Source: Methylomonas methanica (GTDB taxonomy: Bacteria > Pseudomonadota > Gammaproteobacteria > Methylococcales > Methylomonadaceae). Taken from it: 64,000 bases of DNA. The position numbers and the translations under genes were made by a program. Below, piece after piece: positions 1 to 64,000 of the stretch (positions are counted from its first letter, which is position 1; every line of letters starts with the position of its first letter). The stretch lies in contig LUUF01000115.1 of NCBI GenBank assembly GCA_001644045.1, positions 1 to 64,000 of the forward strand, in the 5' to 3' direction. The notes beneath the pieces were generated by a model. The model was not told where the DNA came from. It saw nothing but the letters and a program-made list of their open reading frames with translations, and did no database searches.

Positions 1-58
1 ATTACGCTATCGCTAATCGGAGCTACCTTTTGCTGGAGAGCTAATTTGCCAACATTGG

Positions 59-3000
59 CTAAGGTTTCGCCCCCAACCTCGCCAGCAACTTCTCCAAAAA
101 CACCACTTTATCCTCCATATCCTTAAAGGTCTGGGTAAAGCGTAATTTATCCGCACCGTCGAATTTATACACCTGCGACTGACTTTGAATCATCAGGATC
201 AATTCGCCGGTATCGATTTGCGGCGCCGAGGTAAACACGATGCGGCCGCCGGTAGCGTGGGCCTCGATTTTGCGGATGCCCAGATGCGCAGCTTGTTGTT
301 TCAGTTCGGTGATCGCGAACAAGGCTTTGACTTGATCCGGCAATAAGCCGAAGCGGTCGATCATTTCGATTTTTAACTTGCGCAAATCGTCTTCGGTTTC
401 GGCGCTGGCGATGCGTTTGTACAAAACTAGGCGGGCGTGGATGTCCGGCAAGTAGTCTTCCGGAATCAGCGCGGCGACTTGCAAATCCACTTCGGGGCCG
501 GTGTCCAACGGCGCGTCCAGTTCCGGTTGTTTGCCGGATTTCAAGGCTTTGACCGCGCGTTCCAGCAACTCGGTGTACAAGGTAAAACCTATTTCCTGAA
601 TCTGGCCGCTTTGTTCATCGCCCAGCAACTCGCCGGCACCGCGGATTTCCATGTCATGCGAAGACAGCATGAAGCCGGCACCGAGTTCGCCGGATGTTTC
701 GAAGGCTTCCAGGCGTTTGATCGCATCTTTGGTCATTAACGACTTGGGGGGCACGATGCAGTAGGCATACGCGCGGTGATGCGAACGGCCGACCCGGCCG
801 CGCAACTGGTGTAACTGGGCCAGGCCCAGTTTGTCGGCGCGGTTGATGACGATGGTGTTGGCGCTGGGGATGTCGATGCCGCTTTCGATGATAGTGCTGG
901 CAATCAGCAGATTGAAACGCTGGTGATAAAAATCCAGCATGATTTGCTCCAGCTCGCGTTCGGCCATCTGCCCATGGGCGATCTGAATCCGCGCTTCCGG
1001 CACCAGTTCGCCCAACTCACGCATCATTTTGTCCATGGTCTTGACGTCGTTGTGCAGAAAAAATACCTGGCCGCCGCGCTTGATTTCCCGTTGGCAGGCT
1101 TCCTGCACTTGCGAGTCTATCCATTCGGTGACAAAGGTTTTGATCGCATGGCGGTTTGGCGGCGGGGTGGCGATGATGGAAATATCGCGCAGTCCGGCCA
1201 TGGCCATGTTCAGTGTACGCGGGATCGGCGTCGCGGTCAGCGTCAACAAGTCCAGCTCGTGGCGCAGCTTTTTGAAATGTTCTTTTTGCGTCACGCCAAA
1301 CCGGTGTTCCTCGTCGATGATCACCAGGCCTAGTGCTTTGTATTTCATTTCCTTGGACAACAATTTGTGGGTGCCGATGACGATATCGACCTTGCCGTCG
1401 GCCAAGTCATCGGCGATGGCTTTTTGCTGTTTGGGCGTGACAAAGCGCGAGGTGACTTCGATCCGTACCGGCCAGTCGGCGAAGCGGTCGCGGAAGTTTT
1501 GATAATGCTGCTGGGCGAGCAGGGTAGTCGGCACCAGTACCGCGACCTGTTTGCCGCTTTGCACTGCGACAAAGGCCGCGCGCATCGCCACTTCGGTTTT
1601 GCCGAAACCGACATCGCCGCAGACTACACGGTCCATCGGTTGGGTGGCGGCCATGTCTTGCAAGATGGCCTCGATGGCGCTGAGCTGATCCGGGGTTTCC
1701 TCGAACGGGAAGGCGGCGGCAAAAGCGTTATAGTCGCTGTTATCGATGTTAAAGGCAAAGCCTTCGCGGGCGGCGCGTTTGGCGTGGATGTCCAGCAATT
1801 CGGCGGCCACGTCGCGGGCGCGCTCCATGGCTTTTTTCTTGGCTTTACTCCATTGGTCGGTGCCGAGGCGGTGCAGCGGGGCGTTTTCGGCGCTGACGCC
1901 GCTGTAACGGCCGATCATGTGCAAGGAGGCCACCGGCACGTAAATTTTGTCGTTATTGGCGTATTCCAGCATCAAAAATTCGGCGTCGATGCCGCCGACG
2001 TTGAGGATCTGCAAGCCCAGGTAGCGGCCGACGCCGTGTTCCTGATGCACCACCGGCGAACCGATGGTCAGCTCGTCGAGGTTGTTGAAGATGTTTTCCA
2101 GTGCACGAGCCGCCGATTTTTGCCGGCGCCGGCGTTGCTGGACTTTCTCGCCGCTGAGCTGGCTTTCGGTGATGATGGCTAGTTTTGTACTTTCGAGCCA
2201 CAGACCATGATCCATCGGCGCGACGACGATGCACGGCGAATGGTCGGTTTGCAGAAATTCCGGCCAACTTTGCACTTGTTTGGCGGCGAGTTTGACGCTT
2301 TTCAGCTTGTCGATCAGGCCTTCGCGGTGGCCGGCGGTTTCGGCAACGAACAGGATTTTGCCGTCAAAACCTTCGATGAATTGGCGCAATCGTTGCGCGG
2401 GTTCTTTCAATCGACTGTCAATCGCCACATCAGGCAGCAATTTGCAGTCAAACGAGTGGGCGGTTTCCGCTTCGTTGTCCAGCACGGCGCGGCTGAAGTT
2501 ATCGGTGTGTTGCTGGATTTCTTCGGCCGACAGAAACAGGCGGGTCGGCGGCAACAATGGGCGGTCGGTATCGTACTTGCGTTGCTGGTAGCGTTCGTCG
2601 GCTTCGCTGTAGAAACGCTGGGCGTTCTCGGCAAAGTTGGCTGGCAGCACAAACAACGCAGTCTTGGGTAAATAGGCAAATAGCGATTCGGTGCGTTCGA
2701 CGAATAGCGGCAAGTAATATTCGATGCCGGCCGGGGCGATTTGCTTGGAAACGTCGAGGTACAGATTGTTTTTGGGCGAGGCGTCCGGGAATTGCTCGCG
2801 GAAGGCCTGGCGGAAGCGTTTGATGGCTTCGTCGGTAAATGGAAACTCGCGAGCCGGAAATAGTTCGACTTTTTGCATTTTGTCTTGCGACATTTGCGTG
2901 TCCGGGTCGAAGCTGCGGATCGACTCGACGTCGTCGTCGAACAATTCGATCCGGTAAGGTTGCTTGGAACCCATCGGGAACAAGTCCAGGATTGAACCGC

Positions 3001-3502
3001 GCACCGCGAATTCGCCGTGTTGATAGACTTGCGACACGCATTGATAGCCAACCGCTTCCAGTTTGGCGCGGGTGACTTCCAGGCTCAGGGTGCCGCCGAC
3101 TTCGATGGCAAAGCTGTGAGCCAGAATATGCTCGCGCGGCGCCAGGCGGTGCATCAGGGTTGCGACCGACAGGATCAGCGCGCCGCGTTTGGTGTCGGGT
3201 AGCAAGGCCAGGGTGCGCAAGCGCTCCGAGATGATTTCCGGCAACGGCGAGAATACGTCGTAAGGCAGGGTTTCCCAATCCGGAAAATGCAGAATCGGCA
3301 GGCTGTTGTCTAAGAAAAATGCCAGTTCATGTTCCAGACGCAACGCGGTTTGGGTGTCCGGCGTGACGATGACCAACAGGCGTTTTTCCTGGGTGATGGC
3401 TTGAGCCAGCGTAAACGAGTCGCCGCAGCCGCTCAGGCCGCTCCAGAATACCGTGGTGGGTTGCTGCGGCAATGCAGCGGCGGGTATTAGCGGTAAAGAC
3501 AT
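59..3502 (-). CDS. mfd: Transcription-repair coupling factor Mfd
   Basis: The 1147-residue protein has the usual Mfd length and domain order. Mfd is a DNA translocase that removes RNA polymerase stalled at lesions and recruits UvrA. An N-terminal UvrB-like module comes first, then a CarD-like RNA polymerase interaction domain near residue 490 (GSPVVHQEHGVGRYLGL), then a superfamily 2 helicase core with Walker A GDVGFGKT near 626 and DEEHRFG near 730, then helicase motif VI (QLRGRVGRS) and the C-terminal TRCF domain. The ATG at 3502 begins MSLPLIPAAALPQQ; no strong ribosome site is visible before it. The gene stands alone, with its stop almost at the window edge. Family assignment is secure. 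Confidence 0.97.
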   Translation of the reverse strand: MSLPLIPAAALPQQPTTVFWSGLSGCGDSFTLAQAITQEKRLLVIVTPDTQTALRLEHELAFFLDNSLPILHFPDWETLPYDVFSPLPEIISERLRTLALLPDTKRGALILSVATLMHRLAPREHILAHSFAIEVGGTLSLEVTRAKLEAVGYQCVSQVYQHGEFAVRGSILDLFPMGSKQPYRIELFDDDVESIRSFDPDTQMSQDKMQKVELFPAREFPFTDEAIKRFRQAFREQFPDASPKNNLYLDVSKQIAPAGIEYYLPLFVERTESLFAYLPKTALFVLPANFAENAQRFYSEADERYQQRKYDTDRPLLPPTRLFLSAEEIQQHTDNFSRAVLDNEAETAHSFDCKLLPDVAIDSRLKEPAQRLRQFIEGFDGKILFVAETAGHREGLIDKLKSVKLAAKQVQSWPEFLQTDHSPCIVVAPMDHGLWLESTKLAIITESQLSGEKVQQRRRRQKSAARALENIFNNLDELTIGSPVVHQEHGVGRYLGLQILNVGGIDAEFLMLEYANNDKIYVPVASLHMIGRYSGVSAENAPLHRLGTDQWSKAKKKAMERARDVAAELLDIHAKRAAREGFAFNIDNSDYNAFAAAFPFEETPDQLSAIEAILQDMAATQPMDRVVCGDVGFGKTEVAMRAAFVAVQSGKQVAVLVPTTLLAQQHYQNFRDRFADWPVRIEVTSRFVTPKQQKAIADDLADGKVDIVIGTHKLLSKEMKYKALGLVIIDEEHRFGVTQKEHFKKLRHELDLLTLTATPIPRTLNMAMAGLRDISIIATPPPNRHAIKTFVTEWIDSQVQEACQREIKRGGQVFFLHNDVKTMDKMMRELGELVPEARIQIAHGQMAERELEQIMLDFYHQRFNLLIASTIIESGIDIPSANTIVINRADKLGLAQLHQLRGRVGRSHHRAYAYCIVPPKSLMTKDAIKRLEAFETSGELGAGFMLSSHDMEIRGAGELLGDEQSGQIQEIGFTLYTELLERAVKALKSGKQPELDAPLDTGPEVDLQVAALIPEDYLPDIHARLVLYKRIASAETEDDLRKLKIEMIDRFGLLPDQVKALFAITELKQQAAHLGIRKIEAHATGGRIVFTSAPQIDTGELILMIQSQSQVYKFDGADKLRFTQTFKDMEDKVVFLEKLLARLGAKP

Positions 3503-3818
3503 GGCGATGGAATTGGGTTTCAGAAGGGCGGCATTATAACCGCGATGTTTGGGCTTGGAGTAAGCTTACGCAGCCTATTTGGAAAGTGAGGAGGTCTTTA
3601 TAATCCGGCGAACCAGGGTGTCGCTATTATCGGAACCGGCGGAAAAAATGCGATTGATGCGAGTTAGAGGCTTTGCTAAGTTGCCGTGCAGGCTAGATGC
3701 AGCTTCCGGCGCTTGTATGCGGCTATCGATTGCTGATCCAATAGAAGTATAAAGTTAATTCGATGCACTATTGGCAGTAGCGCAATGGGCGGAGCCTGTA
3801 CGTATTATTTCATAGAGT
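3503..3818. other. Intergenic region between mfd and the PilZ gene
   Basis: This 316-base stretch should hold the mfd promoter, read leftward. I see no convincing open reading frame, RNA gene or strong terminator. A short stretch near 3617 (GTGTCGCTAT) resembles the end sequence of the hairpin repeat family found at 31840 and 56765, but the match is too short to call. Confidence 0.4.
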
Positions 3819-4568
3819 TCAAACGCTTAGATTTTTCTGCTGTAATTCGATTTCCTGCATGTAGCGCTGCACGTTGTTTTCAAACACCGGCGGCATGTGG
3901 GTGAATTTGCAGCCGATGCGATGTTGATAGGTCGTGGCGTTGGCTCGCACATTCGTCACGCTTTTGATCACAAAACCAACGTGGGCTCGACTGCCATCGT
4001 GCAAATACAACGCACATTCGTTTATTACGGTGTCGGGTAGTAAAAAATCGGCAATTTTGGTGTCGGGATTCAAAAACGAAAATCCGGAAATACTGATGTC
4101 GGACATGCTGAAAACTTTGGTTTGCGTATCGGCTTCGCCTTCTTCATTTTCAATGGCAAGGCTGAGTTCGCAGGTGCTGTTTTTATGCGAGAGCGGTATT
4201 TTGACTCGATAATACTGGCGGCGCTGCATCCAGAATATGGCGTCCGGGATGGGCATCGCAAACACCGGATGGCCGTCGCTTTGCGACTTTTTGATGGCTT
4301 TGCCTCGGAACGAGACTTTAATTCCTTCGTATTCGGTACGGAATAGCACTTTTGCGGAGCTTAACAGCTGTTTATTCAGCAATTCAGTAGGGGCAACATC
4401 CAGCGTGATCAGGTTGGCTTTTTGATCAAGATCGATAATGGTGGTCAAAAACGATTGGTTATGTTCGCCAAAATGTGCGGAGATAATGCACTTCTTTTTT
4501 ATTAAATCGCTCAAGTGACCAAAAATCAGCTTGGCGCTTCTAACGAGATAGTCGGATTCTTTTTGCAT
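3819..4568 (-). CDS. YcgR-like PilZ domain protein (c-di-GMP effector)
   Basis: The 249-residue protein has the two-part layout of YcgR flagellar brake proteins. An N-terminal YcgR-type beta domain (about 1-105) is followed by a PilZ domain. The PilZ part shows the c-di-GMP binding signature: an arginine-rich RRQYYRVKIPL near residue 117 (RxxxR) and DISISGFSF near 157 (D/NxSxxG). YcgR proteins bind c-di-GMP and slow the flagellar motor or act on other surface machinery. No flagellar genes are nearby, so the target is unknown. The HD-GYP (47688) and GGDEF (53053) proteins in this window could belong to the same signalling network; that is inference. Confidence 0.85.
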   Translation of the reverse strand: MQKESDYLVRSAKLIFGHLSDLIKKKCIISAHFGEHNQSFLTTIIDLDQKANLITLDVAPTELLNKQLLSSAKVLFRTEYEGIKVSFRGKAIKKSQSDGHPVFAMPIPDAIFWMQRRQYYRVKIPLSHKNSTCELSLAIENEEGEADTQTKVFSMSDISISGFSFLNPDTKIADFLLPDTVINECALYLHDGSRAHVGFVIKSVTNVRANATTYQHRIGCKFTHMPPVFENNVQRYMQEIELQQKNLSV

Positions 4569-4647
4569 TAAATTGCTAAATATTGCGGATAGGTAAGAGC
4601 ACTACTGTAAAATACCGCAGATTATAGTGCATATGGAAGGAGTTTTG

Positions 4648-4968
4648 ATGGGTTGGTTGCTATTGTTCGCCGCGGGTTGCTCGGAAATCGTGTTTGCGAT
4701 AAGTCTTAAATACAATGACGGGTTTACCAAGTTATGGCCAAGCGTAGTGACCGGCGTGTCGGGTGCGGGCAGTTTTTACCTGCTAATGCTGGCGATCAGG
4801 ACGCTGCCATTAGGTACGGCCTACGCGGTGTGGACCGGTATGGGCGCGGTTGGCGTAGCGATAATCGGGATTTTTCTATTTAAGGAATCGGCGGACTGGT
4901 TTCGATTGGCGTCGATTCTGTTAATCATCGTCGGCATCGTCGGTTTGAAGCTGACGCATGTGGAATAA
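4648..4968 (+). CDS. sugE: SMR-family small exporter, Gdx/SugE type
   Basis: This is a 106-residue, four-helix small multidrug resistance protein. The conserved membrane glutamate lies in CSEIVFAISLKY, and LPLGTAYAVWTGMGAVG is the family signature. The run LKYNDGFTKLWPS points to the SugE/Gdx subgroup, whose characterised members export guanidinium, rather than to EmrE. The ATG at 4648 is preferred over an upstream GTG at 4627 because AAGGAG sits just before it. The stop overlaps the start of tusB by one base, so the two are probably co-transcribed. I looked for a guanidine riboswitch upstream and saw none. Confidence 0.88.
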   Translation: MGWLLLFAAGCSEIVFAISLKYNDGFTKLWPSVVTGVSGAGSFYLLMLAIRTLPLGTAYAVWTGMGAVGVAIIGIFLFKESADWFRLASILLIIVGIVGLKLTHVE

Positions 4969-5261
4969 TGCTGCATTTGCTGTCGCAATTGCCGTTGCAG
5001 GCAGCTGTTATTGAGCGCATTGGCAGTGGTGACGATGTCGTTTTGATGGATGGCGCGGTGTGTGCCGCGCTGGCCGGCCACAGTGGCAATGACTTGTTGC
5101 GGCAATTGCTGACGCAGTCGTGCAAAGTTTATGCATTGCAAGAGATGTTGCTGGTTCATGGCGTCGAGCTGCAACGCTTGTTGGCCGGTGTGGAGTCGGT
5201 CGATTACACAGGCTTGGTCGAACTGACCGTACGGAATCCGGTGATTCATTCATGGTGTTGA
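4968..5261 (+). CDS. tusB: Sulfur relay protein TusB/DsrH
   Basis: The 97-residue protein matches the TusB/DsrH family: it starts MLHLLSQLPLQ, has the central VLMDGAVCAAL segment, and ends with NPVIHSWC, near the usual length of about 95. In the TusBCD complex TusB helps pass persulfide sulfur to TusE for 2-thiolation of tRNA wobble uridine. The gene overlaps the sugE stop (TAATG) and the next gene, tusE. tusC and tusD, its normal complex partners, are not next to it in this window, which is unusual; they may lie elsewhere. Confidence 0.8.
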   Translation: MLHLLSQLPLQAAVIERIGSGDDVVLMDGAVCAALAGHSGNDLLRQLLTQSCKVYALQEMLLVHGVELQRLLAGVESVDYTGLVELTVRNPVIHSWC

Positions 5262-5584
5262 TGGTTGATGGCATTGCATTGCCAACCAGCGACGATGGTT
5301 TTCTCCGAGATGCCGGGCAATGGAATCGCTGCGTGGCGGACGAGTTGGCCCGGCTTGAGTCTATCGAAATTAGCGATGCGCATTGGGAAATCCTGCTGTA
5401 CATGCGCGACTATTACCGGCAATTCCAGCACTTGCCCAATGCCCGGATGTTTGTGGCGGCTATCCGCAAGCAATTCGGCGAAGACAAGGGCAATAGCCGT
5501 TATCTGCAAAAACTGTTTCCGCAAGGGCCGTTGAAATACGCTTGTAAAATCGCCGGTTTGCCCAAGCCGCCTACCTGTTTATAA
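5252..5584 (+). CDS. tusE: TusE/DsrC family sulfur carrier with two C-terminal cysteines
   Basis: This DsrC/TusE family protein of about 110 residues has HWEILLYMRDYYRQF, GNSRYLQKLFPQGPLKYAC and a C-terminal arm ending KPPTCL. The penultimate Cys is the sulfur-accepting residue of TusE. A second Cys lies ten residues before it (CKIAGLPKPPTC, C-x10-C), the arrangement of true DsrC proteins; E. coli TusE has Thr there. No dsrAB genes are near. The start could be ATG 5252 or ATG 5261; both overlap the tusB stop. It probably works with TusB in sulfur transfer, and a DsrC-like trisulfide role is possible. Confidence 0.85.
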   Translation: MVLMVDGIALPTSDDGFLRDAGQWNRCVADELARLESIEISDAHWEILLYMRDYYRQFQHLPNARMFVAAIRKQFGEDKGNSRYLQKLFPQGPLKYACKIAGLPKPPTCL

Positions 5585-5606
5585 AAAATGTTTTTGAGAG
5601 ATTTTC

Positions 5607-6917
5607 ATGAGTAATCCCCGCGTTGGATTTATTAGTTTGGGTTGTCCCAAAGCCCTGGTCGATAGCGAACAGATTTTGACCCGCTTGCGTAGCGAAGGCT
5701 ACCAAGTCTCGCCAAACTATAAAGATTCGGATTTGGTGATCGTCAACACCTGCGGCTTTATCGATGCGGCGGTAGAGGAGTCGCTGGACAGCATCGGTGA
5801 AGCGTTGGCGGAAAACGGCAAGGTTATCGTCACCGGTTGCCTGGGCGCGCGCCAGGACGAGATTTTGGCGCGCCATCCGCAGGTTCTAAAAATCACCGGC
5901 GCTCATGCCACCGATGAAGTGGTGTCGGCGGTGCACGAATATCTGCCGCCAGCGCACAACCCGTTTACCGACTTGGTGCCGCCGCAAGGCATCAAGCTGA
6001 CGCCCAAGCACTATGCCTATCTGAAAATATCGGAAGGCTGCAATCATCGATGCACGTTTTGTATCATTCCGTCGATGCGCGGCGATTTGGTCAGCCGGCC
6101 TATCGACGATGTGATGCTGGAAGCCGAACGTTTGGCCGATGCCGGCGTTAAGGAGTTGCTGATCGTTTCTCAAGATACCAGCGCTTACGGTCTGGATTTG
6201 AAATACGCGAGTCGGCGTTGGCGCGGGCGTGAATTACAGACCCGCTTCTATGATTTGGCCGAAGCATTGGGGGAGTTGGGGATTTGGGCGCGGATGCATT
6301 ACGTCTACCCTTATCCGCATGTCGATGAAGTGGTGCCGTTGATGGCGGAAGGAAAAATCCTGCCGTATCTGGATATTCCGTTTCAGCACGCCAATAGTCG
6401 GATATTGAAGTTAATGAAGCGGCCTGCGGCCGCGGAAAACAATCTGGAACGTATCCGCGCCTGGCGGAAGATTTGTCCGGATTTGACGATCCGCAGTACC
6501 TTTATCGTCGGTTTTCCTGGCGAGACCGAGCAAGAGTTTGAAGAGTTGTTGCAATTCTTAAGCGAAGCGCAAATGGATAGGGTAGGTTGTTTTGCCTATT
6601 CGCCGGTGAAGGGTGCGGTAGCCAACGATTTGCCGGATGCCGTACCGGAAGAAGTCAAGCAAGAGCGCTTGGCGAGATTTATGGAGCATCAGTCGGCAAT
6701 CAGTGCCGAGCGCTTGCAGCGCCGGGTCGGCAGAGTCGAGACAGTATTGGTCGATGAAGTGGTCGAGGAGGGGGCGGTCGCGCGCAGCCAAAGCGATGCA
6801 CCTGAAATTGACGGCCAGGTGTTTATCGACGGCGCAAGCCATTTACAAGTCGGCGATTTCGTCGATGTCGAAATCGAGGAAGCCGACGAGTATGACTTGT
6901 GGGGTAAACTGATCTAA
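5607..6917 (+). CDS. rimO: Ribosomal protein S12 methylthiotransferase RimO
   Basis: The 436-residue protein modifies the beta carbon of a conserved aspartate in ribosomal protein S12. The N-terminal methylthiotransferase domain has three cluster cysteines ([21 protein letters not shown]). A radical SAM core follows with CNHRCTFC near residues 145-152, then a C-terminal TRAM domain ([10 protein letters not shown] onward). The opening [18 protein letters not shown] is typical of RimO rather than MiaB. The gene follows tusE by 22 bases and ends at a bidirectional terminator. Nearness to sulfur-relay genes fits its need for sulfur, but this is only context. Confidence 0.96.
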
Positions 6918-6918
6918 C

Positions 6919-6947
6919 GAAAAAGCCGCTGGTTAGGCGGCTTTTTC
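6919..6947. terminator. Bidirectional rho-independent terminator between rimO and cspA
   Basis: An 11-base perfect inverted repeat (GAAAAAGCCGC at 6919-6929 and GCGGCTTTTTC at 6937-6947) encloses a 7-base loop. Runs of A on the left and T on the right allow it to end both rimO from the left and the cold-shock gene from the right. Confidence 0.9.
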
Positions 6948-6955
6948 AGTTCAAT

Positions 6956-7165
6956 TTACAGCGGTGTTACGTTTTCCGCTTGTGGACCTTTTTGGCCGTT
7001 GGTCACTTCCATAGTGACTTTTTGGCCTTCTTTCAAGGTTTTGCGGCCGTTGCCGTTGATGGCGCTGAAATGTACGAATACATCTTTGCCGCCTTCTTGC
7101 TCAATGAAGCCGAAGCCTTTTTCATCATTGAACCATTTTACTTTGCCTTCTACTTGAACTGACAT
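6956..7165 (-). CDS. cspA: Cold-shock domain protein (CspA family)
   Basis: The 69-residue single-domain protein carries both RNA-binding motifs of the cold-shock fold, KGFGFIEQ (RNP1) and DVFVHFSAI (RNP2). Such proteins bind single-stranded RNA and DNA and melt RNA structure. The gene is monocistronic, convergent with rimO and separated from it by the shared terminator. The 457-base region upstream would allow a long 5' untranslated leader, as in cold-inducible csp genes, but nothing in the sequence proves cold induction. Which Csp paralogue this is cannot be told. Confidence 0.93.
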
Positions 7166-7622
7166 AAATCTCTCTTGCTAAAAAGTGCTAATCGCTGGTT
7201 TGTAACTAGGGTTGGTGAATAAAGCAGGTAATGGAAAACAATGTTTGTTGATCCGATTGCAGACTTGAAAAGCGACAACGATACCGAGCTAAATCGACTC
7301 CATTATACATCGCAATCGGCGGGTATCCATAAAAACTAGCTAGATTTTGCGAGTTAAATGCTTGTGACAATAGTTTGTCGGTTGTCTTATTGGGGGGGGG
7401 ATTAGAGGCTAACGCAGGTTGCGGGTGGCTATTGAAAAGCTAAGATATTGAAAAGAACTGGTTTTTTACGGTGGTTTTGTGTGTTGCTGTTTTGTGTAAA
7501 TTAGACTTTTGGCGATTGCAAACGGCAAATGACTCGCCGCAAAAAAGCAAAAAAATTACTAGATTTTGCAATTGACCTATTGGGCAGACCATGAAAAAAA
7601 GCCGCCCAATAAGCTTATCGCT
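7166..7622. other. Intergenic region: csp leader side and nhaD 3' end
   Basis: This 457-base stretch lies between two leftward genes. It holds the presumed csp promoter and leader. A nine-G run sits at 7392-7400. At 7579-7610 a 7-base inverted repeat (ATTGGGC and GCCCAAT) encloses an A/T-rich loop; it lies just past the nhaD stop and may end that transcript. No further gene is visible. Confidence 0.45.
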
Positions 7623-9062
7623 TCAAAAATAACTGCCGTTAAGCAGGAAATGGGTAGCAATACTGCCGAAAAAACCGATCAAAATGACCGGCATCCATTT
7701 CAAGTGTGCGCTAAAGGTGTAAAGGCCTTTCATTTGACCCATCAAACCTACCCCGGCCGCTGAGCCGATTGCCAGCAAACTGCCGCCGACGCCGGCGGTC
7801 AACGTTACCAGCAGCCATTGGCCCTGGGATATTTCCGGATGCATGGTCAGTACCGCAAACATGATGGTGCCGTTGTCGATGAATGCCGACAGGATGCCGA
7901 CCACTATATTGGCGATGGTCGGATCCATGCCCACGTACAACACATCAGAAGCCATGGTCAAATAACCGATGAAGCTCAAACCGCCGACGCTGATCATCAC
8001 GCCGTAAAAAAACAGCAGGGTGTCCCATTCCAGCGAGGCAACGCTTTTGAACACGTCGAATTTTTGGTTTGATTTGGCGTCGGGAAGCGCGACGTTAAAC
8101 AATTTATACACATGGGCGAAATCGCTCACTTTACCGTTGTCCTTCTCGGCGGTTTTTTGCAGATAGAAACCCAGGAATTTCAGATAGGTCAGACCCGCCA
8201 ACATGCCGGCCGCCGGTGGCAGCTTCAATAAGTTCTCAAAGCATACGGCCGTGACAATGGTTAGCAAAAACAGCACGATCATCGTCATGGCGCCGCGTTT
8301 CATTTTTGGTGCTTTACCTACTGCCGCCGGCTGTAGTTTGGGTATCCAGAAATGCATGATTACCGCCGGCAGCGCGAAATTGACCACGGCGGGAATGAAT
8401 AGCGAGTAAAAATCTTTAAATGGCACTACCTTGCTTTGCCAAACCAACAGCGTGGTGATGTCGCCGAATGGGCTGAACGAGCCGCCGGCATTGGTCGCCA
8501 CCACAACGTTGATGCACGCCAAGGTAACGAACTTGCGGTTGTCCTTGCCCATGGCCGCGATCACTGCGCCCATCAGTAGGGCAGTGGTCAAGTTGTTGCA
8601 AACCGAGGACATAAAGAACGACATGATGCCGGTAATCCAGAACAGTTTGCGGTAGCTGAAGCCTTTGCTAAGTAACCAGACCCGCAGATTATCAAATACG
8701 CCGCGATCTTCCATCGCGTTGAGATAGGCCATCGACACCATGATGAATAAAAACAGTTCCGCGTAGCCTTCCAGGCACGCGCGGAAGGCATGGCCGGCCT
8801 GTTCGCTCATGCCGTTATTCACGTAAATACCGGCGATGAAAGCCCAGATCAAGCTCGCCGCCAAAACCATGGGTTTGGATTTGTTTAATTCGGTGACTTC
8901 TTCGGTCATCGCCAGCAGGTAGGCTAGGGCAAAAATGCCGATGGCTAAATAACCGACCCAGTGTTTGGTGAGATTGAGGACGTGTGATGCTTGTTCCGCA
9001 TCTGCCCAGGCTATCAGTGGTGAGCACGTGAGCAAAAATAGTAGAAGGATGCGCGAAAACAC
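7623..9062 (-). CDS. nhaD: Na+/H+ antiporter NhaD
   Basis: This inner-membrane antiporter of the NhaD/ArsB (ion transporter) superfamily exchanges cytoplasmic Na+ or Li+ for protons. Recognisable segments are LAMTEEVTELNKSKPM, SSVCNNLTTALLMGAV, NAGGSFSPFGDITTLLVW and ILSAFIDNGTIMFAV. I place the start at GTG 9062 because GAAAGGAG lies seven bases upstream and the N-terminus then becomes a clean signal-like segment (FSRILLLFLLTCSPLIAWA), giving 479 residues. The longer frame from 9170 would add a charged, unlikely extension that falls within the structured leader. The gene is transcribed alone. Confidence 0.93.
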   Translation of the reverse strand: MFSRILLLFLLTCSPLIAWADAEQASHVLNLTKHWVGYLAIGIFALAYLLAMTEEVTELNKSKPMVLAASLIWAFIAGIYVNNGMSEQAGHAFRACLEGYAELFLFIMVSMAYLNAMEDRGVFDNLRVWLLSKGFSYRKLFWITGIMSFFMSSVCNNLTTALLMGAVIAAMGKDNRKFVTLACINVVVATNAGGSFSPFGDITTLLVWQSKVVPFKDFYSLFIPAVVNFALPAVIMHFWIPKLQPAAVGKAPKMKRGAMTMIVLFLLTIVTAVCFENLLKLPPAAGMLAGLTYLKFLGFYLQKTAEKDNGKVSDFAHVYKLFNVALPDAKSNQKFDVFKSVASLEWDTLLFFYGVMISVGGLSFIGYLTMASDVLYVGMDPTIANIVVGILSAFIDNGTIMFAVLTMHPEISQGQWLLVTLTAGVGGSLLAIGSAAGVGLMGQMKGLYTFSAHLKWMPVILIGFFGSIATHFLLNGSYF

Positions 9063-9165
9063 GGGTGAACTCCTTTCAATAACTGGGTGCTGGACAGCCA
9101 CGGCAGTGAGTGGGTTCCTCGGCCGTGACTGCTTTTGCCTTGCCCGTTTTAATACGGGCTTGGCG
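9063..9165 (-). promoter_or_regulatory. Structured leader upstream of nhaD (candidate cis-regulatory RNA)
   Basis: On the nhaD strand two strong hairpins precede the ribosome site. One has six base pairs (GCCCGT at 9142-9147 with ACGGGC at 9154-9159). The other has nine pairs with one G-T wobble (arms 9096-9104 and 9122-9130). A GGAACCCACTCACT loop and a CCAGCACCCAG stretch lie near the start codon. Structure is seen directly. A role as an ion- or pH-sensing leader is inference, and I could not match it to a known riboswitch class. Confidence 0.4.
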
Positions 9166-9304
9166 ATCACGATATTACAAGTTTATAGCTGTATAGCGAG
9201 TGTAGCTTAGCATCGCTAAAACGCAGGGACCCCGCTTGGGATGCCCTGCTTTTATTTGTCTTTCGCTAGTCTACCGGGGATAGGCCTAAAGTCTTGCCTA
9301 TGTT

Positions 9305-12300
9305 TTATTGCTCGGCTTCCAGCAGATAAGTCAGCCAGAGCGAGGACAGTTTTTCCTGTACCGTGTTTTGCCGTAGACGGGCCGCCAGATTTGGGAAATC
9401 GACATAGTCCAGTGCCTGATCCTGATTGTAACAAGAGTACATAAAGCTCTCTTCGCCGCTTTCCGGATCCACGTGTTTGCACAAACACTGGGCGCAGACG
9501 CCTTTCATCATGCACTGCATCGGCGAGTTGATCGAGCCGACGGCTTCGTGGCCTTCCTTCAAGTACGGTTTTAACGCGGCAAAACGCGCAGCTTTTACGG
9601 CTGCCATCATCCGGTCGGAACCGATCACGATCAGATGATCGACATCTTGCAGGCGCAAGCTGGTTTCACCCAATTTTCCGGTGGCATAGGACACCATGGC
9701 TTCGACGATATTGCCGACGAAAGTTTTATCCTGCGGCCGAGTGATCGGGATCGCGTCGTTGCCGGGTCTGTCATCGACGGCCCAAACGATCACATCGGAC
9801 GCTTCTTCTATCTCAGGAACCTTGAACAAGTCTTCGCGGTTACGGTAACCGGCAAAATACAGCACCTTGTTACCGGCGGAGCGCATGGCTTTGCCGATAG
9901 AAAACAATACCGCATTGCCCAAGCCGCCGCCCAATAGCAGCACGGTTTGGTTTTGCGGGATTTCGGTCGGCGCGCCGGTAACGCCCATCAATACCAGCGG
10001 GTCGCCTACTTTCCAGGTCGCGCACAAACGGCTGGAGCTGCCCATTTCCAAGGCAATCAAGGATACCAAGCCTTGTTCTTTATCGACCCAGGCGCCGGTC
10101 AACGCCAAGCCCTCTGCGGCCAACGTGGTGCCTTCGACTACGGGAGCCAGGGATTCGTAGTTTTGCACCCGGTAAAACTGACCCGGTTCGAAATGTTTCG
10201 CGGCGGCCGGCGCTTTGATGACCACTTCGATGATGGTCGGAGTCAGGCGGTTAACCGCAACGACATGCGCGCGGAAGGTCGCATCCAGTCTGTCCTGCAA
10301 GTTGTGCAATTGCGTATCGCGTTGCGCTTGTTGCGCGGCATCCAGGGAAGAAATCTCGTTGGCGAACAGCTTGACGATATAGGGATAGCCGTCTTTCGCG
10401 CTGGCCATCGCTTTCACCACGTTGCCGGCGTAAACCGGATGGTTGTCGCCATAGAACGTGATGTGGCGGCCGTTGCTGTGGTATGAGGTAAACGGCGCCG
10501 GTTTGCCGACTTTGACTTGCGTCTCGTCGGTGGCGGCTACCAATTCCGCCTGGCCTTGCAACCATTCCGGTTCGTGGCGTTTGTAGAATTTGCGGTCCAT
10601 CACAAAGGTGCCGGGATGCTCGGACTGGTAAATGGTGTTGGGTGCAGTACCGGCGGCGATGAATAGGCCGCGCAGTTTCACTTCCACTTCATCGGTTTTG
10701 CGCCATTTGCCGTCTTCTTCGCTTAGTTTCTCGAAACGCACGGCTTGCAAATGGCCGTATTGGTCTTCGATAGCTTCCAGCGGACTCATGCCTTCGGCTA
10801 AATAAATGCCTTCCGACAGCGCTTCGTGAATTTCTTCGTGGTTTTGGCGGTAAGCCGGAGAATCCTTGATACCTTTACGATAGAACAAGGTTACGCCGCC
10901 CCATTGTTTCAGGAAGGGTAGGAAGTTAGGCGTTTCGCCGGCCGCGGCAGCGCGTTCGCGTTCTTGCTCGATGACGCGGCCATGCGCCAGGAACTCTTCC
11001 AGAATTTCCAGTTCTTCGCCATCGTAACGGCCACGTACGGCGGCTTCGCCGTATTTAGCCACCAGTTTTTCGTAGCGATGCAAAATTTTGCTGACTTGGC
11101 CAGGATAGTAGGCGAGCAGCTCGGTGGTAGTATCGATAGCGGTTAAGCCGCCGCCGATGACGCCGGCCGGCAAGCGCACTTGCAGGTTTGCCAACGACGA
11201 TTCTTTCGCCGCACCGGTCAATTGCAGGCCCATCAAGAAATCGGACGCTTTGCGGATACCACGGATCAGGTTATTTTTCAGGTCGATCACGGTCGGTTTG
11301 CCGGCACCGCTGGCAATCGCGATATGATCGAAACCCATCTCCCAGGCTTCGTCGATTGTGATGGTGCCGCCGAAACGCACGCCGCCATAGCATTTGAAAG
11401 CGTTGCGACGCAGAAGGGTCAGATAAATGACTTTCAAAAAGTTTTTATCCCAACGCACGGTAATGCCGTATTCGGCTACGCCACCGAAGCCCAGCAGCAC
11501 GCGCTTATCCAGGTCTTCATAAAGGCTTTGGAAGTCCATGATAGGCATCGGCACGTTATCGCGGTCGCCGGTCAAGTGGAGGGGGAGCGGCTCGATTTTC
11601 AATGCATCGATACCGACTACGCCGAAGCCTTCGTTCAACAAGTAGTGCGACAAGGTGTAACCGGCCGGGCCCATGCCTGCCACCAATACATTCTTGCCGT
11701 TGTAGGGCAGTGCGGTAGAGCGCTTGATATTCAGCGGGTTCCAGCGGGTCAACAAGCTGTAAATTTCAAAACCCCAGGGCATGAACAGCACGTCGGTCAG
11801 TACGTTGGTTTCGATTTGCGGAATGTTGACGGCTTCGGTTTTTTGGTAAATACAACCGCGCATGCAGTCGTTACAAATCCGGTGGCCGGTGCCTGGGCAC
11901 ATCGGGTTGTCGATGATAATCATCGCCAGCGCGCCGATATTGTCGCCTTGGCGCTTGACCACATGCATCTCAGAAATCTTTTCTTCCAGCGGGCAGCCGA
12001 TCATCGGCGCGCCGAGATGATTGGTTTTAAACGTGCCGTCTTTTTTGTTCTTGATGCCTTTGGAGCAGGAGTCGTTGTCGCGATCGTGGCAATAAATACA
12101 ATGATCGACTTCATACAAAGCCTGGCGGCGAGAAAAGCGTTTGTCGGTCAGCGCAAAGCCGTCGCGGCGGCGATGATGGTGATCGTCGCATGCCCAAACG
12201 TCATAGCCGTTTTGCGAAACCGTTTCGTGTTCGACCAGATTTTCCAGATTGGTTTTTTCCGCGATTTTGAAGCTCAGCCATTTGGCGACAACCGCTTGTA

Positions 12301-12904
12301 ATTCGGGTACTTGCTTGGCCGCGAAACTCCAGCGGCAGACGGTATCGTAGGCGGCAAGGTCCGTAGCGCTGGCGTTTTCTTGCTGCGACGCACGCCACAG
12401 GTCGGCGCCGAGCTCGCTCACAGCCAATTCCGGATCAGTTTTGAACAAATCTTGTTTACCGACGCCTGCCAGCAAATCGGCCAGTTGCGCGCGCAATGCG
12501 GCGATATCCCAGCCTTCGATAGTTTGGCCTTTGAACAGTTTGTTCAGATTGCCGACGATCTGGGTGCGGTAAACGAACACCGAGTCAAACTCGCTGCGAA
12601 TCTTGCCGATTTGCTGGTCGCGAACGTCTTCGACATTAAACAGCTTGGCGACAAACGTGCCGACCAGCGGTGCCATCTTTACCAATAACTCGGAAACTTC
12701 CTCCGGCTTCATGCCTTCGCCGCCGCAAGCGCGGTAAGCGGAAATTTCCGCAAACAAGGCCGCGTCATGCTGTTGCACGGACTGATCGAATACCGCCAGC
12801 AAATCCGCCAGGCGTTTGGCATCGTACAGATCTTTATATGCAAAGCCGGGGATGCCGAGGGTGAGTTGGGTAAGTTCGCGAGTATTAAGCTGTTGTGTCA
12901 TCAA
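9305..12904 (-). CDS. Large FAD/Fe-S oxidoreductase: GltD-like plus PyrK/NfnA-like fusion
   Basis: This 1199-residue soluble flavoprotein combines three parts. Residues 1-250 form an unrecognised helical domain. Cysteine-rich segments follow (HCIYCHDRDNDSC near 268; CPGTGHRICNDCMRGC near 335-348) and lead into a GltD/NfnB-like FAD-NAD(P)H reductase with GMGPAGYTLSHYLL near 405 and GVIGGGLTAID near 620. The last third resembles ferredoxin reductase-type PyrK/NfnA: FEPGQFYRV near 900, LLLGGGLGNAVLFS near 991, and a 2Fe-2S-like CMMKGVCAQCLCKH near 1130. NfnAB bifurcates electrons between NAD(P)H and ferredoxin; a similar role here is plausible but unproven. The gene is alone, with no glutamate synthase large subunit beside it. 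Confidence 0.75.
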   Translation of the reverse strand: MMTQQLNTRELTQLTLGIPGFAYKDLYDAKRLADLLAVFDQSVQQHDAALFAEISAYRACGGEGMKPEEVSELLVKMAPLVGTFVAKLFNVEDVRDQQIGKIRSEFDSVFVYRTQIVGNLNKLFKGQTIEGWDIAALRAQLADLLAGVGKQDLFKTDPELAVSELGADLWRASQQENASATDLAAYDTVCRWSFAAKQVPELQAVVAKWLSFKIAEKTNLENLVEHETVSQNGYDVWACDDHHHRRRDGFALTDKRFSRRQALYEVDHCIYCHDRDNDSCSKGIKNKKDGTFKTNHLGAPMIGCPLEEKISEMHVVKRQGDNIGALAMIIIDNPMCPGTGHRICNDCMRGCIYQKTEAVNIPQIETNVLTDVLFMPWGFEIYSLLTRWNPLNIKRSTALPYNGKNVLVAGMGPAGYTLSHYLLNEGFGVVGIDALKIEPLPLHLTGDRDNVPMPIMDFQSLYEDLDKRVLLGFGGVAEYGITVRWDKNFLKVIYLTLLRRNAFKCYGGVRFGGTITIDEAWEMGFDHIAIASGAGKPTVIDLKNNLIRGIRKASDFLMGLQLTGAAKESSLANLQVRLPAGVIGGGLTAIDTTTELLAYYPGQVSKILHRYEKLVAKYGEAAVRGRYDGEELEILEEFLAHGRVIEQERERAAAAGETPNFLPFLKQWGGVTLFYRKGIKDSPAYRQNHEEIHEALSEGIYLAEGMSPLEAIEDQYGHLQAVRFEKLSEEDGKWRKTDEVEVKLRGLFIAAGTAPNTIYQSEHPGTFVMDRKFYKRHEPEWLQGQAELVAATDETQVKVGKPAPFTSYHSNGRHITFYGDNHPVYAGNVVKAMASAKDGYPYIVKLFANEISSLDAAQQAQRDTQLHNLQDRLDATFRAHVVAVNRLTPTIIEVVIKAPAAAKHFEPGQFYRVQNYESLAPVVEGTTLAAEGLALTGAWVDKEQGLVSLIALEMGSSSRLCATWKVGDPLVLMGVTGAPTEIPQNQTVLLLGGGLGNAVLFSIGKAMRSAGNKVLYFAGYRNREDLFKVPEIEEASDVIVWAVDDRPGNDAIPITRPQDKTFVGNIVEAMVSYATGKLGETSLRLQDVDHLIVIGSDRMMAAVKAARFAALKPYLKEGHEAVGSINSPMQCMMKGVCAQCLCKHVDPESGEESFMYSCYNQDQALDYVDFPNLAARLRQNTVQEKLSSLWLTYLLEAEQ

Positions 12905-12949
12905 GTTATTCCGTGAGCGTTCGCTTGAAGTTGTAAATGAAATTCTGAA

Positions 12950-13879
12950 TTAAGGGCGGTCGTCGACGACGCTATCTTTGGCAGGCGGCATCAAATCCTC
13001 GCGGCTCAAGCCGAAAGTCAGAGCTAGCGAGCTGGCGATGTAAATGGACGAGTAAGTACCTTTGACGACGCCTATCAGCATCGCGATCGCGAAGCCGTGA
13101 ATGGTTTTGCCGCCGAGGAAGGCCAGGGCCAGCAGGGTCAGAAATACGGTCAGCGAGGTCAGAATGGTTCGGCTTAAGGTGTCGTTCAGCGCGGTGTTGA
13201 CGATTTCGTTAATGTTGGCGTTGATCCGGCTACTGTTAACGGTTTCTCTAATTCGATCGTACACCACGATGGTGTCGTTGATCGAATAACCGATCAGCGC
13301 CAGGATGGCCGACAATACGGTCATGTCGAATTCCCAGCCGAATACCGAGAAAAAACCCATGGTGATAATGCTGTCGTGGAACAGGGCGATGATGGCGCTT
13401 ATCGACAGTTTCCACTCAAAGCGGATGCTGACGTAAACCATGATGCCGATAAACGCAAAGAATAGCGCCAGGCCACCATCGTTAATCAGGTCCTCTCCAA
13501 CCTGCGGGCCGACGAACTCGACGCGGCGCAACTCGCCCGCCTGAGTCTGGCTGCTGTTAGCCACTTTCAGGACTTTTTCGCTTAGATCCTTCTGGCTGAT
13601 GTTTTCTACCGGTTTCAGGCGGATCAATACGTCGGCCGCGCTGCCGAAGTTTTGCAGATTGGCATCGGCGAAGCCTTCTTGTTCCAGCGTGGTTCGCATC
13701 TTGTCCAGATCGGCGGCTTGGTTGTAATGCAATTCGTAGACGCTGCCGCCGGTAAAGTCTATGCCTAGATCCAGGCCTTTAACGAAAAACGAAACGATGG
13801 AAATCAATAGCAGTGTGCCGGAAAAGTAAAAGGCCAGTTTTCTTTTACTAAGGAAATCAATGTGTCTAGCGGAAGTCAT
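12950..13879 (-). CDS. secF: Protein translocase subunit SecF
   Basis: The 309-residue membrane protein has the SecF signature: one N-terminal membrane helix, LGIDFTGGSVYEL at the start of the periplasmic domain, and five C-terminal helices including SINDTIVVYDRIRE. With SecD it uses the proton gradient to help pull exported proteins across SecYEG. I prefer ATG 13879 (AGGA eight bases upstream) to GTG 13921. No secD or yajC is adjacent; the upstream neighbour is trkH. An orphan secF is uncommon, so secD should be sought elsewhere. Confidence 0.93.
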   Translation of the reverse strand: MTSARHIDFLSKRKLAFYFSGTLLLISIVSFFVKGLDLGIDFTGGSVYELHYNQAADLDKMRTTLEQEGFADANLQNFGSAADVLIRLKPVENISQKDLSEKVLKVANSSQTQAGELRRVEFVGPQVGEDLINDGGLALFFAFIGIMVYVSIRFEWKLSISAIIALFHDSIITMGFFSVFGWEFDMTVLSAILALIGYSINDTIVVYDRIRETVNSSRINANINEIVNTALNDTLSRTILTSLTVFLTLLALAFLGGKTIHGFAIAMLIGVVKGTYSSIYIASSLALTFGLSREDLMPPAKDSVVDDRP

Positions 13880-13981
13880 GCCAATGTTCCTGATAAATGG
13901 TAAGTGTTGCTGTCCGGTCACGCTGAATCTGCTTAAGGTGCCAATATTGAAGGCGTGCGGACGATAAGGCCGGGAATTGTA

Positions 13982-15439
13982 CTATTTTCTCCAGAAAGTG
14001 GGTGTAAAAAGCACGATCAGCGTAAACACCTCCAAGCGTCCCAATAGCATGGCGATGGAACAAATCCAGGTTTGAAAATCGCTGAGGCTTTGGAAGTTAG
14101 TGGCGGGGCCGACCTGATTCAAGCCGGGGCCGGCGTTGTTAATGCAGGCAATCACGGCGCTGAGTGCGGAAATAGGATCCAGTCCGGAAAAAATCAAGGA
14201 AAAGGTCAGCACTACGATGGAAATGAAATACAGGAAGATAAATGCCAGCACCGCGAAAATGATTTTGTTGGCGATGGGGGTGTTGCCGATCCGAATCGGA
14301 TTGACCGCGCGCGGATGCAGTAGGCTAAACATTTCCCGGCCGGCTTGTTTCCATAACAATAAAGTACGGAACATTTTGATGCCACCGCCGGTAGAGCCGG
14401 TGCAGGCGGTAATGCAGCTCAGATACAGCATCCACCACGGTACAAACGGCGGCCATTTATCGTAATCAACGCTGGCAAAGCCGCAGTCGGTGGCGATCGA
14501 CACCAGGTTGAAAGTCACATGGCGCAAATTCGTCGAGAAGTCTTCGTATACATCGAAGTGCCAAAGATAGCCGGCGCAAAGCAAGATGCTGCCGGTAATC
14601 ACGCCCAGCATCGGTATCGCTTCCGGATCGAGTAGGTAGGGCTTGAGGCTGCGATTATGTAATACCGTGTAGTGGGTGGCGAAATTTATCGCGGCGATTA
14701 GCATGAAAATGGTCAATACCAGCTCGATGGCGACCGAGTCAAAATAGCCGACGCTGGCATCGTGAGTGGAAAAGCCACCCAGGCCCATCGTGGCGAAGGC
14801 GTGGCAGATCGCGTCGAACCAACCCATGCCGGCTAGTTTGAGCGCCAAGATACAAAACAGGGTGATGGCGGCATAGACCAGCCAAAGCAAGCGGGCGGTT
14901 TCGGTGATGCGCGGGGTGATTTTGCTGTCCTTGACCGGACCGGCAATCTCTGCTTTATACAACTGCATGCCGCCCACACCCAGCAAGGGCAGAATGGCCA
15001 CGGCCAGTACGATGATGCCCAAACCACCGATCCAAACCATTTCATGCCGCCACAAATTCAGCGATGGCGCCAAATTGTCCAGGCCCACCAATACCGTGGC
15101 ACCGGTGGTGGTGAAACCGGACATGGTTTCGAAAAACGCGTCGGTGAACGACAGGCCCGGCATGCCCCAAAGCAACGGCAATGTCGCCGCCGAGGACATC
15201 AATACCCAGAACGAAGCTACCAGCAAGTAGCCGTCCCTGGTCTTCACATCGCCGCGAAAACGCATCGTCAAGCCCGAAAGCAGGCTGCCAATCCCTATAT
15301 TCAGCGACATGCCGTTTACAAAGTGGTCGACCATGCCGTCCTCGAAATACAACGATGCGGCTATCGGTAGCGCATAAGTGACGCCGAAGACCATCAAGAT
15401 CAGGCCGAGTACAAAACCTAGAGTGCAAAAACGTTGCAT
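13982..15439 (-). CDS. trkH: Trk-type potassium uptake protein TrkH
   Basis: The 485-residue polytopic protein matches TrkH/TrkG in length and in its four selectivity-loop repeats, recognisable in SGFTTTGATVLVGLDN, GLGGFSTHD, TDCGFASVDY and NNAGPGLNQVGP. It forms the K+-conducting subunit and needs the cytoplasmic NAD-binding protein TrkA, which is not in this window. It is transcribed leftward toward secF with a gap of about 100 bases, so co-transcription is possible but not shown. Confidence 0.94.
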   Translation of the reverse strand: MQRFCTLGFVLGLILMVFGVTYALPIAASLYFEDGMVDHFVNGMSLNIGIGSLLSGLTMRFRGDVKTRDGYLLVASFWVLMSSAATLPLLWGMPGLSFTDAFFETMSGFTTTGATVLVGLDNLAPSLNLWRHEMVWIGGLGIIVLAVAILPLLGVGGMQLYKAEIAGPVKDSKITPRITETARLLWLVYAAITLFCILALKLAGMGWFDAICHAFATMGLGGFSTHDASVGYFDSVAIELVLTIFMLIAAINFATHYTVLHNRSLKPYLLDPEAIPMLGVITGSILLCAGYLWHFDVYEDFSTNLRHVTFNLVSIATDCGFASVDYDKWPPFVPWWMLYLSCITACTGSTGGGIKMFRTLLLWKQAGREMFSLLHPRAVNPIRIGNTPIANKIIFAVLAFIFLYFISIVVLTFSLIFSGLDPISALSAVIACINNAGPGLNQVGPATNFQSLSDFQTWICSIAMLLGRLEVFTLIVLFTPTFWRK

Positions 15440-15718
15440 AGTGCCTTGATTTAAAACCGAAAAGGTTTTGCCGAGTTGTTATGGGTCGCGGGTCTCGAAC
15501 GCTCCAAACAGCCGAGCGCGTCGCAGCCGGCAATTGTAACAAACAATCGCCGAAATGGGCCTGTCACATAAGCTTAAACAAAGCTTCATATTGTTGTCAC
15601 AAAGCATCTCTAAGCTGGCCTCGTCATCAGGGATAAACGTGAAACGGAAAATCGACGATTTCCAACTGCTGCGCGAAGGTCGCGGTCGACGCGCGCGGCA
15701 AACAACGAGGGCCAGACC

Positions 15719-16240
15719 ATGAAGCTGATTTACTCCATTCATAAGTACGACGTGACGATGTTTACCTGGTTAAACGGCGTTGCCATTCATGCCTATCTAG
15801 TGCGCTTTTGCCGCGCGATTTCCCGAACCGCCGACGGTTTTTTGTATGTGTTGCTGGCGGCCTGGCTTTACTGGGATCAAGGCAGCAACGATGCGTTGTT
15901 GCGAGCCATGATCTTGGCGTTTTTGATCGAAAGACCGGTTTATACGCTGCTGAAAAAAGGCTTTAAACGCAACCGTCCGCAGCAAGCGCTGCAGGATTTC
16001 AAGAGCGTGATTACGCCGTCCGATCAATTCAGTTTTCCCTCCGGACATACCTCCGCCGCGTTCATGGTAGCTACCCTGGTCGGTTATTTCGCGCCTTCGC
16101 TAATGCCGGCTCTTTATGTATGGGCCGCGCTGGTCGGTTTTTCCAGAGTGGTTTTGGGCGTGCATTTTCCCACCGATACGCTGATGGGCGTGGTCCTGGG
16201 GGTTAGTACGGCAATTTTTAGTCTCGATTACATTTTATGA
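15719..16240 (+). CDS. PAP2-family membrane phosphatase
   Basis: The 173-residue membrane protein has all three PAP2 acid phosphatase motifs: KKGFKRNRP, PSGH and SRVVLGVHFPTD. Members dephosphorylate lipid phosphates such as undecaprenyl diphosphate or phosphatidate at the membrane. Its stop overlaps the start of the glycosyltransferase gene by four bases (ATGA), so the two are translationally coupled. The pair suggests a shared step in making or recycling a lipid-linked sugar; that is inference from context. Confidence 0.88.
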   Translation: MKLIYSIHKYDVTMFTWLNGVAIHAYLVRFCRAISRTADGFLYVLLAAWLYWDQGSNDALLRAMILAFLIERPVYTLLKKGFKRNRPQQALQDFKSVITPSDQFSFPSGHTSAAFMVATLVGYFAPSLMPALYVWAALVGFSRVVLGVHFPTDTLMGVVLGVSTAIFSLDYIL

Positions 16241-17280
16241 TGAAAATTTTTTACGGTGTGCAAGGCACGGGCAATGGTCACATCACCCGCGCCAGAGTGA
16301 TGGCGAAAGAACTATATGCAGCGGGTTTTGATGTCACCTTCCAGTTTACCGGCCGGCCGGCGGACAAATACTTCGACATGGAAGTGTTTAACGGCTATCA
16401 AGTCAAAACCGGCTTGACCTTCAATACCCACAACGGCCAGGTCAGTTATGTAAAAACCGCGTTGGAAGCCAGTCCGATCCGCTTTGTCAGAGACATCAAC
16501 AGCCTGGATTTAAGCGCTTACGATTTGGTGATCAGCGATTTCGAGCCAGTCACGGCCTGGGCCGCGAAACGGCAAAAGAAAAAAGTGCTGGGTATAGGCC
16601 ATCAATATGCGTTTAGACACAGTATTCCCCGCGCCGGCGGCGATCCGATCGCCGAACAGGTGATGAAGTATTTTGCGCCGGCCGACATCGGCATCGGCTT
16701 GCACTGGCATCATTTCGGTCAGCCGATCTTGCCGCCGATTATCGAAACGCCGGAGTTTCCGCAAAATACCCAAGCCAATAAGATTCTGGTGTATTTGCCT
16801 TTCGAAGATCCGCAAGCGGTGGTTAAGCTGTTGTGTCCGTTCGAAAACTTCGAGTTTCATGTTTACTCGCCGGAACCGGCGGTGTCTAAGTATCCGCATA
16901 TCACCTGCAAGCCTTTGTCGCGGAACGGCTTCCAGAGCGACTTGTACGATTGTGCCGGCATCATCAGCAATGCAGGGTTCGAGTTGGCCAGCGAATCCTT
17001 GCAATTGGGTAAGAAAATTCTGGTCAAGCCCTTGCACGCGCAAATGGAGCAGATTTCCAACGCCGAGGCTTTAAAGCAACTTGGCTACGGTCACACGATG
17101 TTCGATCTGGATGATGCGGTGATTGAGGACTGGCTGCACAATCCCCATGCGGTGCATGTCACCTATCCCAATATCGCTAAAGTTATCGTGCAGTGGCTCC
17201 AGGATGGCATGCCGGCGATGGATGCGGAATTCACCGAGCGGGTTTGGGAGTCGGTCCAGGTGTTACAGATAAAACACTAA
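16237..17280 (+). CDS. MJ1255/VC2487-type glycosyltransferase (GT-B fold)
   Basis: This 347-residue protein begins MMKIFYGVQGTGNGHITRA, the G-x-GHxxR opening shared with MurG/GT28-like GT-B enzymes and the MJ1255 family. The C-terminal half has the donor-binding region (GIISNAGFELASESLQLGKKI). It probably moves a sugar from a nucleotide donor to an unknown, perhaps lipid, acceptor. It is coupled to the upstream PAP2 phosphatase by an ATGA overlap. It ends seven bases before the convergent membrane-fusion gene. Confidence 0.82.
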   Translation: MMKIFYGVQGTGNGHITRARVMAKELYAAGFDVTFQFTGRPADKYFDMEVFNGYQVKTGLTFNTHNGQVSYVKTALEASPIRFVRDINSLDLSAYDLVISDFEPVTAWAAKRQKKKVLGIGHQYAFRHSIPRAGGDPIAEQVMKYFAPADIGIGLHWHHFGQPILPPIIETPEFPQNTQANKILVYLPFEDPQAVVKLLCPFENFEFHVYSPEPAVSKYPHITCKPLSRNGFQSDLYDCAGIISNAGFELASESLQLGKKILVKPLHAQMEQISNAEALKQLGYGHTMFDLDDAVIEDWLHNPHAVHVTYPNIAKVIVQWLQDGMPAMDAEFTERVWESVQVLQIKH

Positions 17281-17287
17281 GCCGGCT

Positions 17288-18316
17288 CTAATCCTTATCC
17301 TCGTCGGGTATCAGACTTTTCAATTGTTGCGATAACAGCGTTTGCGCGCCGGTAGTTACGATTTCCTCGCCAGGCCGCAAATCGCCGGCGACGAAATAAC
17401 CCTGGCTATTGCTGCTGTATTGCTTGAGCGCCCGGCGGTTGAAATGCTCTGCATCGGTTTTGATAAACACAAAAGCCTGGCCCAGATGCCAGACCAAGGC
17501 CGGTTGCGGGATATTGACGCCGCTATTGGCTTGGCCGCCCTCCGGAATCCAGGCGGTAATATGGGTGCCGAAAGGCAGGCGACAGTCCGCGCATTTGAAA
17601 AAATAACGCGGGCCTTGCGACACCGGATCGACCTGCGGCGCGGCGGAAATCAGCGCGGCGGGTTGGGCGGTTTGGCGTTGGCCGCGTTCGTGAATATGGA
17701 TAACGTTGACGCCCGGATCGAGCCGACTATTGGCGGGCAGGGTGATTTGCAGCAATTGGGCGCGATGTTCCAGCAGTTGCGTGGCGTTTTTATCCTGGGT
17801 TTTGGTAAACCAGTTGCTCAAGGTGTCGCCCCAGACTAGGCGGCTGTTGGCGGCGATCAGTTGCTGTTGGTAGCTGTTGGAGGCCAGATTGGCTTTGTCC
17901 GCCTGCCAGATAGCTTGCTGTTCCTGCAGGCGGCGGGTGGAAACGATGTCCTGTTGATGCAGGTCGCGGGTGCGATTCAGGTTTTGCGCCGCTTCGCTGT
18001 AGCGGGCTTGCGCGCTGTCTTGCTGAGCGCTGGCGGCCAGGAATTGCTGGCGAATATTGAGTAGCGGTTCCGGATTGAGCACCGTGCCGTAAGCGGTAAA
18101 TTCGGGCGTTTGCCTAACCTCTGCGAGCGTTTGGGTTTGAATGCCTGCTAATTTCTGGCCGGCCTGATCCAGTTGCAATATCTCGGAGTCGGCATTCGGG
18201 CTGGCCTGTTTGGTTTGGACGGCGCTTGACGATGCGTCGTCATCGTCCGCCAGCGCGGTGTTCGGGAGCAGGCTGAAAACGCCAAGCCAGCCGGCGAGGA
18301 AAAGTGCTATTCGCAT
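17288..18316 (-). CDS. Orphan periplasmic adaptor (membrane-fusion protein) of an RND-type efflux pump
   Basis: The 342-residue protein starts with a signal peptide (LFLAGWLGVFSLLPNTALA). It has an alpha-hairpin region rich in Gln and Ala (about 90-160), then beta-barrel and membrane-proximal segments (RLDPGVNVIHIHERG, DLRPGEEIVTTGAQTLLSQQ). This is the layout of RND adaptor proteins. A CADC pair lies near residue 245. No inner-membrane pump or outer-membrane channel is beside it. The only RND permease in the window is 25 kb away (42641-45739) and has no adaptor of its own, so they may be partners. Confidence 0.72.
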   Translation of the reverse strand: MRIALFLAGWLGVFSLLPNTALADDDDASSSAVQTKQASPNADSEILQLDQAGQKLAGIQTQTLAEVRQTPEFTAYGTVLNPEPLLNIRQQFLAASAQQDSAQARYSEAAQNLNRTRDLHQQDIVSTRRLQEQQAIWQADKANLASNSYQQQLIAANSRLVWGDTLSNWFTKTQDKNATQLLEHRAQLLQITLPANSRLDPGVNVIHIHERGQRQTAQPAALISAAPQVDPVSQGPRYFFKCADCRLPFGTHITAWIPEGGQANSGVNIPQPALVWHLGQAFVFIKTDAEHFNRRALKQYSSNSQGYFVAGDLRPGEEIVTTGAQTLLSQQLKSLIPDEDKD

Positions 18317-18486
18317 GAATATTATTGAATGTAGTTTAACGCCTTATTGGCCGGACTTAAGTTAGGTACTCTCCGCATGGTCGGCGATTATAAAGTTTGG
18401 GCTGGCGGGCGCTGTAATTTTTTGTTGTGTTAAAAAAATAGCCGGTTATCCTTTTGGATTACTGTTAAGGCTTGAGGGAAATGCAA

Positions 18487-18870
18487 ATGAGTGAAACACC
18501 TGAAAATTTGAAATATGCCGAGACCCATGAATGGGCCAAGCTGGAAGACGGCAATTTGGTGCGTGTCGGTATCACCGATTTCGCGCAGTCCGAGTTGGGC
18601 GACATCGTCTTTATCGGCTTGCCCGATGTGGGCAGGGTTGTGAAAGCGGGAGAACAGCTGGCGGTGGTGGAATCGGTAAAAACCGCTTCCGATTTGTTCA
18701 GCCCGGTCAGCGGCATTGTGGCTGAGGTCAACGAAGCGGTGTCGGACGAACCGGAATTGGTTAACGACGGTGCTTATCAAACCTGGCTGTTTTGCATCAA
18801 AGCCGATAACACGGCGGAACTGGAACAATTGTTGGATGCCGATGCTTATCGGACCCTGATCGAGGAGTAG
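18487..18870 (+). CDS. gcvH: Glycine cleavage system H protein
   Basis: The 127-residue H protein shuttles the aminomethyl group on a lipoyl arm between the P, T and L proteins. The lipoylated lysine is K65 in VVESVKTASDLFSP, and ETHEWAKLEDGNLVRVGITD is the family N-terminus. I choose ATG 18487 because GAGGGA lies eight bases upstream; upstream TTG and ATG codons are too close to that site. gcvP and gcvT are not adjacent. dgkA follows after nine bases. Confidence 0.96.
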   Translation: MSETPENLKYAETHEWAKLEDGNLVRVGITDFAQSELGDIVFIGLPDVGRVVKAGEQLAVVESVKTASDLFSPVSGIVAEVNEAVSDEPELVNDGAYQTWLFCIKADNTAELEQLLDADAYRTLIEE

Positions 18871-18879
18871 GAACAGCCA

Positions 18880-19239
18880 ATGGCAAATCAAAATGCAAAG
18901 GGATTTAAGCGGCTGATTAATGCCTGCTTTTTTTCGGTCGCCGGTTTCAAGGCCACCTGGCAACACGAGGAAGCGTTTCGCCAGGAAGTGGCGTTGTTCG
19001 TGGTAACGACGCCGCTGGCAATCTGGCTGGGCCAAACCGCCATCGAAAAAGTCTTGTTAATCGGCAGCGTGGTACTGGTGTTGCTGGTGGAGTTGTTGAA
19101 TTCCGCGGTGGAAGCGGTAGTGGATAGAGTCGGTTTCGAACATCACGAATTGTCCGGACGGGCCAAGGATATAGGCTCGGCGGCGGTCATGTTGTCCTTG
19201 ATTTGGGCCGGCGTGACCTGGGCGTTGATTTTGTTATAA
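18880..19239 (+). CDS. dgkA: Diacylglycerol kinase DgkA
   Basis: The 119-residue membrane enzyme phosphorylates diacylglycerol to phosphatidate, recycling lipid released during membrane-derived glucan synthesis. The active-site signature VELLNSAVEAVVDRVG and three hydrophobic helices are clear, with FRQEVALFV before them and the family-typical GRAKDIGSAAVM after. It starts nine bases after gcvH, so the two probably share a transcript. Confidence 0.96.
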   Translation: MANQNAKGFKRLINACFFSVAGFKATWQHEEAFRQEVALFVVTTPLAIWLGQTAIEKVLLIGSVVLVLLVELLNSAVEAVVDRVGFEHHELSGRAKDIGSAAVMLSLIWAGVTWALILL

Positions 19240-19354
19240 GAGGGAAAGACGAGACGGCAATGGCGGCAGAGCGGTTGAATTTATCGCTTTCGTCTTGTGC
19301 CTATTTCAAACATCCGTTACCTTAGGCTGCTGAAATCGTTAAACAAGGATAATA

Positions 19355-20287
19355 ATGAGTGCATTGATCTGTGGCTCCATGGCCTACGACACCATCATGG
19401 TGTTTCACGACAAATTTAAACATCACATTCTCCCAGAGAAAGTACATATGCTTAACGTGTCTTTCCTGGTGCCGGCTTTGCGCCGCGAATACGGCGGCTG
19501 TGCCGGTAACATCGCTTATAACTTGAAATTGTTGCAGGAAGAGCCAGCCATCATGGCTACCGTCGGTCACGATTTCGAACCCTACGCGCAATGGCTCAGC
19601 CAATGCGGCATCTCCAGCCGTTATATCAAGGTGCTGGACGATCATTACACCGGTCAAGCCTACATCACTACCGACGTGGACGATAACCAAATCACCGCTT
19701 TCCATCCGGGGGCGATGAGTTTTTCGCATTTAAATACCGTGCCGGCCGACTCGGGCATTACCATCGGCATCGTCTCGCCGGACGGTAAACAAGGCATGCA
19801 GGAGCATGCGCAGCAGTTCGTCGATCAAGGCATTCCGTTTATTTTCGATCCCGGCCAAGGCATGCCGATGTTCGATGGCGACGAGTTGCTGGCGTTTCTG
19901 GAGCTGGCCAATTACGCCACCTTCAACGACTACGAGTCGGAGTTGATGCAGCAGCGCACCGGCTTGACCCTGGAGCAAATCGCCGAAAAAGTCGATGCCT
20001 TGATCATCACTCTAGGCGGCAACGGTTCCAAGGTGTATACGCGCGGCGAATGCATCGATATTCCACCCGCCAAGCCCAAACAACTGCTGGACCCCACCGG
20101 CTGCGGCGACGCTTATCGGGCCGGTTTGCTGTACGGTCTGATCAACGATTACGATTGGGACGTGACCGGTCGGATTGCTTCGCTGTTAGGCGCGATCAAA
20201 ATCGAGCACAACGGCACCCAGAACCACACTTTTACGATGGCGGAATTCAAAAAACGCTATCAGGATACGTTCGGTTCGACATTTTGA
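19355..20287 (+). CDS. PfkB/ribokinase-family sugar or nucleoside kinase
   Basis: The 310-residue protein has the ribokinase fold signatures: an N-terminal YGGCAGNIAYNLKLL, a substrate lid segment YTGQAYITTD, and the ATP/anion-hole motif LDPTGCGDAYRAG with its catalytic Asp near the C-terminus. The overall pattern is close to bacterial adenosine kinase-like proteins, but the substrate cannot be fixed from sequence alone. The stop overlaps the TTG start of mazG (TTGA), so the two are coupled. A role in nucleoside salvage would suit that pairing. Confidence 0.85.
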   Translation: MSALICGSMAYDTIMVFHDKFKHHILPEKVHMLNVSFLVPALRREYGGCAGNIAYNLKLLQEEPAIMATVGHDFEPYAQWLSQCGISSRYIKVLDDHYTGQAYITTDVDDNQITAFHPGAMSFSHLNTVPADSGITIGIVSPDGKQGMQEHAQQFVDQGIPFIFDPGQGMPMFDGDELLAFLELANYATFNDYESELMQQRTGLTLEQIAEKVDALIITLGGNGSKVYTRGECIDIPPAKPKQLLDPTGCGDAYRAGLLYGLINDYDWDVTGRIASLLGAIKIEHNGTQNHTFTMAEFKKRYQDTFGSTF

Positions 20288-21099
20288 GTTTGACCAAAAC
20301 CCAGGAACTGCTGGCTTTGATGGCCCGCTTGCGCGACCCGGAAAAGGGTTGCGCCTGGGACGTTAAGCAGGATTTCCATAGCCTGATCCCCTATACCATC
20401 GAAGAAGCCTACGAGGTGGCCGACGCCGTCGAACGTAATGACTTCGACGATTTGCGCGGCGAATTGGGCGACCTGTTGCTACAAGTGGTGTTTCACTCGC
20501 GGATTGCCGAAGAGCGCGGCTTGTTCGACTTCGAGCAGGTGGCGGCGGCAATTAGCGAAAAGCTGGTCAGCCGGCATCCGCATGTATTTGCCGATGTTAA
20601 ATTCGACAGCGACGAACAACGTCAACAAGCCTGGGACGAGGCCAAAGCGCAGGAACGCCGCCTTAGACAGCCGGCGCAGCAAACTGAAAGCGTTTTGGCC
20701 GGCGTCGCGCAAAGCCTGCCGGCCCTGGTGCAGTGCGAAAAAATTCAAAATCGCGCCGCCAGCCATGGTTTTGATTGGCCGGCAGCCGAGCCGGTGTTCG
20801 ACAAGGTGCGCGAAGAGCTGCAGGAAGTTCACGAAGCCTGGCAATCCGGCGATCAAGCGCACATCCAGGAAGAAATCGGCGATTTGCTGCTGGTAGTCGT
20901 CAATCTGGCCCGGCACCTGAAAGTCAATCCGGAAATCGCCTTGCGCGAAGCCACTAAAAAATTCACCCGCCGGTTTAATTACATCGAAAAGCAGGTAGAA
21001 GCCTCCGGTCGCGCGTTGCGCGATTGCGAATTGGCGGAACTGGACGGCTTGTGGAACGAAGCCAAACGTCACTTAAAGCAATTGCAGAAAAATGGCTAG
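20284..21099 (+). CDS. mazG: Nucleoside triphosphate pyrophosphohydrolase MazG
   Basis: The 271-residue protein has two MazG domains. Each shows the metal-binding pattern (TIEEAYEVADAV with GELGDLLLQVVFH; VREELQEVHEAW with EEIGDLLLVVVNL). It hydrolyses (d)NTPs to NMP and pyrophosphate and is thought to clean nucleotide pools and lower ppGpp. TTG 20284 overlaps the stop of the kinase gene and gives the family length and the usual start MSLTKTQELLALMARLRDP. The longer frame from 20050 lies inside the kinase gene and is not real. Confidence 0.94.
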   Translation: MSLTKTQELLALMARLRDPEKGCAWDVKQDFHSLIPYTIEEAYEVADAVERNDFDDLRGELGDLLLQVVFHSRIAEERGLFDFEQVAAAISEKLVSRHPHVFADVKFDSDEQRQQAWDEAKAQERRLRQPAQQTESVLAGVAQSLPALVQCEKIQNRAASHGFDWPAAEPVFDKVREELQEVHEAWQSGDQAHIQEEIGDLLLVVVNLARHLKVNPEIALREATKKFTRRFNYIEKQVEASGRALRDCELAELDGLWNEAKRHLKQLQKNG

Positions 21100-21562
21100 T
21101 TTGCGCAAGGGTGATCCAAATTGCCTAGTGTGTTGTTTCAGTTTGCTTTTCAGCATCTGGGCATATAGCGGAAGTGCCGTTGCGGAATTATTGGGCGCAA
21201 TCTCGGATGAGACCGCGCCGGTCGTTAAGCCGCTAGAACCTGAAACCGGCAAAAACGACGACAGGAAAATTATCTATCGAGTCATTTGCTCGCCTGAAGA
21301 TCAAGACTTGCCCGACTGTGACCGATCGGCCGTCGACGACGGTAACGAAACCGCAGTATTGCCGATGCCTGATTTGCCGCCGGATAGCGCGGACCTGGCA
21401 GAACAGTCTGCGCAAACTGACGCCGCGAAAGTTACTGCGGAGGAAAAGCCGCAGAAATCAGTGCATAAAAAAGTAGCCAAGTCCGGTAAGTCCGCAAAAA
21501 AGACTGCCACAAAAAAGACGGTAGCCAAAAAGTCGGACAGCAAGATAAAACCGCGCAAATAG
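21092..21562 (+). CDS. Exported protein with lysine-rich tail, unknown
   Basis: The 156-residue protein was not recognised. It has an N-terminal hydrophobic segment after a short basic start (LVCCFSLLFSIWAYSGSAVA), which may be a signal peptide. An acidic, proline-containing middle follows (DLPPDSADLAEQ), then a tail of about 40 residues dominated by Lys, Ala, Thr and Ser (KKTATKKTVAKK), like histone H1 or other DNA- or surface-binding tails. The ATG overlaps the mazG stop by eight bases. The low-complexity tail could bind an anionic polymer; that is inference. Confidence 0.6.
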   Translation: MASLRKGDPNCLVCCFSLLFSIWAYSGSAVAELLGAISDETAPVVKPLEPETGKNDDRKIIYRVICSPEDQDLPDCDRSAVDDGNETAVLPMPDLPPDSADLAEQSAQTDAAKVTAEEKPQKSVHKKVAKSGKSAKKTATKKTVAKKSDSKIKPRK

Positions 21563-21692
21563 AGTTTAGAGCTCCGCTTTAGGCAGACACGGACGGCCAA
21601 ATGGACAAAGCCCTTGGCCTGACTTTGGTGCAAGCGGAACTGCCGGCCGGGTTTATGGTCGAGTAGATCTAAACTTTTCAAGAGGCGTCCCC

Positions 21693-22622
21693 ATGAAACT
21701 CCCCGGCATCCCCGCAATTCCCGCTTCCGAAATCACGCCACGCGAACTGTTTTACCAGCGCCGGCATTTTATGCAGTTGGCACTCGGCGGATCGGCCGCG
21801 TTGTTGGCGGGAACTGCTGTTGGCGGAGAAAAACTGGCAAGCAGTCTCTCCGAGGCTTACGGCCTGACCGATAAACTGACGCCTCTGGAAGACGTCAGCC
21901 AATACAATAATTTCTACGAATTCGATACCAGCAAGGAAGGTCCGGCCAAAATGGCCGGCCGCCTGAAAACCCGGCCGTGGACGGTCAGCGTGGAAGGCGA
22001 AGTCCGTAAACCCAAACAATTTGCCATAGAGGATTTGCTGAAGCTGGCGCCGATGCAGGAACGCATTTACCGCTTACGTTGCGTGGAGGCCTGGTCGATG
22101 GTCATTCCCTGGCTGGGTTATCCCTTGGCGGAGCTGCTGAAACAAGTGGAGCCGACTAGCGATGCCCGTTATGTGGAATTCGTCAGCCTGCAGGACCCCG
22201 AGCAACTGCCCGGTCAGCGCCGCGCCGTGCTGGAGTGGCCGTATCGCGAAGGCCTGCGCATCGACGAAGCCATGCATCCCCTGGCTTTGCTGACTTTTGG
22301 CTTGTACGGCGAAGTATTACCCAATCAAAACGGCGCGCCGGTCAGAATGGTAGTGCCATGGAAATACGGCTTCAAGAGCGCCAAGTCCATCGTCAAGATT
22401 CGCTTGCTCAAGCAGCAACCGACCACCAGTTGGATGCAAGCCGGCCCCAACGAATACGGCTTTTATGCCAACGTCAACCCGGAAGTCGATCACCCCCGCT
22501 GGAGTCAAGCCAAGGAACGCCGCCTGGGCGAGTTTCTGAAGCGGCCGACCTTGCCGTTCAACGGCTATGCCGAACAAGTGGCCGGCTTGTATGCCGGGAT
22601 GGATTTGACTAAAAATTTTTGA
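21693..22622 (+). CDS. msrP: Periplasmic methionine sulfoxide reductase, molybdopterin subunit MsrP
   Basis: The 309-residue protein is MsrP (YedY). A twin-arginine export signal ([12 protein letters not shown]) is near residue 20. The molybdenum-ligand cysteine lies in [15 protein letters not shown], followed by [15 protein letters not shown] and [13 protein letters not shown]. It repairs oxidised methionines in envelope proteins, taking electrons from MsrQ. The msrQ start overlaps its stop, forming the standard msrPQ pair. Confidence 0.96.
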
Positions 22623-23257
22623 CAGTGAATTGGAAAACGCTTGACGATACTCAGCTGCGCCGTCTAAAAGCGCTGGTATTTTTGACAGCCTTGCTACCCT
22701 TGGCGCTATTGATGGCGGCGGCCTGGCAAGACAATTTGGGCGCGAACCCCATCGAAAAAATCACCCATAACACCGGTTATTGGACGCTGACGCTTTTGCT
22801 GATCAGTCTCGGTGTCACGCCGTTGCGGCAACTAAGCGGCGCAAACTGGCTTTTCCGACTGAGACGTATGTTGGGACTATTCGCCTTCTTTTACGCCTGT
22901 TTACACTTCCTGACTTATCTGGTTCTAGACCAGTTTTTCGATTGGTCGGCAATAGCCAAAGACATTCTGAAGCGACCCTATATCACGGTGGGTTTTGCGG
23001 CGTTTGTGCTGTTGATCCCGCTGGCAGTAACCTCCACCAACGCGATGCAGCGCCGACTCGGCGGCAAAAATTGGAAACGCTTGCACAGCTTGGTTTATCT
23101 GATCGCCAGCGCCGGCGTGGTGCACTTTGCTTGGCTGGTGAAAAAAGATTTGAGCCGGCCCTTGCTGTTTGGCGGGATACTGGCTTTGTTATTGGCCTTG
23201 CGCTGGTTTTATAAGCTTAAATCCGCCCGGTTAAGGCGTTCATATTCTTCGGTTTAG
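22619..23257 (+). CDS. msrQ: Heme-binding membrane subunit MsrQ
   Basis: The 212-residue integral membrane protein of the YedZ/ferric-reductase-like family has about six helices. Candidate heme histidines lie in [17 protein letters not shown] and in [18 protein letters not shown], and [20 protein letters not shown] is typical of the family. It passes electrons from the quinone pool or respiratory chain to MsrP. Translation can start at TTG 22619, overlapping the msrP stop, or at GTG 22625. Confidence 0.94.
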
Positions 23258-23298
23258 GCTAGGCTTATACGTTTTACGATTTGCAAAGGGATGCTCAG

Positions 23299-23814
23299 TT
23301 GCAAACAATCAGACCTAATGTAATAGATTTCGAAGCCTCCGGTTTTGGTTTCGATAGTTATCCCATTGAGGTAGGCGTGGTATTGGGTGACGGCCAAAAA
23401 TATTGCGCGTTGATTAAGCCGGCCAGCGATTGGACTTTTTGGGACGCGCAGGCCGAACGGATTCATGGCCTCAGCCGAGAGACATTAAACAGTTGCGGAA
23501 AGCCTCTAGCCCTGGTGGCCAGCGAACTGAATGATTTTTTGGCGGGCAAAACAGTGTATAGCGACGGCTGGGTGGTCGATAAGCCGTGGTTGTCACGCTT
23601 GTTTTACCATTGCGGCGTACAACCGGGTTTTTACCTCAGCGCGTTGGAAATGATATTGAAAGAAGCGCAAATGGCTATCTGGAGCCAAACCAAACGGCAA
23701 GTGATTCAGGATTTGGCCTTGACGCGCCACCGTGCCAGCACCGATGCGTTAATCATTCAGGAGACGTATGCCCGTACCCGGCAATTGATCAACGGTGGGT
23801 TCGCGCCGGCTTGA
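23299..23814 (+). CDS. DEDDh 3'-5' exonuclease (DnaQ-like fold)
   Basis: The protein of about 171 residues shows the exonuclease pattern: Exo I VIDFEASGFGFDSYPIEVG, a central SDGWVVDKPWLSRLF, and Exo III HRASTDALI. TTG 23299 with AAAGGG seven bases upstream is preferred to the TTG at 23281. It is shorter than DnaQ and lacks a polymerase-binding tail, so it is probably a stand-alone nuclease acting on RNA or DNA ends. The substrate is unknown. Confidence 0.78.
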   Translation: MQTIRPNVIDFEASGFGFDSYPIEVGVVLGDGQKYCALIKPASDWTFWDAQAERIHGLSRETLNSCGKPLALVASELNDFLAGKTVYSDGWVVDKPWLSRLFYHCGVQPGFYLSALEMILKEAQMAIWSQTKRQVIQDLALTRHRASTDALIIQETYARTRQLINGGFAPA

Positions 23815-24005
23815 TGTTGAAGTGATTGCCGAAATTACGCCTCTTGGAGCGCGACGAATTTGTCCAAGGTTGATAACTAGCCGTGGCCTTGATAGCCTAT
23901 GCCGCCGGCCGACGCTTAGCGGCGTATTTGGCGGAAAAGAGTTTGAGCCAGGGTTGGCCCCAACCCAAATAATTATAATAAACGATCAAATCGAGAGCTC
24001 GCATC

Positions 24006-24335
24006 ATGAAACTGGAAACCCAATTTAGCATTCAGCAACTCAAACGCATCAACGTTCAGGGCATACTGTATATGTGTTCCTGCCCGTCGCAGGTTGGCGG
24101 ACAGATCGATAGCTTGCGCAAGCTGTTCGATTACCAAGCCAATTGTTCCGAGCGTAGCGGCAGCGAGGTGCAAACCAAGGTGCATCAACGCATCGCCGAT
24201 GCCACTCAAAAAGCCCATTTGATTATGGAAGAGTGTCTGAAAGATATATTGGAGCTGGAAGGCTGGGATCCGGAAACCCTGGAAATGCCGGCCGGCCTGC
24301 GGACTTTGCTGGAACAAGAGATAGACAGCGAGTAA
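24006..24335 (+). CDS. Small soluble protein, unknown
   Basis: The 109-residue protein was not recognised. It has no signal peptide or membrane segment. A YMCSCPSQVGGQIDSLRK segment near residue 22 has two Cys, and a third Cys lies in DYQANCSERS. The rest is predicted helical and acidic (HLIMEECLKDILELEGWDP). A terminator follows at 24370, and the coding pattern resembles its neighbours, so the gene is probably real. Thiol or metal chemistry is possible from the cysteines, nothing firmer. Confidence 0.6.
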   Translation: MKLETQFSIQQLKRINVQGILYMCSCPSQVGGQIDSLRKLFDYQANCSERSGSEVQTKVHQRIADATQKAHLIMEECLKDILELEGWDPETLEMPAGLRTLLEQEIDSE

Positions 24336-24369
24336 GCAGGCGCGGGCAATTCCTTGGTGGCGTGCGTGA

Positions 24370-24393
24370 GCTGGATTAACAAAAAAATCCAGC
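24370..24393 (+). terminator. Hairpin terminator after the small unknown gene
   Basis: An 8-base inverted repeat (GCTGGATT at 24370 and AATCCAGC at 24386) is closed by an A-rich loop and followed by GTGGTTTTTT. It lies between two convergent genes and could serve both. Confidence 0.65.
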
Positions 24394-24441
24394 GTGGTTT
24401 TTTAGGATAGCCTGTTTAATTTTGCGTGCCGGGCTGCTCCG

Positions 24442-24891
24442 TCATTGCCCGTATTTCTTTTCCAATTCCCGCGATAGGGCTTCGGCTTCCTCGTCGGACA
24501 TATTTTCCAATTCTTGCAAGCTTTTGCCGGTCACTTGTTTTACCGCTGCCGCGCCTTGGCCTTGGCTAAGCGCACTGCGAGCTTCCTGAGCCAAGCGATT
24601 GGCGTCTTCCGTGGTTTGTTTGATTTTGGCGTCGTACAAACGATTCACTTCCGCATCGGATTTGCCCTTGGTCGCCGCGCCCAGGTTTTTACGCTTACTG
24701 TCCATCATTTCTCTGTTTGCCTTGGCATTGGCTGCGTCGATCATTTTTTGCGCCTCGCGCTCCCTGGCTTGTTCGGCGCGCTGCGCGGCTTCGCGCTGTG
24801 CCTGCTCCTGAGCTTCCAGTTCCGGGTCCCAATCCGCTAGGGCATTGGTGTTAAAAATAGTCAGTAATATGAGCAAGATAACGCGGTTCAT
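24442..24891 (-). CDS. Secreted helical protein, unknown
   Basis: The 149-residue protein begins with a signal peptide (VILLILLTIFNTNALA). It continues as a highly charged helix of Glu, Ala, Gln and Arg (about 25-60, AQREAAQRAEQAREREAQ), which looks like a coiled coil. The C-terminal half is also helical and acidic (LQELENMSDEEAEALSREL). No catalytic motif is seen. It is probably periplasmic, with a structural or binding role; the family was not recognised. It is divergent from the hydrogenase operon. Confidence 0.6.
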   Translation of the reverse strand: MNRVILLILLTIFNTNALADWDPELEAQEQAQREAAQRAEQAREREAQKMIDAANAKANREMMDSKRKNLGAATKGKSDAEVNRLYDAKIKQTTEDANRLAQEARSALSQGQGAAAVKQVTGKSLQELENMSDEEAEALSRELEKKYGQ

Positions 24892-25435
24892 AAGAGTTCT
24901 CCTGGCGATGCGGTGGTGTGTCGGCTAAGCGGATTCCGGCCGATCTCCGCATAAATTATTGTGGGTTAAATCCGCTCCAAAGGCTGCGTGTTCACTGTAG
25001 CCGTCCCTCCTGAGGCCTGTCAACCAAGTGCGGAACAGGTTTCCGAAGTATCCATTCTCAAAGCCAAGTGTATGTCGTATTTCCGGCAATCGTTGTGTGG
25101 TTTTGTTGAGTTTGTTGCTTAGCAGACAGAGGCTAAGCCGCGTTAAACGCTAATAGTCCCACGAATGCAAAGGTTTTAACATTGTCCTGTGGCCGGCATG
25201 GATGTTGCTCCGGGTAAGCGGGGCAATGCCGGGAGCGGAAGTTTGTTGGTGCTGCAACTCGAATAATAACAATCAAACGTTTTCAACCATCCGGGCGTTG
25301 CCCGGCCGGCACAGCTGCGGGGGCGGCTTTGAAAACGTGCTGTTGAAGATACTGGATAACAACAATCAGCGCCTAACATCGCGTGGTTTCGTCAAGCCAG
25401 TCACTTCGATTAGCCTAACGACGACTGGAGTATCC
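24892..25435. other. Control region upstream of the hydrogenase operon
   Basis: This 544-base gap separates the leftward secreted-protein gene from hoxK. It contains the candidate sigma-54 promoter at 25194 and, downstream of it, two similar segments (AATAACAATCAA near 25264 and ATAACAACAATCAG near 25354) that could be regulator sites. An open frame runs through the region into hoxK, but its first 78 codons do not look like protein. Confidence 0.5.
25194..25209 (+). promoter_or_regulatory. Candidate sigma-54 promoter for the hydrogenase operon
   Basis: CGGCATGGATGTTGCT has the GG and GC elements ten bases apart and fits the -24/-12 consensus TGGCAC-N5-TTGC at most positions. Hydrogenase operons such as the Cupriavidus MBH operon are driven by sigma-54 with an NtrC-type activator. 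The site would leave a leader of about 215 bases before hoxK. No activator gene (hoxA/hupR) is in the window. Confidence 0.45.
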
Positions 25436-26527
25436 ATGATCGAAACCTTTTACGATGTGATGCGCAGGCAAGGCATCACCCGCCGCAGTTTTCTGAAATT
25501 TTGCAGTTTGACCGCCGCCTCGCTGGGCCTGTCGCCGGCTTTCGCGCCGAAAATCGCCCACGCGATGGAAACCAAACCGCGCATCCCGGTGCTTTGGCTG
25601 CACGGTCTGGAATGCACCTGCTGTTCGGAATCCTTCATCCGCTCCGGCCATCCCTTGGCTAAAGACGTGATTTTATCCATGCTATCGCTGGATTACGACG
25701 ACACCATCATGGCCGCTGCCGGCCATAACGCCGAAGCGATCGTTACCGAGATCGTCGAAAAATACAAAGGTAATTACATCCTGGCCGTTGAAGGCAATCC
25801 GCCGCTGGCCGAAGACGGCATGTATTGCATCATCGGCGGCAAGCCGTTTGTCGAGCAACTGAAATACGCCGCAGAAAGCTGCAAAGCGATCATCTCCTGG
25901 GGTTCTTGCGCCTCCTGGGGTTGCGTACAAGCCGCCAAGCCCAATCCTACTCGCGCGACCCCTGTACATAAAGTGCCGGGCTTGGCTGACAAACCCATCA
26001 TCAAAGTCCCCGGTTGCCCGCCGATTGCCGAAGTGATGACCGCGGTGGTGGCTTACTTATTAACCTTCGACAAATTGCCGACCCTGGACAAACAAGGCCG
26101 GCCGCAGATGTTCTACAGCCAGCGTATCCACGACAAATGCTATCGCAGGCCGCATTTCGATGCCGGCCAATTCGTCGAGCAATGGGACGACGAAGCCGCC
26201 CGCCAGGGTCATTGCCTGTACAAAATGGGTTGCAAGGGGCCGACCACTTATAACGCTTGCTCCACGGTTAAATGGAACGAGGGCACCTCATTTCCGATTC
26301 AATCCGGCCACGGTTGTATCGGTTGTTCCGAAGACGGTTTTTGGGATAAAGGCAGCTTTTACGATCGCCTCACCGGTATCAATCAATTCGGCATCGAAGC
26401 CAACGCCGATGTGGTCGGTGGCACGGCAGCCGCCATTGTGGGTGCAGGCGTTGCCGCGCACGCCGGTTTGACGGCCTTGAATCGCGCCAAACAATCCGGG
26501 GATAAACAACCAGGAGCAGAACAATAA
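25436..26527 (+). CDS. hoxK: [NiFe] hydrogenase small subunit, O2-tolerant group 1d type
   Basis: The 363-residue electron-transfer subunit (HoxK/HyaA/HupS) of the membrane-bound uptake hydrogenase carries a Tat signal ([18 protein letters not shown]). The proximal cluster region reads [12 protein letters not shown] (C60, C62, C63) and SCASWGC (C158, C163). The two extra Cys, C62 and C163, are those that build the 4Fe-3S cluster of oxygen-tolerant enzymes. Further Cys ligands lie in [11 protein letters not shown] and [16 protein letters not shown]-terminal hydrophobic helix anchors it. ATG 25436 follows GGAG. The last base is shared with the hoxG start. Confidence 0.97.
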
Positions 26528-28323
26528 TGACAGTCCGAAACACCCCCAATGGTTTTAATTTAAACGACGCCGGCCGCCGCGTCGTGGTCGATCCGGTCAC
26601 GCGCATCGAAGGCCACATGCGCTGCGAAGTCAATATCGACGAAGACAACATCATCCGTAACGCTATCTCCAGCGGCACCATGTGGCGCGGGCTGGAAGTG
26701 ATTTTGAAAGGCCGCGATCCGCGCGATGCCTGGGCCTTTGTGCAACGCATCTGCGGCGTCTGCACCGGTACCCACGCACTGACCTCGGTGCGGGCGGTCG
26801 AAGATGCCTTGAAAATCAAGATCCCGGAAAACGCCAACTCGATCCGCAACATCATGCAGCTTAGTCTGCAAGCGCACGATCACCTGGTGCATTTCTATCA
26901 TTTGCATGCTTTGGACTGGGTGAATCCGGTTAATGCCTTGAAGGCCGATCCGGTAGCGACCTCAGCCCTGCAGCAACAGATTTCGCCGAGCAATCCCAAA
27001 TCCTCTCCGGGCTATTTCCGCGACACGCAAAATCGCCTGAAAAAGTTTGTCGAATCCGGCCAGCTCGGCCCGTTCAAGAACGGTTACTGGACCAATCCCG
27101 CTTATCTGTTGCCGCCGGAAGCCGATTTGCTGGCGGTGACCCATTATCTGGAAGCGCTGGATTTTCAAAAAGACATCATGAAAATCCGCACTATCTTCGG
27201 CGGCAAAGACCCGCATCCGAACTGGCTGGTCGGCGGCGTACCGTGCGCGATCAATCTGGACGGTGTCGGCGCTGTCGGCGCGATCAATATGGAACGCTTG
27301 AATCTGGTGTCGTCCATCATCGACCGCACCATCACCTTTATCGATCAGGTCTATATTCCTGATCTTTTGGCCATCGCCCAATTCTACAAAGGCTGGTTGT
27401 ACGGCGGCGGTTTGTCTGGCGCCAGCATGCTGTCTTACGGCGACATCCCGGACAAGGCCAACGATTATTCCGCCGCCAACCTGCTGATGCCGCGCGGGGC
27501 GATCATCAACGGCGATCTGAGCAAAGTCCACGAAGTCGATCTGACCGACCCCGAGCAGATCAAGGAATTCGTCCCGCACTCCTGGTACAAATACCCGGAC
27601 GAAGCGCTGGGATTGCATCCCTGGGACGGCATCACCGAACCGAACTACAAAATCGGCTCCAAAACCAAGGGCGACCGCACCAACATTCAGGAACTGGACG
27701 AAAGCGCGAAATACTCCTGGATCAAAGCGCCGCGCTGGCGCGGGCATGCGATGGAAGTCGGTCCGTTGGCTCGCTACGTGATCGGCTACGCGCAGGGCAA
27801 TAAAGAAATTACCGAGCAGATCAACTTTGTCCTGAAAACCCTGGACGTGCCGGTCAGCGCCTTGTTCTCCACCTTGGGCCGCACCGCCGCCCGCGGTCTG
27901 GAAGCGCAATGGGCTGCCGGCAAGATGCGCTATTTCATGGACAAGCTAATCGCCAATCTGAAAGCAGGAGACTTAACCACCGCCAATGTCGAGCGTTGGG
28001 ACCCGGAAACCTGGCCGAGTAGCGTCAAGGGTGTCGGTTTCACCGAAGCCCCGCGCGGCGCGTTGGGCCACTGGCTGAAAATTGAAGACACCAAAATCGC
28101 CAACTATCAATGCGTGGTACCGACCACCTGGAACGGTTCGCCGCGCGACGAACAAGGCAATATCGGCGCTTTCGAGGCCTCGTTGATGAACACCAAAGTC
28201 GAGGTGCCGGACGAACCGGTGGAAATTTTGCGCACCTTGCACAGTTTCGACCCGTGTCTGGCCTGCTCGACGCATGTGATCAGCCCCGACGGTACCGAAT
28301 TAACCCGCGTTCAAGTCAGATAA
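26527..28323 (+). CDS. hoxG: [NiFe] hydrogenase large (catalytic) subunit
   Basis: The 598-residue catalytic subunit (HoxG/HyaB/HupL) oxidises H2 at the Ni-Fe(CN)2CO site. The four metal cysteines are C76 and C79 ([10 protein letters not shown]) and C577 and C580 (DPCLACSTH). The protein continues 15 residues past H583, so it is made as a precursor that HoxM must cut after that histidine. [21 protein letters not shown] near the start is typical of group 1 enzymes. It is folded with HoxK and exported with it through Tat. Confidence 0.98.
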
Positions 28324-28332
28324 GGAATAGCC

Positions 28333-28548
28333 ATGAAAAATTTGTTTTCGATTCTGTTTCTGCTGGCGCTGGCCGGCAATGCCCAAGCGCACAGTCATCC
28401 CGGTATTGACAGCCTAACGCATGCTTTGGAACATCTGTTTTTGATCCAAGGCCTATCGATGCCTTACGCGTTGGGTGCCAGTTTGTTGCTTCTGGTGTTG
28501 GCGGTGGCAGCAGCATGGTGGGCTAGCCAGTGGCGGAGACCCTTATGA
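28333..28548 (+). CDS. Small His-rich membrane protein between hoxG and hoxZ, unknown
   Basis: The 71-residue protein has a signal peptide (LFSILFLLALAGNAQA), then a histidine-rich periplasmic stretch (HSHPGIDSLTHALEH), then one membrane helix (ALGASLLLLVLAVAAAWWA) and a short basic end. Canonical MBH operons have nothing between the catalytic and cytochrome subunits. The start of hoxZ overlaps its stop (ATGA), so it is translationally coupled and likely part of the complex or its assembly. Metal or heme binding by the histidines is a guess. Confidence 0.75.
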   Translation: MKNLFSILFLLALAGNAQAHSHPGIDSLTHALEHLFLIQGLSMPYALGASLLLLVLAVAAAWWASQWRRPL

Positions 28549-29240
28549 GTGCGCCGCTGGCTCCGGTTTATGTTTACGAGTTGCCGGTCAGGCTCTGGCA
28601 TGCCGTCAACGCGCTGGCGATCACGGTGCTGGCGGTCAGCGGATACCTGATCGCCGAACCGCTGGCTTCGCCGGCTGGCGAAGCGTCCGAGCATTTTCTG
28701 ATGGGCTATATCCGCTTCGCGCATTTCGCGGCGGGCTATGTGTTGGCGATTGGGCTGTTGGGGCGATTGTACTGGGCCTATGCCGGTAACGAACATGCCC
28801 GGCAAATCTTTCTGCCGCCCTTGCTGCAAGCGCACTTCTGGGACGGCGTTTTGCAAGAAGTGCTGTGGTATGCATTTTTGACCAAGTCGCCGCGCCATTA
28901 CATCGGTCACAACCCGCTGGCGATCTTGGCGATGCATTTCGTGTTGGTGTGGGGCTCGCTGTTCATGATCTTCACCGGCTTTGCCTTGTACGGCGAAGGT
29001 GAGGGGCAGGGTAGTTGGCAATACACGCTGTTCAGCAGCTGGTTATTGCCCTTGTTTGGAGACAGCCAAACTGTGCATACCTGGCACCATTTGGTGATGT
29101 GGTTCATCGTCTGCTTTGTGTTGATTCATATCTATGTTGCCGTGCGCGAGGACAAACTGTCCGGACAAAGCATGCTGTCCACGATAGCCACCGGCTGGCG
29201 CACCTTTAAAGACGACAAGCCGGTGGACGATGCTCATTAA
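28545..29240 (+). CDS. hoxZ: Hydrogenase b-type cytochrome subunit
   Basis: The 231-residue integral membrane diheme cytochrome b (HoxZ/HyaC/CybH) passes electrons from the hydrogenase to quinone. Four hydrophobic helices and histidines in VRLWHAVNALAI, RFAHFAAGYVLAIGL, LAMHFVLVWGSLF and TWHHLVMWFIVCF agree with the family heme ligands. ATG 28545 overlaps the stop of the small upstream gene. It ends just before a palindromic repeat. Confidence 0.95.
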   Translation: MSAPLAPVYVYELPVRLWHAVNALAITVLAVSGYLIAEPLASPAGEASEHFLMGYIRFAHFAAGYVLAIGLLGRLYWAYAGNEHARQIFLPPLLQAHFWDGVLQEVLWYAFLTKSPRHYIGHNPLAILAMHFVLVWGSLFMIFTGFALYGEGEGQGSWQYTLFSSWLLPLFGDSQTVHTWHHLVMWFIVCFVLIHIYVAVREDKLSGQSMLSTIATGWRTFKDDKPVDDAH

Positions 29241-29243
29241 ATT

Positions 29244-29313
29244 CGTAGAGTGGGCACGGTTTTGGTGCCCACGCGGAATCGAACGGTGGGCACTTGACTG
29301 TGCCCACTCTACG
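29244..29313. repeat. Paired palindromic repeat (REP/BIME-like) between hoxZ and hoxM
   Basis: A 14-base perfect inverted repeat (CGTAGAGTGGGCAC at 29244 and GTGCCCACTCTACG at 29300) brackets two inner hairpins, each with GTGGGCAC/GTGCCCAC arms. A single-hairpin relative lies at 37276-37305. Such elements are dispersed by RAYT transposases in other bacteria. Inside an operon it may change mRNA stability or cause partial termination between hoxZ and hoxM. Confidence 0.85.
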
Positions 29314-29329
29314 TTTGTCTAAGCGGGTC

Positions 29330-30016
29330 ATGGCAAGTACTTCATCCAACATTCTACTACTCGGCATCGGCAACCTGCTCTGGGCCGACGAAGGCTTTGG
29401 CGTGCGCGTCGTCGAGCATCTGCAAAAACACTACCGTTTCCCGGATAACGTGCAGGTGGTGGACGGCGGTACGCAGGGCGTGTATCTGATCGAGTATGTG
29501 CAGGCGGCGGACGTATTAGTGGTGTTCGACGCGGTGGATTACGGCTTGCCGCCGGCCACTATCAAACGGGTAGAAAACGACGAGGTGCCGAACTTTCTGG
29601 GCGCCAAGAAAATGAGTCTGCATCAAACCGGCTTTCAGGAAGTGCTGGCGCTGGCGCAAATGCTCGGTCAGTATCCTCAGCATTTGCTGTTGATCGGCGT
29701 ACAGCCGGAAGAATTGGAAGATTACGGCGGCAGCCTGCGGCCCGCCATCAAGGCGCAGATTCAGCCGGCTATTGATATGGCTTTAGCGTATCTACAAGAC
29801 TTTGGCGTGAGTGCGGAGTGTGTGGATCTGCCTGGCGAGTTAGCCGATCCGATCTTGAACATTCAACGCTACGAACAAGAACGCCCCTCGCCCGACCAAG
29901 CCTGCCGATTGGGTGACGACCGCATCGTATTATCCGCCGCGTTCGAAGTGAAACCGCCTTCCGCTTCCGATATGCCCAGCCTGCAAGTCGATGTCGATTA
30001 TCGGGGCAAATACTGA
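29330..30016 (+). CDS. hoxM: Hydrogenase large-subunit maturation endopeptidase
   Basis: The 228-residue protein is a HoxM/HyaD/HybD-type nickel-dependent protease that removes the HoxG C-terminal tail once Ni is in place. The opening ILLLGIGNLLWADEGFGVR has the conserved metal-binding Glu. The other motifs are VVDGGTQGVYL, VVFDAVDYG and KKMSLHQTGFQEVL with the conserved His. ATG 29330 is preferred to 29294, which lies in the repeat. The C-terminal extension past about residue 165 is longer than in E. coli HyaD. It overlaps hoxL by one base. Confidence 0.95.
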   Translation: MASTSSNILLLGIGNLLWADEGFGVRVVEHLQKHYRFPDNVQVVDGGTQGVYLIEYVQAADVLVVFDAVDYGLPPATIKRVENDEVPNFLGAKKMSLHQTGFQEVLALAQMLGQYPQHLLLIGVQPEELEDYGGSLRPAIKAQIQPAIDMALAYLQDFGVSAECVDLPGELADPILNIQRYEQERPSPDQACRLGDDRIVLSAAFEVKPPSASDMPSLQVDVDYRGKY

Positions 30017-30312
30017 TGTGCATCGGCATCCCCATGCAAGTCATCGAGCCGCGTGGCGATGCCGCATTGTGCGAGTATAGGGGCCAAACCACGCTGATCG
30101 ACATGATGCTGGTCGGCGAACAAGTAACCGGCACTTGGTTGCTGGTGTTTTTGGATGCGGCGCGGGAAGTCATCTCCGCGGAACGAGCCGCACAAATCGC
30201 CGATGCCTTAGAAGCCATGCGCTTAGCTATGCAAGGCGAAACCAACTTCGACCATTTATTCGCCGACCTGGTCGACCGCGAACCCGAACTGCCGGAATTT
30301 TTAAGAACATGA
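30016..30312 (+). CDS. hoxL: HypC-family hydrogenase chaperone HoxL/HupF
   Basis: The 98-residue protein is a HypC paralogue. It starts MCIGIPMQVIEP with the functional N-terminal Cys2 that binds the iron intermediate, and has GEQVTGTWLLVFLDAAREV. HoxL/HupF serves the membrane-bound enzyme and protects it during aerobic assembly, while the second copy (35926) is the general HypC. It overlaps neighbours on both sides. It is longer than HypC because of an acidic C-terminal extension. Confidence 0.93.
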   Translation: MCIGIPMQVIEPRGDAALCEYRGQTTLIDMMLVGEQVTGTWLLVFLDAAREVISAERAAQIADALEAMRLAMQGETNFDHLFADLVDREPELPEFLRT

Positions 30313-30731
30313 CCTCACCCTTGCTGGAGAAATTGCAAACCCGCCACGGCCTGCCGCTTCTGGATGCCGACGGTTACGATTTATTCGTTCACGGCCATGA
30401 AACGGTCGTGCTGTTCTTTGCCAATGACCCGCTGATGTTTCCGGAAAGCCACGATTTGGCGGTGATTTTGCCGGAGTTGTTAAAAGCCTTTGCCGGCCGT
30501 TTACACGGCGCGCTGATCGACAAGTCCATCGAGCGCGAGTTGCAGGCCAGGCTTCGGTTTACCAGTTGGCCGTCCTTAGTGTTTCTGCGGGGAGGTGAGT
30601 ATTTGGGTGTGATTACCGGGATCAAGGATTGGGCGGAATACGGGCAGGAGTTTGCGCGGATTTTAGCCGCCGAGCCGGGGCAACCGCCGGGGTTTGATCT
30701 TGGGAAGGTTTGTGGTGTTGGGCATGCTTAG
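30309..30731 (+). CDS. hoxO: Hydrogenase accessory protein HoxO/HyaE/HupG
   Basis: The 140-residue protein has a thioredoxin-like fold without the CxxC, as in HyaE/HupG/HoxO (HETVVLFFANDPLMFPES, FTSWPSLVFLRGGEYLGVITGI). In Cupriavidus it binds the HoxK Tat signal peptide and delays export until assembly is finished. Start ATG 30309 overlaps the hoxL stop (ATGA). The next hydrogenase gene, hoxQ, is 1.3 kb away because repeats and a toxin-antitoxin patch intervene. Confidence 0.92.
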   Translation: MTSPLLEKLQTRHGLPLLDADGYDLFVHGHETVVLFFANDPLMFPESHDLAVILPELLKAFAGRLHGALIDKSIERELQARLRFTSWPSLVFLRGGEYLGVITGIKDWAEYGQEFARILAAEPGQPPGFDLGKVCGVGHA

Positions 30732-30780
30732 TTTGTTTTTGACGGTGTTTGCTGGCTTTAAATAACTTAGCGGTCTAATT

Positions 30781-30817
30781 CCCTCTCCCTGCGGGAGAGG
30801 GCTAGGGTGAGGGGAAT
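30781..30817. repeat. REP-like palindrome downstream of hoxO
   Basis: CCCTCTCCC at 30781 and GGGAGAGGG at 30793 form a 9-base hairpin, followed by GCTAGGGTGAGGGG. The sequence belongs to the widespread CCCTCTCCC-type dispersed repeat of proteobacteria. A stretch at 30841 (GTGTCGCTATCGCGG) resembles the end of the hairpin-array element at 31840 and may be a remnant of one. Confidence 0.75.
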
Positions 30818-30939
30818 CTCATCGGCTCTTTAACAATTTGGTGTCGCTATCGCGGCAGAAATGAGGTTGGACGTATACTATCGCCGTCGCGCCTGTACTG
30901 GCGTGACTGAGTTTTCTACTTAACGGGGGTATCGCTGAT

Positions 30940-31164
30940 ATGAATCTCACACAACTGGAAGCCGAAATATTTTCCTTACCGCTTAAAGACCGGGCCGCTT
31001 TGGCACAGCGTTTGTTATTGAGCCTCGAGGAAGTTTCTGAATCTGACTTTGAGCGGTTATGGGGCGAGGAATCGGCGCGTCGAGTGGCTGAGTTCGACGC
31101 TGGCAAAGTGCAATCTATTTCCGGCAAGTTAGTTGCCGAGAAAGCCCGAGCCTTGATTAGGTGA
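30940..31164 (+). CDS. Antitoxin of a RelE/ParE-type toxin-antitoxin pair
   Basis: The 74-residue protein resembles the TIGR02574-type addiction module family (EIFSLPLKDRAALAQRLLLSLEE at the N-terminus, a short acidic C-terminus). It should bind and neutralise the toxin encoded next, whose start overlaps its stop by four bases. It sits between hoxO and hoxQ with repeats on both sides, which points to insertion into the operon. Confidence 0.85.
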   Translation: MNLTQLEAEIFSLPLKDRAALAQRLLLSLEEVSESDFERLWGEESARRVAEFDAGKVQSISGKLVAEKARALIR

Positions 31165-31454
31165 ACTACGAGTTTCTTCCCGAGGCGGAAGCCGAATATC
31201 TGGAAGCGATTCGGTTTTACCAAGATAAACAAAACCGGCTTGGTGCTTTGTTGATTGATGACTTCGAACGTGCCGTGAATTTGATTGTTCAAAAACCGGA
31301 AACTTGGCGAATGGTTCATCCAGCAGGCGTCCGCCGCATTGGTCTATCGCATTTTCCTTATTCGGTGTTTTATCGAAATTCTGCCGGGCGGATATTGATT
31401 ACGGCGTTTGCCCACCATCGGCGTAGGCCGGGATATTGGCTTTCTCGGGTTTAA
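31161..31454 (+). CDS. RelE/ParE-superfamily toxin
   Basis: The 97-residue protein has the compact RelE/ParE layout: an opening YEFLPEAEAEYLEAIRFYQ, the central GALLIDDFERAVNLI helix, and the C-terminal RRIGLSHFPYSVFYR and ITAFAHHRRRPGYW. The family includes ribosome-dependent mRNA nucleases and gyrase poisons; which type this is cannot be told from sequence. It is coupled to the upstream antitoxin. Confidence 0.86.
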   Translation: MNYEFLPEAEAEYLEAIRFYQDKQNRLGALLIDDFERAVNLIVQKPETWRMVHPAGVRRIGLSHFPYSVFYRNSAGRILITAFAHHRRRPGYWLSRV

Positions 31455-31469
31455 TTAAAAAGGCTGAAC

Positions 31470-31745
31470 ATGGCGACAGAATTTATGGTTGAAGAAAATG
31501 AGATTGTCGATTATGTCGAAGGCGGTGCGGTTGTCAGTGTCGATAACTTGGATGGGGAAAAAAGCCGCTATAGCTAAATCGCCCGTGACCAAATAGGCAA
31601 AAAGAAAACGGTCAGCATTCGGTTGTTGGAAAGCGATCTTGAACGGTTGAAGGCGCAGTCGGTTAGGCAGGGCCTGCCGTATCAGGTGTTGATTAGTTCG
31701 TTGATACATCAGTATGCGAATGGGAAGATTAAACTTGATGTTTGA
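31470..31745 (+). pseudogene. Ribbon-helix-helix antitoxin-like gene with internal stop
   Basis: Reading from ATG 31470 gives an acidic N-terminus (MATEFMVEENEIVDYVEGG). A TAA follows at codon 36 (31575-31577). The frame then continues to 31745 as a typical ribbon-helix-helix DNA-binding segment (KKKTVSIRLLESDLERLKAQ, then LISSLIHQYANGKI). Together they make a 91-residue BrnA/CopG-like antitoxin without its toxin. It is either decayed or carries a sequencing error. It follows the RelE-like toxin by 15 bases. Confidence 0.7.
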
Positions 31746-31770
31746 TAATTTCGTTTTTCTGGTTTTTTCT

Positions 31771-31821
31771 GGTTCCCAATCTCCAGGTTGGGAACCGTGG
31801 CCTTGGAAGCTCTAGCTTCCA
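31771..31821. repeat. Two short palindromes downstream of the antitoxin remnant
   Basis: A 9-base perfect hairpin (GGTTCCCAA at 31771 and TTGGGAACC at 31788) is followed by an 8-base one (TGGAAGCT at 31804 and AGCTTCCA at 31814). This pair has the look of dispersed extragenic palindromes. It directly precedes the hairpin-array element. Confidence 0.75.
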
Positions 31822-31839
31822 GTCTTGTTGATTAAATGT

Positions 31840-31979
31840 GTCGCTGTCGCGACGGGTTTATTTAAAGTCGGGCCGACAAATCGGCAGGATTGCCGATTTG
31901 CATGCGGAGCACCCGCAGGGTGAAACACAAGGATGTGTTTCGTGAAACCGACATGCAAAACCAGCCTCGCGATAGTGAC
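31840..31979 (+). repeat. Hairpin-array repeat element, short copy (A)
   Basis: The 140-base element is bounded by inverted ends (GTCGCTGTCGCGAC at the left; TCGCGATAGTGAC at the right). Inside are an 8-base-pair hairpin with loop AGGATT (31878-31899) and a 7-base-pair hairpin with loop AAGGAT (31922-31941). Both stems and much of the spacing recur in the long copy at 56765-57187. It lies in front of hoxQ, within the interrupted hydrogenase operon. GGA in a hexaloop is the hallmark of CsrA/RsmA sites. Confidence 0.8.
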
Positions 31980-32034
31980 ACCAATAAACAAACTCCAATA
32001 AATTAACCAGATAACTCAAATCGGTCGCCAAAAT

Positions 32035-32883
32035 ATGACATCAATAACTCTCCCAATTTTCGGCCAAGGCAGCCAACCCGCCGAGGAAGACGGCGTCGAA
32101 CTCGACTATCTGGCAATGCCGGAAGAAATGGCGACCTACCGGATGCCGACGATTTCGGTGGACTTGAACGCGGCTGATTTGGCGCATGCCAAAACCGTGT
32201 TGCAGCAACTGGAACAGGATTTAGCCGCTTACCCGGCAACCAGCCAAACCATAGACTTGATAACTCTGGACCAAACCAATCGCCAGTTCGTCGACGAACT
32301 GCTCGGCGAGGGCGAGGTCAGCATGTTGTGTAACGGCACGCAAACCCTGCGAATTCAGGAATCAGTGTTGGCCGGCGTCTGGCGTTCGCAGCGTTTGGAT
32401 GGGCAAAAACAGATCGTTACCGATACCTTGGAAGTCGGCATCATCCCGCAAGCCATCTTGGAAACCGCATTTGCCGATGCTGCTAAACACATCGATGCCG
32501 ACATGAGCGGCTTGCCGGACGGGGTAATGAACGCGCCGCCGCTGCTGGCGGAGTTGAATGCCAAAATAGCCGAGCATCAACCCGGCGCGGAAGCGCATAT
32601 CATTAATCTCAGTCTGTTGCCGCAGACCGAGCAGGATTTGGCGTTTTTGGAACAACGTTTGGGCAGAGGCGGAGTGACGATTTTGTCGCGCGGTTATGGC
32701 AACTGTCGGATCGACGCCACGGCGACTCGGAACGTCTGGTGGGTACGATATTTTAATTCGCAGGACACTTTGATTCTGAATACCCTGGAAGTTAGCGAGG
32801 TGCCGAATGTGGCGTGCGCGTCGGCGGAAGACATTGCCGACAGCCATCAGCGCTTGCAGGAGATTTTGCAGGTGTATTTGTGA
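32035..32883 (+). CDS. hoxQ: Hydrogenase accessory protein HoxQ/HyaF/HupH
   Basis: The 282-residue protein is the HyaF/HupH/HoxQ family member of the MBH maturation set. It has two related halves: VSMLCNGTQTLRIQESVLAG with VWRSQRL, then VTILSRGYGNCRIDATATRN with VWWVRYFNSQ. HoxQ binds the small-subunit precursor with HoxO and is needed for cofactor assembly in air. It follows the repeat-rich gap and overlaps hoxR at its stop. Confidence 0.94.
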   Translation: MTSITLPIFGQGSQPAEEDGVELDYLAMPEEMATYRMPTISVDLNAADLAHAKTVLQQLEQDLAAYPATSQTIDLITLDQTNRQFVDELLGEGEVSMLCNGTQTLRIQESVLAGVWRSQRLDGQKQIVTDTLEVGIIPQAILETAFADAAKHIDADMSGLPDGVMNAPPLLAELNAKIAEHQPGAEAHIINLSLLPQTEQDLAFLEQRLGRGGVTILSRGYGNCRIDATATRNVWWVRYFNSQDTLILNTLEVSEVPNVACASAEDIADSHQRLQEILQVYL

Positions 32884-33101
32884 GCGACGACTTCTTCGCC
32901 GGTGCTTACGGCGGCGATGCCTCGCGCTTGCCGGCGGATGCCAAATTGGAATGTAAAATCTGTTGGCATGTTTACGATCCGGCCGAAGGCGACGCCGTCT
33001 GGCAAGTGCCGCCCGGCACAGCCTTTGCCGACTTGCCCGAGCACTGGAGCTGCCCGCAATGCGGCGCGCCGAAGCAGGGCTTTTTGGTGCTGGACGACTG
33101 A
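32880..33101 (+). CDS. hoxR: Rubredoxin HoxR/HupI
   Basis: The 73-residue rubredoxin has both iron-binding pairs (CKICWHVYDP and CPQCGAPKQGF) and the DLPEHWSCP core. GTG 32880 overlaps the hoxQ stop. HoxR/HupI occurs with O2-tolerant and aerobically made hydrogenases and helps in forming the special proximal cluster under oxygen. This fits the extra cysteines in HoxK. hoxT follows after two bases. Confidence 0.95.
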   Translation: MSDDFFAGAYGGDASRLPADAKLECKICWHVYDPAEGDAVWQVPPGTAFADLPEHWSCPQCGAPKQGFLVLDD

Positions 33102-33103
33102 CT

Positions 33104-33565
33104 ATGCACTGGCGGGACGGCGAGCAGATTCGGCAGACTTTGGAGGCGGTGTTTAACGACATCCTGACCACGCGGATGCGAGATATGCCGCTGCTGAATC
33201 CGGCACTGGCGGTGCGGGCGCTCGGTTTTGACCGCTACAACGCCGATTGGCCGGGTGTATTGATTACGCCGTGGTTTATGAATGTGTTGCTATTCCCGGG
33301 GGCGGAGAGCGGCTGGATAACTCAAGTACCCGGCAGCAAATTCGAGCAGATTTTCCCGTACGGTAGCTTCGAATTTACCGTCGCCGACGAAGCGCAACTG
33401 GGCCGGTACGCGCAGTGTTCGCTGTTTTCGCCGATGTTTCAGTTTGCCGATCAAGCGGCGGCATTGGCTGCGGCGGAGAGCGCCTTGCAAGCCTTGCTGA
33501 CCGGCCCCGCGCCGAGCGCTATCAGCCGCCGCGATTTGTTGCGCGGCAATCTGGGTAGTCGTTAA
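33104..33565 (+). CDS. hoxT: Hydrogenase chaperone HoxT/HybE/HupJ
   Basis: The 153-residue protein is a HybE/HupJ-type chaperone for the large subunit (PLLNPALAVRALGF, WPGVLITPWFMNVLLFPG, and FPYGSFEFTVADE). It is thought to hold precursor and Tat-bound complexes in check before export. ATG 33104 lies two bases after hoxR and one base before hoxV its stop ends, giving a tightly packed operon. The shorter start agrees with the family N-terminus. Confidence 0.93.
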   Translation: MHWRDGEQIRQTLEAVFNDILTTRMRDMPLLNPALAVRALGFDRYNADWPGVLITPWFMNVLLFPGAESGWITQVPGSKFEQIFPYGSFEFTVADEAQLGRYAQCSLFSPMFQFADQAAALAAAESALQALLTGPAPSAISRRDLLRGNLGSR

Positions 33566-34717
33566 GTGACGCCGGCCGGTGAGATTTATATCGAACTGGT
33601 TCGCCGGGCCGGACAGGTTGGGACTGTAAATATAGTCTCGACACGGCCGGAGGCGGCGCGGGTGTTGATCGGCAACACGCCGGAACAGGTGTTGAGCGTG
33701 GTGCCGCTACTGTTTTCATTATGCGGTAATGCTCAGGCTTACGCGGCTTTACTGGCCTGCCGTGCTGCCTTGCAGATGCCGGCCGAGCCGGAAGCAGATG
33801 CTGCTCGGGAATGCTTGCTGCAATTGGAAACCGTGCGCGAACATGCCTGGCGGATATTGCTAGATTGGCCAGGCTTGCTGAAAAGGCAACCGGACAAAAC
33901 AGCCGTTGCGGCGTTGTTGAAAATCGATAGACAGTTTAAGGCGTGTCTATTCCAGGATGGCGAGGCCTTTATACCGGATAGCCGGTTGCAGATCGACGCG
34001 CCGCGATTGCAGAGTTTGCTGGCCGAACTGACCGGCTTGATCGACCAAACCATTTTCGATGGCGGCCTGAGCGGATTTCTCGCGATTACGGACGAAGCGC
34101 AATTGCGCGATTGGCTGGATGGTAACTCGGCCTTGTCTGCCGAGTTATTGAACGCACTGTACCGGTGGAATTGGTTGGCGCTGGGATATAGCGATGTGGC
34201 TTGTTTACCGGAATTAGACTACGCCGAGCTGCATAGGCAATTGCAAAACGAGGATTTATCGGCATTCTGCCGTGCGCCGCAGTGGCAAGGCCACTGTTAC
34301 GAAACGACGCCATTAAGTCGCCAGCAAGCGCAACCGCTGATAGCTGAGTTGCAAAGCCGTTACGACAATAGTTTGTTGGTGCGGTTTGTGGCGGTTTTAC
34401 TGGAAGTGGCGGCAATCCCGCAAGGTTTGACTGCGTCAGAAGGACGGGCGTACGCCGCCAATTGCATCGGTCTGGCACAAGTGCAAGCAGCGCGGGGCTT
34501 ATTGATTCATCGCCTGGCCTTACGCCAAGGCCGGGTGTACGATTACCGCATCGTCGCACCGACCGAATGGAATTTTCATCCCGATGGCGTGCTGGCCCAA
34601 GGCTTAAAGTCTTTGCAAGCGGACAATGCGGATGGCTTGCGGCAACAAGCGGAATGGCTGATCAACGCGGTCGATCCCTGTGTGCAATACCGGCTAGTGC
34701 TGACGCCGGAAAACTAA
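33566..34717 (+). CDS. hoxV: Large-subunit-like scaffold HoxV/HupK
   Basis: The 383-residue protein resembles the [NiFe] large subunit but lacks the full set of active-site cysteines; a DPCVQYRLVL near the C-terminus echoes DPCxxC. HoxV/HupK is thought to act as a scaffold that carries the Fe(CN)2CO group during assembly. GTG 33566 follows the hoxT stop directly. The closing pattern VVAPTEWNFHPDGVLAQGL, here with a leading I for V, is typical of the family. Confidence 0.9.
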   Translation: MTPAGEIYIELVRRAGQVGTVNIVSTRPEAARVLIGNTPEQVLSVVPLLFSLCGNAQAYAALLACRAALQMPAEPEADAARECLLQLETVREHAWRILLDWPGLLKRQPDKTAVAALLKIDRQFKACLFQDGEAFIPDSRLQIDAPRLQSLLAELTGLIDQTIFDGGLSGFLAITDEAQLRDWLDGNSALSAELLNALYRWNWLALGYSDVACLPELDYAELHRQLQNEDLSAFCRAPQWQGHCYETTPLSRQQAQPLIAELQSRYDNSLLVRFVAVLLEVAAIPQGLTASEGRAYAANCIGLAQVQAARGLLIHRLALRQGRVYDYRIVAPTEWNFHPDGVLAQGLKSLQADNADGLRQQAEWLINAVDPCVQYRLVLTPEN

Positions 34718-34730
34718 CAGAGTAATTACC

Positions 34731-35072
34731 ATGCACGAAATGTCGCTCTGCGAGAGCGTGTTACAGATCATCGAACAACAAGCCAAGGCGCAGCAATTTG
34801 CCAAAGTCAAAACCGTGTGGCTGGAGATCGGTGCTCTGTCTGGGGTGGAGCCGGAGGCGATGCATTTTAGTTTTGAAGTGGTGATGCAAGGCTCGCTGGC
34901 CGATCAGGCCCGCTTGGAAATTATCGAAATGCCGGGTGTGGCTTGGTGCATGCCTTGCGGCTGCGAAGTGTTGGTGCAACAGTTGTACGACGAATGCCCG
35001 CACTGCGGCAGTCATCAATTACAGATCGTCGACGGCGATCAAATGCGGATTAAAGAACTGGAGGTAGAGTAA
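34731..35072 (+). CDS. hypA: Hydrogenase nickel incorporation protein HypA
   Basis: The 113-residue metallochaperone binds Ni through the N-terminal [10 protein letters not shown] and Zn through two pairs, CMPCGC and CPHCGS. It delivers Ni to the large subunit with HypB. The middle ([21 protein letters not shown]) is typical. It starts 13 bases after hoxV and shares a base with hypB, so maturation genes continue the same transcript. Confidence 0.97.
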
Positions 35073-35896
35073 TGTGCGGCGTATGCGGCTGCGGCGAGGG
35101 CCCTATTCACTCGCACGACGAACCACACGATCACGAACATGATCACCACCATGGCCATGGCCATGAGCATGGACATCATCATCACGAACATAGCGCGGAA
35201 CATTCGCATGCGCCGGGGTTGACCCAGGCGCGAATGGTGCAAATCGAGCAGGATATTCTGGCCAAGAACAATCGTTATGCCGACGAAAACCGCCGCTATT
35301 TCAGCGAGCGCGGCATGCTGGCCTTGAACTTGGTGTCCAGTCCCGGTTCCGGCAAGACCACGCTGTTGACCGAAACGATCCTTTGTTTGAAAGACGAGTT
35401 GAGCATCGCGGTCATCGAGGGCGACCAACAAACCGCTCGCGATGCCGACCGCATTCGCGCTACCGGCGTGCCGGCTTTGCAAATCAATACCGGCAAGGGT
35501 TGCCATCTGGACGCGCACCGGGTGGGTCATGGATTAGAAAGCTTGAATCTGCCCGAGCATAGCCTGCTGTTCATCGAAAACGTCGGCAATCTGGTTTGCC
35601 CGTCCGCTTTTGACCTGGGTGAAGCCCACAAGGTGGTAATCCTTTCGGTCACCGAAGGCGAAGACAAGCCGATCAAATACCCGGACATGTTTCATGCCGC
35701 CGATTTGATGATCTTGAACAAAACCGATCTGCTGCCGTATCTGGATTTCGATAGCGCGCAATGCATCCAGTATGCGAAGCAAGTTAATCCACGCATCAAG
35801 GTGTTGTCCTTATCGGCCAAGACCGGCGAAGGCATGGAAAATTGGTTGACTTGGTTACGGGCGGAGATGGCTTTGCAGCGGATCGCGTATGCCTAA
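35072..35896 (+). CDS. hypB: Hydrogenase nickel GTPase HypB
   Basis: The 274-residue GTPase starts with the high-affinity Ni site CGVCGCGEG, then a nickel-storing His/Asp-rich stretch of about 35 residues (18-50, [16 protein letters not shown]). The G domain has Walker [25 protein letters not shown] and NKTDLL. Zn/Ni ligands lie in KGCHLDAH. It powers Ni insertion with HypA. The long His run suggests nickel storage as well. Confidence 0.97.
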
Positions 35897-35925
35897 CCGA
35901 CTTTGCCTCAACTTTTAATACTGCT

Positions 35926-36153
35926 ATGTGCCTAGCCCTGCCTGCTCAAATTACCGATATCGATTTCGCGACGCAGATGGCGACCGTCAGCGTGGACGGC
36001 GTCAAAGTCGAAGTATCTCTGGCTTTGGTCGATGATGTGAAAGTCGGCGATTACGTGCTGGTGCATGTCGGTTACGCGCTGAACAAGATCGATGAGGACG
36101 AAGCCTTGAAAACGCTGGCGTTGTTTGCAGAAGCCGGTTTGACCGCCTCATGA
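35926..36153 (+). CDS. hypC: Hydrogenase maturation chaperone HypC
   Basis: The 75-residue protein is the general HypC. It starts MCLALPAQITDI with the catalytic Cys2 and has VGDYVLVHVGYALNKIDEDEA. With HypD it forms the site where the Fe(CN)2CO unit is built. The reading frame is open further upstream, but only ATG 35926 puts Cys at position 2. The stop overlaps hypD by four bases. Confidence 0.96.
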   Translation: MCLALPAQITDIDFATQMATVSVDGVKVEVSLALVDDVKVGDYVLVHVGYALNKIDEDEALKTLALFAEAGLTAS

Positions 36154-37259
36154 AGTACATCGACGAATTTCGTCAGCATGATGTAGCTCAGAAACTGGCG
36201 CAAGTCATTGCCCAAGCCGTTAAGCCCGAAAGGCATTATCGCTTGATGGAATTCTGCGGCGGCCATACTCACGCGATTTTTCGTTACGGCGTACAGGATT
36301 TAATGCCGAGCAATGTCGAGTTTATTCACGGCCCCGGCTGCCCGGTGTGCGTGCTGCCGACCGGACGCATCGACAACGCGATTCAGCTGGTCGAGCAGCA
36401 TGATGTCATTCTTTGCACCTACGCCGATCTGATGCGGGTGCCGGGTGGCGGCAGGCAAAGTCTGCTCAAAGCCAAAGCGGCCGATGGCGATATTCGCATG
36501 GTTTATTCCACTCAGGATGCTCTGAAAATTGCCCGGGACAATCCGGATCGGCAAGTCGTGTTTTTCGCGATAGGCTTTGAAACCACCACTCCGCCGACAG
36601 CGGTGGCGATCAAACAGGCGCAAAGCGAAGGGCTGGGCAACTTTTCGGTGTTTTGCAACCACGTGTTAACCCCGGCAGCGATGCGGGCTATCCTGGACGC
36701 ACCGGAACCGGTCTCGATAGATGGTTTTCTCGGGCCATCGCATGTCAGCAGCGTGATCGGTAGCAAACCCTACGAGACCTTCTCTGAACAATACGCCAAA
36801 CCCATCGTTATCGCCGGTTTCGAGCCGCTGGATGTGATGCAATCGGCGTTGATGCTGATTCGGCAACTCAACGACGGCCGGCATGAAGTGGAAAACGAAT
36901 ACAGCCGCGCGGTGACGCGCGACGGCAACGTCAAAGCGCAAGCCTTGATGGCGGAAGTGTTTGAGCTGCGTCCGCAATTTGAATGGCGCGGCCTGGGACT
37001 GATTCCGAATAGCGCATTGAAGTTACAAGCCGGGTTTGCCTACTTCGACGCCGAACAGCGCTTCGAGATGCCGGCTATCAAAGCCAACGATGTGAAGGGC
37101 TGCGAGTGTCCGGCCATCCTGCGCGGCGCGAAAAAACCGCAAGATTGTAAGTTGCTGGGCACGGTCTGCACCCCGGAAAATCCGATGGGCTCGTGTATGG
37201 TGTCGTCGGAAGGGGCTTGTGCCGCGTACTGGAGTTATGGGCGGCTGCGGCAAGGCTAG
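36150..37259 (+). CDS. hypD: Hydrogenase maturation protein HypD
   Basis: The 369-residue iron-sulfur protein holds the iron as CN and CO are added. Motifs include MEFCGGHTHAIFRYG, HGPGCPVCVLP with the redox pair, GFETTTPPTA, and the C-terminal 4Fe-4S cysteines in CECPAILRG, CTPENPMGSC and EGACAAYW. It closes the hoxK-hypD gene run. A palindromic repeat follows, then a cytochrome c on the other strand. Confidence 0.97.
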   Translation: MKYIDEFRQHDVAQKLAQVIAQAVKPERHYRLMEFCGGHTHAIFRYGVQDLMPSNVEFIHGPGCPVCVLPTGRIDNAIQLVEQHDVILCTYADLMRVPGGGRQSLLKAKAADGDIRMVYSTQDALKIARDNPDRQVVFFAIGFETTTPPTAVAIKQAQSEGLGNFSVFCNHVLTPAAMRAILDAPEPVSIDGFLGPSHVSSVIGSKPYETFSEQYAKPIVIAGFEPLDVMQSALMLIRQLNDGRHEVENEYSRAVTRDGNVKAQALMAEVFELRPQFEWRGLGLIPNSALKLQAGFAYFDAEQRFEMPAIKANDVKGCECPAILRGAKKPQDCKLLGTVCTPENPMGSCMVSSEGACAAYWSYGRLRQG

Positions 37260-37275
37260 GGGGCGTTTTTTAGAA

Positions 37276-37305
37276 AAGGTGGGCACCGTAAGAAGTGCCC
37301 ACCTT
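37276..37305. repeat. Palindromic repeat after hypD, likely acting as terminator
   Basis: An 11-base perfect inverted repeat (AAGGTGGGCAC at 37276 and GTGCCCACCTT at 37295) has an 8-base loop. It shares its GTGGGCAC core with the repeat at 29244-29313. It lies between convergent hypD and the cytochrome c gene and could end both transcripts, though no long T run follows. Confidence 0.75.
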
Positions 37306-37343
37306 GATCACCCTAGTTTTATGGCGGGGTGAGTGAACTGGGC

Positions 37344-37601
37344 TTATTTATAGATTTCCGCGGCAGCGGCTTTTAACTTCGCGTCATTGCCCTGCATAGG
37401 TTTCATCATATCGTTTTTAGAGGCTTTAGCCCCCGCGACTAAATCATCGGCGGTTTTGAATTTGGCTTTTAAGGCGTCGACCGCCGGAGCCACCGAGCCG
37501 TTATGGCAACCTTTACAGGTATCCGCTTCGCCGGCCGTAGACAGGGATGGTGTTAAGGCGACGGTAGCGACTGCCAACATTGCAAATAGTTGATTTTTCA
37601 T
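37344..37601 (-). CDS. Small periplasmic cytochrome c
   Basis: The 85-residue protein has a signal peptide (LFAMLAVATVALTPSLSTAG), one heme site CKGCH at residues 29-33 and a Met-containing MMKPMQGNDAKLKAAAAEIY tail that can give the sixth ligand. It is a minimal class I cytochrome c. It sits on the strand opposite the hydrogenase genes, between hypD and hypE. A role in electron flow from H2 oxidation or methanotrophic respiration is possible but not shown. Confidence 0.9.
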   Translation of the reverse strand: MKNQLFAMLAVATVALTPSLSTAGEADTCKGCHNGSVAPAVDALKAKFKTADDLVAGAKASKNDMMKPMQGNDAKLKAAAAEIYK

Positions 37602-37824
37602 TGTAAGTTTCCTCGTGGTTTTAATTATTGTATTTACCGGAATCGCTTCAACACTTTATGAAAGGTGTGTCATGCGCAAACCGATGGCGCGGATGGATTT
37701 AATCATCGGCGGAAGTTTTCTAACACAGCATGAAATTCGAAGCAAACTCTGTGAGGGATTTGATTAGCAGCAATGTTTTGCAGGGGTGAGCGTGCTGCAC
37801 ACATAAATTTAAGCTCTCCTGCCA

Positions 37825-38898
37825 ATGAATTCATTAAATTTTGAGACAAAACCAGTGTCTGAGCGTTACGCAACCCCTTTAAATCTAAAATCCGGCCACG
37901 TCGATCTCAGCCACGGCAGTGGTGGTCGAGCAATGGCGCAATTGATTGATGAACTGTTCATCAAGCATTTTGATAACGATTTGCTGCGTCAGCATAACGA
38001 TCAGGCTTTATTCAACGTGCCGGCCGGACGCTTGGCGATCAGCACCGATGGGCACGTGATTTCCCCGCTGTTTTTTCCGGGTGGCGACATCGGTTCCTTG
38101 GCGGTGCATGGTACGCTGAACGATGTGGCCATGTCCGGTGCTAAGCCCTTGTACCTGGCGGCGGGTTTTATCCTGGAAGAAGGCTTGCCGCTGGCCGATC
38201 TGGAACGCATCGTCATCAGCATGGCCGCCGCCGCCAAGGCCGCCGGCACGCCGATCGTCACCGGCGATACCAAAGTGGTGGAGCGCGGCAAGGGCGACGG
38301 CGTGTTCATCACCACGACCGGCGTCGGCGTGGTGCCGGAGGGTGTGAATATCTCCGGCGATCAAGCTAGGCCCGGACACGCGATTTTGGTCAGTGGCTCG
38401 ATAGGCGACCACGGCGTGGCGATCATGGCCAGTAGAGAGAATCTGCAATTTCAGACCAGCATCGTTTCCGATTCCGCCGCTTTACACGGCTTGGTAGCCG
38501 ATTTGGTGGCAACAGCGCCGTCGGCCTTACGTTGCTTGCGCGACCCGACGCGCGGCGGGCTGGCGACAGCTCTGAACGAGTTAGCCAAACAATCCTGCGT
38601 GGGTATGGTGATAGACGAAGCCAAGATTCTGGTCAAGGCCGAAGTTAAAGCCGCCTGCGAAATCCTCGGGCTCGATCCTTTGTATGTCGCCAACGAAGGC
38701 AAATTGGTCTGCATCTGCGATGCAGATGCAGCCGAGGAATTGCTGGCGGCGATGCGGCGGCATCCGCTGGGCCGCGACGCTGCGATCATCGGCCAAGTCA
38801 TAGAAGACCCGCACGGCTTCGTGCAAATGACCACGGCTTTCGGCGGGCGGCGCATCGTCGATTGGCCGGTCGGCGAGCAGTTACCGCGCATTTGCTGA
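37825..38898 (+). CDS. hypE: Carbamoyl-phosphate-derived cyanide synthase HypE
   Basis: The 357-residue protein belongs to the PurM/SelD-like ATPase family. HypE dehydrates the carbamoyl group placed by HypF on its C-terminal cysteine to make the cyanide ligand; here the end is PRIC with that Cys. Other motifs are LSHGSGGRAMAQLI, DGHVISPLFFPGGDIG, GDTKVVERGKGDG and RDPTRGGLATALNELA. An extra N-terminal stretch of about 24 residues precedes the family core. The stop overlaps the start of hypF by one base. Confidence 0.97.
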   Translation: MNSLNFETKPVSERYATPLNLKSGHVDLSHGSGGRAMAQLIDELFIKHFDNDLLRQHNDQALFNVPAGRLAISTDGHVISPLFFPGGDIGSLAVHGTLNDVAMSGAKPLYLAAGFILEEGLPLADLERIVISMAAAAKAAGTPIVTGDTKVVERGKGDGVFITTTGVGVVPEGVNISGDQARPGHAILVSGSIGDHGVAIMASRENLQFQTSIVSDSAALHGLVADLVATAPSALRCLRDPTRGGLATALNELAKQSCVGMVIDEAKILVKAEVKAACEILGLDPLYVANEGKLVCICDADAAEELLAAMRRHPLGRDAAIIGQVIEDPHGFVQMTTAFGGRRIVDWPVGEQLPRIC

Positions 38899-41333
38899 TG
38901 CCCGGTAAGGCGATCCGCGCCCGCGGCGTGGTGCAGGGCGTCGGCTTTCGGCCGGCGATCTGGCATCTGGCCCGGCAGCATGGGGTGACCGGATCGGTGT
39001 GGAACGACGGCGAAGGGGTGATGGTTCATGCTTTCGGCGCCGAGCAGGATCTGGTCGACTTTGTTGCCCAAATTCCGCTACGGCTGCCGCCTCTCGCTCG
39101 TTTGGACGCCTTGGAAGTCGAAGAATTGGCCGGCTCCGTGCCCAGCGAATTTCAAATTGTCGCCAGCCGCCACAATGGCATCGATACGCCCATTGCCGCC
39201 GACGCGGCGACTTGCCCTGATTGTCTGGCCGAGATCGCCGACCCGCGCAATCGCCGTTACCGTTACCCGTTTACCAACTGTACCCATTGCGGCCCGCGTC
39301 TGTCCATCGTACAAAGCGTGCCTTACGACCGGCAAAACACCAGCATGGTGGCGTTTCCCATGTGTTCGCAGTGTCAGCAGGAATACGACGATCCGGCTGA
39401 CCGGCGCTTTCACGCCCAGGCTAATTGTTGTCCGATATGCGGGCCGAGATTGTGGCTGGCAGATGCGCCGGGCAACATCACTCCTACATTGTGCGAAGTG
39501 GTAGCAAATCAGGTAGGGGCGAATTCATTCGCCCCGTTGCCCGATTCAGGGCGAATGAATTTGCCCCTACATGGCGAGCATTCTGTTAGTGATACTGATG
39601 ATAAAACGTCCGGGTTTACTGCGGTAGTTTTCGCCGCCAGCCTGATCCGCAAAGGCCTGATTGTCGCGATCAAAGGGCTGGGCGGCTTTCATCTGGCTTG
39701 CGATGCGAGTAATGCCGAGGCTGTCGATAAGCTCAGACAGCGTAAGCGTCGTTATGCCAAACCGTTTGCGTTGATGGCTAGGGATACGACCATGGTAAGC
39801 CGTTATGCGTCGATCAGCCCTCTGGAATTATCAGCGCTGCAAGGTCGCGCCGCGCCTATCGTATTGTTGCCAGCGCAAGGCGAATTACTGGCGTCAGGCA
39901 TCTCGCCTGATGACGACAAATTTGGGTTTATGTTGCCTTACACGCCCTTGCATACCTTGCTGATGCAAGAGCTGGATGCGCCTATCGTGTTGACCTCAGG
40001 CAATATCAGCGATGAACCGCAATGCACCGATAACGCCGAAGCGTTGGAAAAACTGGCGGGCATTGCTGATTATTGGTTGCTGCACGACCGCGATATCGTC
40101 AACCGCCTGGATGATTCCGTAGTGCGATTGATGGACGGCCAGATGCGCATGCTGCGCCGGGCGCGCGGCTATAGCCCGGTGGTTTTGAGGTTGCCTAAGG
40201 GTTTTGCAGAGTCGGGCAACATTCTGGCGATGGGCGCGGAGTTGAAAAACAGTTTCTGTTTACTGAAAAACGGCCGGGCTATCGTCAGTCAGCACATCGG
40301 CGATTTGGAAAACGCTGCCGTGCAACAGGACTACCGGCACGCCATCGATTTGTACAAAAAACTTAACGACTTTCGGCCGGTCAAGATTGCGGTAGATAAG
40401 CATCCCGGCTATTTATCGACCCAATACGGTCAGACTTTGGCGGTGACTGAAGCGGCCGAATTAGTCAGCATCCAGCATCATCATGCCCATCTGGCGGCTT
40501 GTCTGGCCGAACATGGTGTTGGATTGGACGCGCCGCCGGTATTGGCGGCGATCTTCGATGGCCTGGGCATGGGCGAAAATAGCGAATTATGGGGCGGCGA
40601 GTTTTTGCTCGGCGATTACCGTAGTTACACCCGGCTTGGACATTTTCAGCCCATCGCCTTGCCCGGCGGCGCGAAGGCAATGCGCGAACCCTGGCGCAAC
40701 GCCTATGCGCAACTGCGGCATTATTTCGACTGGCAGGCTTTACAGCGCGATTATGCGGACTTGGAAATCATGCGGTTGTTGGCCGGCAAACCGTTGGCGA
40801 CGCTGGACACGATGCTGGCAAAAAATCTCAACTCACCGCTGAGCAGTTCCTGCGGACGCTGGTTCGACGCTTTCGCGGCCGCATTAGGTTTAAATGCGGA
40901 ACGAGTCGATTATGAAGGCCAGGCGGCGATAGCTTTGGAGGTTTTGGCCGCGCCGTTGATTGCCGAAGAACGGCCTTACCCGCAGGCTTGGTCTATGGGT
41001 CGGAGCCGCGATTTGGCAGTGTTAAGCTGGCAAGGCCTCTGGCAAGCGGTGCTGAATGATCTGCCCAGCGGCGCCGATAAAGCCCGCATCGCAGTCCGCA
41101 TTCACCAAAGCCTGGCCGCCGCGACCGTCGACGTGTTGAATGGCTTGAGTCGCCAAACCGGCGCGAATAGCATCGTCTTAAGCGGCGGGGTATTTCAAAA
41201 TCGCTTGTTGCTGGAAGCTGTGAGCGAGCAATTGCGGCAACACGGTAAAACCGTGCTATCACCGCAACGCTATCCGATGAACGACGGCGGCTTGGCTCTG
41301 GGGCAGGCTGCAATAGCTGCTGCGTTACGCTAG
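38898..41333 (+). CDS. hypF: Carbamoyltransferase HypF
   Basis: The 811-residue enzyme transfers carbamoyl from carbamoyl phosphate to HypE. Domains in order are acylphosphatase (RARGVVQGVGFRPAIW), two zinc-finger pairs (CPDCLAEI, CTHCGPR; CSQCQQEY, CCPICGPR), a YrdC-like domain (GLGGFHLACDA onward) and a Kae1-like domain with metal-binding QHHHAHLAACLAEHG. ATG 38898 overlaps the hypE stop. It is longer than usual (about 750) because a 58-base palindromic repeat is read in frame near residues 205-224, between the zinc fingers and the YrdC domain. Confidence 0.96.
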   Translation: MPGKAIRARGVVQGVGFRPAIWHLARQHGVTGSVWNDGEGVMVHAFGAEQDLVDFVAQIPLRLPPLARLDALEVEELAGSVPSEFQIVASRHNGIDTPIAADAATCPDCLAEIADPRNRRYRYPFTNCTHCGPRLSIVQSVPYDRQNTSMVAFPMCSQCQQEYDDPADRRFHAQANCCPICGPRLWLADAPGNITPTLCEVVANQVGANSFAPLPDSGRMNLPLHGEHSVSDTDDKTSGFTAVVFAASLIRKGLIVAIKGLGGFHLACDASNAEAVDKLRQRKRRYAKPFALMARDTTMVSRYASISPLELSALQGRAAPIVLLPAQGELLASGISPDDDKFGFMLPYTPLHTLLMQELDAPIVLTSGNISDEPQCTDNAEALEKLAGIADYWLLHDRDIVNRLDDSVVRLMDGQMRMLRRARGYSPVVLRLPKGFAESGNILAMGAELKNSFCLLKNGRAIVSQHIGDLENAAVQQDYRHAIDLYKKLNDFRPVKIAVDKHPGYLSTQYGQTLAVTEAAELVSIQHHHAHLAACLAEHGVGLDAPPVLAAIFDGLGMGENSELWGGEFLLGDYRSYTRLGHFQPIALPGGAKAMREPWRNAYAQLRHYFDWQALQRDYADLEIMRLLAGKPLATLDTMLAKNLNSPLSSSCGRWFDAFAAALGLNAERVDYEGQAAIALEVLAAPLIAEERPYPQAWSMGRSRDLAVLSWQGLWQAVLNDLPSGADKARIAVRIHQSLAAATVDVLNGLSRQTGANSIVLSGGVFQNRLLLEAVSEQLRQHGKTVLSPQRYPMNDGGLALGQAAIAAALR
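39513..39570. repeat. Palindromic repeat embedded in hypF
   Basis: GTAGGGGCGAATTCATTCGCCC and its near-complement ending at 39570 form a stem of about 22 pairs with a short loop. The arrangement is typical of intergenic REP-like elements, yet here it is inside a coding sequence and stays open. It encodes a low-complexity linker (VGANSFAPLPDSGRMNLPL). Confidence 0.85.
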
Positions 41334-41354
41334 TATCTGGATTGTTATGTCTAA

Positions 41355-41382
41355 TTATTTGTACTAATATGCGTACAAATAA
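41355..41382. promoter_or_regulatory. Palindromic operator upstream of yefM
   Basis: A 10-base perfect inverted repeat (TTATTTGTAC at 41355 and GTACAAATAA at 41373) is separated by eight bases and lies 17 bases before the antitoxin start. E. coli YefM binds palindromes centred on TGTACA, and each arm here carries TTGTAC. The site probably mediates autorepression by the YefM-YoeB complex. Confidence 0.65.
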
Positions 41383-41398
41383 ATCCTTGGAGGCCAAT

Positions 41399-41665
41399 AT
41401 GGACGCAATCAATTACAGCTATACCCGTCAGCATTTTGCCGAAGTGATGGACAAGGTCAACGGCGATCACGCACCTATCCTGGTGACTCGGCAAAAAGGC
41501 AAACCGGTGGTGATTATCTCTCTAGATGAATACAACTCGCTGGAGGAAACCGCTTACTTGCTGCGCAGCCCCAATAACGCCAAGCGCTTATTATCGGCGT
41601 TGGAGCAGGTGCGCAAAGGGGGCAGTCAGGAACGCAGCCTGATTGAAGCCGAAGATGCCGATTAA
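41399..41665 (+). CDS. yefM: YefM-type antitoxin
   Basis: The 88-residue Phd/YefM antitoxin (DAINYSYTRQHFAEVMDKVN, PVVIISLDEYNSLEETAYLL, then a disordered C-terminal NAKRLLSALEQVRKG that wraps the toxin) binds DNA with its N-terminal part. ATG 41399 follows GGAGG. Its stop lies inside the start of yoeB, and the upstream palindrome is its likely operator. Confidence 0.94.
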   Translation: MDAINYSYTRQHFAEVMDKVNGDHAPILVTRQKGKPVVIISLDEYNSLEETAYLLRSPNNAKRLLSALEQVRKGGSQERSLIEAEDAD

Positions 41666-41909
41666 GTTTGCCGACGAAGCTTGGGAAGATTATCTGTACT
41701 GGCAACAGACTGACAAGCGTATGTTGAAACGCATCAATACTTTGTTAAAAGACATTCAACGCCAACCATTCGAGGGTTTAGGCAAGCCCGAACCATTAAA
41801 GCATGGGCTGACGGGGTTATGGTCGCGGCGGATCGACGAGGAGCATCGGTTGGTTTATGAAATGCAAGACGGCTGCATTGCTATAGTGCAGTGTCGGTAT
41901 CATTACTAA
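41655..41909 (+). CDS. yoeB: YoeB mRNA-interferase toxin
   Basis: The 84-residue toxin is close to E. coli YoeB over its full length: WEDYLYWQQTDKRMLKRIN, PFEGLGKPEPLKH, LWSRRIDEEHRLVYEM and the C-terminal CRYHY with catalytic His and Tyr. It cleaves mRNA in the ribosomal A site. ATG 41655 gives the family N-terminus and overlaps yefM by 11 bases. All key residues (E, R, H, Y) are present, so it should be active. Confidence 0.95.
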   Translation: MPIKFADEAWEDYLYWQQTDKRMLKRINTLLKDIQRQPFEGLGKPEPLKHGLTGLWSRRIDEEHRLVYEMQDGCIAIVQCRYHY

Positions 41910-41926
41910 GACGGAATATTCACGTA

Positions 41927-42601
41927 GTGAAACTAAATGATCTTATCAAGCGAGTAGACGAATTACTGGAGCACGGCAGAATTGTTCTACTAACTAAATC
42001 CGCAGACGATAGTCACCCCCATTTCGTGTCGGTAAATTCAGCACCAATGGCTGGTTTTCGATCTGCGAGTCTTTCCTTTATTGATCGAGTATACGGGTCT
42101 GAACACCCCTACTACATTGAGTTTACGATGAAGGCAAAAGGGAATTTCGTCGACAATGCTGAGAGAGGCATTGCAATTTTGAATGCCATACGCGCAGAGA
42201 TCGCCGGTGGCTGGCTCATCAGTTTTAAAGGTTTGGTGACCTCTGAATTATTCTCGGATTTTTTGGAGATGGCTGAACATTTGCTCGAGAATGGTTATAA
42301 GGATCCGGCTGCAGTAATGATAGGCTCAGTACTGGAAGAACATCTTCGGCAACTTTGTTTGAAGCATGCGATTGAAATCGAGGAAGAGAAGAATGGTCGA
42401 ATGTTTCCGCGAAAGGCTGATCGATTGAATGCCGATCTTGCGAGAACCGAGGTATATACAAAGCTGGACCAGAAACTGATAACTGCGTGGCTTGATTTAC
42501 GAAATAAAGCGGCTCACGGTAAATATTCTGAATACACTAATGAGCAGGTAAGGCAGTTTTTAAGCGGTATTACCGATTTTATCGTTCGGATATCGCTCTG
42601 A
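41927..42601 (+). CDS. HEPN-motif protein next to YefM-YoeB
   Basis: The protein of about 224 residues was not recognised as a named family. Near the C-terminus it has DLRNKAAHGKY, which fits the HEPN Rx4-6H motif of RNases in toxin and defence systems. An acidic helix comes before it (PAAVMIGSVLEEHLRQLCLK). The N-terminal half is an alpha/beta domain. GTG 41927 is the preferred start; an earlier GTG lies inside yoeB. The gene looks more A/T-rich than its neighbours, which may indicate transfer. It could be a defence gene; that is inference. Confidence 0.6.
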   Translation: MKLNDLIKRVDELLEHGRIVLLTKSADDSHPHFVSVNSAPMAGFRSASLSFIDRVYGSEHPYYIEFTMKAKGNFVDNAERGIAILNAIRAEIAGGWLISFKGLVTSELFSDFLEMAEHLLENGYKDPAAVMIGSVLEEHLRQLCLKHAIEIEEEKNGRMFPRKADRLNADLARTEVYTKLDQKLITAWLDLRNKAAHGKYSEYTNEQVRQFLSGITDFIVRISL

Positions 42602-42640
42602 GCTTTTTGATTTTGGCTAACAAATAAATAATTTCTCCCG

Positions 42641-45600
42641 CTAAACCTGCTTCTCAAATACCACCTCAAACTTGCCGTAACGCTGCAAAATCGCCGGCAA
42701 CAACAATAAATTCAACACGGTCGAAGAGGCCAAGCCGCCGATGATGATGGCCGCCATCGGTCCCATGATTTCCCGGCCCGGATTGTCGCTGCCTATCGCG
42801 ATCGGCAGCATGGCCAGCGCGGTGACCAGCGCGGTCATCAGGATGGCCGGCAGGCGTTCCTGAGCCCCGCGAATCAAGGTTTCAATGGACCAATCCTGGC
42901 CTTCCAGTTCGATCAAATGCTGATAATGCGAGATCAGCATGATGCAGTTGCGCACGGTGATGCCGAACAGCGTGATAAAGCCGACGAAGGAGCCCACCGA
43001 CAGCGTGGCGTCGGTGATCACGACCGCGGCGACGCCGCCCAATAAGGCAAAAGGCAGATTCAGCAAAGTCAGTAGCATATGCCGCAAGCTACCCAAGGCG
43101 ATAAACACGAAAATCAGCACGCCGGCACCGGCTAACACAGCGTGGATGATCAGCGTTTCCCGAGCCTTGGCTTGTTCCAGCGCCGCGCCGATAAATTCCG
43201 GATAGCTGCCGTCGCGCCAGCTGATCTCGTTTTGCACCCGTTGTTTCAGTTCAGTCATGAAGGCGTCCATATCGCGATCTTCAACCTTGCAAGTGACGGT
43301 CTGGATGCGTTGCGCGCCTTGATGCAGGATGTTGTAGCGGCCTTCGCCGTGGCGAATTTCGGCCACTTCGCCGAGCAGCACTCGCTGGCCTTCGCTATTT
43401 TTTAGCGGCAGTTGAGCTAAATAATCGGGTTGACTGCGCCATTCCGGCGCCAGTGCCACCGCGACATTGAAAATCCGGTTGCCTTGCAGATTCTTGCCGA
43501 CGATGCGGCCTTCGTAAGCGGTCTGCAGCGCGCTCATCACTTGTGCCGGGCTGATGCCGCGAAACTTTAACTGCTCCAGATTAAGTTCGACTTGCAGCAA
43601 GGCCGTGGCCGGCGGCGAGCGCAGTTGCACATCTTCCGCGCCGGGGATAGTGTTGACCAGCGCGGCGAGCTGTTGGGCTTTACGGTCCAGTTCGGCCAGA
43701 TCGTTGCCGTAGATATTCACCACCACCGGCGCGGTGTAGCCGGAAATGGTCTCGTCGACTCGTTCGGTCAAAAAGGTATTGGCTTCGAAATTGATGCCGG
43801 GGAATTGCTCTAACACCTCGCGCAAATTGTCCAGCACTTGTTGCTGATCCTGCCCGGACAAGGGCTTTAGCCGCACTTCGTATTCGCTGTAATGGCTGCC
43901 GTAGGTATCGGCGCCGCGCTCGGCGCGGCCGGCCCATTGCGATACCGATTCCACGCCGTCGATAGCCATAATTTGCTCGGTCAATAGACTGCCGACGCGA
44001 ATCGATTCCTGCAAGGAAGTGCCCGGCATGCTGGCGGTGTGCACGATGAAATGGCCTTCGCGTAATTCCGGCAGAAATTTATGATCCAAACGCAGAAACG
44101 CGGCAATACCGATCAGGCAGGCAAATACGCCTACCACTACCACGGTTTTAAAATGTCTGATAGCCCAGAGCAATTGACTGGCGTATAGCGGCTTAAGCCG
44201 TCGCAACACGGGTGGGTCGATGTCGTCCGGTAGCTTGTTACGAAATAGCAAATGGCACAGCGCTGGCGTCAGCGTCAGCGCCACCAGCAGCGACATCAAA
44301 ATCGCCAGAATATAGGATACGCCCAGCGGCGCGAACAGCCGGCCGCTGACACCATCAAGTGTTAGTAGCGGCACAAACACCAACGCGACGATGAAGCTGG
44401 CGTAAACCACCGAACTGCGCACCTCCAGCGAGGCGTGGTAAATCACCGTTTCGGCGCTATCCGGGAAGATTTTCAAGCGGTTTTCGCGCAGGCGTCTAAA
44501 GATATTTTCGGTGTCGATGATCGCGTCGTCCACCACCTCGCCCAGCGCAATCGCCAACCCGCCCAACACCATGATATTTAAGTTGACGCCGCATTCCAGC
44601 AGGACCAGTGCGGCGGTCAGCAGCGACAACGGAATCGCGGTGGCGGCGATAAAGGCGCTGCGCAGATTGAATAAAAACACGTACAGCACCGCCAGCACGA
44701 ATAGGCCGCCGATCAGTAAATGTCCGGATAGATTATGTACGGAGGTTTCGATGTAATCGGCCGGCCGGAATAAATGCGAGTAGAAGTCCACGGACTGCTG
44801 CTTGAAAATCGGTTGAAACTCCTCAAGTACGGCTTCGACCTGCCGTGACACCGACAAGGTGTTGGCGCCGTATTGGCCGATCACCATCATCACGATGCCG
44901 GGCTTGCCCATGATTTGCGCAGCGCCTATGGGCGGCTCGGGGCCATAGCTAATTTGCGCGACATCGCCCAAGGTCACGTTCATGCCGTCCTGGCGTTTGA
45001 CGATCAGTTGCTTGAATTGCTTGGGGTTGGCCGGCTGGCCGCTGATTTGTAAGGTAAAACGCTGGTTGGTGTTTTCGATGAAGCCGGCGCCGTTCATTTC
45101 CGCCGCGCCGGCTGCTGCGTTGACGATGTCGTCTATCGACAGATTAAAACGTTGCAGGGCCGCCGGTTGCAATTGTACTTGCAGTTGTTGAATGTCCCCG
45201 CCGAACACATTCACGTCGGCCACTCCCGGCACCGCCAGCAGGCGAGGGACTAACGTCCAATCCACCAGGCTGCGCAGTTCCATCAGGGTCTTGCTGTCGG
45301 AGTGCATGCCTATCGTCAATACCGTGGCCGACGAGGACGACAGCGGCACCGCTACCGGCATGCCAATACCGGCCGGTAAGCGTTGACTCAGGCTGTTCAA
45401 ACGCTCGCTGACCAATTGTCGATTACGGTAGACGTCGCTGTTTTCGTTAAACGTGGCAGTGACGATGGATAAACCCTGGATTGACTGTGAGCGTAGTGTT
45501 TGCAAACCAATCAGACCGCTGATGCTATTCTCGATTTGCTGGGTGACCAGTACTTCCACTTGCTCGGCCGCCAATCCGGGCGCTTCAGTCTGGATGATGA

Positions 45601-45739
45601 CTTGTTTGGGGGCGAATTCCGGAAAAATATCCAGGCCGGCATTGGCGAGCCGATAGCCGCCGTAAGCGAATAGCAGTAATGCCAGTGCGACGACAATGCC
45701 GGAATAACGAATGGAAAAACGGACCAGAAGTGCGAGCAT
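42641..45739 (-). CDS. RND efflux permease, CzcA/CusA (HME) type
   Basis: The 1032-residue inner-membrane pump has the RND plan of twelve helices and two large periplasmic loops. GLAIALGEVVDDAIIDTENIF near residue 408 has the acidic membrane residues typical of the heavy-metal (HME) branch; FPEFAPKQVIIQTEAPG near 40 is also typical. It should take metal ions, or small organics, from the periplasm. No adaptor or outer-membrane channel is beside it; the orphan adaptor at 17288-18316 may serve it. The substrate is unknown. Confidence 0.9.
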   Translation of the reverse strand: MLALLVRFSIRYSGIVVALALLLFAYGGYRLANAGLDIFPEFAPKQVIIQTEAPGLAAEQVEVLVTQQIENSISGLIGLQTLRSQSIQGLSIVTATFNENSDVYRNRQLVSERLNSLSQRLPAGIGMPVAVPLSSSSATVLTIGMHSDSKTLMELRSLVDWTLVPRLLAVPGVADVNVFGGDIQQLQVQLQPAALQRFNLSIDDIVNAAAGAAEMNGAGFIENTNQRFTLQISGQPANPKQFKQLIVKRQDGMNVTLGDVAQISYGPEPPIGAAQIMGKPGIVMMVIGQYGANTLSVSRQVEAVLEEFQPIFKQQSVDFYSHLFRPADYIETSVHNLSGHLLIGGLFVLAVLYVFLFNLRSAFIAATAIPLSLLTAALVLLECGVNLNIMVLGGLAIALGEVVDDAIIDTENIFRRLRENRLKIFPDSAETVIYHASLEVRSSVVYASFIVALVFVPLLTLDGVSGRLFAPLGVSYILAILMSLLVALTLTPALCHLLFRNKLPDDIDPPVLRRLKPLYASQLLWAIRHFKTVVVVGVFACLIGIAAFLRLDHKFLPELREGHFIVHTASMPGTSLQESIRVGSLLTEQIMAIDGVESVSQWAGRAERGADTYGSHYSEYEVRLKPLSGQDQQQVLDNLREVLEQFPGINFEANTFLTERVDETISGYTAPVVVNIYGNDLAELDRKAQQLAALVNTIPGAEDVQLRSPPATALLQVELNLEQLKFRGISPAQVMSALQTAYEGRIVGKNLQGNRIFNVAVALAPEWRSQPDYLAQLPLKNSEGQRVLLGEVAEIRHGEGRYNILHQGAQRIQTVTCKVEDRDMDAFMTELKQRVQNEISWRDGSYPEFIGAALEQAKARETLIIHAVLAGAGVLIFVFIALGSLRHMLLTLLNLPFALLGGVAAVVITDATLSVGSFVGFITLFGITVRNCIMLISHYQHLIELEGQDWSIETLIRGAQERLPAILMTALVTALAMLPIAIGSDNPGREIMGPMAAIIIGGLASSTVLNLLLLPAILQRYGKFEVVFEKQV

Positions 45740-45933
45740 GAGCGACGAAAAGGGTTAAATAGCGGGCTATTGTGCCTTGTCGGTCAGGTTTGGTCCATGC
45801 TGGCGCCGTGCTCCATCAAGGCGTTGGTGGGGCGTGGCTTTAGCTTTGCGGCGTTTTTAGAGCGGAAGGATGGTCGAGAGAGTGTCCCAGCATCTAAAGC
45901 AGGGACGTAAGCGTTCCCGCTTTAAGGTAAGGA

Positions 45934-46608
45934 TTAGGAAAGTGGTTTTCTACGAGCTGTCGCGATAAAACCCAATAATGCTGAACTCATCAGGCCAAAC
46001 GCCGCCGGTACAGGAACTGGGGTTGTGGTGGTTAAAAGTCTGAATTGACCGTCCCTCTTTTCCGGGCCGGTGAAGTTCAAGCGAAAACTATGCAGGTTGG
46101 CAAACGCCGCGGGATTAGTAAAATCGCTGAAACTTACCAAGTAGTTATTGTTGCCGGTAAACGTTTTGATACCGGAGCTTGAGCTGCCGTTAGCTACCAT
46201 CTCCACATTTACGCCCAGATCGATTGCCAGTACCTCCAGCTGGATGGCGTTGCCGTGAGCGGTAAGATCGAGTGCATCGAAATTCCATAGGATGGACGCG
46301 CTGCCGGCCGATCTGCCGTCATTCGATATGATCAACTGGTTGTCGCCGGAAACGATTTCAGTGGTATTGGCAAAGCGGTCTCCCGAGGCTTCGGCGATGA
46401 AGGTTCTCGAGGCATTGCTCAGGTCGGTGCCGGTAAGAGCCGATACCGTGTCGCTGGTGGAGCCGGTACTGCCGCCGTCATCCATTACTGATTGAGAATG
46501 GCTGAAATCATCGATCGTCAATGTGTTAGCTTGGCTTTGGCCGGATAGTGCTAAACCTGCGCTTAGTAGTAAAGTTGCGAGGTGTTTTTGCAAATGTTTG
46601 GCATTCAT
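45934..46608 (-). CDS. VPLPA/PEP-CTERM exported protein 1
   Basis: The 224-residue protein has a signal peptide and a C-terminal sorting signal (VPVPAAFGLMSSALLGFIA, then ATARRK), a VPLPA-type PEP-CTERM. It would be cleaved by an exosortase and released to the surface or matrix. The body (DDFSHSQSV, ILWNFDALDL, VSFSDFTNPAAFANLHSF) is similar to the next gene, so the two are tandem duplicates that have diverged. They lie 56 bases apart and are likely co-transcribed. An imperfect hairpin at 45895-45924 may end the unit. Confidence 0.85.
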   Translation of the reverse strand: MNAKHLQKHLATLLLSAGLALSGQSQANTLTIDDFSHSQSVMDDGGSTGSTSDTVSALTGTDLSNASRTFIAEASGDRFANTTEIVSGDNQLIISNDGRSAGSASILWNFDALDLTAHGNAIQLEVLAIDLGVNVEMVANGSSSSGIKTFTGNNNYLVSFSDFTNPAAFANLHSFRLNFTGPEKRDGQFRLLTTTTPVPVPAAFGLMSSALLGFIATARRKPLS

Positions 46609-46664
46609 ATTGGTTATCCGAATCAGGTTTGGGATTTGGCAATCAGGTGATTGTGGTGTCGGGT

Positions 46665-47318
46665 TTAAACGGTAACGGCTTTTTGCTTTCTGCCGCTGAA
46701 AATACCCATTGCGCCGATAACCAGCAAAGCGGTTACAGAAGGTTCTGGGACCGTTGACAGGTTGCTGAAATCCGCATCCCAGGCGGCATTGGTGCCGCGC
46801 AATTTCAGTTCCAGACTGCTCAGGTGTTTGAAGGCTGTGGGGTTCGAGAATTGCGAGAAGTCAAATCTGGTAGTGCTCGGCGAGCCGATTGCTACGCTGG
46901 CCAAATTCTGAAAACTTAATATCGACGTACCGTTGGCTATCATTTGAATTTGGTAGGCGGCGTCGCTAGATTCGGTGGTAAGCAGTAGCGCGCTTGCGAA
47001 AGTCGTGAAGTCGACGGCGTCGAAACTGTAGAAGATACTGGCAGTGCCGGTTGATCTGCTGCTATTGCCGACGGTCAATAAGCCTTCTTCGACTACAACG
47101 CTAGTCGAACCAGTGCGCGGCAACGGCGTTGCGGTCAATGTTCTTTGCAGATTGCTCAAGCCGGTGCTGGCGACGCTAAATGGACCGTTAGTTGAGTTTG
47201 TGGCGTGTTGAAAGTTGGTGAAATCATCTATCAATGTCGCCGACTCGGCGAGTTGAGCAAATAAGGCTAAAGTCAGGATTAATCCCGATAAGCGTATTTT
47301 GGGCATTACAGAGTTCAC
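46665..47318 (-). CDS. PEP-CTERM exported protein 2
   Basis: The 217-residue paralogue of the protein encoded downstream of it has a signal peptide (LILTLALFAQLAESA) and a classic PEP-CTERM tail (VPEPSVTALLVIGAMGIF, then SGRKQK). The shared body motifs are IDDFTNFQHA, IFYSFDAVDF and FDFSQFSNPTAFKHLSSL. The folds are probably beta-sandwich. Function is unknown; PEP-CTERM proteins are linked to exopolysaccharide-rich matrices. Confidence 0.85.
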   Translation of the reverse strand: MNSVMPKIRLSGLILTLALFAQLAESATLIDDFTNFQHATNSTNGPFSVASTGLSNLQRTLTATPLPRTGSTSVVVEEGLLTVGNSSRSTGTASIFYSFDAVDFTTFASALLLTTESSDAAYQIQMIANGTSILSFQNLASVAIGSPSTTRFDFSQFSNPTAFKHLSSLELKLRGTNAAWDADFSNLSTVPEPSVTALLVIGAMGIFSGRKQKAVTV

Positions 47319-47687
47319 GGGGAGTCCTTTTGGTCAGTGGCTGAAAAATGAAGTTTTCGCGCGCAAGACATTTGCTTGCATAGTGCGTCACTATGTGTAA
47401 GCATTAGTCGAGCCAACTTTGTTTAAATAAATGTAATCAATTGCTTAAATGTGATGTACCAACGATTTTTGGTCGAGCTGCTGACAGCTGGGGCAGCTGT
47501 TGCGACAGTTTTGGCAGGGGTGGCATTTTCAGTTGTCATACGAGGCGCTGAATAGCGGAGCGGGGTATTTTGTTCCGTCGTATTGCTGGGTTTTGGTGGC
47601 AGTTGCTTGGATTACTTGCCTTGCTTTGCCGATCTTCTAAAAGTGCGATAGCATCGTGCTAAACCCCTCAATCAGGAGTCCAGCCTA
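47319..47687. other. Divergent control region between PEP-CTERM pair and HD-GYP gene
   Basis: The 369-base gap must hold both promoters. Two palindromes stand out: CATAGTG/CACTATG at 47379-47395, inside a longer interrupted repeat starting at 47374, and ACAGCTG/CAGCTGT at 47484-47500. Either could bind a regulator. No gene is seen. Confidence 0.45.
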
Positions 47688-48926
47688 ATGGATAGTCAAC
47701 ATATCGATTTGCACCGCTCCATCATTTCTTTGAGTTGTGCGTTGGACTTGGTCGGAATCGATGAAGTGAAACACGGCAAGCGGGTGGCGATGATGGCTTG
47801 GCATATTGCCGGCAAACTCGATTGGCCGGCGGAAGACAGGCTAAGCATTCTGTATGCCGGTATGCTGCACGATTGTGGGGTGGCCAAGGTTCGAGAACAT
47901 CGGCATTTGACTGAATCGCTGGAATGGGATGGTGCCGAAGCGCATTGTTTACGCGGCGCGGAGTATTTAGAAGCCTGCCCACCCTTGGCGTATTTGGCTG
48001 AGGAGATTCGTTACCACCACACCCGTTGGGAGCGGCTGCTGGAATTGCCGCTGTCGCCGACGGTGCGGCTTCGTACCAATCTGCTGTTCTTGGCTGATCG
48101 TATCGACGTGCTGCAAGCGCCGTATCTGGCTAGCGAGCAAATTTTGGTTGCCGCGCCGAAAATTGTCGAGCGCGTGCAGAGTTATTCCGGGTCTTTGTTC
48201 GCACCGGAATTGTTGGCCGCCTTTGCCGAATTGGCCAAAAGTCAGGCGTTTTGGCTGGCAATGGACCCGGAGTATCTGGACGAGGATTTGCGCGAATTGG
48301 GGCGCGATTTGCCGGAAGTCGACTTGGCTTATCCGTCGTTGCGAGAAATGGCGCGGCTGTTCTCGCGGGTGGTGGATGCGAAAAGCCCTTACACCGAGCA
48401 GCATTCGGAACGGGTCGCGCAGATCGCCCGGCAATTGGCGATGGATTTAGGTGTTACCGGTTGCGATCTGGAGCAGGTGGAAATTGCCGGGTTGTTGCAC
48501 GACATAGGCAAGTTAAGGGTTTCCGAGGATATCATCGACAAGCCGGGTAGCCTGACTGTCGAAGAGCGCGCCTGCATGCAGCGACACAGTTACGATACTT
48601 ACCGGATTTTGCAGCGAGTGTTTAAAGATACCAAGATTCCGCAATGGGCCGGGTTACATCACGAAAACCTGCGCGGCGAAGGCTATCCGTTTAAGACCAT
48701 CGGCAAATCCCTGGAGTTGGAGTGCCGGATTATCAGCGTGGCCGATATTTTTCAGGCGTTGGCGCAATCTCGGCCGTATCGCGAAGGTATGCATCTGGCT
48801 GACATACTTGAGTATTTGCGGCAGAGGGTGGCGGATGGCGTGCTGGATGCTGAAGTGGTCTCGAAGTTAGCCGAGAACTCGGATCGTTATTACGAATTAG
48901 CTCAGGGCGAATGCCTGATGGATTAA
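47688..48926 (+). CDS. Tandem HD / HD-GYP domain protein
   Basis: The 412-residue protein contains two HD-type metal phosphohydrolase domains. The N-terminal one has HGKRVAMMAWHI and LHDCGVAKV. The C-terminal one is HD-GYP: HSERVAQIARQLA, LLHDIGKLRVSEDI, and HHENLRGEGYPF. HD-GYP proteins cleave c-di-GMP to GMP. The N-terminal domain diverges more and may be regulatory. Its divergent neighbours are PEP-CTERM genes, so a link between c-di-GMP and matrix proteins is possible. Confidence 0.88.
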   Translation: MDSQHIDLHRSIISLSCALDLVGIDEVKHGKRVAMMAWHIAGKLDWPAEDRLSILYAGMLHDCGVAKVREHRHLTESLEWDGAEAHCLRGAEYLEACPPLAYLAEEIRYHHTRWERLLELPLSPTVRLRTNLLFLADRIDVLQAPYLASEQILVAAPKIVERVQSYSGSLFAPELLAAFAELAKSQAFWLAMDPEYLDEDLRELGRDLPEVDLAYPSLREMARLFSRVVDAKSPYTEQHSERVAQIARQLAMDLGVTGCDLEQVEIAGLLHDIGKLRVSEDIIDKPGSLTVEERACMQRHSYDTYRILQRVFKDTKIPQWAGLHHENLRGEGYPFKTIGKSLELECRIISVADIFQALAQSRPYREGMHLADILEYLRQRVADGVLDAEVVSKLAENSDRYYELAQGECLMD

Positions 48927-49063
48927 ATCCGGAGTTGGGTTATTCCGTCCCGCACGCAGTAAAGATCATTATTTCATTGCGGACATATAGGGCAATGGCA
49001 GCGGCTTGATTGTGCAAATGTGCGCACTTTGCAAGCCCTTACGTTTAGCACTGCATAGCCGGG

Positions 49064-49069
49064 TATAAT
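49064..49069 (+). promoter_or_regulatory. Candidate -10 element for dnaB
   Basis: A consensus TATAAT lies 31 bases before the dnaB start. The matching -35 box is unclear. Confidence 0.4.
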
Positions 49070-49100
49070 CCGCCGCTATTGTTCGCAACCGTTCTATGCC

Positions 49101-50495
49101 ATGTCCGAAGACTATTATTTCACCCCCGATCAAGCCGTCGAATCCTTAAAAGTACCGCCGCATTCCATTCAGGCCGAGCAATCGGTGCTGGGCGGCTTAA
49201 TGCTGGATAACCAAACCTGGGATTCGGTAGCCGACAAGGTGGTCGAGACCGACTTTTATCGCCGCGATCATCGACTGATTTTCCGTGCTATTGCTCAGCT
49301 GGCGGAAAAGCAAGATCCGTTCGATGTGGTGACCTTATCCGAGGTGCTGGAAACCACAGGTGAACTGCAGGATGTGGGCGGTCTGGCGTATTTAAGTACG
49401 CTGGCCCGGGACACGCCCAGCGCCGCGAATATCGTGGCCTACGCCAATATCGTGCGTGATCGTTCGGTATTGCGGCAACTGATTCATGTCGGTACCGAGA
49501 TTTCCGATTCGGCATTTACCACCGAGGGCCGGGAAACTGCGGATTTATTGGAAAACGCCGAGCGGCGGGTATTCGAAATCGCCGAGCAGCGGCAGCGCGG
49601 GCAGGGCGGGTTTAGCTCGATCAAATCCTTGCTGGCCAAGGCCGTGGATAAAATCGAAACCCTTTACGAATTGGATGGAGATATAACCGGGGCCAGCACC
49701 GGTTTTACCGATCTGGATGAAAAAACCTCCGGCCTGCAGCCTGCCGATTTAATTATCGTTGCCGGCCGGCCGTCGATGGGTAAAACCACTATCGCAATGA
49801 ACATGGCCGAGAACGTGGCGCTGAAAAGCGGCATGCCGGTGGCGGTGTTCAGTATGGAGATGCCGGGCGAATCCTTGGCGATGCGGATGATGTCGTCGCT
49901 GGGACGCATCGATCAACACAAGGTGCGAACCGGTAAACTGGACGATGACGATTGGCCGCGCCTGACCTCGGCAATCAATTTACTGGCCGAGACCAAGCTG
50001 TTTATCGACGACACGCCGGCGCTGACACCGACCGAGGTTCGCTCGCGCGCCCGCCGTTTGACCCGCGAACATGGCCAGCTGGGCTTGATCGTGCTGGATT
50101 ATTTGCAGTTGATGCAATCCCCTGCCAGCGGCGATAACCGGGTTCAGCAGATTTCCGATATTTCTCGCGGTCTTAAAGCCTTGGCTAAAGAGCTGAATGT
50201 ACCGGTGATTGCGCTATCTCAGCTTAACCGGAACCTGGAACAACGCCCCAACAAACGGCCGGTCATGTCCGATTTGCGTGAATCGGGCGCGATCGAGCAG
50301 GATGCCGACTTGATCATCTTCGTTTACCGCGACGAGGTGTATCACGAAGACAGCCCGGATAAGGGAATTGCCGAGGTGATCATCGGTAAGCAACGTAACG
50401 GACCGTTAGGTACGGTGCGACTGACCTTTCTGGGGCAATACACCCGTTTCGAGAATTTTGCCGGCGTATACAACGGTCCGGAGGATTACGAATGA
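49101..50495 (+). CDS. dnaB: Replicative DNA helicase DnaB
   Basis: The 464-residue hexameric helicase opens the replication fork. The N-terminal domain (PPHSIQAEQSVLGGLMLDN) is followed by the RecA-like motor with Walker A GRPSMGKTT, FSMEMPGESLAMRM, and the Walker B and H4 regions LIVLDYLQLM and SDLRESGAIEQDADL. There is no intein. Its stop overlaps alr by four bases, a common gammaproteobacterial pair. Confidence 0.97.
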   Translation: MSEDYYFTPDQAVESLKVPPHSIQAEQSVLGGLMLDNQTWDSVADKVVETDFYRRDHRLIFRAIAQLAEKQDPFDVVTLSEVLETTGELQDVGGLAYLSTLARDTPSAANIVAYANIVRDRSVLRQLIHVGTEISDSAFTTEGRETADLLENAERRVFEIAEQRQRGQGGFSSIKSLLAKAVDKIETLYELDGDITGASTGFTDLDEKTSGLQPADLIIVAGRPSMGKTTIAMNMAENVALKSGMPVAVFSMEMPGESLAMRMMSSLGRIDQHKVRTGKLDDDDWPRLTSAINLLAETKLFIDDTPALTPTEVRSRARRLTREHGQLGLIVLDYLQLMQSPASGDNRVQQISDISRGLKALAKELNVPVIALSQLNRNLEQRPNKRPVMSDLRESGAIEQDADLIIFVYRDEVYHEDSPDKGIAEVIIGKQRNGPLGTVRLTFLGQYTRFENFAGVYNGPEDYE

Positions 50496-51637
50496 CGCCT
50501 GCGGCTTTTGTACGTCTGGATTTGGAAGCTGTGCGTCATAACTTGATGCAAGTGAAGCGTTACGCGCCGGACAACAAAATCATGGCAGTGATCAAGGCCA
50601 ATGCTTATGGACACGGTATGGCGCGGGTAGCGACCGCTTTAGACTTGGCCGATGGCTTTGCCGTAGCCCGGGTGGATGAGGGCGTCAGGTTGCGTCAGGC
50701 CGGATTTAAACAAGCCATCACCGTGTTGCAGGGCTTTGTTTGTGTGGATGAATTGCTGCAATTGTTGAAGTTTCAATTGGCGGCGGTAATCCACACGCCG
50801 CAGCAAATCGCCATTTTGCAGCAGCAAGCCGATGCCGAAGGCAAACTCGCCGTTTGGTTGAAGATGGACACCGGCATGAACCGCCTGGGTTTTAAAGGCG
50901 CCGATTTCAATGCTGCTTATCAGCAATTACTGGGGTGCGAGCTGGTCGAGCAACCGATCAATCTGATTACGCATTTCGCCAACGCCGACGACTTGCTGGA
51001 CGATAAAACCCGCCGGCAAATCGATTTGTTTAACGATGCCGTAAAAGACTATCCCGGCGCATGCAGCATCGCTAATTCCGCGGGTATTATCGGTTGGCCC
51101 AATGTCCGTTTCGGTTCCACTCAGGACAGGGCCAGCGATTGGGTGCGGCCGGGATTGATGCTATACGGCTGCTCGCCGTTTGCCGGCAAGACCGGCGCGG
51201 ATTTTGGGTTAAAGCCGGTGATGAGTTTGCATTCGCGGTTGATCGCGGTAAAGGATGTGGCGGCCGGAGAAACGGTAGGCTACAGCGGCACCTGGCAATG
51301 CCAAACCGCGACCCGCTTGGGGGTGGTTTCAATCGGTTACGGCGACGGCTATCACTGTCACACTAAGAGCGGCGCGCCGGTGCTGGTTAACGGCCAACGG
51401 GTGACGCTGATCGGCCGGGTGTCCATGGACATGATTACCGTCGATTTGCACAGCCAGCCGGGTGTGCAACCCGGCGATCCGGTCACTTTATGGGGCGATG
51501 GGTTGCCGGTCGAGGAAATCGCCCGCCACGCCGACACCATTCCTTATACCTTGCTGTGCGGCATTACCCAGCGGGTACAGGTGATTGAGCAAGGTTTGGG
51601 CGATGGCTGTGCTCAGACTGTCGCTTCCACCTCATAG
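50492..51637 (+). CDS. alr: Alanine racemase
   Basis: The 381-residue PLP enzyme makes D-alanine for peptidoglycan. The PLP lysine lies in MAVIKANAYGHG near residue 34, and the catalytic Tyr in the C-terminal domain (SIGYGDGYHC). Other motifs are KMDTGMNRLGF and ISMDMITVDL-like GRVSMDMITVDL. The start overlaps dnaB (ATGA). The 3' end overlaps the convergent DUF2797 gene by 25 bases, which is unusual for two conserved genes. Confidence 0.96.
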   Translation: MTPAAFVRLDLEAVRHNLMQVKRYAPDNKIMAVIKANAYGHGMARVATALDLADGFAVARVDEGVRLRQAGFKQAITVLQGFVCVDELLQLLKFQLAAVIHTPQQIAILQQQADAEGKLAVWLKMDTGMNRLGFKGADFNAAYQQLLGCELVEQPINLITHFANADDLLDDKTRRQIDLFNDAVKDYPGACSIANSAGIIGWPNVRFGSTQDRASDWVRPGLMLYGCSPFAGKTGADFGLKPVMSLHSRLIAVKDVAAGETVGYSGTWQCQTATRLGVVSIGYGDGYHCHTKSGAPVLVNGQRVTLIGRVSMDMITVDLHSQPGVQPGDPVTLWGDGLPVEEIARHADTIPYTLLCGITQRVQVIEQGLGDGCAQTVASTS

Positions 51638-52407
51638 CCGGCGAATTTGCGGATATTGATCACGCCGGTATCGAACAGCAAATACTGGCCTTTGATGCCT
51701 TCCAAAATGCCGGATACCAGCGGTTCCTTATCGAAATTAAACGATTTCACCTTGCTGGGGTATTGCAGGACCGGATAGTCCAGGCTCAGGGATTCGGCAT
51801 CGTTGAGCAATTGCGGTGGGCTGTCCGGAAATTGCGCGGCGATGCCTTGCAACTGATCCGCGCAGTCCGTCAACAATCGATCGCGGATGGCGGTCATGTC
51901 CAAGGGCACGGTGTTGTTTTTCAGCATTTGCTGCCAGCTGGTTTTATCGCTGACATGTTGCGCCAAGGTTATCTCGATCAAGCCCGATAGATGGCGGGAT
52001 GTTACTTTGAAAACCGGTAGAGCTTGTACCGCGCCTTGATCTATCCAGCGGGTCGGCGTTTGCGATTGCCTAGTGATACCGACTTTGATGCCGGAAGAGT
52101 TGGCCAGATAAACGATATGCGGTTGAAAGCAAAACTCCTCTCCCCAACTCGGTTCGCGGCAGGTACCGGCGGCGTAATGGCAGGTTTCCGGTTTCATGAT
52201 GCACATATCGCACTGCGCCAGCTTGATGAAGCAGGGGTAGCAATAGCCTTGATTGAAGCTTTTGTTGGTTTTTTTTGCGCAATGCACGCAAAAAATCTGG
52301 CCGCTGTAGCGTAGCGACAGTTTTTTGCCCAATAACGGGTTCAATTCGATTTCCTGTTCGCCGATCGGCAAGCGGTATTGCACTGGCTCGGCCAATGCGC
52401 TTGTCAT
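51613..52407 (-). CDS. DUF2797 protein with GIY-YIG-like core and zinc-binding cysteines
   Basis: The protein of about 264 residues matches DUF2797. A cysteine-rich segment (CVHCAKKTNKSFNQGYCYPC, then CDMCIMKPETCHY) probably binds Zn. After that comes a GIY-YIG-like block, HIVYLANSSGIKVGITRQ and TRWIDQGA. Its biochemical role is not established to my knowledge; nuclease-like folding suggests nucleic acid work. ATG 52407 is taken; GTG 52428 upstream is also possible. Its 3' end lies within the last codons of alr on the other strand. Confidence 0.8.
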   Translation of the reverse strand: MTSALAEPVQYRLPIGEQEIELNPLLGKKLSLRYSGQIFCVHCAKKTNKSFNQGYCYPCFIKLAQCDMCIMKPETCHYAAGTCREPSWGEEFCFQPHIVYLANSSGIKVGITRQSQTPTRWIDQGAVQALPVFKVTSRHLSGLIEITLAQHVSDKTSWQQMLKNNTVPLDMTAIRDRLLTDCADQLQGIAAQFPDSPPQLLNDAESLSLDYPVLQYPSKVKSFNFDKEPLVSGILEGIKGQYLLFDTGVINIRKFAGYEVEATV

Positions 52408-52500
52408 TTTTCGCAGATTGCCTAACACCTTATTTAATCCTGATAGCCCAATAACGGCGGCTATAATGACAGCGATTCCAGCTTACTCAAAGAGGATTTG

Positions 52501-53038
52501 ATGTCGTTCATGCAAGTTGCCGCCGGCGGCAATATTCCGTTCGAAATAAATGTAGTGGTCGAGATTCCTGCATTCAGCGATCCGGTCAAGTACGAGGTGG
52601 ACAAACACACCGGAGCCTTGACCGTGGATAGATTCATGGGCACAGCGATGCAATATCCCTGCAATTACGGTTACATCCCGCAAACGCTGTCCGAAGACGG
52701 CGATCCGATGGATGTGATGATCATCACCCCCGCGCCGTTGCTGAGTGATCAATTGCCGGCCGGTTGGCGTGTTGAAAATGATAGACGAAGCCGGCCCTGA
52801 TCCGAAACTGCCGGCGGTGCCGGTACCGCGCTTGACGCCATTTTACAATCACGTCACCGATTACAAGGATTTGCAACCGGATAAGCTAGCCAAGATTACC
52901 CATTTTTTCCAACACTACAAAGATCTGGAAGAAGGGAAATGGGTCAGCGTGGAAGGTTGGGGCGGTATTGAAGATGCGCGGCAAGAGATCTTGGCTAGTG
53001 TCGGCCGCTACAAAAGCTCGCATAGCAGCCGCCGCTAA
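52501..53038 (+). pseudogene. ppa: Inorganic pyrophosphatase split by a frameshift
   Basis: From ATG 52501 (AGAGGA upstream) the frame encodes a standard Ppa N-terminus ([40 protein letters not shown]). It then leaves frame after APLLS near 52744. The rest of the enzyme continues in another frame ([16 protein letters not shown] to HYKDLEEGKWVSVEGW). Alignment with the E. coli sequence suggests three residues (G-S-V type) are lost, that is eight bases, as would happen by deletion between two GTG repeats. This is a real lesion or an assembly error. Ppa is usually essential. Confidence 0.88.
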
Positions 53039-53052
53039 TTGGTGTTCCCTTA

Positions 53053-53823
53053 TTAGCTCGTCGCTTGGGAAAGTTTCAGTTTTTTCGCGCGGTACATGGC
53101 GCTATCGGCTCGGTTCAGCAAGTCGATACTGGTTTGGCCGTCGTGGTGGTAGATGGCCGCGCCTATGCTGGCGGTGATAGAAACCGGTTTGCCATTGATG
53201 CTGCAAGCTTTCGCCAACTGAGACTGGATTTTTTCTATCACCGCCGCCACGCTGCGGTCGGCATCGACTTCGCCGAGCAAAACCAAAAATTCGTCGCCGC
53301 CGTAACGGCAAGCGGTATCGCCATAGCGAAGACAAGCCGACAAGCGTCCCGCTACCTCTTTCAGTAATTGGTCGCCGGCCGCGTGGCCGAGTTCGTCGTT
53401 GATGTTTTTGAATTCGTCCAGATCGATAAATAATAGTGCGACGGGTCTTTGTTGGCGATCGGCTTGGGCCATGGCCTGTTGCAGGCGGTCCAGCAACAAA
53501 ATTCGATTGGGGAGGCCGGTTAGCTCGTCGTGATGCGCACAGTGCAGCGCTTGTCTGTAGTTCTCGTTACTTTCCAGCAGTTGCTGTTCCAAGGTTTTGC
53601 GCGCAGCGGCAAGCGATTCGATTTGCCGGCGAGCATCGGCCAGTTGCTGTTGACTAATAGCCAGGGCGCGTTCCAATCCGGCGATTTCCGCGCGGGTTTG
53701 ATTCAATTGACAGCATTCACTATCGCTTTCGCATTCCGGTGTTTGGCTAAGCCAGCGTTGGGCGACGACGGATTCGATAACAGTTGGTTTATGGTGCTGG
53801 AGTCTGATTCGGTTATTCATCAC
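53053..53823 (-). CDS. Diguanylate cyclase with coiled-coil N-terminus
   Basis: The 256-residue protein has a predicted coiled coil (about 40-90, LERALAISQQQLADARRQIE) followed by a GGDEF domain (HHDELTGLPNRILLLDRL, FIDLDEFKNINDELGH, CRYGGDEFLVLL). An intact GGDEF signature means active c-di-GMP synthesis, and RYGD five residues ahead of it is a canonical inhibitory I-site. No membrane or sensory domain is seen; dimerisation via the coil may control activity. Confidence 0.92.
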   Translation of the reverse strand: MMNNRIRLQHHKPTVIESVVAQRWLSQTPECESDSECCQLNQTRAEIAGLERALAISQQQLADARRQIESLAAARKTLEQQLLESNENYRQALHCAHHDELTGLPNRILLLDRLQQAMAQADRQQRPVALLFIDLDEFKNINDELGHAAGDQLLKEVAGRLSACLRYGDTACRYGGDEFLVLLGEVDADRSVAAVIEKIQSQLAKACSINGKPVSITASIGAAIYHHDGQTSIDLLNRADSAMYRAKKLKLSQATS

Positions 53824-54143
53824 AGCATCTCCACTAGGACAGCGACTGAATCGATGGCAGTCAACACTGCGCTGGATAAGATCGAATTATCAACTCTCAT
53901 GACAATAACCTTTATGAATTAAGTGGCCAGAAATCTCATTAACCGAGGATTGTTGGCTTTATGGAGTCAATTCTTATGCCAGGAGCATTGGTCTTGAGTT
54001 TATTGTCAGGTAACTGCCTGTTGTTAAAAGGATTTGTAGCTAATGAAACGATGGGCGGTGGCGGGGTAATGCGAGGTGTTGGGACTAAGTGTAGACGGTA
54101 TTTCGTCAATATTACGAAATACCGTATTTCTAGCTTGGGTGGC
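53824..54143. other. Intergenic region with a strong palindrome
   Basis: This 320-base region lies between two leftward genes. At 54095-54125 there is a perfect 12-base inverted repeat (ACGGTATTTCGT and ACGAAATACCGT) with a seven-base loop, just past the stop of the lytic transglycosylase gene. It lacks a T run and may be an operator, a mRNA-stabilising hairpin or a repeat. No gene is seen. Confidence 0.55.
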
Positions 54144-55001
54144 TTAGGTTTTTTGTTCGATGACCAGATTTTTTTGCAGTTCTTGCGGCGGTACCGGATG
54201 GGTCGGTTTTTGATATGCAGCCAGAATCTGTTTCACATAATTACGGGTTTCTTGATATGGCGGGATGCCTTGATAACGTTCTACCGCGCCTTCCCCGGCA
54301 TTGTAAGCGGCCAGTACTAAATCGACTTTACCTTCGAAATGCCGTAACAGCCAGTGCAGATAAGCGGTGCCGCCTTTGATGTTTTGAATCGGATTCCAGC
54401 TGTCTTTTACCCCAAAGCGTTCGGCGGTTTCCGGAATCAGCTGCATCAGGCCCTGGGCGTTTTTGCCGGACAGCGCGCTGGGGTTGAAAGCCGATTCGGC
54501 TTGAATCACCGCCATGATCAGTTGCGGGTCGATGCTGTAAATCGGCGCAATCTCTTTAACCCAGGCTTCGACCAGTTCGCGCTTAGGATTGGGTTCGGCA
54601 ACCAGTTTAACTTTGGGTTCCGGTGCCGGCGGCTGGCAGGCCGGATCGTCACTAGGTGTTATATCGCCAAAACGGGTCAGCATTTGCTTAGCATGGCTAT
54701 CGCCGTGTTCCGCCGCTTGTTTAAACCAGTGGCTGGCTAGCGGAATGCTACGAGCCACGCCGCGGCCGTTAAAATACATAAAACCGATGCTGTAAGCCGA
54801 TTCGGCATCGCCTTGCAGCGCGGCCTTGCAATACATATCAAATGCCTGGCGATAATCTTGTTTGACCATCCGGCCATGTTCGAAATCGGAAGCGGTCTTG
54901 CGGATTTGTTCCAGATTAACCGGCACTACGTCCTGGGCGTTGCCGATTTGGGCGGCGAGACCTAAACACACGGCAATTAGCGATTGGCGTTTCAAGTTCA
55001 T
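54144..55001 (-). CDS. Lytic transglycosylase with Sel1 repeats
   Basis: The 285-residue exported protein has a signal peptide (SLIAVCLGLAAQIGNA), two Sel1/TPR-like repeats (about 45-110; AFDMYCKAALQGDAESAYSI, SHWFKQAAEHGDSHAKQML), and a C-terminal SLT domain. The catalytic Glu is in AVIQAESAFNPSALSG near residue 166, followed by GLMQLIPETAERFGV and LAAYNAGEGAVERY. It cleaves peptidoglycan to anhydromuropeptides. Pairing Sel1 with SLT suggests recruitment to a protein complex. Confidence 0.92.
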   Translation of the reverse strand: MNLKRQSLIAVCLGLAAQIGNAQDVVPVNLEQIRKTASDFEHGRMVKQDYRQAFDMYCKAALQGDAESAYSIGFMYFNGRGVARSIPLASHWFKQAAEHGDSHAKQMLTRFGDITPSDDPACQPPAPEPKVKLVAEPNPKRELVEAWVKEIAPIYSIDPQLIMAVIQAESAFNPSALSGKNAQGLMQLIPETAERFGVKDSWNPIQNIKGGTAYLHWLLRHFEGKVDLVLAAYNAGEGAVERYQGIPPYQETRNYVKQILAAYQKPTHPVPPQELQKNLVIEQKT

Positions 55002-55581
55002 AAAATTCTCGTTCTGTATTGCTGAGACTAGGCTCTTCTAAACCCGGCCGGAAAAGGATTGGAGTGTCAATCCTCCAAGCTTCCAGCTACCGTATACATT
55101 GCAAGTGCTTGATCGCCCATATGGCCGAGTTTCCATGCAATTGCGCTAAATTGCATCCCGCGGGATGTTGGTAAACCTTGAAGTAGTTCCGGAGCCGCCG
55201 AGGGTGTTAGCTTTATCGGAACTGCTTCAAGGCTGTCCGCACTATACCCTCTGTTTTGCGGAGGCTATATTGCCCATATGGGCAGGTGAGCGTGGCTGGA
55301 ATATATCACAGGCTTGGTTTTGCGGCGACTTAAAGTGTTGTTTTTGAGGGAATTGTGGCGGTTTTGCCGGCATGGCGACTGGTTTAAACCTTGGCTCTTG
55401 GATTGACCAAAGTACTACTTTCGCAGCGAAAGCCATCCCCGATTTTCGCCCTGGAGGCCAGTCTATCGGTTGCACATATTCGCCTGGAGCGCATTGTACT
55501 TCGTCAAAGTAAGCATTCAGGTAAAGGGTCAACTCAAATGCAAACGTAATTTGTATTCAGGATGACTTGTCGCCGATTAGT
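55002..55581. other. Intergenic region with a decayed copy of the hairpin-array repeat
   Basis: The 580-base gap has no convincing gene. Small frames here are not supported. From about 55405 to 55505 the minus strand resembles 57003-57075 of the long hairpin element: both have CCGATAG-CTGGC and TTTTCG-GCGAAAGTA blocks. The rest of the gap, including two GCCCATATGG stretches near 55118 and 55270, has no assigned role. Confidence 0.5.
55405..55505 (-). repeat. Hairpin-array repeat element, decayed copy (C)
   Basis: Read on the minus strand, this segment follows the order of the long copy: CAACCGATAGACTGGC, then a hairpin at 55426-55449 with loop GGGGAT and stem GCGAAAATC/GGCTTTCGC (one mismatch, one wobble), then GCGAAAGTAGTAC. 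The termini are not recognisable. Confidence 0.6.
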
Positions 55582-56469
55582 TTATGCTTGGCCCCTAAAT
55601 TTATTTTTGCGAGACATTGCGTGCATTAAGCCTACGCCCACTGACATTAAAAAGAAGCCGCCAGGCAAAGGAACAGTAGCTGGTGGTGGCACTAATGTGA
55701 CACCGCTGAAATTCACTTGTTGTAGTCCGCCGAAATCAAAAGCCAGTGCAGTATCAAATGCTTCGTCACCCCAGTTGATCACCCCAAACTCAAGAAAATA
55801 CGATCCCGAGGCTGCGAAAGAGTAAGCGGACTTAATCCACCCGGTCGGACCGCAGGTATTCGCGTTATCCCAGCAAATACCGCTTGAGCTACCCAGCGGA
55901 ATCCAGTTTGTGCCGGCCACGTCAAACCCAACGGTATTGCCGTCATTCAATACGGCATCAAGTTCATCCGGTAAATTGTTATCTAGCTGCCGGTTTAACA
56001 CGTTACCCGGTACGACATTGCCGTTTGCGGAATTGGTGCTGCGCGCGGTAAACAACCAGGCAATAGTATTGTTAGTATCCGCATTGACCAAACGCGCCCA
56101 AGCGTAGTCGTCGTAACCGCGGCCATCGGTGGAGACGTAATTAAACTGCAGAGTTAGCGTGTCATTAGCGCTGGCATTGAACGCGTTCGATTGAATTTTC
56201 GAGCCATTGGTCTGATTCTCCGTGCCGCGTCCTTCATCCCTCAACACCAGCGGCGAAACACCATAGACGCCGCCAGACGTCGATACGTAGCCGAACTGCG
56301 CATTTCCAGTCGGCGAATTATGTACCGTGCTGTCGCCATAGATAAGTCCGGCCGCGCCGCTTGCAGTCCAAGTGTTGCTACCGACGGAAATATTGGAGGC
56401 TTGTGCGGTGGGTATCGCAAGCGCGCCGCTCAAACTTAGGGCGATCAGGGGAATACGCGAGTTTTTCAT
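55582..56469 (-). CDS. VPLPA-CTERM exported protein 3
   Basis: The 295-residue protein has a signal peptide (IPLIALSLSGALAIPTAQA) and a C-terminal sorting signal (TVPLPGGFFLMSVGVGLM, then HAMSRKNK). The body has a beta-rich NF038-type PEP-CTERM pattern: GYVSTSGGVYGVSPL, FNYVSTDGRGYDDYAWARLV, and FLEFGVINWGDEAFDTALAF. It is probably a surface or secreted beta-sandwich protein. ATG 56469 follows AAAGG and removes a poor 21-residue extension. The long hairpin element lies upstream. Confidence 0.85.
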   Translation of the reverse strand: MKNSRIPLIALSLSGALAIPTAQASNISVGSNTWTASGAAGLIYGDSTVHNSPTGNAQFGYVSTSGGVYGVSPLVLRDEGRGTENQTNGSKIQSNAFNASANDTLTLQFNYVSTDGRGYDDYAWARLVNADTNNTIAWLFTARSTNSANGNVVPGNVLNRQLDNNLPDELDAVLNDGNTVGFDVAGTNWIPLGSSSGICWDNANTCGPTGWIKSAYSFAASGSYFLEFGVINWGDEAFDTALAFDFGGLQQVNFSGVTLVPPPATVPLPGGFFLMSVGVGLMHAMSRKNKFRGQA

Positions 56470-56764
56470 GGTTGTACCTTTGTTTAAGTGTGTTTGTTTT
56501 GTCGAATAGCTGTTTTCAGGCCATAGGGTCATGCCGTGCGGTGGTCTCTATGTCGCTTATCTTGGCCGTCGGCGAAATTTATTCTGAGGTTTATTCCTTG
56601 ATACGGGGTAAAGGTTCAATTTGTAGCAGTCAGCTAAAAGAGAATATTCAAAGCAAAGGCTTGAGCTTATAAGCTTTACACCCGGGGTATACGGCGTTGA
56701 TGATTAAATTTTCGTTAATGTTTAGATGAGGCTTGTGGTGAGGCTGGATATTTGTAAATGAGGT

Positions 56765-57187
56765 GTCGCTAGTGCGACGGCAAGTTTTGACGTTGGGTTT
56801 CGGCCTGTATGCCGCGCCGAGCACCGGAGCTTTTGAACGGATCAGCCCGTAGGGGCGATGCAGGGATGCATCGCGTTGCAGAAGGGGCAGGAGCCCCTTT
56901 CGTCTACCCCGCTCAAAAGCTTCGGAGAGCAGGGAATAAGCGGCATCCGGGTGTATTTTCTTTTGGATACTTTTTTTTGGCCAAGCACAAATTTGCCTGG
57001 AGCGAATTTGGACAGCCGATAGGCTGGCCCGGAGGATGAAAACCAGGGAGGGTTTTCGTAGCGAAAGTATCTCGGTTGTCGGTCCGACAAATCGGCAGGA
57101 AAGCCGATTTGCATTTACCCATTGAGGCGAAAAACAAGGATGTTTTTCCTGAAACCGACATACAAACACCCATCGCGATAGCGACTC
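56765..57187 (+). repeat. Hairpin-array repeat element, long copy (B)
   Basis: The 423-base element is bounded by GTCGCTAGTGCGAC (left) and TCGCGATAGCGAC (right). It holds at least five hairpins with GGA in a six-base loop: 56855-56874 (AGGGAT), 56882-56899 (CAGGAG), 57038-57057 (AGGGAG), 57089-57110 (AGGAAA) and 57129-57148 (AAGGAT). A TTGTCGG/CCGACAA palindrome is at 57076. The last two hairpins also occur in copy A. Small frames across it are by-products. It lies between a VPLPA gene and DyP, both leftward. Confidence 0.8.
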
Positions 57188-57257
57188 AACAAATACAATG
57201 AAGCCGGAAATGCCAAAGGGCTTATTCCGGCCTAAATTCTCAGCTGTCCGGCAAAAA

Positions 57258-58613
57258 TCAAGAATTCCCCAACAGCCCCAACGCACTCAAACTAGGCAAG
57301 AAGAAATAACTCCCGCCCCTTGTCGTCACAAACTGCTGAAACCCACAAACCCGCCGCCGCAACGGTTCATCCTGAATCGTGAAATTGCGATTTTCCGCCA
57401 CGCCGCTGCCGATCAACGGGTCGTCTTCGTCGTAAAGACCGGCGAATTTGACGCTGTTGATCCAGGTATGTTGCACAAATTCGAATTGGCGTTCGATATT
57501 CGCGTTTAAGCAGATGAACAACAAGCCGCGTTCCTTGCCGTCGTCTTTTACCGGGTTTTCCAGGAAGTTGCCGTAACTGCGGCCGCGGCGCAAGATGCGG
57601 TGGCGGTTGGCCACTTTCAGCGCTTCTTCTGCGGTGGCGCCCAAGCCTACGGCTCTCGGGTTGGCGCGGCGAATGTGCGAGCCTAGCGGGCAGCCGGTGC
57701 CATGCGGGTCTTTGGTGAAATTGAAGCTGTTATCGACTTTGCCTGGATCGGTATCCTGATTGGGTTCTACTACCGCCCCGCTTTTCCAGCGGCCAACAAA
57801 TTTCGAAGCTAGATAGTCGGTGGTGATGCCTTGCCGTGCGGCTTCTTCTTCCATGAATTGCCAGAACGCACCGACATCCTGTTTCAACTGGCGTAACACC
57901 AGATAGGTGCCGTTTTTGCCGAAGGCTTCGCCGACAGCACCCAGTTGCGGCATTTTGGTGAGTTTACCGTCGTATTGATTCGGGTAACCCAGCAAAAATT
58001 CGCCGGTGGCAATTTCGCCGGCGCCGCTAGTGCTTGGGAATCCGTCCACTTGTGGATCGGAAATGCCGTCCGCAAAACCGAAATGCTCCAAGGTAAAGCC
58101 ATTGGCGTCTTGTTTTTTCTCGCCGGCATCCAAGCGCTGTACCACGCTTAAGCCGGCGCCTTTAAAGGCTTTTTCGTGATATTTCTGGCTGGCATTGTGG
58201 ATCGCATCGTTCTTGGAAAACAGTATGAACAGCAAATCCACGCGCTTGGCGCCGCTACCCCAGTCCCAAGCGCTCGGGTCGTTGATGCCCCGGTCGCCCA
58301 GCAGCGCCGAACGGTGTTCGGAATCCATGCCTTCCTGAAACGACAATTCAAAGCTATACAAGCTGTCCTTATCCAATTGCAGTTTTTCGAAACCGGAATA
58401 GCTGAGCGCTAAGTTGATGCGGTTTTCGGTTTCGTCGGTCGGTTTATCGGCACCATGACTGATCTGATTTTGCTCGACCAGGTTTTTCAGCCAGGGCTTG
58501 GTTTTGCCGGCATCGTCGATTTGCAGCAGGTAATAACTGCAATTGGCCATATATTTGTTGTAGCCGCTGAATACGATGCCTTGTACATCTTCTAATTTAT
58601 CTATCGTCGTCAT
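57258..58613 (-). CDS. Dyp-type heme peroxidase
   Basis: The 451-residue protein has the DyP catalytic set: the distal GFADGISDP (GxxDG with catalytic Asp) near residue 179, the proximal heme His in PLGSHIRRANPR near 311, and the distal Arg in NRHRILRRGRSYG. The length suits the larger class C/D type. It has no signal peptide or encapsulin-targeting tail that I can see, so it is probably cytoplasmic. It lies 13 bases from an upstream two-domain membrane protein and shares a strand with the GST-P450 gene, forming a likely three-gene unit. Confidence 0.93.
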   Translation of the reverse strand: MTTIDKLEDVQGIVFSGYNKYMANCSYYLLQIDDAGKTKPWLKNLVEQNQISHGADKPTDETENRINLALSYSGFEKLQLDKDSLYSFELSFQEGMDSEHRSALLGDRGINDPSAWDWGSGAKRVDLLFILFSKNDAIHNASQKYHEKAFKGAGLSVVQRLDAGEKKQDANGFTLEHFGFADGISDPQVDGFPSTSGAGEIATGEFLLGYPNQYDGKLTKMPQLGAVGEAFGKNGTYLVLRQLKQDVGAFWQFMEEEAARQGITTDYLASKFVGRWKSGAVVEPNQDTDPGKVDNSFNFTKDPHGTGCPLGSHIRRANPRAVGLGATAEEALKVANRHRILRRGRSYGNFLENPVKDDGKERGLLFICLNANIERQFEFVQHTWINSVKFAGLYDEDDPLIGSGVAENRNFTIQDEPLRRRVCGFQQFVTTRGGSYFFLPSLSALGLLGNS

Positions 58614-58626
58614 TGTCGGAGTCCTT

Positions 58627-59943
58627 TTATAAGCATTTCAGCCAGGCGGCCAGGTCGGCGGTGGAAAACAGCCCTTCGTGAATGTGGCGGTTGTTTTCGA
58701 TGTTTTTTACCGACAAATCGGTGTAGGCGCTGTACCAGACCAGCTCTGGCAATTGGCTGTTACGGGCAAAATTTTTGAAGCGCTGCTCATCGCGCGAACC
58801 ACCCTTGATGGCCAGCCATTGGGTATCGGGGAAGCCGCGATCCTTCGCTTGCTGCGTGCTGCTCCACACTGCGGTCAAACCGAGACTGGCATGGTCGATG
58901 AATTCGCCCAGATAATTTTCCCAACTACCGTCGTAATTACTCATGAACAACAAGCGCCGCCGGCCGCCGGCATTGCCGGGCAGGATTACCCAACGGGCAA
59001 AATGGATCGTGACAATGCCACTCAAATTGCCCTTGGTTGCCACCAATTTGGCCACCAGATTGATTGCGGCCAGAACGATCTTTAGTGTGTAAAAACGAAA
59101 AGCGCCGGGCTTGATTTCGATGACACTGGTCAAATGGTTCTGTAATTGACGATCTTCAACGCGCTGAATCGCCTCGCGCTCCTTGGTTTTCACCCAGGGC
59201 GTATCGTCCTGCTTGTCACGCATCTCATGCCAACGCAATGCCAGCAGATAAACCACTGCGGCGACCAGCGCCAGCACCACCAAAAACTCGACAAACGGCC
59301 CGAAGAAACCGAAAAAACCACCGACCAAAACCAACCCCAATGTCCACAGCAAGCCGGTAAACAGCTTGTCGCCATAAAGTGTCAAAAATGGCCGGTTTTC
59401 GGGTTTGGGGATATTACCCAGTTGCTGAACAATCGCCGCGTGGATGGCGGCGGGATCTTGCGTTGCCAAGCTGTCGCGATTGGCATCGATATAGGTCTCA
59501 ATTTGCTGACGAATATCGCGTTGCCGGTAAACCGTATCGCGGGTTTGGCCCGGATGCGCCACGTAAAACGCATTGGCGCCGTGGTCGTTAGTCAATAAAA
59601 AGCTGGCCAGTTGGCCCGCGTCATTGCCCGGATATCCGGCGCAACAGCCGTAAACCTTGTTAACAAACTCCGGATTCTTGGCGATCAAGTCATTGACGAA
59701 CTGTTTGGCGGTGCCGTCGATATTGGCTTCGAAGGCCAACAGAGCCGGCGTCGGCGAACTACCAGGCGACGGATGGTCGCCAGGAATCACGAAAAACGTG
59801 CAGTAATGCAGGTACTGGTAATCGGCGAATTTAATGACGGGATTGTTTTTAATGTCAGTGCCGATCGGGCCAAGATAGTCTTCCAACTCCTTCAGCTTGT
59901 CCGGCAAAATTTCCGTGATAACGGTCATCGGATTCTGTTGCAT
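58627..59943 (-). CDS. Two-domain membrane protein of the DyP/P450 cluster, unknown
   Basis: The 438-residue protein was not recognised. Two membrane helices in the middle (about 195-240, LLWTLGLVLVGGFFGFFGP and FLVVLALVAAVVYLLAL) separate two soluble parts. Each part has a pattern like a ferredoxin-like or dimeric alpha-beta barrel (HYCTFFVIPGD then LLAFEANIDG; TIHFARWVILPG then LLFMSNYDGSWENYLGEF). This repeated layout recalls the DyP fold, but the heme residues are absent. It may bring the soluble DyP and P450 to the membrane. Function is unknown. Confidence 0.65.
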   Translation of the reverse strand: MQQNPMTVITEILPDKLKELEDYLGPIGTDIKNNPVIKFADYQYLHYCTFFVIPGDHPSPGSSPTPALLAFEANIDGTAKQFVNDLIAKNPEFVNKVYGCCAGYPGNDAGQLASFLLTNDHGANAFYVAHPGQTRDTVYRQRDIRQQIETYIDANRDSLATQDPAAIHAAIVQQLGNIPKPENRPFLTLYGDKLFTGLLWTLGLVLVGGFFGFFGPFVEFLVVLALVAAVVYLLALRWHEMRDKQDDTPWVKTKEREAIQRVEDRQLQNHLTSVIEIKPGAFRFYTLKIVLAAINLVAKLVATKGNLSGIVTIHFARWVILPGNAGGRRRLLFMSNYDGSWENYLGEFIDHASLGLTAVWSSTQQAKDRGFPDTQWLAIKGGSRDEQRFKNFARNSQLPELVWYSAYTDLSVKNIENNRHIHEGLFSTADLAAWLKCL

Positions 59944-59980
59944 ACCTTTGTCCTCTTGAAATTATTATGGTGGTGCAAAT

Positions 59981-62017
59981 TTACCGATCGAACGCCAGGA
60001 CGAACTGATCGGGAAACGGGCCGTCGTAGAGCAGGCAACCTTGCTGCTTGAGATTGTCCAACCTCAACAGGCTGCCCACGATCAACGGAATCTGGATGCG
60101 ATTGATATACTCGCCAAAGCAACGGTGCATGCCGTCGCCAAAGTGCATATAGCGGTCCAATGAGCGATCGTCGCGTACGCTGTCCGGCTCCGGCCAGGCT
60201 GTTTCGTCAAACATCGCCGAAGCGGTGAAGGCGAATACTTCGGTACCCGGCGGAATTTTCACCCCGGCGATCTCGGCACCGCCCTTGCAATGCCGCCGCA
60301 TCGCCGCGGCCATCGTATTAAAGCGGAACACGTCGAAGCACAGATGCAGCAATTTATCCTCGTCGTCGACCACCTGTTTGGCGCGCGCCAACACCTCGGG
60401 CTTGGTCAGTAGTTGTTGGACAATCAGGGTGCTGGTCATTGAGGTGGTGTCCAACGCGCCGACGATCAGACCTGAGATGTTGCGGCGGATGCCGTCGTCG
60501 TCCAGGTCGTGTTCGCCGTCCATGCCCATCTTGACCAGGCGCGACAGAAAATCCTCGAACTGCTCGCCTTGTTTGATGTGCTGCCGACGCTCGGCGATCA
60601 GATTTAACAGGTACGGCCCCATTTCCCGGAACGACTGTTCGGCGGTCATCTGAATGCTGCGGTCGTTACTTAGGTTTAAAAACAGATCGTGAAACAGGGA
60701 ACGCATCCAGCGCATCATCGTCACTTCATCCGGTCCCGGCACCCCCAGATAGTCGCGGATAAAACGCCGCGCTACCGGCCGGGTCAATTGCGACACCATG
60801 TCGATCCGGCCCACCGGCAAGGCGGCTTGGATCATCTCGTCGCAATGCTGGCGGACGATGCGGCGAATCAATTGGTCTTCGCCGGGCTTGATGACCCGGC
60901 GTAACGCGCCTTGTTCTTTGCTGTAGGCTTCCGAGCGGTCCATTCCTAAGAAAAACGGCCCATTCAGGCGTTGCATATTAGGGGCGTTGATCTCGGCGAT
61001 GGTGAATTCGGTATCGCGGGCCAAGGTCTCGCGGACATCGCTGTCTCGGGTCACCAAGGCGCGTTTGCCCAGCACCAGTACCGGTTTATGTTTACGTAAC
61101 AGCCCGAATAGCCAGCGCTGCACCGGCGCGCCGGTCAACATCGCAACGCCGCGCGCCAGGTAGTAACTGACGATATTTTGTGGAGTGGTGGACGTAGGGT
61201 GGTGATCCAGAGATGGTGCCGGCGCGGGCCGATGTTCGCGATACATCTTAGCGGCCAGGGCGCCCGTGGGACTGGCGCGCAACTGTTCGACGAAAGCCTG
61301 GTAGGCAGCGGGCAAGGCTTCCTTGGGCGGTTGTACGCCGCCGAATTGTTCCGGTAACAACACCGGCGCGGACAGCGCGGCCAGGCAATAATCGGCAATA
61401 GTGGGGCGGTCGCCCAGCAAATAGGCTCTGCCGTCGGCCAGCAGGGCGTCCAGTTCCGCAAAAATCACTTCGATTTGTTGTTTGCAGGGTTCGACTTGTC
61501 CGGGATCGGCAGGGAGATTTTTTGCCATGGCTTTGGCGAGAAATGGATAGGCGCGCTCGGCCAGCCATTTTTGCCAGACGGGCACGCGCTGTTGCCAGAA
61601 CGACAAGACGGTTTCTTTGTGGGGTAGCAACATCGCATAGCCATAATTGCGGGTCGCCAGGCCCAGTTTGTCCACCAGTAACGCCAGCAAGCGTTCGGTT
61701 TCCGCCAGACTCTTCTCGTCGCGCGGATATAGCCGCAGTTCAGCGGGCAAACGGGCATCGATGTATTGCAGCGATTCGCGCATCGTGCATAAGGTCGCTT
61801 CGCTGGTAATCAGCACCGGCATGGCCTTAGCGTCGGCTCCGGCCAGTGCAAAGGGCAGTATATGCAACATCGGCACATTGCCTTCTTCCCGATACGGCAC
61901 GCCGCCGTAGTCGAGCATCCAGCGCACTAATTCGCTGATATGCGATACCGGAATCGTCAATAAACGATTCAATTGTTTGGACTTGGCTCCGCGCCGCGTG
62001 CTGCCGGGTTTGATCAT
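59981..62017 (-). CDS. Glutathione S-transferase-like / cytochrome P450 fusion
   Basis: The 678-residue protein joins a GST-like module (about 30-260; VLITSEATLCTMRESLQYID, then YLLGDRPTIADYCLAALSAP) to a P450. The P450 has I-helix GALDTTS near 522, heme-Cys motif FGDGMHRCFG near 631, and FDVFRF where ExxR is expected (Glu replaced by Asp). It has no membrane anchor. ATG 62017 follows AGGAAGG. With DyP next to it, peroxide-driven oxidation of a lipid or electrophile is a fair guess. The domain pair is unusual. Confidence 0.85.
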   Translation of the reverse strand: MIKPGSTRRGAKSKQLNRLLTIPVSHISELVRWMLDYGGVPYREEGNVPMLHILPFALAGADAKAMPVLITSEATLCTMRESLQYIDARLPAELRLYPRDEKSLAETERLLALLVDKLGLATRNYGYAMLLPHKETVLSFWQQRVPVWQKWLAERAYPFLAKAMAKNLPADPGQVEPCKQQIEVIFAELDALLADGRAYLLGDRPTIADYCLAALSAPVLLPEQFGGVQPPKEALPAAYQAFVEQLRASPTGALAAKMYREHRPAPAPSLDHHPTSTTPQNIVSYYLARGVAMLTGAPVQRWLFGLLRKHKPVLVLGKRALVTRDSDVRETLARDTEFTIAEINAPNMQRLNGPFFLGMDRSEAYSKEQGALRRVIKPGEDQLIRRIVRQHCDEMIQAALPVGRIDMVSQLTRPVARRFIRDYLGVPGPDEVTMMRWMRSLFHDLFLNLSNDRSIQMTAEQSFREMGPYLLNLIAERRQHIKQGEQFEDFLSRLVKMGMDGEHDLDDDGIRRNISGLIVGALDTTSMTSTLIVQQLLTKPEVLARAKQVVDDEDKLLHLCFDVFRFNTMAAAMRRHCKGGAEIAGVKIPPGTEVFAFTASAMFDETAWPEPDSVRDDRSLDRYMHFGDGMHRCFGEYINRIQIPLIVGSLLRLDNLKQQGCLLYDGPFPDQFVLAFDR

Positions 62018-62483
62018 GATTCCTTCCTCTTGCTTGCTATTGTTATAGTTATTAATGTTATAGCTGGCATACACCGGCGACTGTTAGCCGTATCGGTCTG
62101 CATGGCATTTTGATATGCACGCTTGGTAAAACAACTTGCCGGTCTGGTCTGCTTATTTACGCCGTTATCGGCGGCTAAGCAATTGTTAATCCACCTGCGA
62201 AGCAAACGCCGAGCTTTAGCAGAGTATCAATAATAGACCAATCGTAACTAATTGAAATAAAAAGCGAAAGACAAAATGTTGCTTAGCAACAACCGTGCCT
62301 AAATGCGAAGCACGTCACAAAACGCGGCGGGTCCGCCCGCCTGTCGCCTAGCAAGCGGAAAGCTTCTCTGCAGACGGAATCGGTTGCAAATCATTCCGGT
62401 TCTTTCTGTTCGGACCTTAATCAGATTGTCATTTGCCGCTGCCTATAATCCGGGCCTCTTCACAACGCTTAGGAGCAGTCGCA
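62018..62483. other. Divergent control region between GST-P450 and phoD
   Basis: This 466-base gap must carry promoters for both directions. It contains no convincing gene; a small frame at 62303-62590 runs into phoD in another frame. No strong operator was seen. Confidence 0.4.
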
Positions 62484-64000
62484 ATGCAATTATTGAAATC
62501 CAGCTGTCAATTCTTAAAGCCGGCCAAACTGGCATTGGCAATCGCCGGCTTGTTAACACTGAACGCGCCGGTATTTGCGGAAACCGTTGATGTGCCGCAA
62601 ATGGAGCAAGGCATCCAGATCGGTGATTTAGCGCCTGGACGCGCCATCGTCTGGAGCCGCGCCGACCGCCCGGCGCGCATGATGCTGGAATATGCTTATA
62701 ACCCGCAGTTCAAGGATGCAGTTAGTGTCCGTGGCCCGCATGCATTGGCCGAAACCGACTTTACTGCCCGCCAAGACTTGACCGGTTTACCCGACGGTAA
62801 AGACGTTTATGTCAAAGTCTGGTTTGAAGATTTGACGAATACCCGCGGCAAAAGTGAACCGGTTATCGGACATTTTCACACTATCGGCAAGCGCGACGAT
62901 ATCCGTTTCGTCTGGGGCGGCGACACCGCCGGCCAAGGCTGGGGCATCAACGAAAGCTTCGGCGGCATGAAGATTTACGAAGCCATGCGCCAGGTGCAGC
63001 CGCAATTTTTCATTCAAAGCGGCGACAATGTTTACTCCGACGGCCCGATTCCGGAGAGCAAGCTGGCCGAAAATGGCCAGGTTTGGACTAACGTAGTAAC
63101 TCCGGAAGTGAGTAAGGTTGCGGAAACCTTGGATGAGTTCCGTGGCCGCTACAAATACAATTTGCTGGATGAAAACGTCCGTCGCTTCAATGCGGAAGTG
63201 CCGCAAATCTGGCAGTGGGACGATCATGAAGTGGTCAATAACTGGTCGGATTCCAAAGATTTAAATGCCGATCCACGTTACACCGAAAAGAACATACCAA
63301 CGCTGATTGCGCGGGCCACTAAAGCCTTCCTGGAATATGCGCCGTTGCGTCCGCACGACGCCGAGGAATCCGAACGGATTTATCGCAAAATTTCCTACGG
63401 CAAATTGCTGGATGTTTTTGTGCTGGACATGCGCAGCTATCGCGGCCCTAACACCGCTAATCTGCAAGCTCAGGAGAATGCTGAAACTGCTTTCTTGGGT
63501 GCCAAGCAATTGGCTTGGCTGCAGGACGAGTTGAAACATTCCAAAGCCACCTGGAAAGTCATCTCCGCCGACATGCCGATTGGTTTGAATATCGGCGACG
63601 GTAATACTGCCCAAGGCCAAGCGCGTTGGGAGGCGGTTGCAAACGGCAACGATGGTCCTGCTGCCGGTCGGGAGCTGGAAATGGCTCGTCTGTTGAGTTT
63701 TATCAAGCATGAGCAAATCAACAACCTGGTTTGGCTGACTGCCGATGTCCACTATGCCGCAGCCCACTATTACGATCCAACTAAGGCTGCATCCAAAGAC
63801 TTTGCTCCGTTCTGGGAGTTCGTCGCCGGTCCGTTAAATGCCGGTTCCTTCGGACCGAACAGCACCGACGGTACATTCGGTCCGCAAGTGGTGTTCTCTA
63901 AAGCCCCGCCCGCCGGCCAAGCCAATCTGTCGCCTTACGCCGGCCTGCAATTCTTTGGCGAAGTGAATATCGACAAAAAAAGCCGCGCGATGACTGTCGA
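62484..64000 (+). CDS. phoD: PhoD-family alkaline phosphatase/phosphodiesterase (3' end beyond window)
   Basis: The gene runs off the window, so no stop is seen; 505 codons are present. AGGAG precedes ATG 62484. A Sec-type signal peptide (LALAIAGLLTLNAPVFA) replaces the twin-arginine signal common in this family. PhoD motifs follow: FVWGGDTAGQGWGI, FIQSGDNVYSDG, IWQWDDHEVVNNW and LTADVHYAAAHYY, which hold the metal and phosphate ligands. It should release phosphate from phosphodiesters in the periplasm. It is divergent from the GST-P450 gene. Confidence 0.93.
   Translation, partial: MQLLKSSCQFLKPAKLALAIAGLLTLNAPVFAETVDVPQMEQGIQIGDLAPGRAIVWSRADRPARMMLEYAYNPQFKDAVSVRGPHALAETDFTARQDLTGLPDGKDVYVKVWFEDLTNTRGKSEPVIGHFHTIGKRDDIRFVWGGDTAGQGWGINESFGGMKIYEAMRQVQPQFFIQSGDNVYSDGPIPESKLAENGQVWTNVVTPEVSKVAETLDEFRGRYKYNLLDENVRRFNAEVPQIWQWDDHEVVNNWSDSKDLNADPRYTEKNIPTLIARATKAFLEYAPLRPHDAEESERIYRKISYGKLLDVFVLDMRSYRGPNTANLQAQENAETAFLGAKQLAWLQDELKHSKATWKVISADMPIGLNIGDGNTAQGQARWEAVANGNDGPAAGRELEMARLLSFIKHEQINNLVWLTADVHYAAAHYYDPTKAASKDFAPFWEFVAGPLNAGSFGPNSTDGTFGPQVVFSKAPPAGQANLSPYAGLQFFGEVNIDKKSRAMTV

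Follow-up and report, generated by a model that had tools for sequence, protein, structure and literature searches.

The region at positions 56765-57187 of the window (the whole 64,000-nucleotide stretch of DNA analyzed here) carries one copy of a large and apparently undescribed class of structured RNA. The existence of this structured RNA class is well supported, and the element is very probably a folded RNA. Its two-domain fold combines a pseudoknot domain with an apical arm, which in the copies of this genome bears hairpins with A-N-GGA loops. More than half of the copies are arranged as outward-facing pairs around accessory genes, and the content of these slots differs between species. 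Judging by sequence, the GGA loops probably bind CsrA.

GGA-Loop Hairpins in the Window Copy

A preliminary description of this region reported at least five hairpins with GGA in six-base loops. Six are present on the + strand of 56765-57187 (Table 1), the one at 56988-57010 with loop CTGGAG having been overlooked, and the hairpin at 57129-57148 does contain ACAAGGATGT. A strict hexaloop is not universal among the GGA loops, and some can be closed to four or five bases. Dinucleotide shuffles yield far fewer such hairpins (mean 0.27, maximum 3, in 1000 shuffles), and the - strand of the same region has one. When all 64 trinucleotides are ranked by their occurrence in hairpin loops of this region, GGA is at the top with 6, and the overlapping AGG has 5.

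The count of six comes from this loop search, whereas a rule that also requires A before GGA gives five for the window copy. By the latter rule, 47 copies in the same genome (the 53 that score at least 59 bits, as described below, minus six fragmentary ones) carry 87 sense GGA hairpins: none in 3 copies, one in 12, two in 25, three in 4, four in 2, and five in 1. The window copy has the highest count, and on the antisense strand nine of the 47 copies have one such hairpin. The genome contains one csrA gene.

Table 1. Coordinates of the element, its predicted parts, and related features in the window
Feature	Position	Strand	Remarks
Long-form structured element with extra 3' GGA hairpins	56797..57187	+	R1 covariance-model match 56793-57122
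Inverted match to outer end of a second copy	56763..56816	-	Sequence match, left 50 bases
Domain 1, P2 ATGCCGC (56809-56815) / GCGGCAT (56940-56946)	56809..56946	+	Encloses P3/P4 and two GGA hairpins
P3/P4 within domain 1	56824-56856 paired with 56893-56925	+	
GGA hairpin H1, loop AGGGAT	56855..56874	+	
GGA hairpin H2, loop AGGA	56881..56900	+	
Domain 2, pseudoknot region	56947..57071	+	Long-form placement judged by eye
GGA hairpin, loop CTGGA (CTGGAG)	56988..57010	+	
GGA hairpin, loop AGGGAG	57036..57059	+	
GGA hairpin, loop AGGAAA	57088..57111	+	
GGA hairpin, loop AAGGAT	57129..57148	+	ACAAGGATGT
Terminal hairpin TCGC-GATA-GCGA, outer end	57173..57184	+	Helix 10 of covariation count
Degenerate partner copy, far side of bracketed gene	55416..55483	-	
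Bracketed gene, 316 aa	55582..56532	-	Presumably PEP-CTERM-like, judging by its C-terminus
Second, partial copy	31838..31979	+	GGA hairpins AGGAT and AAGGAT visible

The region had also been viewed as a single element with inverted ends that may spread like a MITE. Its left 50 bases (56763-56816) instead correspond to the inverted outer end of a second copy, and probably are the remnant of an inverted pair rather than a terminal repeat of one element. Spread in the manner of a MITE is likewise unsupported in this form: a single copy is without inverted ends, outward pairs bracket accessory genes, and no target-site duplication is visible at the slot before argJ. The second, partial copy in the window has two outer ends that point in opposite directions. 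Open reading frames of up to 212 aa traverse element copies (56648-57286 on the - strand of the window, and similar cases), and these might be annotated as hypothetical proteins.

A Two-Domain Fold with a Pseudoknot

Ordinary, short-form copies are about 260 bases long and are without the inverted end seen in the window copy. Thirty-five of them align cleanly, and 33 make up the alignment called A1, from which two truncated copies were left out. A1 has 10 helices, including crossing ones. P2, the 12-pair P4, hairpin H1, and a small stem around hairpin H2 come in this order, and 3' of H2 are a long stem (S2) crossed by S1 to form the pseudoknot, two overlapping stems, and the terminal hairpin. 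Although 98.5% of the 2277 cells are paired, this percentage is flattered because the structure came from the same alignment. The stronger measure is the number of cells with changes on both sides of a pair, which is 227 compared to 64.6 in shuffles, with none of 500 shuffles as high. The two overlapping 3' stems both covary, and the linker between them is nearly absent, such that by eye they look too tight to coexist. This suggests that the two stems are possible alternatives rather than a second pseudoknot.

A contact resembling a triple helix is also evident, in which the pyrimidine loop that precedes S2 corresponds in parallel register to the purine strand of this stem. A shift of the C is accompanied by a shift of the G in 32 of the 33 A1 copies, the exception being the copy at locus L032. 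Of 84 distant copies, 74 were parsable, and their matching runs average 7.43, versus 6.48 when partners are swapped (with none of 300 such trials reaching 7.43) and 6.88 in antiparallel register, all of these values being uncorrected for the kinship of the copies. In long forms, including the window copy, the purine strand of this contact appears by eye to be mostly gone, with two extra GGA hairpins instead; in the window copy these occupy the loop of domain 2.

The non-Watson–Crick cells of A1 comprise 84 G·T and 8 A·C combinations (binomial 4e-17, calculated on cells that are not independent). For a cruciform in double-stranded DNA, G·T and A·C combinations are expected to be equal in number. 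The large excess of G·T thus indicates that the folded molecule is the outward-reading strand. This strand is most likely RNA, with single-stranded DNA as the alternative. Folding thermodynamics do not favor the + strand (z of -6.35 versus -7.55).

Size and Range of the Family

The genome search and covariance model that had been proposed bear out the view of a dispersed repeat. The genome of origin has 58 blast matches and 66 matches to the covariance model (R1), 53 of the latter at 59 bits or more. R1 also finds matches in 47 of 61 relatives, in 93 of 369 genomes of the class, and in 62 of 398 genomes of the phylum, and many genomes of the genus have at least 32 scored candidates each.

Matches listed from a motif scan of named genomes include Selenomonadaceae, Leeuwenhoekiella, and others, whose copies have weak R1 scores of 27 to 43 bits. 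Five of the six selenomonad copies examined have GGA hairpins upstream of the pseudoknot motif, and such hairpins were scored in none of the four Bacteroidota copies examined. At three Bacteroidota loci (L167, L170, and L138), the sequence upstream of the pseudoknot motif differs. With one query copy, phage records gave no match and plasmid records gave three, each of 41 bases. Viral contigs yielded one exact motif match (L249), which is also R1-positive.

No Rfam family was found at the gathering threshold in positions 50000-64000 of the window, or at an E-value threshold for one copy and four loci with type B copies (4227 families; type B is defined below). The comparison of one copy with the Rfam family PrrB_RsmZ gave 19.6 bits (E 0.017), which is below the gathering value of 44. 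Searches of open PMC papers, conducted mostly at the title level, returned no description of the element, and its absence from print is not thereby established.

Outward-Facing Pairs and Their Cargo

Neighboring copies within 4 kb in the genome of origin are oriented -+ in 15 cases, ++ in 3, and +- in none. Thirty of its 53 copies reside in -+ pairs and 34 in a cluster of any kind, while 19 are alone, some of them near contig ends. The matches listed for distant genomes include 27 -+, 4 ++, 3 --, and 4 +- arrangements, with +- occurring only in G224 and G767; these orientation counts exclude 20 pair regions that had been selected as -+ pairs. One more +- pair is present at locus L293 of G792, where five copies of mixed orientation lie within 1.3 kb (657-1961). 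Another locus (L034:2163-3062) carries three tandem copies in the same direction, spaced by 55 to 63 bases.

Before argJ lies a slot whose pair encloses differing genes in G000, G013, G011, and G006. A fifth species (G036) has the same argJ side and different genes to the left. There, ORFs of 275 and 305 aa are located left of the argJ-side pair (L088:12-1756), at the place of a ThiI-like gene in the other four species. The left copies of this slot are 91 to 98% identical across the five species, and their cargo is different, with at most short nucleotide stretches in common. This constancy of the left copies while the cargo changes implies that cargo and ends do not have to move together. Similarly, in the window's own slot, relative G013 has a 325-aa ORF without a nucleotide match to the 316-aa gene.

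Seven other relatives were inspected for the argJ slot. Six have both flanking genes close together and no element. The seventh (G032) likewise showed no element, and a search of its 1.5-kb flank did not locate the left gene. Upstream, a short ORF that looks TusA-like by eye has its stop codon a few bases before the start of the insert, which extends to about 17 to 34 bases before argJ. No target-site duplication was seen at this slot, the sole one inspected, although its empty sites are too diverged for certainty. Copies lie 7 to 40 nt from a flanking gene in several slots, and one slot is situated among nif-type genes.

Eight of 11 cargo proteins from the genome of origin are without a Pfam match, and the others match an AAA_21 ATPase, DUF5677, and, below threshold, ABC2. 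For 18 cargo proteins of relatives, ten are without a match; the domains recognized include IS110 transposase, HNH, Mrr_cat with Peptidase_M78, DUF4145, and DUF1152, and there are weak matches to PLDc_2 and Yip1. No enzyme is common to these 29 proteins. PADLOC analysis of ten cargo proteins gave GajA/Old-like, capP/RmrA-like, and PDC-S05 matches, some of them weak, and no match for four. Six genes outside the pairs were also tested, including those for NAD kinase, argJ, aspartate kinase, and a GTPase.

The same 2.3-kb cargo, consisting of an IS110 transposase gene and a 272-aa ORF, is found 99.87% identical in two slots of G036 with different element copies (L089:1803-4303 and L100:2139-4582). 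A RAYT-like Y1 transposase gene adjoins a copy in at least two genomes (L277 in G000:C72, and L273:3901-4431), and one of the two Y1_Tnp genes in the genome of origin is next to a copy. RAYT was rejected as a general mobilizer of the element, with matches in just 8 of 286 sequence records, one of which had been chosen for its RAYT gene.

Exchangeable Apical Modules and the Presence of csrA

The H1 loop in A1 reads A-N-GGA-T with N free, and its column identities are 1.0, 0.56, 1.0, 1.0, 1.0, and 0.94, compared to 0.73 for the stem. In 30 distant copies, at least one GGA loop is present in 25 and at least two in 20, versus 2.9 and 0.12 in shuffles. Two positions ahead of GGA, A is found in 37 of 45 of these loops, such that A-N-GGA is retained in most loops while the stems diverge. 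The available portion of a report on Alcanivorax gives A-N-GGA as the CsrA motif (PMC9788540).

Other distant copies carry a second apical module, type B, which is without GGA hairpins and is marked by TGTyTGAGC ... GAGTT. It takes the place of the GGA hairpins of type A in many families (L250-L268 and L293-L342). A third apical form, GCGCAGTRACACGCGC, occurs at L321 and L322 in a family (f212) outside the class. Because members without GGA hairpins exist, CsrA binding is not the whole or core function of the element. The earlier proposal, in which the RNA is read from left to right and offers sites of the CsrA type, is supported with respect to fold, strand, A-N-GGA loops, and the presence of csrA. 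Two outcomes that would have counted against it, a genome devoid of csrA and GGA loops no commoner than in shuffled sequence, did not occur.

Of the 369 genomes of the class, 313 have a match to csrA (PF02599), as do 24 of 38 further element-bearing genomes; 11 of the 93 element-bearing genomes of the class are not among the 313. The two types were assigned using 123 R1-supported elements from 76 genomes, 21 of which have no csrA match, and type A is present in five of these 21. Among genomes at least 98% complete, type A occurs in 29 of the 40 that have csrA and in none of the 13 that have no match (p 3e-6; unclassified genomes, 3 and 2, respectively, left out), although nine of the 13 belong to one family (f115). 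Regardless of completeness, 36 of the 48 genomes with csrA carry type A, compared to 5 of the 19 without (p 5.6e-4; 7 and 2 unclassified genomes left out). At the family level, using near-complete genomes of at most 100 contigs, type A is found in 15 of 24 families with csrA versus 0 of 5 without (p 0.017; one family per side unclassified), which is a modest association.

The five genomes with type A and no csrA match are 73% (G159), 95% (G183), 87% (G223), 86% (G246), and 96% (G351) complete and are divided into 120 to 590 contigs. G246 and G351 are both genomes of one genus, and the genus would argue against a link between type A and CsrA if csrA has truly been lost there. Type B is present also in genomes with csrA, and some csrA-containing genomes (e.g., family f89) have copies of neither type. 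Type B is probably under-detected because R1 was built from type A. A separate report, in its available portion, states that nearly all Burkholderia lack csrA (PMC7074383). We conclude that the predicted docking of CsrA to type A is well supported by comparison.

Possible Functions

We propose that the element is a CsrA-docking structured RNA at the 3' end of bracketed cargo transcripts, an explanation that, taken as a whole, we consider to have about an even chance of being correct. Because each bracketed gene reads in the sense direction into one of its two flanking copies, transcripts of cargo in either orientation would have the element as their 3' untranslated end. This 3'-end role on its own is plausible, if somewhat short of an even prospect. 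A CsrA dimer would clamp paired GGA hairpins at this end, and the cargo transcripts would thereby come under CsrA control. The 87 GGA hairpins in 47 copies might also titrate CsrA, either as a side effect or as a function. Decoy action is possible, although a net decoy effect on CsrA seems doubtful. We also offer, as a tentative generalization, that these are RNA borders used across phyla, wherein a pseudoknot-triplex scaffold carries exchangeable docking modules, type A serving CsrA and type B another partner, and brackets chromosomal slots of interchangeable accessory and defense-like genes, each of which would thereby come under a core regulator.

The finding of one scaffold with two exchangeable apical modules is also compatible with an insulator, in which a structured RNA gate ends cargo transcripts at both slot borders (perhaps linked to Rho) and CsrA is one tuning protein of several. 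Such a role would suit copies that read outward on both sides and lie as close as 7 to 40 nt to a flanking gene in several slots. However, no U-run follows the terminal hairpin by eye, and we regard the insulator as rather unlikely. The idea of an intrinsic terminator was rejected for want of this U-run, as judged by eye from the sequence.

A free decoy that soaks up CsrA, either transcribed separately as a small RNA or released from cargo transcripts by cleavage, would make the pairs and cargo incidental and thus leave the pairing around genes unexplained. Up to six GGA hairpins are present per copy (87 in the 47 copies), and long forms have extra ones at varying places, yet 40 of the 47 copies have two sites or fewer, which is few for a dedicated sponge. 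The PrrB_RsmZ match noted above (19.6 bits, E 0.017) agrees with a decoy, but it is weak, below threshold, and from one copy. Type B moreover has no GGA hairpins, and by eye the alignment shows no conserved upstream promoter. For these reasons we view a free decoy as unlikely.

We assign a similarly low probability to a transposon end or recombination site, where the single-stranded DNA or RNA fold would be recognized by a transposase or recombinase, the unit of (-) cargo (+) would be mobile, and the GGA loops would serve the enzyme. The outward pairs do resemble transposon ends, and whole units have been inserted between neighboring genes at the argJ slot; at this same slot, however, no target duplication is seen and the left copies remain 91 to 98% identical despite the change of cargo. 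A Y1 transposase-like gene adjoins a copy in at least two genomes, and an identical 2.3-kb IS110-bearing cargo occupies two slots of one genome, but the 29 cargo proteins examined have no common enzyme. The abundance of the element (at least 32 scored candidates in many genomes of the genus) would fit with mobility, whereas one query copy gave no phage matches and plasmid matches of just 41 bases. The association of GGA loops with csrA would also be unexplained.

Finally, the preliminary description raised the possibility of selection at the DNA level. A repeat that has no RNA function, and whose palindromes persist because of cruciforms, nucleoid proteins, or a repeat-spreading bias, is consistent with the many palindromes and the good folding of both strands but is very improbable given the selection of one strand (G·T 84 versus A·C 8), the crossing helices with a strand-specific third-strand match, and the better conservation of the H1 loop than of its stem.

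If the proposed CsrA-docking explanation is true, then in many bacteria the accessory genome is connected to the carbon-storage regulator CsrA by an abundant and apparently overlooked class of RNA. The element would serve as a handle for new genes; a few of the cargo proteins resemble known phage-defense proteins. A further natural pseudoknot, with triple-helix-like covariation, would be gained, as would a clear swap of protein-docking modules that tracks the presence of the protein concerned.

Comparison with Known Systems

The CsrB, CsrC, RsmX, RsmY, and RsmZ sRNAs have several A-N-GGA hairpin loops and soak up CsrA. RNAs of the CsrB/RsmZ class are independent transcripts controlled by GacA/UvrY. 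The element resembles them in having multiple A-N-GGA hairpin loops beyond chance expectation in a genome with csrA. In contrast to them, it exists as dozens of dispersed copies, includes a pseudoknot domain, and forms pairs around genes, and the Rfam threshold was not reached by the one copy compared.

Other RNAs are alike in part. According to the available portion of the report on Alcanivorax, CsrR1 and CsrR2 are proposed to sequester CsrA and carry several GGA motifs; one is derived from the hfq 5' UTR and the other is independently transcribed, and that portion does not report a paired repeat (PMC9788540). RsmU/sRX061 of Xanthomonas, as described in the available portion of its report, is an RsmA-binding RNA with GGA motifs derived from a 3' UTR, and it comes from one mRNA (PMC7694677).

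Among repeats, REP/REPIN sequences and BIMEs with RAYT are dispersed, palindromic, and often inverted, as characterized in the available portions of two reports (PMC3116915 and PMC2817692), and a RAYT-like gene adjoins the element in at least two genomes. Compared with REP/REPIN sequences as characterized there, however, the element is 260 nt long rather than a short palindrome, has the strand asymmetry of an RNA, and holds genes inside its pairs. Like a MITE, the element is short and noncoding and has many copies, and as with MITEs and composite transposons these are inserted between genes. Unlike either, it has no terminal repeats of its own and no duplication is seen, and its ends persist while the cargo between them changes.
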